Origin: Thermoplasmata archaeon
GTDB taxonomy: Archaea > Thermoplasmatota > Thermoplasmata > UBA10834
Length of the DNA stretch: 43,608 bases
Direction of reading: 5' to 3'
NCBI GenBank assembly: GCA_020696395.1
Contig: JAEHCN010000003.1
Coordinates: 1-43,608, forward strand
This document shows, piece by piece, positions 1 to 43,608 of the stretch. Under the pieces are notes generated by a model. That model did no database searches. It saw only the letters and a list, made by a program, of their open reading frames with translations, and had not been told where the DNA came from. Every line of letters starts with the position of its first letter. Position 1 is the stretch's first letter. Made by a program: the position numbers and the translations under genes.

Positions 1-2
1 CG

Positions 3-809
3 TTGGCCCAGGAACCGAAAGCTCTTCTGTTGGATGAGCCGACCGTCTACCTGGATATCAGCGGCCAGCTCGAGATAATGGATCTCGTGAAGAAGCTTAA
101 CAAGGAGCGGGCGCTGACGATTGTAGCGGTCCTCCACGACATCAATCTCGCAGCCAGATACTGCGACAGGATAGCGCTTCTCCACCAGGGGAGGTTGGAG
201 GCAATAGGCCCGCCGAGCGAAGTCTTGAATCCCGAGACGATACAGTCCGTGTACGGCGTCGATGTCGCTGTCAGGAGAGACCCATTCACACACGGCATAT
301 ACGTCATGCCCAAGTCGGTCGTCGCGCCCGCTCGGAAGAACGGGGCCCGTGTCCACGTTCTCTGTGGGGGCGGGTCAGGAGGACCGATACTAAGGCAGCT
401 TGTCGAGCACGGCTTCTCGTTGTCCTCCGGCGTTCTGAATGTCCTCGATTCGGACTACGAGTGTGCGGTAGACCTTCACATCCCTGTCGTCGCGGAGGTT
501 CCCTTCTCCCAGATTAGCGATGAGACAAATAGAGACAACCTGAGCAGAATCGACGACTCAAGGGCGGTCGTTGTGTCACGTTTTCCCGTCGGGCCTGGCA
601 ACTTCAAGAACCTAGAGGCCGCTAGATACGCGCTGGACACTGGCAAGAAGGTGTTCGTTATCTCGGGCCCCGGTTTGCCTTCCGTAGATTTCATAGGCGG
701 GCGAGCCGATGCCTACCTGCGAGAGATCATCAAAGCTGGCGCGGTGGAGGTGTTGTCGTTGGACGAACTCGCACGCCAGCTGGGAGCCGAGCTGGAGGCG
801 TTGAAGTGA
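3..809 (+). CDS. ABC transporter ATP-binding protein (FecE/BtuD-like), 5'-truncated by window edge, with a C-terminal Rossmann-like extension
   Basis: Begins just before the Walker B region (ALLLDEPTVYLDISGQLEIMDLV) and H-loop (VLHDINLAARYCDR); Walker A lies outside the window. The C-terminal ~150 aa (HVLCGGGSGGPILRQL...) are not part of the ATPase. Confidence 0.85.
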   Translation: MAQEPKALLLDEPTVYLDISGQLEIMDLVKKLNKERALTIVAVLHDINLAARYCDRIALLHQGRLEAIGPPSEVLNPETIQSVYGVDVAVRRDPFTHGIYVMPKSVVAPARKNGARVHVLCGGGSGGPILRQLVEHGFSLSSGVLNVLDSDYECAVDLHIPVVAEVPFSQISDETNRDNLSRIDDSRAVVVSRFPVGPGNFKNLEAARYALDTGKKVFVISGPGLPSVDFIGGRADAYLREIIKAGAVEVLSLDELARQLGAELEALK

Positions 810-1603
810 GAACCGAGCCGTTGCGTGACCTCAGGAAGAATACCGAGCTCCTCATCCTTGCCAGGCTACTAGAGGATCCATCAGTTAAGATGCGAGACGT
901 GGCCGCCGATCTGGATATCACGGTCCAGGCAGTAAGCCAGTATCTATCCTCCATGCGCAAGGCAGGCCTCGTCAAGGAGCAGAGAGGTAAGCTCAAGCCC
1001 ACGAGGAGAGGCATGCAGAATCTTCAGGAGCATTTCGGCTCGCTCAAGACCGAGGTTGACGCAGTGCTCAGGAGGATCATGGTGGTGGACACGTGCGTTG
1101 CCATCGCCGGGAAGAGCATTCAGAAGGGGGATAGGCTCGGCCTCCTGATGGAGGACGGCATGCTAATGGCCTATCCGAGGGGGAAGTCGAGCTCAAAGGG
1201 TGTCGCTCAGGAAGCCGCATCCGTTGGCGATGATGTGCTGGTCGGCAAGCTCGAAGGGATAGTCGACATGAAGCTCGGTACACTTCTGATCGTGGAAGCC
1301 CCCTCCGAGCACGACGGCGGGTCCAAGAAGGCAGATATCGACAGAGCGAAGCAGCAGATCGACCGCCTCTCCCCTGGCCTGATAGTGGCCGGAGACCTCG
1401 TCGGTTCGGCGCTGTTGGCGAAGGCGACCCAGGAGTTCTTCACAATCCACGCCCCGGTGGAATCAGCGATGAGCGCTCTCACACGAGGGGTAGATGTGGT
1501 GTTCTGTGGCACCCGCGAATCCGTGGACGGCATCCTCCTAGCGGTATCCACACTGAGAAAGGAGACCGGGTACTCGATTCGCTCGACATCAATCAGGGCC
1601 TGA
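806..1603 (+). CDS. Winged-helix/MarR-like transcriptional regulator with a C-terminal ligand-binding-like region
   Basis: N-terminal HTH (LLEDPSVKMRDVAADLDITVQAVSQYLSSMRKAGLV); overlaps the upstream stop codon. Confidence 0.7.
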   Translation: MRTEPLRDLRKNTELLILARLLEDPSVKMRDVAADLDITVQAVSQYLSSMRKAGLVKEQRGKLKPTRRGMQNLQEHFGSLKTEVDAVLRRIMVVDTCVAIAGKSIQKGDRLGLLMEDGMLMAYPRGKSSSKGVAQEAASVGDDVLVGKLEGIVDMKLGTLLIVEAPSEHDGGSKKADIDRAKQQIDRLSPGLIVAGDLVGSALLAKATQEFFTIHAPVESAMSALTRGVDVVFCGTRESVDGILLAVSTLRKETGYSIRSTSIRA

Positions 1604-1674
1604 TCCCTGGATTCTCCTCCTCGCGATTACTCAATGATTTATAGTGCCACCCCCTTTGTGTCAGAGGTGAGTTC

Positions 1675-2241
1675 GTGGAAGTGGCGGAGGCTATCGATTA
1701 CAGGAGGGCGCTGAGGGCTCTCGACACCCGTGTGATAGAAGACAACAAGGTCAACGCGTTGGTCGAGGCTGCGAGGCTATCTGCCTCATGCTTCAATAAC
1801 CAACCATGGCGATTTGTGTTCTGCACGAGCCCGGAGAGTGTGAACGTGCTCCGCACGGCGCTGCCGAAGGGAAATGCGTGGGCCACTCGCGCCCCCATGA
1901 TAGTCGTCGTCTCTGCTGCGGAGAAGGACGACTGCCAGCTCGGCGAACGTCGGGACTACTTTTTGTTCGACTGTGGATTATCCGTGGGACAGATGCTCCT
2001 TCGGGCGACGGAACTGGGTTTCGTCGCACATCCGATAGCTGGGTACGACTCCGTGAAAGTGAGAGCCGCTCTCGGCATACCGGAAGAATATGTGGTGATT
2101 ACCCTGATCATCTGCGGATACCACGGTCAGGACGACTCGCTCCTTTCGGACAAACAGAAGGCGGTGGAGGCGGTTCGTCCGGAGAGAAAGCCGATACCTG
2201 ACAACATCTACAGGGATTCCTGGAACAGGCCTTTCGAGTGA
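1675..2241 (+). CDS. Nitroreductase family protein
   Basis: YRRALRALDTRVIEDNKVNALVEAARLSASCFNNQPWRF matches the nitroreductase FMN-binding N-terminal pattern; the ATG is not visible at the reported start, so it may be an alternative start. Confidence 0.85.
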   Translation: MEVAEAIDYRRALRALDTRVIEDNKVNALVEAARLSASCFNNQPWRFVFCTSPESVNVLRTALPKGNAWATRAPMIVVVSAAEKDDCQLGERRDYFLFDCGLSVGQMLLRATELGFVAHPIAGYDSVKVRAALGIPEEYVVITLIICGYHGQDDSLLSDKQKAVEAVRPERKPIPDNIYRDSWNRPFE

Positions 2242-2334
2242 ATGGCATACTCCTCGCCTGCTCCGGCGTGGCAATCATCGAGAAGACATATATCCCGCCT
2301 CTGACCATCAGGAGTTCGTCAGCGTGGGATCATC

Positions 2335-3270
2335 ATGATCAGGTGCTACGTCTCAGAGCATGGGGTGCTCAAGGAGGTCGACAAGACCCGCATGGGGGAC
2401 TCGGTCTGGATAGACCTTGTCGCTCCCGGTCCCGATGAGGCCGAAATGCTGAGCAGGGAGTTCGAGATCGATCTGCAGGACATCGCTGACTCACTAGATC
2501 CGAACGAGCGGCCAAGGGTGGAGATAGCCGAGGAATATGACTTCCTAATCCTGAGGAATCTGCTTACTGACAGCGCGAACGAAGATAGGATTGACACGAT
2601 CCCGATCGGGATAATCCTGACTTCTCAGCATGTCATCACGATAAGGATTGGAGCAACATTCGCAGGGAGCGAGGTCACTGCGGATTTGAAGCGTCGTCCC
2701 CCATTGGACACGAAAGAGGACGTATTCGTGGCCGTGGTCCGTCGGGTTATTCGTGACATGGAGCGCAAGATTCGGCCAGTCGAACGGAGGATAGCCCACA
2801 TACAGGGGACGATTCTCACCGCAAGGAGGCGCGACGTAGCCGAGGGCGCATTTGCCCTGAGCAACAGCCTCATTCTTCTGAACACCGCCCTCCTGTCCGA
2901 CTTGAACGCGATATCTATGTTGCCCAAGATTAGAAACCTTCAGATGATGAAGGAGAAGATGGACATCATGGAAGACATCGAGAACGATGTCGCACAGCTC
3001 TACGAAATGACGACGATATACCGTGAGATAATGTCGAACATCCTGAACGCCTACGAGTTCGCCGAGTCGAACCAGCTCTCGACAATTATGAAGACCCTGA
3101 CATCCATCAGCCTCATACTCATACTGCCGACGCTCCTCGCAAGCCTTTACGGAATGAATGTGGCTCTCCCGTTCGAGGGTGACCCATACGCGTTCTGGAT
3201 AGTCATAGGTCTCTCTGCGATCGCCGTCGCTGGTCTTTGGGTCGTTCTGAGACTCAAGCACATATTGTGA
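2335..3270 (+). CDS. corA: CorA family magnesium/divalent cation transporter
   Basis: C-terminal two-TM region with the GMN signature (LASLYGMNVALPFEG). Confidence 0.95.
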   Translation: MIRCYVSEHGVLKEVDKTRMGDSVWIDLVAPGPDEAEMLSREFEIDLQDIADSLDPNERPRVEIAEEYDFLILRNLLTDSANEDRIDTIPIGIILTSQHVITIRIGATFAGSEVTADLKRRPPLDTKEDVFVAVVRRVIRDMERKIRPVERRIAHIQGTILTARRRDVAEGAFALSNSLILLNTALLSDLNAISMLPKIRNLQMMKEKMDIMEDIENDVAQLYEMTTIYREIMSNILNAYEFAESNQLSTIMKTLTSISLILILPTLLASLYGMNVALPFEGDPYAFWIVIGLSAIAVAGLWVVLRLKHIL

Positions 3271-3438
3271 TATTGCCCCCGCCCGTCACGTCAGCAGGTA
3301 TCTGGATTCAAAGGGGACCTCGCGAAAGTTCTTGACGGACGTAAGACAGTCTCCCTCTTCAGGGAGCGTGCTAGCGACTGGGTTCTGGGTAGCAGTACTA
3401 ATTATAGGTCTCGACCTCCTATATGGGACCGTTCACTC

Positions 3439-3729
3439 ATGATATACGTGGTCGACATAGCGTTGGGCGCACTCCTGGGGGCATCTATCTTCCTCCTTAT
3501 CCTAGCAGTGGTTTCCCACAGACGCAGCGGTCTGCTACCGCTACTACTCGTCAGCATCGGCCTCGGGGTCCATGCGTCCTTCACACTCGTCGTCCTGGTC
3601 GTTGGGCATTTCACGGAGTCTCTGTCGAATGTCGACGGTTACCAACTACTAGCGTTGGATGCCGCTGTATTCGTGGTTGTCCTTCTGGTTGGTACTCTTG
3701 GAGGTAGAGCGGTTGCAGGATCCTCTTGA
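3439..3729 (+). CDS. Small three-TM membrane protein
   Basis: 96 aa, three hydrophobic segments, overlaps the start of the downstream wHTH gene. Confidence 0.6.
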   Translation: MIYVVDIALGALLGASIFLLILAVVSHRRSGLLPLLLVSIGLGVHASFTLVVLVVGHFTESLSNVDGYQLLALDAAVFVVVLLVGTLGGRAVAGSS

Positions 3730-4237
3730 CCTGGAGAACAGGAAGAGAATATTCGAGTGCGTCAGGCAAAGCCCTGGTCTTCACTTCCGGGAGATCCAGC
3801 GCCGGACGAGCCTCCCTATAGGCGTGCTCGAGTATCACCTCAATTATCTTGTTCTGAGGGGACTTCTCTCTCTCGAGAAGCAAGATAATTTCTCGAGATA
3901 CTATCCAGAGGGTCAGCTGAGCAGCGACAAGCAGCGGATTCTATCGGCGTTGAGACAGGAGATTCCGCGGGGGGTGATCCTCTACCTGCTTGGGAACCCT
4001 GGGGCTACGCATGGCGAAATCCTGTCCAACTTCACGGTCTCTGGGGGCACGCTGTCGTATCACTTGAAGAAGCTGACCAGCAAGGGAATCGTCAAGGTGG
4101 AGAAGAAGGGTAGGGAGTCTCGCTTGACCGTCATCGACCCTGACAAGGTCGCGGACCTTCTGATCGTCTACAGAAGGACTTTCTTCGATCGGTTGGTTGA
4201 CGAGTTCGTTGCCAGGTACGTAGAGGGTGGCAGGTAG
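3713..4237 (+). CDS. Tandem winged-helix transcriptional regulator
   Basis: Two wHTH-like segments (GLHFREIQRRTSLPIGVLEYHLNYL and GATHGEILSNFTVSGGTLSYHLKKL). A TTG start at 3713 is preferred because GGAGGT lies upstream; the ORF track opens at 3659. Confidence 0.8.
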   Translation: MQDPLDLENRKRIFECVRQSPGLHFREIQRRTSLPIGVLEYHLNYLVLRGLLSLEKQDNFSRYYPEGQLSSDKQRILSALRQEIPRGVILYLLGNPGATHGEILSNFTVSGGTLSYHLKKLTSKGIVKVEKKGRESRLTVIDPDKVADLLIVYRRTFFDRLVDEFVARYVEGGR

Positions 4238-4248
4238 ACAGCGCCGAA

Positions 4249-5481
4249 TCAGGTCCTCTTTCTGTAGTACCGGTTCTTCTCGAGGTTGACGATGTCTGTC
4301 GGGTCCTCGTCGCTCTTTCTGCGCGCGACCGCGTATGCTCCGACGGTACCGATTGCGACGACCCCTATGACCACGCCTATCACGACGGATTCGCCGGATG
4401 TTCCTACCGGGATGATGTCACCAGGAATCTCTGCCTGCCCTCCCCCGATTGGATAGAGCCCCAGACTGGGGTCGTGCATCACGCTCACGGTCGTATCGTT
4501 GTAAGGTGTGGACAAGTACACTCTTAGCGATTCGCCATCCGTCCTGTACAGAGTCGCGATATCAACAAGCTCGTCCTCGTCGCCGGTCCAGCCTATCTCC
4601 GCCTGGCTTGCCCATCCGAAGAAGCTCTCATCTTCGCCCTCCTCGACAAAGGTGAAGAGCTGCTTGAAGCCGTTGCGCGGAGTGAACTTGTGAACTATCT
4701 GGACGTTTCCATCAGTCTCGTTCTCGTAGGGGTCGCTCTCCGTCACAACATCGTCCTGGTATCCATGGAACGTGTACTGCTCCGGCATCGATGTCGGCGA
4801 GAAAGTGTAATCATCCATCATCATGAGGCCAATGTCGATCGCCAGGTCCTCGGCGTAGATCGCTTTGTTTATATCGATCGATATGTCGAACTTGAGTTCC
4901 GTGGACCCGTTCACGTCATAGTCTGGGGAATCCTGGACATCATTGTAGTGTGCCGAGTAGTTGTCGCTCGTCACGATGAAGCTCACCCTGGCCTGCGCCC
5001 AGTCCTCGATGATCTCTATCCCCGGCGTCCCTGAGTCCGCGGGTCGGTCATTCTCGAAAGATGCTATCCGCCTGTTCATGTTTAGAGACGCGGTCATGTC
5101 CATGGTGACAGTCTCTCCCATATCGGCGTCAGTCTCATGTGCGACGCCGGAGAAGGTCCAAGTCGCATGTTCAAAGGACGCGCGGTATGGGACATCTTCT
5201 ATCACGAGCATGCCATCTTCGGTGGCATTGTATCCAAAGACCGCTGACATCACCAAACCGTATCCCAGTGAATCCTCCTGGTCAGGGGGAATTATCATCG
5301 CGGCAGGGAAGATCTTCGATATGGCGATGTCCATGTCGCCAGTCTCTATTACCACGGCCTCCGCAGTTTCAGCATACGAAATAGTCTGGTCTTGAGCGGA
5401 GGCTCCACCAGGCGTAGCGATGAATCCTGCCAGAAACGACGTGCAAACCAGCAGGGCGAGCAGATTCCGTGCTTTTGGCAT
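4249..5481 (-). CDS. Secreted/membrane-anchored protein of unknown function
   Basis: N-terminal signal peptide (NLLALLVCTSFLAGFIATPGGASA), C-terminal TM (VVIGVVIGVVAIGTVGAYAVARRK). Confidence 0.75.
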   Translation of the reverse strand: MPKARNLLALLVCTSFLAGFIATPGGASAQDQTISYAETAEAVVIETGDMDIAISKIFPAAMIIPPDQEDSLGYGLVMSAVFGYNATEDGMLVIEDVPYRASFEHATWTFSGVAHETDADMGETVTMDMTASLNMNRRIASFENDRPADSGTPGIEIIEDWAQARVSFIVTSDNYSAHYNDVQDSPDYDVNGSTELKFDISIDINKAIYAEDLAIDIGLMMMDDYTFSPTSMPEQYTFHGYQDDVVTESDPYENETDGNVQIVHKFTPRNGFKQLFTFVEEGEDESFFGWASQAEIGWTGDEDELVDIATLYRTDGESLRVYLSTPYNDTTVSVMHDPSLGLYPIGGGQAEIPGDIIPVGTSGESVVIGVVIGVVAIGTVGAYAVARRKSDEDPTDIVNLEKNRYYRKRT

Positions 5482-5810
5482 GCCTGGTACTCAATCACAC
5501 TTGTCTTTATTAAGCCATTTGGTACACACGTAGAACTGGAAGAGGTTGCTGCGACATGCTGTCCTACCGGGGCTTCCCGTACCGTCAGTATGCTCAAAGT
5601 ATGCTCAATCCGAGCCAGATGGAAAGCGAAATCGTGTTCGAGGCCTAAGAATCTCCTCCCTCAAGCGAATGTCAAAGGTGGAACCGCAGCCCATGCATGG
5701 CTGGCCTGAACAATTGTCAGTAAAATGCTATATAACGCAGTTACGACATAGAACAAAAGGGCTGCCCTCTGGTAGCTTCAAAGCGAAAAGATAGGGGAGG
5801 CTTAGAGAAC

Positions 5811-6596
5811 ATGAGATACAAAAGAGCATGGGCTATGGTGACAGTCACGCTGCTGGGTCTTCTGCCAGGGGCGTTGATTGTCGGTGGAGCGGAGGAACCA
5901 TCCGTCCCGATTCCCGTCACGCCGGCGGACAGCGAAGGATACGCGGTCTTCTTCGCTGACAACATGGCATTTGCGCCGCAGTGGCGAACGGGGAACCAGG
6001 TGAGGATCGAAGCGATGGTTCTCAAGGCTGGGGACTTCAACGGAGATGGCGTGACTAACGCCTCTGACATCCCACTGGACGTCAGTCTCGGGCTGACGCA
6101 GGCTGAATTGACAGCCAACCCGGATCTCATTCTTGGGACGTACATGGTGTCAGTCCCTGAGATATGGGTGACTATGTCTGGGCCTGGCGGAACGTACGAG
6201 TTCTACTCGTACTTCGCCGATGGCACGGCCGATGACACGGACACGGTTGGCAGGGAGATAAACAAGGCAGGACACCTGATCTACGGGTTCCTGTGGGACA
6301 CCACTGGCGTCGACCCTGGAGTGTACAAGGTGTCCGTCTCGATACCCGCTGAGTACGATGTGGTCATGGCGATCGAGCACCTGACCCTAGAGGAGGAAGC
6401 CGAACCGATAGGGTTCATCGAAGTTCCCGCCGCTGGAGCGGAACCCGTGTCTGGCACCGGAGGAGTAGCCGACGCTACGAACGAGGCGTTCATCTACCTC
6501 GGGGCGATAGTTGAACGCGGCTCGGGCGGCGGCGGTGGCAACGGAAACGGCGGCGGCGGAAACGGCGGCGGCGGAAACGGCGGCGGAAGGAAGTAA
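5811..6596 (+). CDS. Secreted protein with Gly/Asn-rich C-terminal tail (paralog 1)
   Basis: Signal peptide, conserved FFADNMAFAPQWRTGNQVRIEAMV, tail GSGGGGGNGNGGGGNGGGGNGGGRK. Upstream TATA-like GCTATATAACG. Confidence 0.8.
   Translation: MRYKRAWAMVTVTLLGLLPGALIVGGAEEPSVPIPVTPADSEGYAVFFADNMAFAPQWRTGNQVRIEAMVLKAGDFNGDGVTNASDIPLDVSLGLTQAELTANPDLILGTYMVSVPEIWVTMSGPGGTYEFYSYFADGTADDTDTVGREINKAGHLIYGFLWDTTGVDPGVYKVSVSIPAEYDVVMAIEHLTLEEEAEPIGFIEVPAAGAEPVSGTGGVADATNEAFIYLGAIVERGSGGGGGNGNGGGGNGGGGNGGGRK
6543..6583 (+). repeat. 15-nt in-frame tandem repeat GGAAACGGCGGCGGC (about 2.7 copies) encoding the Gly/Asn tail
   Basis: Read directly from sequence. Confidence 0.9.
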
Positions 6597-6756
6597 GCGG
6601 AGTTGCCAGGCTGCCACGAAACCTCTTCAGCAAACCCTTTGACAGTTTTTCCCTCGCAATGATTAAGTGGAAAAACTAGAAGGGGTTTCTTGCCTGCGCC
6701 ACTCCGCATGAATCGCTATACTGGTCTACAGGCCGGATCTCATTCTTGGGACGTAC

Positions 6757-7188
6757 ATGGTGTCAGTCCCTGAGATCTGGGTGACTATGTCTGGGCCTGG
6801 CGGAACGTACGAGTTCTACTCGTACTTCGCCGATGGCACGGCCGATGACACGGACACGGTTGGCAGGGAGATAAACAAGGCAGGACACCTGATCTACGGG
6901 TTCCTGTGGGGCACCACTGGCGTCGACCCGGGAGTGTACAAGGTGTCCGTCTCGATACCCGCTGAGTACGATGTGGTCATGGCCGTCGAGAGCTTGACCG
7001 TCGAGGAGGATGCGGACCCTGCCGGGTTCGTCGAAGTGCTTGCTGCCGGATCAGAACCGGTATCCGGAACCGGCGGAGTGGTCGACACCACAAACGAGGC
7101 GTTCATCTACCTCGGGGCGATAGTTGAACGCGGTTCGGGCGGCGGCGGTGGCAATGGCGGCAACGGTAGCCACGGTGGGAAGAAGTAG
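6757..7188 (+). pseudogene. 5'-truncated duplicate of the 5811-6596 gene (paralog 2, no signal peptide)
   Basis: 6733-6983 matches 6120-6370 with 3 mismatches; first ATG corresponds to an internal Met of paralog 1; in-frame TGA at 6709-6711. Confidence 0.7.
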
Positions 7189-7358
7189 AGCATCATCCTG
7201 ACGGGGTCGCCACGTCCGGTATCGAAACAATATGAAAACCCCTTACCTTCTCTTTGTGCTCGTTCGGTTGCTCTAGAATCCAAGGATTGAATCAAAACAT
7301 TGGCATGCTCACGACCTCCTCCTGGAGCATCGGTGAGCATGCCGATTTGCGTTTGTCC

Positions 7359-8213
7359 TCAGGGGGCGAGGTCCGGAACGGTGTCTATCTCCCCTTCGAC
7401 CTCTGTCAATTGGTCGTCCCATGCGATCTCAGTCACAAGTTCGTCCTCAAGGTCAATGATAGAGTCCAGGTCCTCGAGATCGGCTATGTCTGCTTCTGTC
7501 CAAACCACGACCGATATCGCTATGGAGTCTCCGTCGTCGTATGCCGCGTCGTCTCCGGACAGCGTCGGAATCTTCACAGTTACGATGTACCCTTCCGAGA
7601 ATGCATAGTCATCCTCGGGGTCAATCGTGATAGAGATATCACCCTCGCTGGTCGATCTGGTCACCTTGGCCTCTGGCGTCAGTGTCATTACCTCGTCGAT
7701 TCCAGGGACTGTAGGCAATGTCAGCTGTCCGAGTGTCATGCCTTCCCAGTCGTCTCTGGCGTCGGAATCGACTATCTCCACATTCAGGACATACACGAAC
7801 TTAGCGTAGTGAAGCGGGCAATCTACCTCTGCGTACAGATGGTCACCCTTGACTTTGAGATTCATGGTCCTGTTTGCAAGCAAGTCGGTCCCTACTACTT
7901 CGCCTGTGACGTCGTCGATGACCGGCTCTTCCAGGTAGGCCTTCTCCGATTTGAAGATGACTTGCTCCGTTATCGGAGGTCCTGATTCCCCGGGCATTGC
8001 CACTGAATACAGCGCTGAAACGCTCAGCATCGCGCACACGGCTACGGCTCCAAGAAGAAGCCCTTTCTTCCTCGAAGGCCGGCTAGTCTCTTGGCCGGTG
8101 ACTCGCCCGGCCAACTCACTCTCGAACTCCCTTTCCAACTTCTCACCTTCTTTCGTCGAGGCGTCGCCCAGAGGGACCGTTCGCCTCCCTGGGGCGCTTC
8201 GTGATGCCCGCAA
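7359..8213 (-). CDS. Single-pass exported protein of unknown function
   Basis: Cytoplasmic N-terminus, TM (KKGLLLGAVAVCAMLSVSALYSVAM), acidic extracellular beta-rich region. Confidence 0.7.
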   Translation of the reverse strand: MRASRSAPGRRTVPLGDASTKEGEKLEREFESELAGRVTGQETSRPSRKKGLLLGAVAVCAMLSVSALYSVAMPGESGPPITEQVIFKSEKAYLEEPVIDDVTGEVVGTDLLANRTMNLKVKGDHLYAEVDCPLHYAKFVYVLNVEIVDSDARDDWEGMTLGQLTLPTVPGIDEVMTLTPEAKVTRSTSEGDISITIDPEDDYAFSEGYIVTVKIPTLSGDDAAYDDGDSIAISVVVWTEADIADLEDLDSIIDLEDELVTEIAWDDQLTEVEGEIDTVPDLAP

Positions 8214-8412
8214 CTGCGCTGGCGGTCAGAAGGAGTCCGATCGAGCAGTCTCTTACCTCTGTCCGCCTCTCAACTTGCGTCGAAAGCCCACCCGGTTAAG
8301 GCATCTATACGCGTTGTGGTACAAATTTCAAAGAATGGGACGAAAATAAAACTGTTAACTGAATTGGTCAATGGTTCTTCCGAGGAATAAGTGAAACCCT
8401 CGATGCGACGCC

Positions 8413-9702
8413 TCATTTCTTCCTTCTTGCCAGGTCGTCCAAGGCCGAGAGGAGACTCAGCACCTCGGCCTTCGAGTTGTAATGTACAAATGTGGCGCGC
8501 AACATAGTCTTCTTCTTGTATATCGCCGGGACGCGCGAGTAGTAGTCCTCCGCGCCCACAGCCAGCCGGTACCTGTCCCAGAGCTTCTTGGAGAGCGCGC
8601 GATCCGGGTAACCGCGCAGGTTGAACGAGAACGTAGGGTCCCTTTCCCACTCCTTGCTAACGTTCGAAGGACCGTAGAGTCGCAATCCAGGGATGTCGTT
8701 CAGTCCGGGGGTCTTTCCCTTTCCGTGAAGCGCGATGTCCATGAGTTCCTTCTCGTACCTCTCGATCGTCTTGAAAGCCTGTATGAGCCTCGTCCTGCGC
8801 GCCTTACCCGGCTTCGGAGGGCGCTTGGTGGACGGTCTTCCGACCCAAGCGAGATAATCGATGGCTCCGGAGATCGCAGCGAACATTGCCTGGTCCCTCG
8901 TCCCCTGCTCCCACTTCTCCGGGCCGCGCTTGGGGGATGGCAAAACCTTGTATGGCGACAGCTTCCTGATGTGCTCCGGCTTCGCATACATGAAACTCCC
9001 ATGTCGCGAGAACAGCTTGTATCCAGAGAACACGAGGAAGTCGCATCCGATCCTTCTCACATCCACAAGCTCGTGAGGGACATGGTGTACGGCGTCAATG
9101 ATGAAATACGCTTTCGCGTCGCGGGCGATCTTGCCGATCTCCGCGAGATTCGTCCTCGTGCCAAGGACGTTCGAGGCAGCAGAGACGGTAACCACCTTCG
9201 TGTTCCTGTCTACAAGTTCCTGTACGGCGCCTGGGTCCAGCATCCCCGTGTCTTTGTCGAACTCGGCGAACCTGAGCTCCTTTATCTCCAGGTTCGAGCC
9301 AAGCTCGACCCAGGGGTTGATGTTCGTGTAGTGCTCGTATCCTGTGGTCACTACGTTCTCGCTACCTGTGAACTCTCTTCCGAAAGCGTAACTGAGGCCG
9401 AACAGAAGGCTGGTGGCCGACTCCCCAGATATGATCGTGCCGGCCCCCTCGGCGTTCAGAAGGTCTGCTACGGCCATCCTGCCTTCCCGTATGGTCTCCC
9501 CCGCTCCTTCCGACTCCGGGAACAGGTTGCCGACGTTGGCGCTCCAGTTGACTCTAGCATCGTACTCTCTGTCAGCAGCGCGCCTCGTCACCAGCGTGCC
9601 TGCCCCATTGTCCAGAAAAGCCCGTCTTCGCCCTGCAGGGTCTGCGCTCACTGCGGGGAACTGTCTGCGGATTCCTGCGAGAAACTTGGAGTCGATCCTC
9701 AT
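8413..9702 (-). CDS. Class V aminotransferase / cysteine desulfurase-like PLP enzyme
   Basis: FLDNGAGTLVT, IIDAVHHVPHELVDVRRIGCDFLVFSGYKLFSRHGSFMY (PLP lysine motif), GTRDQAMFAAISGAIDYL. Confidence 0.92.
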   Translation of the reverse strand: MRIDSKFLAGIRRQFPAVSADPAGRRRAFLDNGAGTLVTRRAADREYDARVNWSANVGNLFPESEGAGETIREGRMAVADLLNAEGAGTIISGESATSLLFGLSYAFGREFTGSENVVTTGYEHYTNINPWVELGSNLEIKELRFAEFDKDTGMLDPGAVQELVDRNTKVVTVSAASNVLGTRTNLAEIGKIARDAKAYFIIDAVHHVPHELVDVRRIGCDFLVFSGYKLFSRHGSFMYAKPEHIRKLSPYKVLPSPKRGPEKWEQGTRDQAMFAAISGAIDYLAWVGRPSTKRPPKPGKARRTRLIQAFKTIERYEKELMDIALHGKGKTPGLNDIPGLRLYGPSNVSKEWERDPTFSFNLRGYPDRALSKKLWDRYRLAVGAEDYYSRVPAIYKKKTMLRATFVHYNSKAEVLSLLSALDDLARRKK

Positions 9703-9740
9703 GGCGTGTGGATATGACGACGTACTTGATAAAAATTGAC

Positions 9741-9775
9741 ACCGAGATTCTCGGTCTCGACACTAGAAATCGAGA
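9741..9775. promoter_or_regulatory. Two adjacent palindromes upstream of the aminotransferase TATA-like element
   Basis: ACCGAGATTCTCGGT (9741-9755) and TCTCGA-N9-TCGAGA (9755-9775). Confidence 0.5.
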
Positions 9776-9864
9776 ATTGAAGGGGTTTTTGGTGGGCAGG
9801 AGAGCCGCCGAACACTAAGGTAACTATGGGGGAGACCTTGTGCATCCCAATGCTTGGGTTACGG

Positions 9865-10134
9865 CTACTCCTGGCCACATGCAGACTGATGAGGACTCGG
9901 CTCTCCTGACTCTCCGTACAAGAAGTCGTAGAGGTACTCGTTGCAGGAATCACAATCCTCTGTCGATTCGTCGTCCGGGACGTCCTCTCCCAGGGTGTCG
10001 CAGCTGCCGTCCTTCAGGCAGTCCCTGTCGCAATCTCCGTTGCCCTTGTCCTCGTCGAAGGCCGCCACGGTGGCAACACCGCCGACCATCATAGTCGCGC
10101 CGAGTGCCAGCGCGATCCACATCTTTGCGATCAT
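9865..10134 (-). CDS. Small secreted Cys-rich acidic protein
   Basis: Signal peptide MIAKMWIALALGATMMVGGVATVAA followed by six Cys (GDCDRDCLKDGSC...EDCDSC...AC); internal ATG preferred over the 10215 start. Confidence 0.65.
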   Translation of the reverse strand: MIAKMWIALALGATMMVGGVATVAAFDEDKGNGDCDRDCLKDGSCDTLGEDVPDDESTEDCDSCNEYLYDFLYGESGEPSPHQSACGQE

Positions 10135-10381
10135 CTTCCTCTTGCCTCGTTGACGGGTCTCGGCCCGCCGTGGTTCGAGCAAGAGGGTGGTATTGATATG
10201 TGGTTTGTGGTACAAGAATCAAAGGCTAGCACAATCTTCTATCTATTTAGCCAGGAGGCGCGATTCCGAGACATTATCGCCCCTTCTCGAGAGTTCGCTT
10301 ATCTGACCTTCATCGCGTGAAAAAGATTGGTCAGAAGTGGTTTGTGGAAGTGGTCTTCGTCTCTTGGCAGGCCCTCTAACA

Positions 10382-11341
10382 TCACTTGCTGCGATAGCGG
10401 CTCCCTCCGTTGGAGTTTCCACCGCTTTGGTCGCCGCAATGATTGTTTCCGTCACCGTCTTCTCCGTGGCTGCCGCCATCTCCTCCGTTGCCACCGCCTG
10501 GGCCCTGTGGAATCAGCTGGCCGAGGACAATCCACCCATATCCTCTGTCCTCCAGTGGCGGATTGTCAGACGTAACATTGCCTATGCCGATGCCGTAGAG
10601 GTAGTAATCTGGGTTGTTCTCCTCCAGAAGACTAGAGAACGGGTATCCATCGTTCAGAAGGTCTCCTTCTACCTCCGGGTTGTACAGGTGAGCTATGGCG
10701 TGAGTGACATTATACCATTCCCCAAGCCTTACCTCGACGGTGTAGTCCCCGATTCCATTTATCGAATCCAGAACAGATGTGTCCCAGAGCATCCCGTAGA
10801 TCAGGTGGCCACCCTTGTTGACCTCGCGGCCCAACTCGCCATCAGACTCGCCTACCCATTCTCCCGTCTCAGGATCCCACTCCCACTCGGCGACGAATGC
10901 CTCACTGTATCCATCCGGGCCTGTTATCGTAACCTCGATGTAGTTCACGGAGACCATCCTGGTCTCGTTCAGGAGTTCTGGATAGTTATTCAGAGCCCAC
11001 TGTTGCTCGGTTCCAGCCAACACGACCTCAGGTGGTATCGGAAGAGCCGCTAGGGACTCCGCAGACACGTTCAAATCCGAATCCATGATATCCTCTGGCG
11101 AATCGAGGTCTGTCATGTTGATGACCATCGCTTCGATACGCACCAGGTTGCCGATGCGCCACTGCGGCGCATAGACCATGTTGTCTGCAAAGAAGACGGC
11201 ACATGGTATCGGTTCGTCCGTGTCTTCAGGCTCCGTTATGATCATGGGCACACTGTCCTCGTGCGCAGCGGCGATGCTGACGCACGATGTTGTGGCAAAA
11301 AGCACCGCTAGCGCTGCCACGAGTACTCTCCTAACTCGCAT
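10382..11341 (-). CDS. Secreted protein with Gly-rich C-terminal tail (paralog 3)
   Basis: Signal peptide MRVRRVLVAALAVLFATTSCVSIAAA; CAVFFADNMVYAPQWRIGNLVRIEAMV and GREVNKGGHLIYGMLWDT shared with paralog 1; Gly-rich basic-ended tail. ORF track extends to 11416. Confidence 0.8.
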   Translation of the reverse strand: MRVRRVLVAALAVLFATTSCVSIAAAHEDSVPMIITEPEDTDEPIPCAVFFADNMVYAPQWRIGNLVRIEAMVINMTDLDSPEDIMDSDLNVSAESLAALPIPPEVVLAGTEQQWALNNYPELLNETRMVSVNYIEVTITGPDGYSEAFVAEWEWDPETGEWVGESDGELGREVNKGGHLIYGMLWDTSVLDSINGIGDYTVEVRLGEWYNVTHAIAHLYNPEVEGDLLNDGYPFSSLLEENNPDYYLYGIGIGNVTSDNPPLEDRGYGWIVLGQLIPQGPGGGNGGDGGSHGEDGDGNNHCGDQSGGNSNGGSRYRSK

Positions 11342-11814
11342 TTCTTCGTTCCCCCGTAGTTCAGTCATATGCGCGGTACCAAGCACCGACGCCTCACGGG
11401 GAAGGCATCTAATCATATATCATACGTTCGGCCAGAAACAGCGTACTGACACACGCAGAAGCCACTCGGTCATAACGAGGTTAAGATGGGGTTGTTGAAC
11501 GGCAACGGGGAACCGACGGAGGGAGGGGGGGGTCGATAGGGGATTCTCGGAAGGTTTTCAGCTCCCTCTTGTAGAAGCTCCTCTCTCGCTTGCCGGAACG
11601 TGAGCCGTGTTTCTCTTCGTGACTGTTCTTCGTACCCCGCCTTGGCTAAGCCGTTCCAGAGGTTGTTTCAACAAAGGCTATGACCGCAATCACCTAGATT
11701 ATGGGTGCAAGGTCGACATCGAAGCCGTGAAGAGGCGGGAGTGGTCTTCCGCAAGATCAGGACGCGCGTTCCGCAAGAACTTGAAATACGAAGCAACGAT
11801 TTACGTGAGGTCGT

Positions 11815-13323
11815 ATGCGGGACCGGAGAATCCGCCAGCTGCCGATAACCCGCGTGATTGGCACGCTTGGCCAAGAGATAATCGAGCTGACTCCGACGTT
11901 CTTCAGATTCTTCGCCAAGCTGCCGAAAATCGTACAGCGTTCGATCAAGATATTCCTGCCGTTCTTCGTCCTCATGGCACTCACGATAATCCCTTTCCCT
12001 CTCGATCAGCAGGTGCAGTACGCGTTGGCAATCTTCGTGTGCGTTTCCATGCTCTGGACGTTCGGAGGGCTCCCGCTGCCTGTGACCGCCCTTCTTGTGC
12101 CAGTGCTGTTGACTTTCTATGGCATATTCAAGACGGATGAAGCCCTCAAATCGTTCGCAGATCCAGTTGTCTATCTTCTCATGGGGGGCCTCATCATGGC
12201 GGAGGCGTTCAGAAAACATGGCGTTGACCGCAGGCTTGCGTATTCTATCGTTTCCAGGTTCGGAGGGGATGTGGGTAAGATACTGTTTTCGTTCATGCTC
12301 GTCTCGGCCGTTCTGTCTATGTGGATATCGAACACCGCGACAGTCGCTCTCATGATACCGGTCGTTCTTGGGATCGCGGCAAGGGCGGGTGAAGAGAAGG
12401 GTAAGCTGTCCATATTGTTCCTACTCGGCGTAGGGATTGGGTCAGCGGTAGGCGGCATGGCGACGATAACTGGGTCTGCGCCGAACGCGGTCGTATCCTC
12501 TCTGCTCGCCCAGCGGCTCGCTGAGGATGGTGCGGTATGGACGTTCGTTGACTGGATGAAGATCGGTCTTCCGACGAGCATCATCTTGCTGACTGTTTCG
12601 TGGTATGCCTTGAGAAAGATCTTCCCGGTTCGAATTGAGTCTCTAGACATCGCCTCGGTCAGGAAAGAACTCTCGGAGATGGGGCGCCTGTCCCAGGGCG
12701 AGAGGAAGACGCTCGGAATATTCTTCCCGACCGTGGTCCTGTGGGTCGCCGGGGCCGATATTGGCGCTATGTTCGGTTTTCCGCCCAGTTTCATGAGTGC
12801 CGCGATAGTTGCGTTGACCGCTGCGGTCCTGCTCTTCGCCAGTAAAACCCTTGAGTGGCAGGATGCACGATCGATTTCTTGGGATATATTTCTCATCATC
12901 GGTGCTGGACTGGCTCTCGGAGAAGGTCTTCAGCAATCCGGAGCCGCTGATTGGATGGCAGAAGCCTTGGTTTCGCTCACTGGAGACCTCCACATCCTCC
13001 TCATCATGTTCGTGGTTTCCGTAGTCTCCGTAGCCTTCTCCAACTTCATGAGCAACACCGCCGCAGCTGCGATACTCGCACCGATTCTCATCGGCATGTC
13101 CGATGTGTTGATGGTCGATCCCAAGCTGCTGGTTCTCGTCTGCGCTCTTTCCGTTTCGGTGTCCTTCATAACCCCGATAGGTACTCCGCCATTCACTCTC
13201 ATCTACTCTACGGGAATTCTGTCCCGCAAGGATCTGGCAAGAAGTGGCCTCAGGGTCTCCCTGCCGGCGATTCTGGCGATCCCGACTATCGTCTACTTGA
13301 TGGTGAAATTCGGCTTTGTGTGA
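11815..13323 (+). CDS. DASS/SLC13 family anion (dicarboxylate/sulfate) transporter
   Basis: Polytopic; motifs SMWISNTATVALMIPVVLG and FSNFMSNTAAAAILAPI (SNT repeats). Confidence 0.92.
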   Translation: MRDRRIRQLPITRVIGTLGQEIIELTPTFFRFFAKLPKIVQRSIKIFLPFFVLMALTIIPFPLDQQVQYALAIFVCVSMLWTFGGLPLPVTALLVPVLLTFYGIFKTDEALKSFADPVVYLLMGGLIMAEAFRKHGVDRRLAYSIVSRFGGDVGKILFSFMLVSAVLSMWISNTATVALMIPVVLGIAARAGEEKGKLSILFLLGVGIGSAVGGMATITGSAPNAVVSSLLAQRLAEDGAVWTFVDWMKIGLPTSIILLTVSWYALRKIFPVRIESLDIASVRKELSEMGRLSQGERKTLGIFFPTVVLWVAGADIGAMFGFPPSFMSAAIVALTAAVLLFASKTLEWQDARSISWDIFLIIGAGLALGEGLQQSGAADWMAEALVSLTGDLHILLIMFVVSVVSVAFSNFMSNTAAAAILAPILIGMSDVLMVDPKLLVLVCALSVSVSFITPIGTPPFTLIYSTGILSRKDLARSGLRVSLPAILAIPTIVYLMVKFGFV

Positions 13324-13339
13324 TTTGGAGGTGAAATGG

Positions 13340-13690
13340 TTGAAGGTGTTGGTGATAGGTGCAGAGAAGCTGGGTGCTCAGGTTATGAAGCAGTTGAAGA
13401 AGATACCGGAGATCGAGCTGGTCGTGGCCGAGAGACGAGAGCGGCCAGTGGCCGTAGAATGCGGAGTCATAGACAAGGTGGACATAGTTACCCATGTCAC
13501 ATCACTTAATTTCTCCGAGGTGCTCGAGCGCGCGAACCCTGACTTCGTGATCCTTGCGAGGACGGTCCAAGATTGGGAGAAGACCGAGACGCCAATGGGC
13601 TCGGAGTACGTGGAGGGTATGGAGCGAGAGCTGACCAAGTTCGACGTGGCTGTATTTCCGGTTGACGGCAGGGTGCTGGGTCCCTATTGA
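13340..13690 (+). CDS. TrkA-N-like/Rossmann nucleotide-binding protein
   Basis: LKVLVIGAEKLGAQVMKQL N-terminal beta-alpha-beta; GGAGGTG Shine-Dalgarno upstream of a TTG start; ORF track opens at 13316. Confidence 0.6.
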   Translation: MKVLVIGAEKLGAQVMKQLKKIPEIELVVAERRERPVAVECGVIDKVDIVTHVTSLNFSEVLERANPDFVILARTVQDWEKTETPMGSEYVEGMERELTKFDVAVFPVDGRVLGPY

Positions 13691-13695
13691 TCCGT

Positions 13696-14166
13696 TCAAG
13701 ACCAGAATTTCCTGCTAGCCTTGAGTATGTCGAGCCCGTTCAGCTCGCCAACGAGCACGTTGTTGTTGTCTACGACGGGCAGGTCGTTGAGGTGGTTCTC
13801 GACCATCAACTTGGTCACGTTCACGAGCATCTCGTTGTATAACACCTTGACGGACTTGCCCATGACCTCCGTGACCTTGTCGTCCGATATCTCGGCCAGC
13901 ATCCTTAGCAGGGAGGTGACGCCTGTGCTTCTCACCCCGAGTAGATATCCCGCATGTCTCAGCAGGGTCTCAAGGGTGATGGTCCCCTTCAATTTCCCCT
14001 CGCTGTCGACTACGTACACCTTTCTCGTTTCGCTGTTTTCAACAATCGCCTCGACAGCGTTCTTGAGGCTCGCTTCGGTCGAGACGGTCGCTGGTTTGAC
14101 GGCCTTCCCCACCTCTGCCATTACATCGGATACCCGGATATCGCCTACGGGCTTATCGTCCACCAT
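13696..14166 (-). CDS. CBS-domain pair protein
   Basis: Two CBS repeats (KAVKPATVSTEASLKNAVEAIVENSETRKVYVVDSEGKLKGTIT and LVNVTKLMVENHLNDLPVVDNNNVLVGELNGLDIL). Confidence 0.92.
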   Translation of the reverse strand: MVDDKPVGDIRVSDVMAEVGKAVKPATVSTEASLKNAVEAIVENSETRKVYVVDSEGKLKGTITLETLLRHAGYLLGVRSTGVTSLLRMLAEISDDKVTEVMGKSVKVLYNEMLVNVTKLMVENHLNDLPVVDNNNVLVGELNGLDILKASRKFWS

Positions 14167-14211
14167 ACACCTTCTCCTCCACCATCGACAATGATGCCTC
14201 TTCCAGGTTAT

Positions 14212-15789
14212 CTAGCTTTCCTTCTTGAGGTAAACCACCCTCTGTGGGAATGGTATCTCGATGCCTGCCTCGTTCAGCTTGCGGTAGATCTCCTCGACGA
14301 GCCTGTCACGCGCGGCGATGCGCTTCCCCCTGTCGTTTATCCAAAGCCATACAATGAATGTCAGAGCCGAATCACCCATCTCGTCGAAGATGATGATCGG
14401 CTCTTTGTTCGGGTCGTCCAGAAGCGAGTACGGGTTGTCCTTGATGGCTGCCATGATCGTTTCCCTTACCTTGGTCGGATCGGAACCATAGGCCACGCCC
14501 ACGGTCACATCCACTCTACCGGGGTCGGACACGTTGGTCATCCTGGCAATCTTGTCGTTGACGAGCCTGTTGTTGGGGAGCGATACGATTGATGCATCGG
14601 TATAACGGTACAGGCGCGTCGTCCTCATGCCGATCTTCCGCACCTCACACCAGTCCCCATCGCTCAGGATGATCATATCTCCCTCGCTGAATGGCCTGTC
14701 CAGTAGGATGAACATGCCACTGAAGAAATTGGAGATCGTCTCCTGGAGTGCGAAGGCAAGCACCATCGATATGACGACACCGCCAGCCACGAACATGGTG
14801 AGGTCGACGTCCAGCGCTCCCATGGCGTATCCGAGTGCTGCGAAGGCTATCACCACCACACCAAGTTTTTCGACGACGGGTATCAGCACATCATCGACCT
14901 TGCTGGCGGTCTTCTTGGAGATGATCTTGCCGTAGTACACGATTATCTTCTTGAACAGTTTGTAGGCGAGATAGAACACGACGAGGACGACTACCACGCC
15001 ATATATCGATATGACCGTGTCCCTGAGATCTATTGGTATGTGCATATGGAGCGCGTCCATCGAGTTGACCAAGCCGTACAAGAACACGAGTAGCAGGACG
15101 GGAGTCCTGATTATGCCGAGAATGATGTCATCGAGCATCGAGGTCGTCTTTCTCGTGAACGCCCAGGCAACGCCGTCCATGATGTAGGCGATGGAGAATG
15201 CTATCGCAAGCCAGATGATTACATCCAGGAGGAATACGCCCCATTCGTTGTCCAGCGGGGACGGCAACGGGTTGTCGAAATAGCCGAGTACCTTGTTGGC
15301 GCTGGCAAACGCTCCGACAATGGTGGTGTCAGCTCCTACGGAGGACACCTGCACTAGATGCACCCCCTCGTATACATTGAGAGTGACCGTCAGGTTCGCC
15401 TCCTGGGATCCGCTTTCGAGTGGAGCAGTGACCGTTACGTTGACAGTATCGAAACCATCTGGAAGTAACGTGATTGGGGTATCGTCGGCCTCGCAGGTCC
15501 AGCCGCGACCGGATATGCTTGCGGTCACGATGACTGTGAGGTTCACCCCAGAATCGGCATTCATTATGGTCCAGTTGTAGGTGGCGCTCGATCCCGCGGT
15601 GACTTCCTTGGCGTAATCGTCGATCGACAGTACCTGCACGAATTCCGTCTGGGCTGCGCTTCCCGTGCCAGCAATCAAGGTCGACAGTAGAATCACGGAT
15701 GCTGCAATCGGAGCGAGTCTCAGAGCCAGTCGTTTCGGTCCATTCGCCTTCAAGCATATCACCGCTGAGGGTCTCCCATGGGAGAACAC
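14212..15789 (-). CDS. MscS-family mechanosensitive channel with N-terminal extracellular domain
   Basis: MscS core (GGVVISMVLAFALQETISNFFSGMFILLDRPFSEGDMI) preceded by a signal peptide and beta-sandwich region. Confidence 0.92.
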   Translation of the reverse strand: MFSHGRPSAVICLKANGPKRLALRLAPIAASVILLSTLIAGTGSAAQTEFVQVLSIDDYAKEVTAGSSATYNWTIMNADSGVNLTVIVTASISGRGWTCEADDTPITLLPDGFDTVNVTVTAPLESGSQEANLTVTLNVYEGVHLVQVSSVGADTTIVGAFASANKVLGYFDNPLPSPLDNEWGVFLLDVIIWLAIAFSIAYIMDGVAWAFTRKTTSMLDDIILGIIRTPVLLLVFLYGLVNSMDALHMHIPIDLRDTVISIYGVVVVLVVFYLAYKLFKKIIVYYGKIISKKTASKVDDVLIPVVEKLGVVVIAFAALGYAMGALDVDLTMFVAGGVVISMVLAFALQETISNFFSGMFILLDRPFSEGDMIILSDGDWCEVRKIGMRTTRLYRYTDASIVSLPNNRLVNDKIARMTNVSDPGRVDVTVGVAYGSDPTKVRETIMAAIKDNPYSLLDDPNKEPIIIFDEMGDSALTFIVWLWINDRGKRIAARDRLVEEIYRKLNEAGIEIPFPQRVVYLKKES

Positions 15790-15912
15790 GAGTTGCTGAC
15801 TTAACGCTTTTGGCAGAATCCGACCGACTCGAAGGCCCGGCCGGATGTTCGGGGTCGATCCGATCTAGCAGGCGCTAAAATACCCTAACCGCCATAACGC
15901 TTCCGCGGATCC

Positions 15913-16644
15913 GTGACGGCGATGGTCAGGCCTAATCCGAAGCTCGAGGAACTCAGGGGCAATATGCTCGGGACCGAATTCAAAAGCCGAAAGAACAGGG
16001 TGTTCAGGGCTACTGATCAAGGTATGACCGTTGTTGTGAAGGAGTTCTCGGACAGCGAGGTGGCGTCTAAGGAGTTCTCCGTGTTGATGAGGTGTTCTGC
16101 CGGGTCCCTCCCGGTACCTCGGCCATTGTCGACTCACACGCGCGCGATAGTCATGGAGAGCTTATCTGGCGAGACGGTGGCGGAAGCGCTCGATTCTGTA
16201 TGGCTGGGCACAGGACCGATCTCCGCCGACGAGCGGGCCAAGCTGCTCGATATCGTCGATGGCCTCGGCGAGTGGCTTGCGAGATACCATGCCCTGTTCG
16301 AGTTCAGGATGACGAGAGGCGATGCCATCATGAAGAACTTCCTCGTGAGCGACGGCAGGATCGTCGGCATCGACTTCGAGGAGGCATCGGAGGAGGATGT
16401 GATACGCGACCTCGGCGAGATGTGCTCGAGCATCCTCAGCATGCACCCAATGTTCACGGGCGACAAACTCGCTCTCTGCAGACGACTCTCCGAGCGGTAC
16501 TTCGAGCTCACGGGCGCAGAGAGGGCCGCAGACTTGAGCGCGGCGACTGCGAAAGCTCTCAGACACTACGCCAATTACAGGACCGACGGTGGGGAGTTGG
16601 TGGCAAGAGCCGCCGTGATCGAGAGCGACGGCCTGTTCTCATGA
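15913..16644 (+). CDS. Kinase-like (APH/ePK-like fold) protein
   Basis: VVVKEF (putative Lys), RGDAIMKNFLVSDGRIVGIDFEEAS (catalytic loop and D-[FL]-E like). Confidence 0.65.
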   Translation: MTAMVRPNPKLEELRGNMLGTEFKSRKNRVFRATDQGMTVVVKEFSDSEVASKEFSVLMRCSAGSLPVPRPLSTHTRAIVMESLSGETVAEALDSVWLGTGPISADERAKLLDIVDGLGEWLARYHALFEFRMTRGDAIMKNFLVSDGRIVGIDFEEASEEDVIRDLGEMCSSILSMHPMFTGDKLALCRRLSERYFELTGAERAADLSAATAKALRHYANYRTDGGELVARAAVIESDGLFS

Positions 16645-17433
16645 GAATAGTGGTAGGTCGACGGAGAGATGTCCGTCCAGCTGAAAGATTACCGTTGCCA
16701 ATGCGACCGTCGCGAGAACTGCCGCGCCGTCAGATAGGGACGGCTTGCGGGGATGCAGCAATGTGCGATCGGGATAGTTGCCGAACCCCCTGCCTGTCAT
16801 CGAGGCTGCCAACGAGTTGACCTTGAACATGGCCGAGAAGAACATCGGTAGAACGGTGTATCTGGCGGACCGTACTAGCCCTCTGACGCTTCTGTCGAGT
16901 CTCAGCCCTCTGATTGCCTGTGCCTCCCGGACTGAGTTCAGCTCAAACTGAAATATCGGCACGAACCTCATGGCCAACGCAGGAAGGTAGGCGTAGCGGT
17001 AGGGCATGCCCACAGACATCAACGATGACGACAGGTCAGAGGGCTTCGTGGTGGCAATCAGCATCCATGACATCATTATCAGGCAGAGGAACTTGCCCGC
17101 TATAGTGATTCCCGCCGAGACGCCGCCTGCGGTCAAGCTGAAGAACGCGACGGACCAGATCTCCTCTCCCGAGTGGTTGAAGATTATTTGGGCGATGAAT
17201 ATCGCGAAGGCGAACCCCACGACTCCCTTGGTGAAGATGCCCCTCGTCCGGAAGTGTTGCTTCGCTGCCAGCACGGAGATAATCAACGTTATCATAAGGA
17301 CGGGGGAGCTGATCAGTATCACCAGAACCGATGCAGTTACCAACATCAGAATCTTCGCGACGGGATTCAGACTTACGGCTCCTTCGCCCCTCAGAGTCTT
17401 CAAAGGCCTCCCTCCCTGGACAACATGTCCCAA
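16639..17433 (-). CDS. ECF transporter T component (EcfT/CbiQ/YkoC-like)
   Basis: Polytopic, EcfT coupling motifs REAQAIRGLRL and AASMTGRGFG. Confidence 0.9.
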   Translation of the reverse strand: MGHVVQGGRPLKTLRGEGAVSLNPVAKILMLVTASVLVILISSPVLMITLIISVLAAKQHFRTRGIFTKGVVGFAFAIFIAQIIFNHSGEEIWSVAFFSLTAGGVSAGITIAGKFLCLIMMSWMLIATTKPSDLSSSLMSVGMPYRYAYLPALAMRFVPIFQFELNSVREAQAIRGLRLDRSVRGLVRSARYTVLPMFFSAMFKVNSLAASMTGRGFGNYPDRTLLHPRKPSLSDGAAVLATVALATVIFQLDGHLSVDLPLFS

Positions 17434-18866
17434 TACCTACTAGGAACACTCTCGGTCGGCCCAGAGGCGACAACCCGCCCCTGGCTGAGGGCGATCAGGT
17501 CCGTGCAGAACCCCCTCGCAAGCTCATGATCGTGGGTCACGATTACGATGGTCTTTCCTTGGTTCTGGAGCTTCTCCAAGATGTTGACGACCCTGGTTGC
17601 GTTCCCCTTGTCTTGTCCTGCGAAGGGTTCGTCCAGCAAGATTATGCTGGGTTCATGAGACGAGCCTGATAATATGTTCACCCGCCTCTTCTGTCCGAAG
17701 CTGAGACAGTGTGGGTGGACATACCTTCTCAGGTCTTCGTGCTCCTCGAATTCCTCCACATACGATTCCGCGGTTGTGGGTGGTGCGTCGAAGTTGCGCG
17801 GAGCGAAGAGCATCTCACCCTCAACGGTGTTCTCGAAGATCTGATGGTTGGGGTTCTGGAAGATGAGTCCGACGTCCCTGCCGATTCTCCAAGCCTCTGC
17901 CCGTCTATCAGGGGTGACCGTGCTTCCGCAGACGACGATTCTCCCCTTCTGAATCTTCTGAAGCCCTGCTAGATGGCGTAGAACGGTCGTCTTCCCCGAA
18001 CCATTCTCTCCCATCAGAGCTACGACGGACCCGCCATTTATCTGGAATGATACATCGTCTAGTATTGTGAAACCATCGACTTCGTAGCTGAGTTTGTCGA
18101 CAGAGATGACGGCTAAAGCAGACGCGTCACCTGGGCGTCTGTACTCAGGCGGAGCGATAGCTTCTTCACGAATCCTCCCGAACTCCCCCTGCCCTCGAGC
18201 GCAGTTCACGGTCATCCTGCCGCCATCAAGAACCATAACCCTATCGACCAAGCCGATGAAATCCTTCAGGCGATGCTCTACGATGATCGCCGTCAGATCA
18301 GACTCATTCTTCATACCCTCTATCGCTCTGATCACCTGGCCGACCGACCTTCGATCTAAGCTCGCGGTCGGCTCATCGAGTATCAGCAGTCGAGGCTTGA
18401 CCGCGAGCATCGAAGCTATCGCGACCTTCTGCTTCTCACCTCCTGAAAGTGTCGACAGCATCCGGTCCCTTAGGTGGCTGGCTTTGACACTGGACAACGA
18501 CGAGTCAATGGCGCGCTCGATATCCGCGCGGCTGAACCTCAGGTTCTCAGGGCCGAAAGCCACCTCCTCCTCGACGGTCTCCGTGCAGAACTGGGTCTCA
18601 GGATCCTGTTGGACCATGCAGGCTAAGCCTGCAACCTCGCTGGGCTCCGTGTGGATAGTCCCATCGAGCCTGATCTCCCCGGAGATCTCCGCCGGGATCA
18701 TATCCGGAATGAATCCACAGACTGCCTGCATCGCCGTAGACTTGCCCGAGGCACTGTCGCCTGCTAGAAGGACGAACTCGCCCCGTCCGATACTGAGAGT
18801 TAGATTCGAGACCGCGGGTCTCGATCTTCCCCTATATCTGATGTTGAGATTCTTGATGTCCAGCAT
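17400..18866 (-). CDS. ECF transporter fused double ATPase (EcfA-EcfA', YkoD-like)
   Basis: Two Walker A (GDSASGKSTAMQAV, GENGSGKTTVLRHL), two signature motifs (LSGGEKQKVAIASML, LSFGQKRRVNIL). Confidence 0.95.
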   Translation of the reverse strand: MLDIKNLNIRYRGRSRPAVSNLTLSIGRGEFVLLAGDSASGKSTAMQAVCGFIPDMIPAEISGEIRLDGTIHTEPSEVAGLACMVQQDPETQFCTETVEEEVAFGPENLRFSRADIERAIDSSLSSVKASHLRDRMLSTLSGGEKQKVAIASMLAVKPRLLILDEPTASLDRRSVGQVIRAIEGMKNESDLTAIIVEHRLKDFIGLVDRVMVLDGGRMTVNCARGQGEFGRIREEAIAPPEYRRPGDASALAVISVDKLSYEVDGFTILDDVSFQINGGSVVALMGENGSGKTTVLRHLAGLQKIQKGRIVVCGSTVTPDRRAEAWRIGRDVGLIFQNPNHQIFENTVEGEMLFAPRNFDAPPTTAESYVEEFEEHEDLRRYVHPHCLSFGQKRRVNILSGSSHEPSIILLDEPFAGQDKGNATRVVNILEKLQNQGKTIVIVTHDHELARGFCTDLIALSQGRVVASGPTESVPSRYWDMLSREGGL

Positions 18867-20048
18867 CTATCTCACTTCGATAGCGACGACTTCTTCGACC
18901 CAGTAGCCTCCTTCATAAGCGTCAGCAACTAGCCGGAAGTAGCCCTCATCGTCGGTGATTATGATTCCATCTTCTTCCATGACATCCGCTAAATCGAATA
19001 CGGCGAAGTACCCGTCTCTTCCTCTGACTACGACCTCTGAAGCTCCATCCTGAGGGACGGCTTCCGCCAACAAGTCGCTCAAGAGAATCCCGGTGTAGTC
19101 TCTGGGGGCGACATGAGTGACTGTGCCGACCAGCTCGGCGTTCACCACCACTTCCCGGTCTTCGAAGTCGTCGTATCTGAAGTCGAAGGGGTTGTCGACA
19201 TCGCCCTCGACGCTGATTGCATCTCCTCCATGCAGGGTGAACACGAACATGAAGTAGTAGACGGCCCCGAGGATGAAGACCGTCAAGAAAGAGGCTACCG
19301 CCGCCAGGGACGCCCTTCTTCGCCTCTTCGCCTGTCTGTTCCTCTTCCACGCTTCATCTTCAGCTGAGCGTTGGTCGACGAACACCTCCTTATTCCCGCC
19401 GACCACGCCTGCCTCCTCCAGTGCCTCGAGCATCTCAACTGAGAGCCAGCCACCGAACACCATGCCGGAGGCGCAGGCGAGCATGCACAGCACGAGGATC
19501 AGGATCCACGGAACACCCGCAAAGAATAGTGTCTGGAACACAATCACGTTGACCGCCGCGGAGAGGCCGCCGGCAGCGGAATACGAAAAGTAGTCCCTTC
19601 GGTCCTTCGCCTTGTCGCTGAAGAGGACCATGTCAGCCACGACTCCCTGCATCAACGACACGACTACGATGACGACCCCGTGCGTGCTCCCAGTGAACAG
19701 CTCCACGACGCCTTTGAGCGCTCCTGTGACGGTTCCAGCGCCCTTCTTCTTCGTTATGCCTATCGCCAGGATGATCCAAAGGACATGAAGTCCGGCCATG
19801 AACTGTCCTGCGCCGAAGGGCACGCCGACGATGTGGTTCATGAGATTCCCAAGGTACCCTACGTAGGTCGAGAGGACACCGCCCAGAGCAGACAGTAGAG
19901 CGATGGTGATGAGATCCTTGGTCGAGAGCATCAGTCGTTTGGTCACGGGCACGGTATCACCTCCACCAAGGCGACGCATTTGACCCATCTCGCCCCGGCT
20001 GAAGGATACACGACGTATCCCTGTCCTTCGTAGGAGGTGGCCTCGCAA
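18867..20048 (-). CDS. ECF S component (YkoE-like) fused to a C-terminal SUOX/molybdopterin-domain-like module
   Basis: Polytopic N-half (KKKGAGTVTGALKGVVELFTGSTHGVVIVVVSLMQGVVADMVLF); C-half GDVDNPFDFRYDDF...YTGILLSDLLAEAVPQDGASEVVVRGRDGYFAVF. True start likely a GTG near 19946. Confidence 0.75.
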   Translation of the reverse strand: MRGHLLRRTGIRRVSFSRGEMGQMRRLGGGDTVPVTKRLMLSTKDLITIALLSALGGVLSTYVGYLGNLMNHIVGVPFGAGQFMAGLHVLWIILAIGITKKKGAGTVTGALKGVVELFTGSTHGVVIVVVSLMQGVVADMVLFSDKAKDRRDYFSYSAAGGLSAAVNVIVFQTLFFAGVPWILILVLCMLACASGMVFGGWLSVEMLEALEEAGVVGGNKEVFVDQRSAEDEAWKRNRQAKRRRRASLAAVASFLTVFILGAVYYFMFVFTLHGGDAISVEGDVDNPFDFRYDDFEDREVVVNAELVGTVTHVAPRDYTGILLSDLLAEAVPQDGASEVVVRGRDGYFAVFDLADVMEEDGIIITDDEGYFRLVADAYEGGYWVEEVVAIEVR

Positions 20049-21439
20049 TCAGGGTTGCTGTACTCCCCATCAGGGGCAAGCATGACAAGCTTGGGCCCAT
20101 CCCCCCATTCTGGCACCAGCTCTGATTCATAGCTCAGCGCCACCACCATCTCCCCTTGGAGCTGAAGCCATGCTTCGTTCGGGTAGACGTTCAGGTAACC
20201 GAATTCCTGGAGGTAGCCGTCTGAGGAAGTGACGCGTAGCACATCCCCCTCAATGATCCCTCCGACCAGCTCGACCAGGTTCGCAACCGAGACCCCCGAG
20301 TAGTCACCCGCTCCTCCGATGTTGTCGTAGAGGTTCTCGAACGAGGAATATCCTTCTGTAGTCGACATCGCGAACATCTCGTCATAGGACAAGTCCAAGC
20401 GCGATCCCTCTCTTCCGACGAGAGTCACGAGGGATAGATTCGAAGCATCGATTGCGGCCTCGACCTTCTCAAAGACGAGGTTGTCAGAACCGACCACGGT
20501 CACGTTCACGAAGTGGTGTTCGCCGTCGACAAGAGTTGCCCCCGCTCCTCCAGTGATGATGAAATCCGTATCACCGATGACTGTGTGGTTGAATGCGTGT
20601 ATGTGCCCAGTGAAGACCGCCTCGATGTCATCCGTTTCGATGAATTCGAGCATTCGGTCGCACGAATCCGGATATAGCGTATGATTATCACCGAACGGGT
20701 CGAAGCACGGCGCGTGGGTCACGATGACGTTCCTGGTTGCACCGCTGAACTCCTCTCTCATCCATGATATCTGTTCCTCGGTGACATTGAGGTCGGACGA
20801 GTCAACAATTACGAACCGTATGCCCCCGAAGTCGAAGCCGTATTGAGTCGGGCCGAACCTCGTCTCGTACTCGGTTATGCCATCGTTCTTCGCGTCGTGG
20901 TTGCCCGGCGTGGTGTAGACCGGGACGGGGGAACTGCATAGCACTTCCTGGACTGCTGCGAACTCGCTCGGCATTCCCGAGGGGGTCAGGTCCCCGCACA
21001 GTATAGCAAACTCGCATTCTCCGAGCGCTGAGAGCATCGACACGAGAATCTCATTCCGTCCGTGGCTGTCTCCGAGGACAGCGAACGTGAGGCTATCCTT
21101 CGCCGTCGGCCTGATGCATATGTCGTCTGAGCTGCCAGTTGAACGGAACGATATCGAAGTGTTGTCCGGGAACTCGTATTCGTCGACCCCTTCAACGGAG
21201 GACCCCGCGACGCAGTTGCGGAGTTCCACATCTCCTTCGAAGCCGTTCAAACGGAGTGATACCTCCGGCTTGTAGCACCAAATCTCCACCGCATCATCAA
21301 ACTGCGCTCTGACGATGCCTCCATCGACTACGATATCTGAACCTGAGGTGAGGATGAGCCCTGATTTGTATGCAACATGCAAGCTAGCAGCGATTACCAG
21401 CGTACATACCGCTAAAGCCGCCGCCCGCTTCCTGTTCAT
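19943..21439 (-). CDS. Exported calcineurin-like metallophosphoesterase with C-terminal SUOX-like module
   Basis: GDSHG, GDLTPSG, GNHD, VTHAP, GHIHAFNH motifs after an N-terminal TM; C-terminal YSGVSVANLVELVGGIIEGDVLRVTSSDGYLQEF. Confidence 0.85.
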   Translation of the reverse strand: MNRKRAAALAVCTLVIAASLHVAYKSGLILTSGSDIVVDGGIVRAQFDDAVEIWCYKPEVSLRLNGFEGDVELRNCVAGSSVEGVDEYEFPDNTSISFRSTGSSDDICIRPTAKDSLTFAVLGDSHGRNEILVSMLSALGECEFAILCGDLTPSGMPSEFAAVQEVLCSSPVPVYTTPGNHDAKNDGITEYETRFGPTQYGFDFGGIRFVIVDSSDLNVTEEQISWMREEFSGATRNVIVTHAPCFDPFGDNHTLYPDSCDRMLEFIETDDIEAVFTGHIHAFNHTVIGDTDFIITGGAGATLVDGEHHFVNVTVVGSDNLVFEKVEAAIDASNLSLVTLVGREGSRLDLSYDEMFAMSTTEGYSSFENLYDNIGGAGDYSGVSVANLVELVGGIIEGDVLRVTSSDGYLQEFGYLNVYPNEAWLQLQGEMVVALSYESELVPEWGDGPKLVMLAPDGEYSNPDCEATSYEGQGYVVYPSAGARWVKCVALVEVIPCP

Positions 21440-21443
21440 CTCC

Positions 21444-22964
21444 TCACTCTGGAAGGTCTACGAGGTCTACCCTGACCACACCTTTGACATTCGTCGATCC
21501 CGGCAAGTCCTCCCCCGTAAGCATTAGGGGGTATTCCTCTCCTGTGAAGTACTCTCCGTCGAAAGTCAGCGCCAGTATCAAGGAATCATTGTATTCCACA
21601 TCTTCCACAGAAAGGGTCTTGCTGTAACCATCCGACCCGGTGACCTTCACACCGTAGCCAAGGTCTGCGAGCGTGTCGTTGAACAGCCAGTGAGATGAGT
21701 CCGCTCCGTCGACGAGTCCGACCAGGACCCACAGTGGGATGCCCGCGTAGCTGTGCTCTTCCAGGTCTTCGGTGTAGTTGTAGTAACTGACATGCAGCCC
21801 CTCGTCGCAGTTGAACAACGCGACGAAATCCCACTCGGTGAATGTCTCCGTCGTAAGGCCTGCGAGTGTGAGCTCCCATGCCGGGGTTTCTACATATCCC
21901 TCGATGGCTATCCGGACGATGTTCCTAACCTTCTGGGAGCCTGCAAGGTCATCGCCGACAATCCTCAGTGGCCAGTCATCCTCTGCAAGCACCTCCCCAT
22001 CCAGCTTGTAGGCGACGATGATGCTGTCGTTCCTGGCTACCTGCGCCGCATCAAAGGTGGCCGAGTACCCGTCTGAGGCGGTGACGTTGACCGTGTATCC
22101 AGCCTCTGCGAGCGCGTCGTTGAACATGTAATGACCATCAGGTGCATCCGCTTCGTCCACTGCTGAAAGCAGAACCCATAGTGGGATTCCCTCGTAGTAG
22201 TGATCGTCATCATCGTCCGTGTAGTTGTAGTAGGTCGTGTGGTAGTAGCACGTGGCCAAGGACTCGAAAGTCTGACTGTTCATGTCCATCGTAGTGACTC
22301 CCTCGAGCTCGAGGGTCCAGTCGTGGACGAACGGGGCCACGTTCAGCTCCTTGACCATCTTTGCCCAGAAGTGTCCGTCCGTGACGGGCTTCTCCTCATC
22401 GTCCACTACCACTATCCTCAGACTGTCGTAGGCAAGGCGCTCCCCATCCTCCTCGTAAGCAAGCATCATCGTGAGGTCATCCGGTCCAAGGAGCTCGCCG
22501 TCGAGGTTGTAGGTAGGGAAGGTCCCGTTCTCGACCTGTCCTGAGTTGTAGGTCATCTCGTACCCGTCCCAAGCGACGGTGTTCAGGCTGTAGTTGTCGC
22601 CGTCGTAGACAAGGTCGACCAAATCACTAACTGGTATCCCCGTGAAGTTGAGAGGGCCGACGATGGTCCCAGTAGATTTCATGAAGTACCCGGAACCTTC
22701 GTAGGATTCCATGTCCGATAGTTCTGAGACGGTCAGATTCACACTTCCGCCGAACCCGGAGATGATGATTGCAGCGTCACCATCTGGATTCGAATCGTCC
22801 GTCCCTTGGGTCGCCAAGTATCCCAGAGGTACTCCTACCAGGAGTGCGGCAATCGCCACAAGGGCGATTAGCTTCCGACCGCCCATTCTCTTCGGCACTT
22901 TCGGTGAGGGTGCTTCCATTCCCTTCACAGGCCCGTTGTCGGTATCTCGATTCTCCTCCGCCAT
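21444..22964 (-). CDS. Membrane-anchored extracellular protein with three SUOX-like repeats
   Basis: Start MAEENRD at 22964 preferred (ORF track opens at 23225); TM anchor KLIALVAIAALLVGVPLGYLA; three repeats each with G(T/I)P-L-VL/DL and DGY motifs. Confidence 0.8.
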   Translation of the reverse strand: MAEENRDTDNGPVKGMEAPSPKVPKRMGGRKLIALVAIAALLVGVPLGYLATQGTDDSNPDGDAAIIISGFGGSVNLTVSELSDMESYEGSGYFMKSTGTIVGPLNFTGIPVSDLVDLVYDGDNYSLNTVAWDGYEMTYNSGQVENGTFPTYNLDGELLGPDDLTMMLAYEEDGERLAYDSLRIVVVDDEEKPVTDGHFWAKMVKELNVAPFVHDWTLELEGVTTMDMNSQTFESLATCYYHTTYYNYTDDDDDHYYEGIPLWVLLSAVDEADAPDGHYMFNDALAEAGYTVNVTASDGYSATFDAAQVARNDSIIVAYKLDGEVLAEDDWPLRIVGDDLAGSQKVRNIVRIAIEGYVETPAWELTLAGLTTETFTEWDFVALFNCDEGLHVSYYNYTEDLEEHSYAGIPLWVLVGLVDGADSSHWLFNDTLADLGYGVKVTGSDGYSKTLSVEDVEYNDSLILALTFDGEYFTGEEYPLMLTGEDLPGSTNVKGVVRVDLVDLPE

Positions 22965-22979
22965 GTCAATCGTCCTCGT

Positions 22980-22997
22980 TATGCTCGTGCGAGCATA
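22980..22997. promoter_or_regulatory. 18-bp palindrome TATGCTCG-TG-CGAGCATA near the predicted start of the ECF operon transcript
   Basis: Perfect 8-bp arms; TATA-like CTATTTATACC (minus strand) at about 23014-23024. Confidence 0.6.
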
Positions 22998-23149
22998 TCG
23001 CGGATAGAATCGCGGTATAAATAGCTGTCGTGATTCAGAGGCGCCTTGACCTGGATTGGGAGCTCTAGGCATCCCTGAGAGGGCAACCTGCCGTCGGTGT
23101 GGCTTCGCCCAATGGATTGAACACATCGCGGAACCAGGTCTCCAGAATC

Positions 23150-24304
23150 CTATCCCTCTAGCCCCTTGACGACATCCTTCAGGGAGTTCCTTATCTTGAT
23201 GCCTTGAGGGCATAGCTCCTCGCACTTACCGCATTCGGTGCACTTCGACGCTCTGTTCTTCGGCTTGACTGCCCAAGAATACATCCTCTTTGCGTAGGAT
23301 ATGTCGTCATACATGTATCCGTGGTTCAGCTGCTCGAAGCACGCGGGTATGTCGACTCCCGAAGGACAGGGCGTGCAGTACTTGCACCCTGTGCATGGAA
23401 TCCTGGACTTGGATTCCAGCCCTTTCCTCACCCTTTCGATTAGCGTCTTCTCACCCTTTGTGAGGCAGCCCGGTTTGGCCTTATCGGCTATTCTGACGTT
23501 CTCCCTAAGCTGACCCATGGTCGTCATGCCGCTCAGAACCACGCTAACCTCCCGTTTGTCCCAGAGGAACCTCAGAGCTAGCTCGGCGGGGGTCCTTTTC
23601 GGCGCCGCTCTATCAACCTTTCGGCGTATGTCGCGCGGCAGCTTGTTCCCCAGAAACCCTCCGAGCAGGGGCTCCATGATAATCACGCCGAGCTTCTTTC
23701 TCGCTGCGTACTTGAGCCCCCTCGTCCCCGCCTGGTTTTCCTCGTCCATGTAGTTGTACTGTATCTGGCAGAATCCCCAGTCGTAGGCGTCTACGATCTC
23801 CTTGAACACTGGCAACTCGTCATGGAATGAGAAACCCGCGTGCCGGATCCTGCCGTCTGACAGGGCGGCATCGAGGAAATCCAAAACCTTGTGGTTGTTG
23901 AGATTCTTCCAGAAGTTGAGTGTGAGCCCATGGAGGAGATAGAAGTCGATGTAGTCCGTTCGGAGCCTTTTCAGCTGATCGTCGAGGTATTTGTCCATGT
24001 CCTTTCTGCTCTTCACTAGCCAGATGGGAAGCTTGGTGGCTATCTTGAACTCATCTCTCGGAAAATCGCGTAGAACCTTCCCGAGGAGCGGTTCGCTCCT
24101 GCCTTTAGGGCTGCGGTCGGACTTGTGATACGGATAGGCCGTGTCGAAGTAGTTAACTCCGTGTTTGATGGCGTAGCGTATCATCGCAGTAGCTCTCTTC
24201 TCGTCGATCTGATGCGCCTTGCCATCGATCGTGGGAAACCTCATGCATCCGAATCCTAATATCGAGGCTCTCTCGCCTGTCTTGCCGATCTTCCTGTACA
24301 GCAT
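23150..24304 (-). CDS. Aldo/keto reductase with C-terminal [4Fe-4S] ferredoxin-like domain
   Basis: MLYRKIGKTGERASILGFGCMRFP; YFDTAYPYHKSD; Cys motifs CTGCKYCTPCPSGVDIP and CTECGKCEELCPQGI. Confidence 0.93.
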   Translation of the reverse strand: MLYRKIGKTGERASILGFGCMRFPTIDGKAHQIDEKRATAMIRYAIKHGVNYFDTAYPYHKSDRSPKGRSEPLLGKVLRDFPRDEFKIATKLPIWLVKSRKDMDKYLDDQLKRLRTDYIDFYLLHGLTLNFWKNLNNHKVLDFLDAALSDGRIRHAGFSFHDELPVFKEIVDAYDWGFCQIQYNYMDEENQAGTRGLKYAARKKLGVIIMEPLLGGFLGNKLPRDIRRKVDRAAPKRTPAELALRFLWDKREVSVVLSGMTTMGQLRENVRIADKAKPGCLTKGEKTLIERVRKGLESKSRIPCTGCKYCTPCPSGVDIPACFEQLNHGYMYDDISYAKRMYSWAVKPKNRASKCTECGKCEELCPQGIKIRNSLKDVVKGLEG

Positions 24305-24375
24305 CGAAAGTCCTTCCCGGTGTCCACTACCGCCATAGCAGTGACGGCCTTTTCTCACTTGTGGCTCCTGAATTT

Positions 24376-24399
24376 CTAAGCGGCGATGCGCACGCTTAG
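24376..24399. promoter_or_regulatory. Inverted repeat CTAAGCG-N10-CGCTTAG immediately upstream of a TATA-like element
   Basis: Perfect 7-bp arms; GAAAAATATATC at 24401-24412. Confidence 0.5.
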
Positions 24400-24431
24400 C
24401 GAAAAATATATCAACAACCTCCTCTGTAGTT

Positions 24432-24570
24432 GGCTTGGTCGTGTGACCAGGAGGTTCCCGGAGATGATGTCTGATAGAGTTCTAGCTGATGCGCCGGGAA
24501 CCGTTTGATGTAGACTCGGGCGCCCGGCGTTTGGTGATTGTGGAGCTTGCAGTGCGAACGCCCTAACGGT
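24432..24570 (+). ncRNA. Candidate structured RNA (independent ncRNA or long 5' leader of the RIO1 gene)
   Basis: TATA-like box ~25 nt upstream; 9-bp stem GGTTCCCGG/CCGGGAACC (24453-24461 / 24494-24502), 8-bp stem GGCGTTTG/CGAACGCC (24526-24533 / 24555-24562), small GGTC-GTGT-GACC hairpin. Confidence 0.4.
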
Positions 24571-24584
24571 ATAACGAATCTAAC

Positions 24585-25325
24585 ATGCCTAACAGTCCAT
24601 ATCTGGACGCCAGCGTCGCCTGGCGCATCAAATCAGGAAGCATCGATTTCAAGGAGGCAGGATACGAGTCAATCGTGGAGTCGATTCTATCCTCGGGCCT
24701 TGCCACCAGCGTGAAAGCCCTCATCAGCGCGGGCAAGGAAGCGGATGTCTACCTCGCAGGCTATCGCGACGCACCGATTGCGGTCAAGGTCTATCGGCTC
24801 TATCGAACCTCGCACCGCGGCGGTCGGCCGATCAAGCTGGACGGTCTCGGGTGGACGGCGGCCAAAGAGTATGAGATGACCCATCAGGCGTGGAAAGGGG
24901 GTGCGCGCGTGCCCGCTCCCGCGAGGCGTGTCGAGAACATGTTCACGATGCGGTATCTTGGATGCGAAGCGGGCCCCGCGCCAAGGTTGCAGGATGTCAA
25001 GCTTGGGTCGCCTGAGAATTTCTTGGAGAAAGTCCTTCACGGAGTGGAGGCACTCTCCGTCGCAGGCGTGGTTCACTCCGATCTTAGCGCATTCAACATA
25101 CTCGTGTTCGAGGGTGAGCCTTGGTTCATCGATCTCTCCGAGGCCATACGTGTCGATCGAACCGGAACATCTCCATGGATGAGGCTTCAGGAGGCCTCGG
25201 ACGCATTGACCAGCGGGCTGAACGCACTTGGCAAATACTTCGGCAAATACGGCCTGGAGATTGAGGTCGAATCAGTCGCCTCTCGTCTAGTGAGGTCGCT
25301 CGACCGATTCGGCGTGCTCGAATAG
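24585..25325 (+). CDS. rio1: RIO1-family atypical serine kinase
   Basis: ISAGKEADVYLAGY, PIAVKVYR, HSDLSAFNILVFEGEPWFIDLSEA. Confidence 0.93.
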   Translation: MPNSPYLDASVAWRIKSGSIDFKEAGYESIVESILSSGLATSVKALISAGKEADVYLAGYRDAPIAVKVYRLYRTSHRGGRPIKLDGLGWTAAKEYEMTHQAWKGGARVPAPARRVENMFTMRYLGCEAGPAPRLQDVKLGSPENFLEKVLHGVEALSVAGVVHSDLSAFNILVFEGEPWFIDLSEAIRVDRTGTSPWMRLQEASDALTSGLNALGKYFGKYGLEIEVESVASRLVRSLDRFGVLE

Positions 25326-25446
25326 GATGCTGGGGGAAAAGTCCGGAATTTCTACTTCCGTACCAAATTTCTTATTAGCTGCAAGTTCGATTCGTGTGTG
25401 ACTAAGCACAGCAGGCTCAGCGTATGCTTGGCAGGGGAGAGACGTT

Positions 25447-26568
25447 ATGAGGGCAAATGCAGTTGGGCGTGTGAGAGGGCTTCTCGTAAGCGCGTGTATG
25501 TGTACCGTTGCCATGATGGTGCTCCCGGTCGCAGGGGCGGATTCCCTGCCATCGGATGTGTTCATCGGTGGTGTGCCATTGTATCAGCAGATTGACGCGA
25601 AAGGGTGCGGGGCCGTTTCTCTACAAATGGTCTTCGACTATTACGGCGAGTTCATCGACCAGAAGGAAATATACAATGCCGCCAGGAGTGGTGGCACAAC
25701 GCTTCCGGACATGGCTAGGGCCGCTCAATTCAGTGACATGAGCACGACCGTCGGAGATAGGTGGGCTGATTCAATCGTAACAGGATACACGGACAGAGAT
25801 GTCGGCTATGCCGGGTTCTACTATGCATCGGACGAGCCATGGCTGGACGAGATGAAGCAGATACTCGCGATGGGATACCCGGTTATCGTCCTTGTGTACT
25901 GGATGCCAGAATGGTACAGCGGAGACCACTACCGGGTCGTGGTCGGATACGACGACAATGAGCAGGTACTCCTGATTAACGACGGCTGGTCAAGGGAGTT
26001 CAAGATGGATCAGGACTACCAGGGGTCTACATCTCAGTCTGCAAGTGACAACGCATGGGATGACGACTTCGTTCCCCTGAAATGGAAGTACGAAGATTTC
26101 CTCGACACCTGGACCTGCGACACGACCATCTGGGGCGTTCCGGGGATGAAGTATGGCGGCGTGTTTGTCACTCCGTGGGAGGTGGATATATGCGCTCCCT
26201 CGACGGTGCTTCCTGGAGAGAAGTTCAGAGTCAGCGCTAAGATCACCTATCCCTGCATGGAACCGTTTGGATCTGACGCATTCCCGACATTCCCAGCCGA
26301 GAGCTTCAGCGCCGTTCTCGAGACCTCTACTGGATTGAGCATCTGCAAGGAACCAGACCTGTCCGAGATCGGCTCTTTCGAGGCCGGTCAGGCCGTGACA
26401 CTCTGTTGGGACTTGCGCGCATGCCAGACCGAGGGAGTGTACTCCTTTGAGATAGGCGCAGAGGGGCTCGTCTCGGGATTGTTGGAACCATGGAAGGACT
26501 ATCCGGCGTATGATTACCTCGACGCGATAGGCGGCAGCGCTTCCTTCACGACCGAAGTTGCTGCGTAG
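25447..26568 (+). CDS. Secreted C39-like (papain-like) peptidase domain protein
   Basis: Signal peptide; YQQIDAKGCGAVSLQMVFDYYG (Cys), GDHYRVVVGYDD (His), LINDGW (Asp). Confidence 0.85.
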   Translation: MRANAVGRVRGLLVSACMCTVAMMVLPVAGADSLPSDVFIGGVPLYQQIDAKGCGAVSLQMVFDYYGEFIDQKEIYNAARSGGTTLPDMARAAQFSDMSTTVGDRWADSIVTGYTDRDVGYAGFYYASDEPWLDEMKQILAMGYPVIVLVYWMPEWYSGDHYRVVVGYDDNEQVLLINDGWSREFKMDQDYQGSTSQSASDNAWDDDFVPLKWKYEDFLDTWTCDTTIWGVPGMKYGGVFVTPWEVDICAPSTVLPGEKFRVSAKITYPCMEPFGSDAFPTFPAESFSAVLETSTGLSICKEPDLSEIGSFEAGQAVTLCWDLRACQTEGVYSFEIGAEGLVSGLLEPWKDYPAYDYLDAIGGSASFTTEVAA

Positions 26569-26706
26569 TCAGCATCCTGATATGGCCCAGAGGAAGCCAA
26601 CGCCAGCGCTTAGTCTTGACTAACGGAGTGCGGACGCAATGGCATTGCCCGCCGAAGAGGGTTAATGAACTCTTCGTGCCATTCCCGTCCTCGATGGAGA
26701 GATGAA

Positions 26707-27747
26707 ATGGTCGCACTGAGGCGTACACCCGTCGCGGATGGTCTCTCTATGCCCGCCGAATGGGCTCCTCATCGGAGCACCCTGGTCTCCTGGCCCTGCA
26801 GGGAGGAGTCCTGGAGGGGGCATATCGTTGGAGCTAGGAGTGAATACGCGGAGGTAATCAGGGCTATACAGAGGTTCGAGCCAGTCCATGTCCTCACATC
26901 TCCACAGACACTGTCAGGGGCAAGGGCCATGCTGCCAGAACGCTCCAATCTAATCCCGGTCGATCTGGATGATTCGTGGATCAGGGACAACGGCCCAATA
27001 TTCGTGTCATCTCCCAGCGGGGACGTCGCCATGGTAGACTTCCGATTCAACGCCTGGGGCTCGAAATCTCCATATGTTAAGGACGATGCCGTTCCGAAGT
27101 TCCTCTCTGAGGAATTGGAAATGAGGCGCTATCCCGCCCCGATGGTCCTCGAGGGGGGCTCGATTTCCGTAGACGGAGAGGGCACCCTGCTCACTACTGA
27201 GCAGTGTCTTCTTGATGAGAATCGAAACGCTGACATGTCCAGGGTGGAGATTGAGGCCGGTTTGAAGGACTTCCTGGGCATCAATAAGATAATCTGGCTC
27301 GCTCGAGGCCAGGCCAACGATATCACAGATGGCCATGTTGACGGTGTGGCCTGCTTCTGTTCCCCGGGAAGAATCATGATTGCCCGAACGAAAGACGACC
27401 ATGACCCGAATCACGATTCCCTGGAGGAGAATCGGGCCAGGTTGGAGACCGAGACTGACGCGAAAGGGCGGTCAATCGAAGTGCTTGAGATCGTGCAGCC
27501 AAGACCGAGAGAGTATGAGGGGCTGGTCATCACCCCTGGATACATCAACCATTATATCGTTAACGGCGGAGTTGTCGCACCAGAGTTCGGGATTATCGAA
27601 GACTCCCTCGCCATCGACACCCTTCGATCGGTATATTCCGACCGTGAGGTCGTTGCCGTACCTGCTGGACACATCGAGATAGGCGGTGGGGGAATCCACT
27701 GCATTACTCAACAGGTCCCCGACGGCCCATTTCTATGCAGATCATGA
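26707..27747 (+). CDS. aguA: Agmatine deiminase (PAD family)
   Basis: PAEWAPHRSTLVSWP, DDSWIRDNGPIFV, GGGGIHCITQQVP catalytic Cys. ORF track opens at 26665; the internal ATG fits the family N-terminus. Confidence 0.93.
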   Translation: MVALRRTPVADGLSMPAEWAPHRSTLVSWPCREESWRGHIVGARSEYAEVIRAIQRFEPVHVLTSPQTLSGARAMLPERSNLIPVDLDDSWIRDNGPIFVSSPSGDVAMVDFRFNAWGSKSPYVKDDAVPKFLSEELEMRRYPAPMVLEGGSISVDGEGTLLTTEQCLLDENRNADMSRVEIEAGLKDFLGINKIIWLARGQANDITDGHVDGVACFCSPGRIMIARTKDDHDPNHDSLEENRARLETETDAKGRSIEVLEIVQPRPREYEGLVITPGYINHYIVNGGVVAPEFGIIEDSLAIDTLRSVYSDREVVAVPAGHIEIGGGGIHCITQQVPDGPFLCRS

Positions 27748-27824
27748 GATCAAGACCGCCGCTGCGTGGCGTCAGGGACATTCGGCGGCGTTTTGAGGGG
27801 GCGCTCGACGATACAGGCAGGGTT

Positions 27825-28277
27825 TCACGGCCCAACCTTGGAGAACACCTGCGCAGTCTCGTCCCCCTCGTACGACTCTCGAAGGATCTGTCCCATGATC
27901 ACGCCGATCATCCCGCCGAGGAAGAAAAGCATCACCAGTATTACCGTCATGTTAAGGAAGAATAGCACGTACTGGCCTGGGAACATCACATCGAAGTCGT
28001 AGAAGAGGAAAGGAGCGGAGTAGGCGACTATTGCGAGAATGTATCCGACGAGGACGTACACTAGGATCGTCACGACCGCGATGTCCATCCTTCTCGTCAT
28101 GTAGCCCGAGGGCATGCCAAACAGGATAGACAGAAGGAACGCGACAAGCAGATTCTTCTGGAGAGACGGAGTCGAGATGTTCGGAAAGACGAAATCGAAG
28201 GTCATGAAGGCTATGGCAGGAGCGGTGATCAGCGCAAGGACGAGAATCCTGATCCAATCGTCCAACCGGACCTTCAT
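27825..28277 (-). CDS. Four-TM membrane protein of unknown function
   Basis: Four hydrophobic segments; overlaps the upstream gene start, same strand as the dpp genes. Confidence 0.65.
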   Translation of the reverse strand: MKVRLDDWIRILVLALITAPAIAFMTFDFVFPNISTPSLQKNLLVAFLLSILFGMPSGYMTRRMDIAVVTILVYVLVGYILAIVAYSAPFLFYDFDVMFPGQYVLFFLNMTVILVMLFFLGGMIGVIMGQILRESYEGDETAQVFSKVGP

Positions 28278-28876
28278 AGATAGAGTCCCCCCAGATAAGT
28301 TCTCTCGATCTTGACCATGTCGTTAAGATATGCCTCCTTGGAGTACTGATAATCGTGGTCGAAGTCGGAGATCCAGGCTACGACCCTGAAGTCGTGGACG
28401 TAGGGAACAGACTCCATCGTGAGATCGAGCCCTTCCGAGGCGGAGTGGTTGATGTATCCGCTCAGACTCGCGAGCTTCTCCTGGTCGACCACGAACCCCT
28501 CGCGCTCGATCGTCATCGCTTCGTGCGCTCGCAGGACGGAGTATTCGGGGGAGACGCCGAAATGGCTGGTCATTGGGATGTAGGTCGTTCCCGTATCGGA
28601 GACGTTATAGACCTTCACGTTCCAGCTGATGCTGGAAATGACCAGCTCTTGCCGCGACGGATTGTCAAGGACTATCGTAAGGGATATCACTAGCGATCCG
28701 TTGGTGAGGAGTTCCGCCGTTTCGACAGCATCCCTGAACTCGACCTCCAACCTGGTGTCCATCACGCTCAAGTAGGTCGCTGCGGAAAAGATCAGCGCCG
28801 CCGAGAAGAACACGGCGGCCGCGATGGATAGAGTCGCGACGAACCATCTCTGGCGAAGCTCATCCTTCACGCCCAA
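28274..28876 (-). CDS. Exported single-TM protein of unknown function
   Basis: N-terminal TM (LSIAAAVFFSAALIFSAATYL) and beta-rich domain; 6 bp from dppF-like stop. Confidence 0.65.
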   Translation of the reverse strand: MGVKDELRQRWFVATLSIAAAVFFSAALIFSAATYLSVMDTRLEVEFRDAVETAELLTNGSLVISLTIVLDNPSRQELVISSISWNVKVYNVSDTGTTYIPMTSHFGVSPEYSVLRAHEAMTIEREGFVVDQEKLASLSGYINHSASEGLDLTMESVPYVHDFRVVAWISDFDHDYQYSKEAYLNDMVKIERTYLGGLYL

Positions 28877-28882
28877 ATTCTC

Positions 28883-30784
28883 TCACCTTCCCAGGGGCAC
28901 GACTGTGCTAGTCTGTGGTGCTCCCCCTCTGAACAGATAGCACGCGACCATGTGTCCTCCGCCAACATCGTACAGGGGCGGGTCCTCAGTCTTGATGAAT
29001 CTGACTGCCACTACCTTCTGAGTAGTCTTCGTCCTCTTGACGGTGATCTTGCTCACCATATTGGCGCCGCTCCCACCGCCTTCTGTGGAGAACTGACGTC
29101 TGAGAACAGATTCGAGTCTGGTCCAGTTATCCTCTGGGCCCATGATGCTGATCCTCACCTTCCTGCCCTTCGTCTTGACCGGGAATAGGTGTGTCGACAG
29201 TTCCTTCTCGTCGGCGACACACCTCTCGACGTGCTTGGCCACGTCCTTTGCCACCGCAGCCGCCGGTCCCTTGGCGTCACCGCATGTGACTACAACGGAT
29301 CTTCTCGAAGGGTCCGGTGAGATGCTCTTGACCCCCCTGAACTCCGGTCGGTTCTTTCGCTTGTGGTATCGGACATAATCCTCCAGGAAGGCCTCGACTA
29401 CCTTCACGTTCTGGTCACCACCGCCCACCGATACGGTCAGACGGCCCCCCTCCTGCTTCATGTCGGAGATGATGTCGTGCATCGGGTGGTCTGTCTCTCG
29501 ATAGGTCACCGTTGACTCGATCAGGGCGAAAAGCTCGCGCGCGAGTTCATCGGCGGACATCTTCGTCGACTTGCATCTCATCTCGATGAATCTGTCCGTC
29601 AGAGTCGAGTCGATCGCCTCGACAGCCTCCACGATAGGATTCTGTCCCCTGGACTTCTCGAGCAGGTTCCTGATCGAGTCGATGACCGCCTGCGCGTCCG
29701 CGGCGTCCTTGATCCTGATCTGGAGTATGAATCCGCCAGGTTCGAGCCCATCAACGGCGCCTGCAAGGACGGCGTCACCTGCCAAGCGATTCTCCTCCTC
29801 CAGCCAATCGATGAAATCGGCAGCCTGCCATCCGCAGTCCTTGAACGACTTCGGGCACCTCGGCCTGAACCTGCATCCGAGAGGCACGTTCGCCGCACTC
29901 GGCACCTCTCCCTTGATCTGGATCCTTCCGTGCTTCGCATCAGGGTCTGGGACTGGCACGGCCGAGAGCAACGCCTGCGTGTACGGGTGTTTCGGCTCGA
30001 ATATCACAGTGTCGGTCTCGCCGAGTTCAACGGTCTTTCCTAGGTACATGACCGCGAGCCGGTCGCTTATGTAACGCGCCACAGCGATGTCGTGCGTGAT
30101 GAAGAGGTAGGGTATTCCATACTTGTCCCTGAGGTCGAGCATCAGGTTCAGAACACCTGCACGTATGGACACGTCGAGCATCGATACAGGTTCATCGGCG
30201 ACTATCACCCTGGGCTTGACCACGAGTGCCCTTGCGATGGATACTCTCTGCCTCTGACCACCGCTTAGCTCGTGCGGGAATCGGTTCAGATACTCCTTGG
30301 CGGGCGCCAGCCCTGCATCCTCGAGCGCCTGAACGACCATCTCGAGCCTCTCCTCGGCGGTCTCTCCGACGTTGTGGTTCTGCAGTGGCTCCATTATGGT
30401 CTGGAGCGCCGTCGTTCTCGGGTTGAGCGATTCGTAGGGGTCCTGGAAGACCATCTGGATGTTTCTGCGGAAGACCTTGACGTCCTGTCCTTCCAGGAGT
30501 GCGATGTCTCTCCCGAGGAAGAACACGTAACCATCCGTCGGGTCTTCGAGTCTGGTGAGCAGTCTGCCGACAGTGGTCTTGCCACAGCCGCTCTCCCCAA
30601 CGAGCCCAAGTATCTCCCCGGAGCGCAAGTCGAGGTTGACGCCATCCACGGCTCTGACGAAAGGTGTCTCCTTGCCGAACGACAGGAACCCTTTCTTGAG
30701 CTCGAAGTACTTCTTCAGGTCTCTGACCTTGATGATGATGTCCCCTGCCGCCATGTCTACTCCCTCCTCCTGAGCTCGTCCCAT
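28883..30784 (-). CDS. Oligopeptide/dipeptide ABC transporter ATPase (DppF/OppF-like) with large C-terminal insertion
   Basis: GESGCGKTTVGRLL, LSGGQRQRVSIARAL, CRFRPRCPKSFKDC ... GGGHMVACYL. Confidence 0.95.
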   Translation of the reverse strand: MGRAQEEGVDMAAGDIIIKVRDLKKYFELKKGFLSFGKETPFVRAVDGVNLDLRSGEILGLVGESGCGKTTVGRLLTRLEDPTDGYVFFLGRDIALLEGQDVKVFRRNIQMVFQDPYESLNPRTTALQTIMEPLQNHNVGETAEERLEMVVQALEDAGLAPAKEYLNRFPHELSGGQRQRVSIARALVVKPRVIVADEPVSMLDVSIRAGVLNLMLDLRDKYGIPYLFITHDIAVARYISDRLAVMYLGKTVELGETDTVIFEPKHPYTQALLSAVPVPDPDAKHGRIQIKGEVPSAANVPLGCRFRPRCPKSFKDCGWQAADFIDWLEEENRLAGDAVLAGAVDGLEPGGFILQIRIKDAADAQAVIDSIRNLLEKSRGQNPIVEAVEAIDSTLTDRFIEMRCKSTKMSADELARELFALIESTVTYRETDHPMHDIISDMKQEGGRLTVSVGGGDQNVKVVEAFLEDYVRYHKRKNRPEFRGVKSISPDPSRRSVVVTCGDAKGPAAAVAKDVAKHVERCVADEKELSTHLFPVKTKGRKVRISIMGPEDNWTRLESVLRRQFSTEGGGSGANMVSKITVKRTKTTQKVVAVRFIKTEDPPLYDVGGGHMVACYLFRGGAPQTSTVVPLGR

Positions 30785-32040
30785 AGCTCTTTCGCATAGT
30801 GGCAGTAGGATATGTGCCCTGGCTCCACCTCTACTCCCTTGGGTCGCCCCTCTTGGCAGGCCTTTCTAGCGTGCTGGCACCGAGGATGGAACGGACACCC
30901 GCTCGGCGGCTCCACCAGGTCCGGTGGGAACCCGGGGATCGATATGAGCCGTTTCTTCTTCCCCTTGATGGAGGGGAACGATCCGAGGAGTCCCGCCGTA
31001 TAGGGATGAGCAGTGTTCTTGAAGACCTGCGTCGTCCTGCCGATCTCCATCATGAGTCCAGCATACATGACGCCTATCTTGTCTGAGACCTCTGCAACCA
31101 CTGATACATCGTGGGTGATGATCATCATGGCCATATTGAGCTGCTCCTGCAGCCTGCGTATCTCTGCGAGGATCCTGTCCTGGGTGATGACGTCCAGGGC
31201 CGTCGTCGGTTCGTCCGCTATCACGAACGACGGGTTCAGGGCCAGCGCGAGTGCTATCATGGCCCTCTGCTTCATCCCACCTGAGAACTCGTGCGGGTAG
31301 TTGTCGATCCTGTCTGGACCTATGCCGACGAATTCGAACAACTCTCTGGCCCTTTCGCGTGCCTCGTCGTCGCTGACATCTTTATGCAGCGTGATCGCCT
31401 CGATGATTTGGTCCCCGACCTTGAAGACCGGATTGAAGGCGTTCATTGCACCCTGGAATATCATCGATATCTCCGTCCAGCGGATCTTCCGTATCTTCTC
31501 GTTGTAGTCGTCGAGGGATCCGTCCTTGCGTATTGATATTCTGAGGAGATCGTACGAGTATGTGAGGGCCGAGAGTCTGTTCTCCAACTCGCTAGCCTCC
31601 GCTGTCAGCTCCACGAGACGTTTCTCGAGGATGGGAGATGATGAGGTCGACCCAGAGGCCCCCTTCTGCTGCGGAGATTTCGCTAACTCCTCCTGAAGCT
31701 TCCGCAGTTCACCCCGCAACGGACTTAGTTTACTCGTCACCCTTGCGATTTCCTTCTTCCTAGCCGTCGGTGCGCTCTTGAAACTCTCATCGTACTTCCT
31801 TCTCAGATCTGCGACCCTAGGGGGTTCCTTGAAGAATATGTGCCCCCCTTTGATGAACCCGTTGGGCGGCAGGAGCTGGGTGATGGCGTACGCCGCCGTG
31901 GTCTTCCCGCAGCCGCTCTCCCCAACGAGCCCCATGGTCTCCCCGAGATCGATGGTGAAGGTGATGCCGTCGACGGCCTTGACCCACCCTTCCTCTATCT
32001 TGAAATGAACCTTGAGGTTCTTGACTTCGAGCAGGGCCAT
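30757..32040 (-). CDS. Oligopeptide/dipeptide ABC transporter ATPase (DppD/OppD-like) with coiled-coil insertion
   Basis: GESGCGKTTAAYAI, MIFQGAMNAFNPVFKVGDQI, FSGGMKQRAMIALAL, GCPFHPRCQHARKAC...C. Confidence 0.95.
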   Translation of the reverse strand: MALLEVKNLKVHFKIEEGWVKAVDGITFTIDLGETMGLVGESGCGKTTAAYAITQLLPPNGFIKGGHIFFKEPPRVADLRRKYDESFKSAPTARKKEIARVTSKLSPLRGELRKLQEELAKSPQQKGASGSTSSSPILEKRLVELTAEASELENRLSALTYSYDLLRISIRKDGSLDDYNEKIRKIRWTEISMIFQGAMNAFNPVFKVGDQIIEAITLHKDVSDDEARERARELFEFVGIGPDRIDNYPHEFSGGMKQRAMIALALALNPSFVIADEPTTALDVITQDRILAEIRRLQEQLNMAMMIITHDVSVVAEVSDKIGVMYAGLMMEIGRTTQVFKNTAHPYTAGLLGSFPSIKGKKKRLISIPGFPPDLVEPPSGCPFHPRCQHARKACQEGRPKGVEVEPGHISYCHYAKELWDELRRRE

Positions 32041-32044
32041 GATA

Positions 32045-34306
32045 TCATCTCCTCCTGAGGCGTGGGTTCACGACCTCATCGAACGCCCTTCCTATCAGGT
32101 AGAACGCGAGTGACAGCAGCGTGATCGCGATCCCCGGGGGCAGGAGCCACCAGGGCGCGTCGAGCGAGTGTCCGCTGATCTGCAGGTACTGCAGCATCAT
32201 TCCCCATGTTATCGCATTGGGGTCTCCGAACCCGAGGAAGGCCAGGATGGCCTCGGTCACGATCGCCCCGCTGATCATGAATGTCATGTATAGGAACGCG
32301 AAGGGGAGCACGTTCGGGCCGATGTGCCTGAAGATGAGCCGCATATCCGATGCTCCAGCGACTATGGCGGCGTCGACGAACGCCCTTTTGCGCGTGGAGA
32401 GCGTCACCGACCTGATCACCCTGGCGATGCCCGCCCAGGATAGGATGGCGAAAATTATGATGATATTGAACAGCGAGGGCCCGAAGGCAGCTGCGAAAAG
32501 TAGCATTATGACAAGGTACGGCAGGCTCAGCATCACATCTGTCGCCCTCATGAGGAGCTCCCCGACGAAGCCCGAGTAGAACCCTGCGACAAGCCCAACG
32601 ATCGTCCCTATCACGACCGAGAAGAACGCTGCGGTGACGCCAACCAACAGCTCCGCCCGAGTGCCGAACATCACCTGGGTCAGGATGTCGTGTCCCTCGT
32701 AGTCCGTGCCAAGCGGATAGTAGTTGCCGGACGGATAAGTGCCCGGTGGTAGCGGGGCAATGTTCACTCCAGTGAGCGTCTCAACGAAGAGCGAGTTGTC
32801 CTCCGTTATCACTCCGAAGTAATTGCCGGTTTTCGAGTCTTCGATGTAGATGTTCCCAAGGAACGCCACAGGCGTGACAGCCCCACCTCCAGGAGCGCTG
32901 AAGGTGGCATTGATCTTCATCTCGTTCGTGATTAGATATATCGTCCCCTTGTCGGTGCTGAAAACGAATCGATACTGGCCACTGACATACTGTGGCGGGC
33001 TGTTGAGGTATCCGTCCACCGTCGAGAAGAGCGTGTTGTTGCTCCCGACCCTGCCTGTCTTCGGGTCGAGGCCAACAACGAGCCCTCTATCGCCCGTCCT
33101 GCCCACCATGACGAGATGCTCCGGCGAGGAATGGAGCGAGGATATATCGAAATCCCGTATGCCTGGAAGTATCGGTTTGCTCGACCAAGTCACGTTGCCC
33201 GTGAGTCTGTCATAGGCAACTACGCGTCCATCTGTCGTCGCAACGAAAACGGATTCCTTGCCGATCGCGGTGGTGGGCTGGTACGGGTACTGGAAGATGA
33301 TCATGTCATCGCCAACCACTGGTTCAAACGCCTCGTCTTCGACGGTGTAGTTACTCTCCCATCTGAGGGCGTCTATGGTTACGTTGAGGATCTTTCCCGT
33401 GAGCAGGGATTTCGTGAGGTTGAGGTCATAAGTCCTAAGCCCAACATCGGTGGGTACGATGAGCATGCTCCCGTTGGCGAAGTCTCCATCGACCACCAAC
33501 GGGTTTCCCACGATGGTCGCGTTGGCTATCGTGAGGTTGCTCGTGAAGGTGACTCCGTCCAAACCGGGTTCGGTGATGTCCGGCGGTCTCTTGTTGATCA
33601 TCCAGACGTTGTGGTCATCCGCGAATGCCATGGCTAGCCTGCCAACCTGATATAGCGGCGAGAATCCGTTCCATAGATTGGACGTGTACAGTGGAACGAA
33701 CGGTATCTCGTGCTCTCGGATGTACAGGAAATCATAGCTGTATTCGTACAATGTGGCTGATTGGTTGTCTCCTTCCTGGTTTGAACGGAGTACGAAGAAG
33801 AAAGTCTTGTAGAAGTGGGTGTAGTCCAGGTAGTCCGCTTCGGCGGGCAACTGTACGGTCGACGGTTCCTCGATATCTATGCCGAGCTCGCCCGTCTCCT
33901 CGCCACTGCCCGTCCTCGCAACTGGGTATACGATTACCGTACCTCCCTCTGAGTAGACCATCAGCCTCTCCATAGGCCTGTCCTTGAGGGTAGACGTCAG
34001 GCCAAGAATCTCCGTCCAGTTGCTATCAGAGGGTAGGTCTCGGGTTGCGTAGTCTGCTATGAAAGTGTCGATTGCGGGCGCCTTGAAATCCGCATTATAG
34101 GGGGCGGTCCAGGGTGCCGTGATGGCGATGACCAGGAATCCGAACACGATGCCCATGCCGGTCACACCCGTCAGCGACCTTCGATAGATCTTCCATGTGT
34201 TCCTCAGAGCTATCGCGATCCGTCTGGCTGTCTTTATGCCGGCCTCCTGGAGCTCCCTCGTATCGGGTCTTTTCGTCTGCTCTTTCGCCTCTTCTTCCTC
34301 TTTCAC
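32045..34306 (-). CDS. Oligopeptide/dipeptide ABC transporter permease (DppC/OppC-like) with large extracellular PQQ/beta-propeller-like insertion
   Basis: TM1 near N-terminus; canonical YPLGTDYEGHDILTQVMFGTRAELLVGV and permease core after residue ~520. Confidence 0.92.
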   Translation of the reverse strand: MKEEEEAKEQTKRPDTRELQEAGIKTARRIAIALRNTWKIYRRSLTGVTGMGIVFGFLVIAITAPWTAPYNADFKAPAIDTFIADYATRDLPSDSNWTEILGLTSTLKDRPMERLMVYSEGGTVIVYPVARTGSGEETGELGIDIEEPSTVQLPAEADYLDYTHFYKTFFFVLRSNQEGDNQSATLYEYSYDFLYIREHEIPFVPLYTSNLWNGFSPLYQVGRLAMAFADDHNVWMINKRPPDITEPGLDGVTFTSNLTIANATIVGNPLVVDGDFANGSMLIVPTDVGLRTYDLNLTKSLLTGKILNVTIDALRWESNYTVEDEAFEPVVGDDMIIFQYPYQPTTAIGKESVFVATTDGRVVAYDRLTGNVTWSSKPILPGIRDFDISSLHSSPEHLVMVGRTGDRGLVVGLDPKTGRVGSNNTLFSTVDGYLNSPPQYVSGQYRFVFSTDKGTIYLITNEMKINATFSAPGGGAVTPVAFLGNIYIEDSKTGNYFGVITEDNSLFVETLTGVNIAPLPPGTYPSGNYYPLGTDYEGHDILTQVMFGTRAELLVGVTAAFFSVVIGTIVGLVAGFYSGFVGELLMRATDVMLSLPYLVIMLLFAAAFGPSLFNIIIIFAILSWAGIARVIRSVTLSTRKRAFVDAAIVAGASDMRLIFRHIGPNVLPFAFLYMTFMISGAIVTEAILAFLGFGDPNAITWGMMLQYLQISGHSLDAPWWLLPPGIAITLLSLAFYLIGRAFDEVVNPRLRRR

Positions 34307-35265
34307 ATCCGCACCCTCGGGTCAAGGTATCCATATATCAAGTCCGCCGCGAAGTTGCCGAGAAGGACCATAAGGGTTATTATGTAGAGCGTGGCCTGGG
34401 CCACGGGGAAATCCAGCTGGAACAACGCGTTGATGTAGAGCGCTCCCATGCCAGGAAAGCTGAACACGTTCTCGAGGACCACAGCCCCTCCGATCGAGAA
34501 CACGAATGCGATGACGAACGAGGTGACAACGGGCAGCATGGCGTTCCTCGCGCCATGCTTGAACAGGACTTTCCTTTCGGGGAGTCCGATCGCCTTGGCC
34601 GTCACCATGTAGTTTTCGCCAATAACATCGAGCATGGCTGTCCTCATGAGCAGGACGGTGCCAGCAAGCGATAGGAGGAGAAGCACTATCATAGGCAGGC
34701 TCACATGCCAGAGGATGTCCACCAGATAAGGTAGGTTGTCAGTTGGGTCGTACCATCCCGTCAGCGGGAACCAATCGAGTTCGGACGCGAACACAACCAG
34801 GAATATCAGGCCGATCCAGAACGACGGCATGTTGTAGAACACGAGACTGATGACCACCGAGCTGCCATCGAGGACCCCGCCGCGTCGCCATGCGATCAGG
34901 GCCCCGAGGTATATGCCCACGATGTAAGCGAGTACCGTCGCCCCGCCGAACAGTAGCAGCGTCCGCGGTATCCGCTCCTTCAGGATGTTCCCGACTTCCT
35001 CCGCTTGGCTGAAGGATATGCCGAAATCGAATGTCAGCATGTTGACCATGTACATGGCGTATCTGTCCAGAACAGGGCGGTCGTATCCGAAGAGCTCCAT
35101 CATGAACTGTATCTGGGAAGGTTGCATATTCGGCGTCGTGGCGAGAAGATCTTGTGGTCTGGCGGGCAGCGCCTCGAACATGATGAAAATCAGCGTCAGG
35201 ATGATTAGCAGCGTGATGAAGGTCTGTATGCTGCGCACTGCCACATATCTAGCCATACCTGCCAT
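34303..35265 (-). CDS. Oligopeptide/dipeptide ABC transporter permease (DppB/OppB-like)
   Basis: YVAVRSIQTFITLLIILTLIFIMFEALP; GARNAMLPVVTSFVIAFVFSIGGAVVLENVFSFPGMG. Confidence 0.95.
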   Translation of the reverse strand: MAGMARYVAVRSIQTFITLLIILTLIFIMFEALPARPQDLLATTPNMQPSQIQFMMELFGYDRPVLDRYAMYMVNMLTFDFGISFSQAEEVGNILKERIPRTLLLFGGATVLAYIVGIYLGALIAWRRGGVLDGSSVVISLVFYNMPSFWIGLIFLVVFASELDWFPLTGWYDPTDNLPYLVDILWHVSLPMIVLLLLSLAGTVLLMRTAMLDVIGENYMVTAKAIGLPERKVLFKHGARNAMLPVVTSFVIAFVFSIGGAVVLENVFSFPGMGALYINALFQLDFPVAQATLYIITLMVLLGNFAADLIYGYLDPRVRM

Positions 35266-35449
35266 CGAGATGCCTCTCTTGACACGAGTACGCTTAGCTG
35301 CGTTACAATCGCAAACGCCCGTATTAAAGGTTTAGACGAAATACACGTCCCACATCAATCGAAAGCGTACCTGCTTGGAGCCACCCACAGAATCGAGGAA
35401 TGAAAATCGGGAAAAGGTTTTCTGAAGGGGTTTCCGCCTCGAAGGGCGC

Positions 35450-38400
35450 TTATTCCGTCTTCTCTTCTCCCAGCAGCTCCGGTTCAAGGACGGGCTCGTC
35501 CTCGGGAGGTTCCACCAGTCCCGTCTCTGGCACTTTCTTCGGCCTATACTTCATGACGAACACCAGAGCCACCACAGCGATGATCCATCCGATTGCCGCA
35601 AGACCCCAGGCAAGGATGCTCCCTCCCTCGGCGGCCGCCTCGAAGGTGAAGTCGACCTCCATCTCGCTCGAGACTCCCAGAGAGTCCGTCGCGGAGATTA
35701 CGATCGTGTGCTCTCCCTCCTCAAGGTCCTCAAGGGTCTCGGATATGGCGGCAGCCACCGATCCCGCGGTCACGGTCAAGTCTATGTCCGTCCCGTTGTC
35801 CAAACTCATGGTGGCCGACGCGATGCCGTTATTGTCGTAGATTGACGCCGTGAGAGTCGCATTTCTGCCCAAGACCTCTCCGTCGGCTGCCGGAGACGTG
35901 ATTACGATTTCCGGACCCAAGTTCTTCACGGCGATCATCATCTTCGCCGTTGAACCTTCAGGTGCTCCACCAGTCGCCAGCGAGATTGCGACCAAAGCCG
36001 CAGGCGCATCCTCTATGTTCGATGTGTCCACGACCATCGTAGCCACGCCATCGGCGTCCGTCAGGACCATTGGGGTCACTACTGTGCCCGCGCCCGTCGC
36101 TATGGAGACGGGCAGATCGGGGTACGGCTCGCCCATATCGTCAACGACGGTCGCCGTGACGTGCAGCTGATCCCCTATCATGTAGACATCGAGCATCGGC
36201 TCCAGTTCGAAGAAGACGGTGTCCCTCATGGTCTCTATGACGAGCTGCGTCTGGCTGAAGATGTTCATCGCACCGTCGACTTCTGCAATCACGTACATGT
36301 CTGGGTTGGTCGCATATGTCACTTCCGTGAACTCGCCGGTGTCCGGGTTCTCAGCTGCCGCGATGATCTCGAAGACGACCTTTCCAGTGGCGTCCGTCGT
36401 GCTATCTTCCGTGGTCACGCCGTAGTCGCCCGCCGGGTACAAGGACACCTCAGCGCCCTCTACGAGGGCGTTGTCCTCGTCGTACGCGGTCACCGTCACG
36501 TCTGTCACCTCGAACTCAGCGTCCTTGGCCGCAAGCACTGGTTTGTCGATCTCGTAGACTACAGTCGTGACCGCAGTGGCCCGGCTGTATCCGTAGTTGC
36601 TCGAGATTGTCGTCAGGCCAGTGATAACATGGTTGCCCGTGTCGGTGCTGAAGCTCCCCGTCGAGTTGGGGAGCAGAAACAGGTCCATCACGAGGTCCAA
36701 GTGCGCCATGTCCACGCCCTCCACGGTTATGGAGTACATCCCGTCGACCACTTCGATCCCGGGGGTGTCCACATAGACCCCCCAATCTGGGACGTCCGCA
36801 AACTCTGGCGCGGCGTACGAACCCGCGGACACGATGTTCTGTCCATCGGCCTCGGTGAGTATGTTGAGACCCGCGTAGTCCCAGAGAGTGTTCCACTGCG
36901 ATTCGTTCCAGTCGGTCAACTGTCCGTAGGCCGTGCCCGCGACCACAACGCTCGAGTTCACATTGGCTGGGTTGCCCTCGCTGTCGAACACATAGAACGT
37001 CACGTCGATCGTTCCGAGCGGGTCGACGAACTTCGGAGTGGCGTACTGAACATAGCCGCCGTACATGTCCGTCAGTCCACCAGCGTCAGAGTACGTTAGC
37101 GTGACAGCGTCCATGATCGAGTTGGCCACAGAGCCGTTGCCGATCGTGACCCTCAGAGCGGCGTCGACGCCGATGTCGTCTATCTCGACATCGAAGCTCG
37201 CAAGTCCTGACCCGTCCGTCGTCACTTTCGTCTCTGCGCCGACAACCATGGTGTCATCACTGTACGTGATATCTAGCATCTCGCTAGCCAACGGGCTGCC
37301 CGCAGCGTCCATTGCCATGACCTCTATCGTGGTCGTGGGCGATGCGCTGCTCAGAGCGGTGGTCGTGACCGATTCGATCGTGGTCATTCGCCAGACTGGC
37401 GCTGCGTCGTTATATATCACCATCGAGCTCGCCGCAAGGTTCGACAACGTGTACTTCGGGTGCGACACTGACGCAGCCAACGTCACCAACAGATGCTGGT
37501 TCTGCGTAGCCTCGTCAGGGGCTGAGTATGTCATCGTTCCCGCACCGTTCGCGTCCGTGAACACTGTGCCTGATTCCGGCGAAATCGAGCCATAGCCAAG
37601 CAGGTACGGGTCGATCGTCACATTCGCTCCCTCGACAGGGTCTCCGTTGACGTCTGTTACCCTGACGGATATCGCGACGTCCTCAGCAGCGACTAGGGCC
37701 GTCTTCGCCGGTATCACCTCGACGCCGAGGCCTCCGAGCGATGTCACTATGAGGCTCGACGAGTCGTTGGCCTCCAGCGTGCCGCTGGTAACGTTGACGT
37801 TAACGGCCGAAATGCCGGCCGCTTCGCCCATCACGGAGAACTCAAAGACACCGTTCGCGTCGGTCGTTCCGTCCGTGGGAGACGCCGCCGCTCCGCTGGT
37901 CACGTCCACCTCGACCGCTGCCCCAACGACAGGGTTGCCGAGATTGTCGATGGCCTTGACGTATCCGTCAACGCTCTGGTCGCACTTCACCTTCTCAGCG
38001 ATGGTGAGACCTGCGCTCAGGCTGGTGGTGACTGCACCCCCGCCCGTTGCGCTGCCCGCCCCTGAATACTCAAGCGTGCACAGATTGAACGGGTTCATCA
38101 GCGTGCCGTCGAATTGGGTCCAGTTGGTCCAAGTCTTGCTGTGCGCCTCGACGTTCACCCTGTAGTACAATACGTTGCACGGAACGGCGTCCGCGATGAT
38201 ATCCTGGCCAATCTTCACGTAGTTGATCTGCTCCGCCACATCGAAGGTCGCCCTCGCAAGGGTCTCATTCTCGGTGAACATGTCAACTAGCTCCATGGTC
38301 CTCTCGTCGGCGAGCGTGCTCACGCCGCCCAGGTCCTCGTAGAGTGGGTTCGAGTTAGTGTCGGACCAGAATGCCCAGTTGTTGCTAGCCGCGGCCGCTC

Positions 38401-39832
38401 CGTATATGTCGTAGAGGACGCTGACGCACTCGGTGTAGCCCGAGAAGTTCCACCCGATTATGAGCATCTGATAATCGAATGCGACCAGCTTCGCAACCAA
38501 CGTGTTGAAGTCTATCGGTTTCGCCTCGACGTTGATGCCCGCCTCTCTCATGTTTGTGGCGATCATCTGTCCCGCTCTGATCCTGATGGGGTCGTAGTCG
38601 GCAGGCGGAGTCAACAGAGTTATCTTCTCCATGAGGGTGCCGTCGGGCAAATCTCTCCAGCCGTCCTCGTTGACGTCCACATACCCGGCGTCGTCCAGGA
38701 GAGCCTTCGCCGCATCGACGTCGAACGCGTAAGTCGTCACGGTGGGGTTGTGCCACTCATCGAAGAACGGTGAGACCGCCGCCGATCCCACCTTGCCGAA
38801 GCCGCCCATGTACACATCGACGAGCTGTTCCTTGTCAATCAGGTGAGACACGGCCTTTCTGAACGAGATGTTGTTCATCGGCTCCTTCTTCATGTTGAAC
38901 GCCAGGTAGAAGTAGCCAGCATCAGACATGTATTCCAGTTCGATGTTCGGATCGCTCTGGAGTCCAGGCACTCGCCCGGACGTAACCGCCCATGCGATGT
39001 AGTCCACATCTCCGCCCTGCAGGGCAAGTATCGCGGTGTCAATGCTCGTGTATATCTTGTAGAACACAGTGTCGACTACCTTCGGGAAGACCGGCATGCC
39101 TGCGGGGGTCGTGTAGTCGACGCCCCAGTAGTCGTCGAACTTCTTCATCACCCTGTACGAGTTCGTCACGCCATCTGCGTAGTACCAGGGGCCCGTTCCT
39201 ATCGCCATTTCCCTTTCGCTCTCCTCGACTATGACTCGGTCTTCGTCGTCGACATAGTTCTCCCAGATGTGCTTGGGCATGATTGGTATCCCAAGGGTGC
39301 TCGAGAAGAACTGACCGTAGGGCTTTGCCATAACCATCTGGACGTGGTATTCGGAGATCACCTTGATGCCAGCGTTGAGTTCTGCCGCACTCACGACGTT
39401 GTCCTCGTCAGCATCGAAGGCGGGTATGAGGTTGCTGTCATAGGTCGTACCTTGTCTGCACATCAGGTACGAGAAGAGGACATCGTCCGCGTGCATCTCC
39501 TCTCCATCGTGGAACAGGACGCCTTCTCTCAGATATATGTCGACCGTGTCCACTTCGTCGAATTCCCAGCTCTCAGCCAGGAGCGGAATCGGTCTAAGAT
39601 CATAGTCAGCTGTTGACAGTCCCTCATATCCCATGCCTATCACGTTGTATTTCCAGACGCTGTTGGACCCAAGGTTGTAGTAGTTGAAGTCCGGCATGTC
39701 CAGCTGCATGGCGATATACAGTACATCCTCATCTGCGGCCGCTGCGCTAGCGGACTTCGCGGGCAGGGCCGCAAAGGCCGATAGAATCATCAACGACATC
39801 ACCAATCCGGCTAACACTGCTTTGCTTTTCAT
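35450..39832 (-). CDS. Family 5 extracellular solute-binding protein with C-terminal Ig-like repeats and TM anchor
   Basis: Signal peptide MKSKAVLAGLVMSLMILSAFAALPAKSASA; SBP_bac_5 features (GPWYYADGVTNSYRVMKKFDDYWG; FRKAVSHLIDKEQLVD); about seven Ig-like modules; C-terminal TM AWGLAAIGWIIAVVALVFVMKYRPKK. ORF track extends to 39889. Confidence 0.93.
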   Translation of the reverse strand: MKSKAVLAGLVMSLMILSAFAALPAKSASAAAADEDVLYIAMQLDMPDFNYYNLGSNSVWKYNVIGMGYEGLSTADYDLRPIPLLAESWEFDEVDTVDIYLREGVLFHDGEEMHADDVLFSYLMCRQGTTYDSNLIPAFDADEDNVVSAAELNAGIKVISEYHVQMVMAKPYGQFFSSTLGIPIMPKHIWENYVDDEDRVIVEESEREMAIGTGPWYYADGVTNSYRVMKKFDDYWGVDYTTPAGMPVFPKVVDTVFYKIYTSIDTAILALQGGDVDYIAWAVTSGRVPGLQSDPNIELEYMSDAGYFYLAFNMKKEPMNNISFRKAVSHLIDKEQLVDVYMGGFGKVGSAAVSPFFDEWHNPTVTTYAFDVDAAKALLDDAGYVDVNEDGWRDLPDGTLMEKITLLTPPADYDPIRIRAGQMIATNMREAGINVEAKPIDFNTLVAKLVAFDYQMLIIGWNFSGYTECVSVLYDIYGAAAASNNWAFWSDTNSNPLYEDLGGVSTLADERTMELVDMFTENETLARATFDVAEQINYVKIGQDIIADAVPCNVLYYRVNVEAHSKTWTNWTQFDGTLMNPFNLCTLEYSGAGSATGGGAVTTSLSAGLTIAEKVKCDQSVDGYVKAIDNLGNPVVGAAVEVDVTSGAAASPTDGTTDANGVFEFSVMGEAAGISAVNVNVTSGTLEANDSSSLIVTSLGGLGVEVIPAKTALVAAEDVAISVRVTDVNGDPVEGANVTIDPYLLGYGSISPESGTVFTDANGAGTMTYSAPDEATQNQHLLVTLAASVSHPKYTLSNLAASSMVIYNDAAPVWRMTTIESVTTTALSSASPTTTIEVMAMDAAGSPLASEMLDITYSDDTMVVGAETKVTTDGSGLASFDVEIDDIGVDAALRVTIGNGSVANSIMDAVTLTYSDAGGLTDMYGGYVQYATPKFVDPLGTIDVTFYVFDSEGNPANVNSSVVVAGTAYGQLTDWNESQWNTLWDYAGLNILTEADGQNIVSAGSYAAPEFADVPDWGVYVDTPGIEVVDGMYSITVEGVDMAHLDLVMDLFLLPNSTGSFSTDTGNHVITGLTTISSNYGYSRATAVTTVVYEIDKPVLAAKDAEFEVTDVTVTAYDEDNALVEGAEVSLYPAGDYGVTTEDSTTDATGKVVFEIIAAAENPDTGEFTEVTYATNPDMYVIAEVDGAMNIFSQTQLVIETMRDTVFFELEPMLDVYMIGDQLHVTATVVDDMGEPYPDLPVSIATGAGTVVTPMVLTDADGVATMVVDTSNIEDAPAALVAISLATGGAPEGSTAKMMIAVKNLGPEIVITSPAADGEVLGRNATLTASIYDNNGIASATMSLDNGTDIDLTVTAGSVAAAISETLEDLEEGEHTIVISATDSLGVSSEMEVDFTFEAAAEGGSILAWGLAAIGWIIAVVALVFVMKYRPKKVPETGLVEPPEDEPVLEPELLGEEKTE

Positions 39833-40095
39833 GTTACACTCATCCTCCGTGAAGTCCCTCCCCCATAGTAGAGGGATCAGCTTCTGCAATCGTCTTCATG
39901 TATATATGAGGTTTCCCCATGATGAGTCGCGGTATCTGGGTATATATATGAAATCGCATTCCGACGAGGGGATAGGGTTAACGCTGAAAAGACATCATCA
40001 GAGCGCAGATTCTGACACGCCTTCACGCCCTCGAACTCTAGCCCTCGTTCTAAGCATGCGAAGGGAGCCGTCCGTCGGAGCCGGCCCGCACATAA

Positions 40096-41076
40096 TCACC
40101 TTGAGGCGGTGTCTTCCACGTCTCTCGAGAGATCCTTGCTGTACCACACGCTCTCCATGTCGTTCGAGAACCCGAAGGACCTGTAGAGTCCGAGGGCCTT
40201 CTCGTTCTTGGCGAACACGCCGAGGTAGATAGTGTCCATCCCTTTGTCGAGAATCCATCTCATTCCGTCCGAAAGCAGCGCCCCACCGAGGCCGAGGCGT
40301 CTGAACTTGGGGCGCACGCCGAGGATATCGACCCAGCCAGTCCGCTCGCCTTTCTCCTCGTTGAACGTCGAGCTCTCCTCCGAGAGGCAGAAACCAGCGA
40401 TGCCGTCGTCCGTCACCGCGAGCGTAAGGACAAGAGGGTCATTGCCGCAGTCCCGAGCGTTGATGAAGCGTTCAGCCCTCTCGGGTGCGAAGTTGAAGTG
40501 GTCTCGGAAGGAATCATTGAACACATCCACTACCTTCGATATGTCGTCGTCCGAACAGTCGCGGAGATTCCTTCGCTCAAGTCTGAAGCCCGCTGGGGGC
40601 GGCACATCTCGCACCTCAGCCCGCCCTCGCCTTACTAGGATATACACCCTGTAAGTCTCCTCGAACGAGTGCGTGGTCAACAACGAACGTCTCCAGTCGT
40701 CCTTGGCCGGAGCCCTCGAAAGGGCTTTGCCTACGTTCCTCGACCTCAGATAGTCGAACGATTTCTCAAGCAGCTTCTGCTCGACCCCTTTTCCCTGGTG
40801 TTCTGGTACGACATCGATATCGACATATGCATCGTCCTTTCCGGCCTTGATCCGGTTGGCTTCGACCAAAACGAGACCGAATCCAGCCACCTCGCCGTCG
40901 AGGGTTGCGAGCCAAGTCCCCTGCGGATCGAAGTCCGGGTCCAGGAACGTCTCTGACCTGGCTTCGTCGTGTGTGAGCCTCCGCCTGTGCGGGTCATCCG
41001 CTCGTGCCTTCGCTAGGACATCGATCATGTCTTCGAGCGATGACTCCGTAAGATGTCGGAACTCCAGGCCTGACAC
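40096..41076 (-). CDS. GNAT acetyltransferase, two GNAT-like halves
   Basis: VDIDVVPEHQGKGVEQKLLEKSFDYLRSR and VDILGVRPKFRRLGLGGALLSDGMRWI ... ALGLYRSFGF. Confidence 0.9.
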   Translation of the reverse strand: MSGLEFRHLTESSLEDMIDVLAKARADDPHRRRLTHDEARSETFLDPDFDPQGTWLATLDGEVAGFGLVLVEANRIKAGKDDAYVDIDVVPEHQGKGVEQKLLEKSFDYLRSRNVGKALSRAPAKDDWRRSLLTTHSFEETYRVYILVRRGRAEVRDVPPPAGFRLERRNLRDCSDDDISKVVDVFNDSFRDHFNFAPERAERFINARDCGNDPLVLTLAVTDDGIAGFCLSEESSTFNEEKGERTGWVDILGVRPKFRRLGLGGALLSDGMRWILDKGMDTIYLGVFAKNEKALGLYRSFGFSNDMESVWYSKDLSRDVEDTASR

Positions 41077-42014
41077 ATTCTCCGCCTAGACCAGAAGTCG
41101 GAGATAATCCTTTCGGGCATGTTCGCCTGTATGATCCATCCGGCCTCGGACGTAGATTCCTCGCGAGACACCTCTACGAATCTGTATTTCCCTTTCGGCA
41201 CGAGGATCTCGAATCGCGCCCCCTCACCTACGACGCCAGTCTCTCGTATCGATATCTTCGTGATACGGAGTATCTCCGCCGACAGGAAGAGGCCGTGGCT
41301 GCGTTTGCCCGTTAAATGTTCTCTCTGTAATATGACCTCCTTGCGCTCTGCGGGGACGCCGATGCCATCGTCCTCCATCACTATCGTCAAGCCCTCTGGG
41401 CCTTCCGAGTACGACAGCGAGATCGCGGTGACAGTCTGTCCGTGGTTGAGTGAGTTGCTGATAAGGCTGTGCAGCACTTTCGGAAACATCGGATCCGCGA
41501 GAACCTCGACACCCTCCAGTCTGCCTCTTAGTTCCTTTCCCGTAAGGTCGAGTCCCGCGATCGCAGAAACGAAAGCGTCGTGAACGTTCACCCAATCAGG
41601 CTTATTTATGCCCACTTCCTCGTATTCGCTCGTGAACCTGATGAAGGATACTAGGTTGTCGGTCGTGGCCTCCATCTTGCGCAGATAGTCGCTTACGACA
41701 GGGTCCTTCGAGGATTCCGCCGCCATGCCCAGCCATCCCTTCTGGATGGTAATCTGGTTCAAGGCATCGTCTCGGGTTATAGACGACAGCACACCCAGTT
41801 TCTTGTTCACGTTTTCTAGTTCTTCCGTCCGTTCCTTGACCTTCCTGTCTAGACCTGAATACGACTGTTCGAGTTCGGAGGCCATTTCGTTGAATGACTT
41901 CGCAAGTCGGCCAAGCTCGTCCCTTCTGGAGGTGGAAATCCTCTGGTCCAGATTGCCCTGGGCCATGTTTCGAGTCGCTTCCTCCAATGCCGCGATCGGG
42001 GTCGTGATCTTCAC
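41025..42014 (-). CDS. HAMP-histidine-kinase-like protein lacking sensor/TM region (possibly 5'-truncated)
   Basis: GTG start; begins at HAMP (TPIAALEEATRNMAQGNLDQRISTSRRDELGRLAKSFNEMA); HATPase motifs (SLISNSLNHG, MEDDGIGVP, GLFLSAEIL). In-frame TAG six codons upstream. Confidence 0.75.
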   Translation of the reverse strand: MKITTPIAALEEATRNMAQGNLDQRISTSRRDELGRLAKSFNEMASELEQSYSGLDRKVKERTEELENVNKKLGVLSSITRDDALNQITIQKGWLGMAAESSKDPVVSDYLRKMEATTDNLVSFIRFTSEYEEVGINKPDWVNVHDAFVSAIAGLDLTGKELRGRLEGVEVLADPMFPKVLHSLISNSLNHGQTVTAISLSYSEGPEGLTIVMEDDGIGVPAERKEVILQREHLTGKRSHGLFLSAEILRITKISIRETGVVGEGARFEILVPKGKYRFVEVSREESTSEAGWIIQANMPERIISDFWSRRRMCQAWSSDILRSHRSKT

Positions 42015-42274
42015 GCTCGCTCGAGCCTGCCCCTAGCATCCTCGACACTCCCTGAGCTTCAGGAACGGTCCACCAGGCTATACCTTCGTGCCCTCGGTTT
42101 CAATCGACTCGTGGGGATTTATTCTCTTACCCTGGTTGTCGAGGGCCGTCGTGCCCCATCTCCGCGTCTGTACGTTGGTCGGTCATATGAGAAGATCATG
42201 CCGTCGTTACCGCGCTGTGATGGTGGCGGCGACTGACTGGTGTTGCCCGACTCATCTTCGGATGCGCACGGATG

Positions 42275-42346
42275 TGGACCGGGCGAGATTTGAACTCGCG
42301 ACCTCCCGCATGCCAAGCGGGCGATCTTCCGCTGATCTACCGGCCC
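42275..42346 (-). tRNA. tRNA-Ala (anticodon GGC)
   Basis: Minus strand GGGCCGGTAGATCAGCGGAAGATCGCCCGCTTGGCATGCGGGAGGTCGCGAGTTCAAATCTCGCCCGGTCCA folds as a cloverleaf with a G3:U70 pair (Ala identity); CCA not encoded. Confidence 0.95.
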
Positions 42347-42404
42347 ATCCTGGGCGGCGTTGTATACACTGGTCGTAGTTAAAGCTTGTCTGAAGGCATA
42401 CCAC

Positions 42405-43608
42405 TCAGGCGAATGAATCCAGCTTCTTCTGAAACCTCACCTTCTCGCCCTCGACTGGTAGCGGATACTCTCCGTTGAGGCAGCCGAGACAGAGGTCGTT
42501 CGCGTTCAATCCTATTGCGTCTACCAGTCCCTCTATCGAGATGTATCCGAGGCTGTCTGCCGTGAGCATCTTGGCAATCTCCTCGACAGTCCTGCCCGTG
42601 GCGGCGAACTGGTCCCTCGTCTTCATGTCGATGCCGAAGTAGCATGGCGCTCGGATCGGCGGCGATCCTATCCTCACGTGCACCTCCTTCGCGCCCGCAT
42701 TCCTGACGAGCTGCACGATCTGTCTCATGGTCGTGCCTCGAACGATGGAGTCGTCCACCAGCACGATACGCTTGTCCTTGATGACGCTCTTCAGCGGGTT
42801 GAGCTTCAGCATAACACCGGTTGCCCGGTCGTTCTGTTCTGGCATGATGAACGTGCGCTCGACGTACCGGTTCTTCATCAATCCCTCGGAATACCGTATC
42901 CCCGAAGTCTCAGAGTAGCCCATAGAATGCGACCTGCCGGAGTCAGGGACGGGCACGATCACGTCAGCGTCGACGGGCTGTTCGTCTGCCAGACGCTGAC
43001 CTATCTTCCTCCTGACGTCGTACACGAGGCGCCCGTCGAGGCACGAGTCCGCCCTGGCGATGTACACCCACTCGAACATGCAGTGCGCCTTCCCTCTGGC
43101 CAGGCCGGTCTTGGCAGACCTTATCTCTCCTGGGAGGAGCTCTACTAGCTCCCCTGGCTCAACATCTCGCATGAACTCGCCTCCGAGCGTGTCGAAGACG
43201 ACGCTCTCCGAAGCGGCGGCATAGCCTCCCTTGGTCCTTCCGACGCAGAGCGGCCGGATCCCGAGCGGGTCGCGCAGCGCGAACACACGGTTGTCCACCA
43301 TCAGGGTGATGGAGTACGACCCTGATAGCAACGACATGACGTTCTTGACGGACCTGACTGGGTCGCCGGTGTTCGAGATGTCGTTCGCCAACATACGGAT
43401 TATGATCTCTGAGTCGCTGGTCGTCGCGAACGCCCAGCCCTTCTTCTTCAAGCCGTCCCTCAGCTGGCCGCCGTTCACGATCTCGCCGTTATGCGCCAGG
43501 GCTATGTCGCCATAGTTGGTGGACATGACGACCGGTTGTGCGTTCTCCGAGCTCGACGAACCCACCGTGGAGTAGCGGACATGGCCTATGCCCATCTCCC
43601 CTTTGAGA
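42405..43608 (-). CDS. purF: Amidophosphoribosyltransferase, N-terminus cut by window edge
   Basis: GIGHVRYSTVGSSSSENAQPV, ALAHNGEIVNG, VLVDDSIVRGTTMRQIV (PRPP motif), GIDMKTRDQFAA. Confidence 0.95.
   Translation of the reverse strand, partial: LKGEMGIGHVRYSTVGSSSSENAQPVVMSTNYGDIALAHNGEIVNGGQLRDGLKKKGWAFATTSDSEIIIRMLANDISNTGDPVRSVKNVMSLLSGSYSITLMVDNRVFALRDPLGIRPLCVGRTKGGYAAASESVVFDTLGGEFMRDVEPGELVELLPGEIRSAKTGLARGKAHCMFEWVYIARADSCLDGRLVYDVRRKIGQRLADEQPVDADVIVPVPDSGRSHSMGYSETSGIRYSEGLMKNRYVERTFIMPEQNDRATGVMLKLNPLKSVIKDKRIVLVDDSIVRGTTMRQIVQLVRNAGAKEVHVRIGSPPIRAPCYFGIDMKTRDQFAATGRTVEEIAKMLTADSLGYISIEGLVDAIGLNANDLCLGCLNGEYPLPVEGEKVRFQKKLDSFA

Follow-up and report, generated by a model that had tools for sequence, protein, structure and literature searches.

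To our knowledge, cells have been thought obliged to make their own molybdenum/tungsten pterin cofactor. WtpABC, TupABC and ModABC, working with MoaABCDE-MoeA, import the bare oxyanion and build the cofactor inside. We found no characterised importer of the molybdenum cofactor (Moco) or molybdopterin in the open-access literature, and one genome report uses the term 'molybdopterin import cluster' but gives no evidence (PMC4511579). The precedent for an organism living on external Moco is dietary uptake by Caenorhabditis elegans, but there the organism is an animal, the donor is protein-bound, and no transporter is described (PMC9793310).

Two described systems resemble parts of the locus considered here. 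YkoEDC is the group I ECF thiamine importer of Bacillus subtilis. Its S component, YkoE, contacts thiamine through five residues: Trp49 stacks, the aminopyrimidine ring is held by Glu77 and Gln95, and Tyr46 and Asp131 complete the site (PMC5037267). PruR (PDB 7kom, 7kos, 7rkb) is a periplasmic protein of the sulfite oxidase (SUOX) fold that lacks the Mo-ligand Cys and serves as a receptor, not an enzyme. It is single and soluble and signals to DcpA, and Moco is reported to be too large for its pocket (PMC13259868).

The window, which is the whole 43,608-nucleotide stretch analysed, contains a five-gene ECF operon at 16,639–22,964. All genes lie on the minus strand, overlapping or at most 4 bases apart, and are transcribed in the order triple-module protein, metallophosphoesterase, S component, fused EcfAA' and EcfT (see table). 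We read this operon, with a probability of roughly 0.8, as an ECF-type importer for a molybdopterin-based cofactor, either Moco or its tungsten form, Tuco, which is the likelier of the two in these organisms. The gene set, folds, co-conservation, riboswitch link and loss of biosynthesis in archaeal carriers were computed here; from them we infer binding, transport, dephosphorylation and re-phosphorylation of the cofactor.

Features of the ECF locus (window positions; upper coordinate of the S component approximate)
Feature	Position	Strand	Evidence or remark
APH/RIO/Bud32-like small-molecule-kinase candidate, convergent	15913..16644	+	PF01636 4e-8
EcfT, CbiQ family	16639..17433	-	PF02361 3e-27
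Fused EcfA-EcfA' ATPase, 488 aa	17400..18866	-	ABC_tran x2; ECF_ATPase_1 TIGR04520 322 bits (cut-off 315)
ECF S component, YkoE/ABC_cobalt kind, six helices plus seventh helix and extracellular SUOX-fold module	18867..~19979	-	Pfam, sequence, fold
SUOX-fold module of S component	18873..19217	-	PF00174 26.2 bits; module HMM; fold; profile-profile comparison
Exported metallophosphoesterase, 498 aa, GpdQ/purple-acid-phosphatase superfamily	19943..21439	-	PF00149 7.6e-14; signal/anchor by inspection
SUOX-fold module, C-terminus of phosphoesterase	19958..20428	-	Module HMM; profile-profile comparison; Pfam on orthologous tails
Triple-module surface protein, 506 aa, N-terminal membrane anchor plus three SUOX-fold/PruR-like modules	21444..22964	-	ORF, Pfam, model, Foldseek
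Module 3, triple protein	21465..21872	-	Module HMM boundaries and alignment
Module 2, triple protein	21903..22313	-	Module HMM and alignment; Cys239/Tyr241/His242 (506-aa numbering) invariant, off Mo-ligand position
Module 1, triple protein	22338..22763	-	Module HMM boundaries and alignment; K at Mo-ligand Cys position
Possible archaeal TATA box CTATTTATA	23016..23024	-	About 55 bases before triple-protein ATG; putative, read directly

The original prediction had placed five same-strand genes here in this order, and open reading frames and Pfam matches agree; it missed the convergent kinase gene, a conserved member of the set. It had also proposed checking whether the five genes are co-conserved. 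Their order is kept in 18 relative loci (L035–L052), with exceptions only at contig ends or where the phosphoesterase is degraded (L038, L049), so conservation is far above chance. The system was found again in Thermoplasmata, Asgard archaea, Clostridia and Acetothermia, and cultured carriers include Thermovorax subterraneus DSM 21563 and Anoxynatronum buryatiense Su22. The phosphoesterase is absent from some Clostridia loci.

The transporter core is that of YkoEDC in the family and fold of the S component, the S-AA'-T order, the fused double ATPase and the dedicated T component. The S component matched ABC_cobalt (PF09819, 3.1e-19) and Oxidored_molyb in Pfam, and it matched YkoE (5edl) both by sequence (6e-16) and by fold (E 1e-6, TM 0.77; model pLDDT 85). 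Two ECF-type ATPases, here fused, share one operon with EcfT/CbiQ, as in group I ECF importers, and the predicted YkoE-D-C-like arrangement is supported. Unlike YkoEDC, the system has separate surface receptors, a phosphoesterase and a kinase, and its S component carries an extra seventh helix and a SUOX-fold module, which an Arg/Lys-rich stretch ahead of helix 7 would place outside the cell.

The substrate first proposed was thiamine or HMP; the phosphatase would then act on TMP or TPP. In favour of this are the closeness of the S component to YkoE, the S-AA'-T order, and a phosphatase and kinase that would suit thiamine phosphates, the kinase having a weak ThiK match (E 0.018). The binding pocket argues otherwise, with Trp49 replaced by His in 38 of 38 homologues, Tyr46 by Ala or Ser, and Asp131 by Gln in 37 of 38, so that of the five thiamine contacts only Glu77 and Gln95 are retained. 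No TPP riboswitch leads any of the operons (the two that were found both face the other way, before other genes), and no thiamine-gene context was seen; Moco/Tuco riboswitches and Mo/W genes accompany the system instead. Thiamine import would also leave the loss of MoaC and MoeA, described below, without explanation. We therefore reject this substrate, which we consider very unlikely, on pocket residues and riboswitches, and together with genome co-occurrence these point to a molybdopterin cofactor. A pocket that keeps the aminopyrimidine-binding Glu and Gln and loses the thiamine-stacking Trp supports salvage of that cofactor.

Five SUOX-like modules on three outward-facing proteins had been predicted, and Pfam, profile-profile comparison and structure models uphold this. 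Oxidored_molyb (PF00174, cut-off 24 bits) matched the triple-module protein at 47.1 bits. In the window, the tail of the phosphoesterase had no Pfam match, but 6 of 10 orthologous tails did (best 4.7e-6), and profile-profile comparison connected all three module types (E 5e-8, 1.5e-4 and 9e-10). An iterated module HMM recovered exactly three, one and one copies in the triple-module protein, the phosphoesterase and the S component; it was trained on the same modules and therefore fixes boundaries only. The model of the triple-module protein (pLDDT 79.6) had PruR (7kom, E 9e-7) as its best Foldseek match, followed by sulfite oxidases. All five modules are sulfite-oxidase-fold domains structurally nearest to pterin-binding PruR, which supports the salvage reading.

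Like PruR, the modules are exported and lack the Mo-ligating Cys; in an HMM alignment, each of the five modules of the window has Asn, Lys or Gly at that column. With sulfite oxidase, sulfite dehydrogenase and MsrP (YedY) they share the PF00174 domain and fold, but not the Cys ligand or the partner haem and dimer domains, and we do not place them as enzymes. We considered the Cys residues of modules 2 and 3 as Mo ligands, given that Cys239 is invariant, and rejected them, as they align eight columns ahead of the canonical SUOX Cys and precede the strand. Genuine sulfite-oxidase-like enzymes would account for the PF00174 matches and for the listing of such genes as putative sulphite oxidases behind Syntrophomonas wolfei Moco RNAs (PMC2408646), but the missing Cys, the tandem repeats and the fusions to an S component and a phosphatase make this highly improbable.

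Unlike PruR, the modules occur in tandem, anchored to the membrane, or fused to the transporter or phosphatase, and they carry Asn, Lys or Gly at the column of a PruR Trp. The ligand here is probably larger. The reported size of the PruR pocket means that the modules might nonetheless bind a smaller pterin. The importer could then serve another pterin, such as a tetrahydropterin or folate-type compound, with modules that act as PruR does, consistent with the fold match and with PruR binding monapterin-like pterins in a pocket said to be unfit for Moco (PMC13259868). We regard this as improbable, since riboswitches and genome co-occurrence single out Moco/Tuco.

Both phosphate-handling enzymes have complete predicted active sites, one outside and one inside the cell, which favours cofactor salvage. 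The phosphoesterase matches a GpdQ-type phosphohydrolase (2zo9, 1.3e-9), with metal-site motifs GD, GNH, H and GHxH intact in 17 of 17 sequences. In the kinase, the catalytic Lys, Asp and Asn and the DFE Asp are likewise invariant (17/17). The kinase gene adjoins the operon in 12 of 12 Thermoplasmata and 10 of 13 Asgard loci with enough flank, in varying orientation, but seldom in Clostridia (3 of 19). Its rarity there, the sometimes missing phosphoesterase, and AOR genomes with neither route weaken the salvage reading.

Gene loss in archaeal carriers links the system to the cofactor. Among 300 Thermoplasmata-class genomes (completeness at least 80%), all 18 carriers had AFOR_N (tungstopterin AOR) and none had MoaC, which was present in 177 of 282 non-carriers. 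The 95 AOR genomes comprised 69 with MoaC, 18 with the system, eight with neither and none with both (Fisher 1.4e-13, related genomes counted separately). The tips are not independent, yet switches are seen within genera g3 and g37, between g4 and g5, and in f32. In two of the eight genomes with neither route (G012, G014), a MoeA gene lies at the edge of a contig. Within the home order, carriers lacked MoeA (0/14 versus 8/8 non-carriers) and PF13531 tungstate/molybdate-binding proteins of the WtpA/ModA type (0/10 versus 8/8); in G020, WtpA-WtpB follows the MoeA gene beside MoaE-MoaC-MoaB. MoaB/MogA was mostly lost along with MoaC and MoeA, and the 12 Asgard carriers tested all had AOR and lacked MoaC, MoeA and MoaE. 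Use of cofactor enzymes without cofactor synthesis thus holds for Thermoplasmata-class and Asgard carriers but fails in most Clostridia carriers, where 19 of 25 have MoaC, and in the Thermoplasmata carrier G062/L064, which has all three of MoaC, MoeA and MoaE. The exclusion is therefore not strict.

In Clostridia, regulation gives the link. Of the 23 loci with sufficient upstream DNA, 16 have the Moco/Tuco riboswitch RF01055 at the cluster, and in 11 it stands immediately before the operon; the three alignments inspected lacked P3, which marks the Tuco type (PMC2408646). A riboswitch search of the window and eight archaeal loci found none. Pelotomaculum-type loci adjoin ModA, a TupA relative and the MOT1 molybdate transporter, which supports cofactor salvage. 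The oxyanion importers with MoaABCDE-MoeA, on the one hand, and this system, on the other, serve the same enzymes and in Clostridia share riboswitch and neighbourhood; in archaeal carriers the system appears to replace them. Import of bare molybdate or tungstate would fit these neighbours and riboswitches, and metal-ion importers are known among group I ECF systems. Oxyanion import cannot substitute for MoaC and MoaE, gives no role to the phosphatase, kinase or pterin-fold receptors, and does not suit a YkoE-type, organic pocket; we reject it as highly improbable because the MoaC/MoaE loss is not accounted for.

Whether the metal travels with the pterin is a closer question. The same salvage could involve metal-free cargo (molybdopterin, dephospho-molybdopterin or cPMP), with the metal inserted by an unrecognised enzyme. 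MoaE, kept in a few carriers (G019, G025, G047), is what one would expect if an earlier intermediate were imported; small organic molecules are the usual cargo of S components, and the riboswitch is equally compatible. This is possible but rather unlikely, given that MoeA and mostly MoaB/MogA were lost with MoaC, as were WtpA/ModA-type binding proteins in the home family. Free molybdopterin is also unstable. We lean slightly towards entry of the metal with the pterin, a weaker inference from the loss of MoeA and WtpA/ModA-type proteins.

Under the cofactor-import reading, PruR-like surface modules would bind the pterin cofactor, whole or in fragments, and the exported phosphoesterase would strip the terminal phosphate and/or cleave a dinucleotide form. 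The YkoE-like S component, aided by its own module, and EcfAA'T would carry the dephosphorylated cofactor across the membrane, where the APH-like kinase would restore the phosphate. The predicted extracellular capture and dephosphorylation before import are supported as a model. AOR-dependent anaerobes could thereby dispense with cofactor synthesis, and in Clostridia the system would be a riboswitch-controlled addition to it.

Since archaeal carriers own the enzymes without the synthesis genes and bacterial versions are riboswitch-controlled, this looks like the first known microbial uptake of ready-made Mo/W cofactor. The chances seem evenly balanced that it is the first dedicated prokaryotic salvage of the complete, metal-loaded cofactor, through surface capture, dephosphorylation, ECF import and re-phosphorylation, and that many Asgard archaea and Thermoplasmatota are auxotrophs living on Moco/Tuco released by neighbours. 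The operon is a testable candidate cofactor transporter, and it could account for the sulfite-oxidase genes that Regulski et al. (2008) were puzzled to find behind Tuco-type riboswitches. Entire lineages of archaea, among them the Asgard genomes tested, seem to supply their tungsten enzymes with imported cofactor, which would make it a public good and a source of dependence in anaerobic communities. Such dependence may help explain the resistance of these archaea to isolation, and it suggests a medium supplement.

The window, contig 5 in an archaeal genome of 1.7 Mb, carries the predicted same-strand ECF operon, with genes for a triple-module protein, a metallophosphoesterase, an S component, a fused double ATPase and EcfT in the direction of transcription. 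Upstream, the aldo-keto reductase gene ends 185 bases ahead of the operon's start codon (the first ATG), which is preceded at a distance of about 55 bases by a TATA-like CTATTTATA. Pfam and NCBIfam models matched EcfT (CbiQ), the S component (ABC_cobalt), the phosphoesterase (Metallophos) and the double ATPase (two ABC_tran domains, and ECF_ATPase_1 above cut-off), with Oxidored_molyb also found among the operon proteins. Judged on its parts, the system appears to be a group I ECF transporter.

Coordinates of the operon, the kinase gene and other features in the window and elsewhere
Feature	Location	Strand	Remarks
Five-gene operon	window 22964 down to 16639	-	genes overlapping or almost abutting
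APH/RIO-like kinase gene	window 15913-16644	+	convergent with EcfT
OppC-type permease, 753 aa	window 32045-34306	-	BamB/PQQ-like stretch between N-terminal helix and permease domain; uncommon architecture
SBP_bac_5 protein, 1479 aa	window 35450-39889	-	oligopeptide-binding domain, then Ig-like and macroglobulin-type repeats; adjoins Opp permease/ATPase genes
Separate exported SUOX-domain protein (L002)	G000:C67:5293-5826		same genome as the window
Giant surface protein, locus L079	12820-17008
Giant surface protein, locus L083	1102-5616
TrmO protein, locus L099	1184-1987

Gene order and the convergent kinase were retained across relative loci (L035-L052), except at contig ends and in two loci without an intact phosphoesterase, bearing out the expected co-conservation of the neighbourhood. 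The closest named relative, 'Thermoplasmata archaeon' (L053), has an S component 95% identical to that of the window. Fusions of S component and module with 40-60% identity occur in Asgard archaea (Heimdall-, Hermod-, Loki- and Thorarchaeota), Clostridia and Acetothermia, surrounded by a phosphoesterase, extra modules, ATPase and EcfT. Among loci with enough flanking DNA, the kinase adjoins the operon in 12/12 Thermoplasmata and 10/13 Asgard loci. Its position and orientation vary, yet adjacency is kept, which speaks for a functional link with the operon rather than inherited order. The phosphoesterase is similar to phosphohydrolases of the GpdQ type and to purple acid phosphatases, and active-site residues of both it and the kinase are kept in all 17 sequences, with the GDxH histidine replaced by glutamine in most.

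The five SUOX-like modules proposed for three of the proteins were recovered by a single module HMM (three in the triple protein and one at the C-terminus of both phosphoesterase and S component), are mutually homologous in profile comparison and are assigned to PF00174. The column of the molybdenum-ligating cysteine, defined by the canonical SUOX homologue L002, holds Lys, Asn, Asn, Asn and Gly in the five modules, and by this test they are not sulfite oxidases. Modelled with AlphaFold (pLDDT 79.6), the triple protein matched PruR best (7kom, E 9e-7, TM 0.73 on target), followed by sulfite oxidases. PruR is an exported SUOX-fold pterin receptor that likewise lacks the cysteine (PMC13259868), and the modules are therefore best read as putative pterin receptors rather than enzymes. 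L002 itself keeps a ligand-type cysteine and may be either a genuine Moco protein or an additional receptor.

The S component is predicted to share its fold with the thiamine transporter component YkoE, with differences in the pocket. Its model (pLDDT 85) matched the six helices of YkoE (5edl, E 1e-6, TM 0.77), and beyond these it continues with an Arg/Lys-rich stretch, a seventh helix and the module. Because the seventh helix follows the Arg/Lys-rich stretch, the module should face the outside. YkoE contacts thiamine through Trp49, Tyr46, Glu77, Gln95 and Asp131 (PMC5037267). Of these, the Glu and Gln contact the aminopyrimidine ring, a ring that pterins also contain. Among 38 homologues of the S component, the Trp49 position is His in all, Tyr46 is Ala or Ser and Asp131 is Gln in 37, while Glu77 is retained in 38 and Gln95 in 32. 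By this alignment, the residues specific to thiamine are gone and the ring binders kept. TPP riboswitches were found only at two Acetothermia loci, on the opposite strand ahead of other genes. On these tests of pocket residues and riboswitch class, we reject the thiamine/HMP importer of the original prediction.

In some Clostridia loci the operon adjoins genes for ModA, a relative of TupA, a permease for molybdate and a MOT1 molybdate transporter, so we examined genes for synthesis of the molybdenum and tungsten pterin cofactors (Moco and Tuco). In a first test, MoaC was found in none of 18 carriers of the class, compared with six of eight non-carriers in the home order; in the remaining two (G012, G014), MoeA lies at the edge of a contig. 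Across 300 genomes of the class, each at least 80% complete, MoaC was present in 0/18 carriers and 177/282 non-carriers, and all 18 carriers had tungstopterin AOR enzymes (AFOR_N). The 95 AOR genomes comprised 69 with MoaC, 18 with the system, eight with neither and none with both (Fisher 1.4e-13, uncorrected for relatedness). Six AOR-positive genomes of the class with neither (G021, G050, G058, G111, G118, G222) may reflect incomplete assembly or a further route. The MoaC route and the system were exchanged on more than one occasion: within genus g37 (G108, G127 versus G122, G132, G142), within g3 (G017 versus G008, G010, G016, G018), between g4 and g5, and in f32.

Other cofactor genes in the home order followed this pattern. 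MoeA occurred in 0/14 carriers and 8/8 non-carriers, and PF13531 tungstate/molybdate binding proteins in 0/10 and 8/8, several of the latter being weak matches. MoaB/MogA-type domains are missing in most carriers. Non-carrier G020 has a single MoaE-MoaC-MoaB-MoeA-WtpA-WtpB cluster that carriers lack. In Asgard archaea, where the comparison covers carriers, MoaC, MoeA and MoaE were not found in any of the 12 searched, each of which has 2 to 12 AFOR_N genes. One Thermoplasmata carrier, G062, is an exception and has both routes.

Clostridia are an exception to the archaeal pattern, with MoaC in 19/25 carriers. Here, of 23 loci with 2.5 kb or more of upstream DNA, 16 have the Moco/Tuco riboswitch RF01055 at the cluster, and in 11 it directly heads the first gene (S component, phosphoesterase or triple protein). 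MoaC, MoeA and MoaE were not found in three genomes with a riboswitch-led operon and AOR genes (G087/L105, G101/L125, G102/L128). Helix P3 is missing from the three riboswitch alignments inspected, one from L128 and two from L098. Regulski et al. assigned this form to the tungsten cofactor and noted as exceptions two P3-less RNAs ahead of 'sulphite oxidase' genes in S. wolfei (PMC2408646). These genes are probably members of the system. Loci L079, L083, L098, L099, L109 and L130 encode giant surface proteins that carry five to seven SUOX-fold modules and measure about 1400-1500 aa over the part read, several of them directly 3' of their own Moco/Tuco riboswitch. In Pelotomaculum-type Clostridia (L079, L098, L099, L121), the Mo/W cluster contains or adjoins a gene for a tRNA methyltransferase, TrmO, whose C-terminus is FmdE-like.

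Cells requiring Moco are thought to synthesise it, and its route across membranes is unknown (Warnhoff and co-workers). In the open-access literature searched, we found no importer of Moco, Tuco or molybdopterin that has been characterised in a prokaryote. The loss of MoeA and WtpA/ModA-type proteins favours the finished cofactor, perhaps with its metal, as the candidate substrate. MoaE, kept in three carriers without MoaC and MoeA (G019, G025, G047), favours a precursor. In the proposed mechanism, the surface modules would capture the cofactor or its protein-released forms, the phosphoesterase would remove phosphate or split a dinucleotide, and the S component with EcfAA'T would carry the product into the cell. 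The kinase may then restore the phosphate, making the cofactor usable in AORs.
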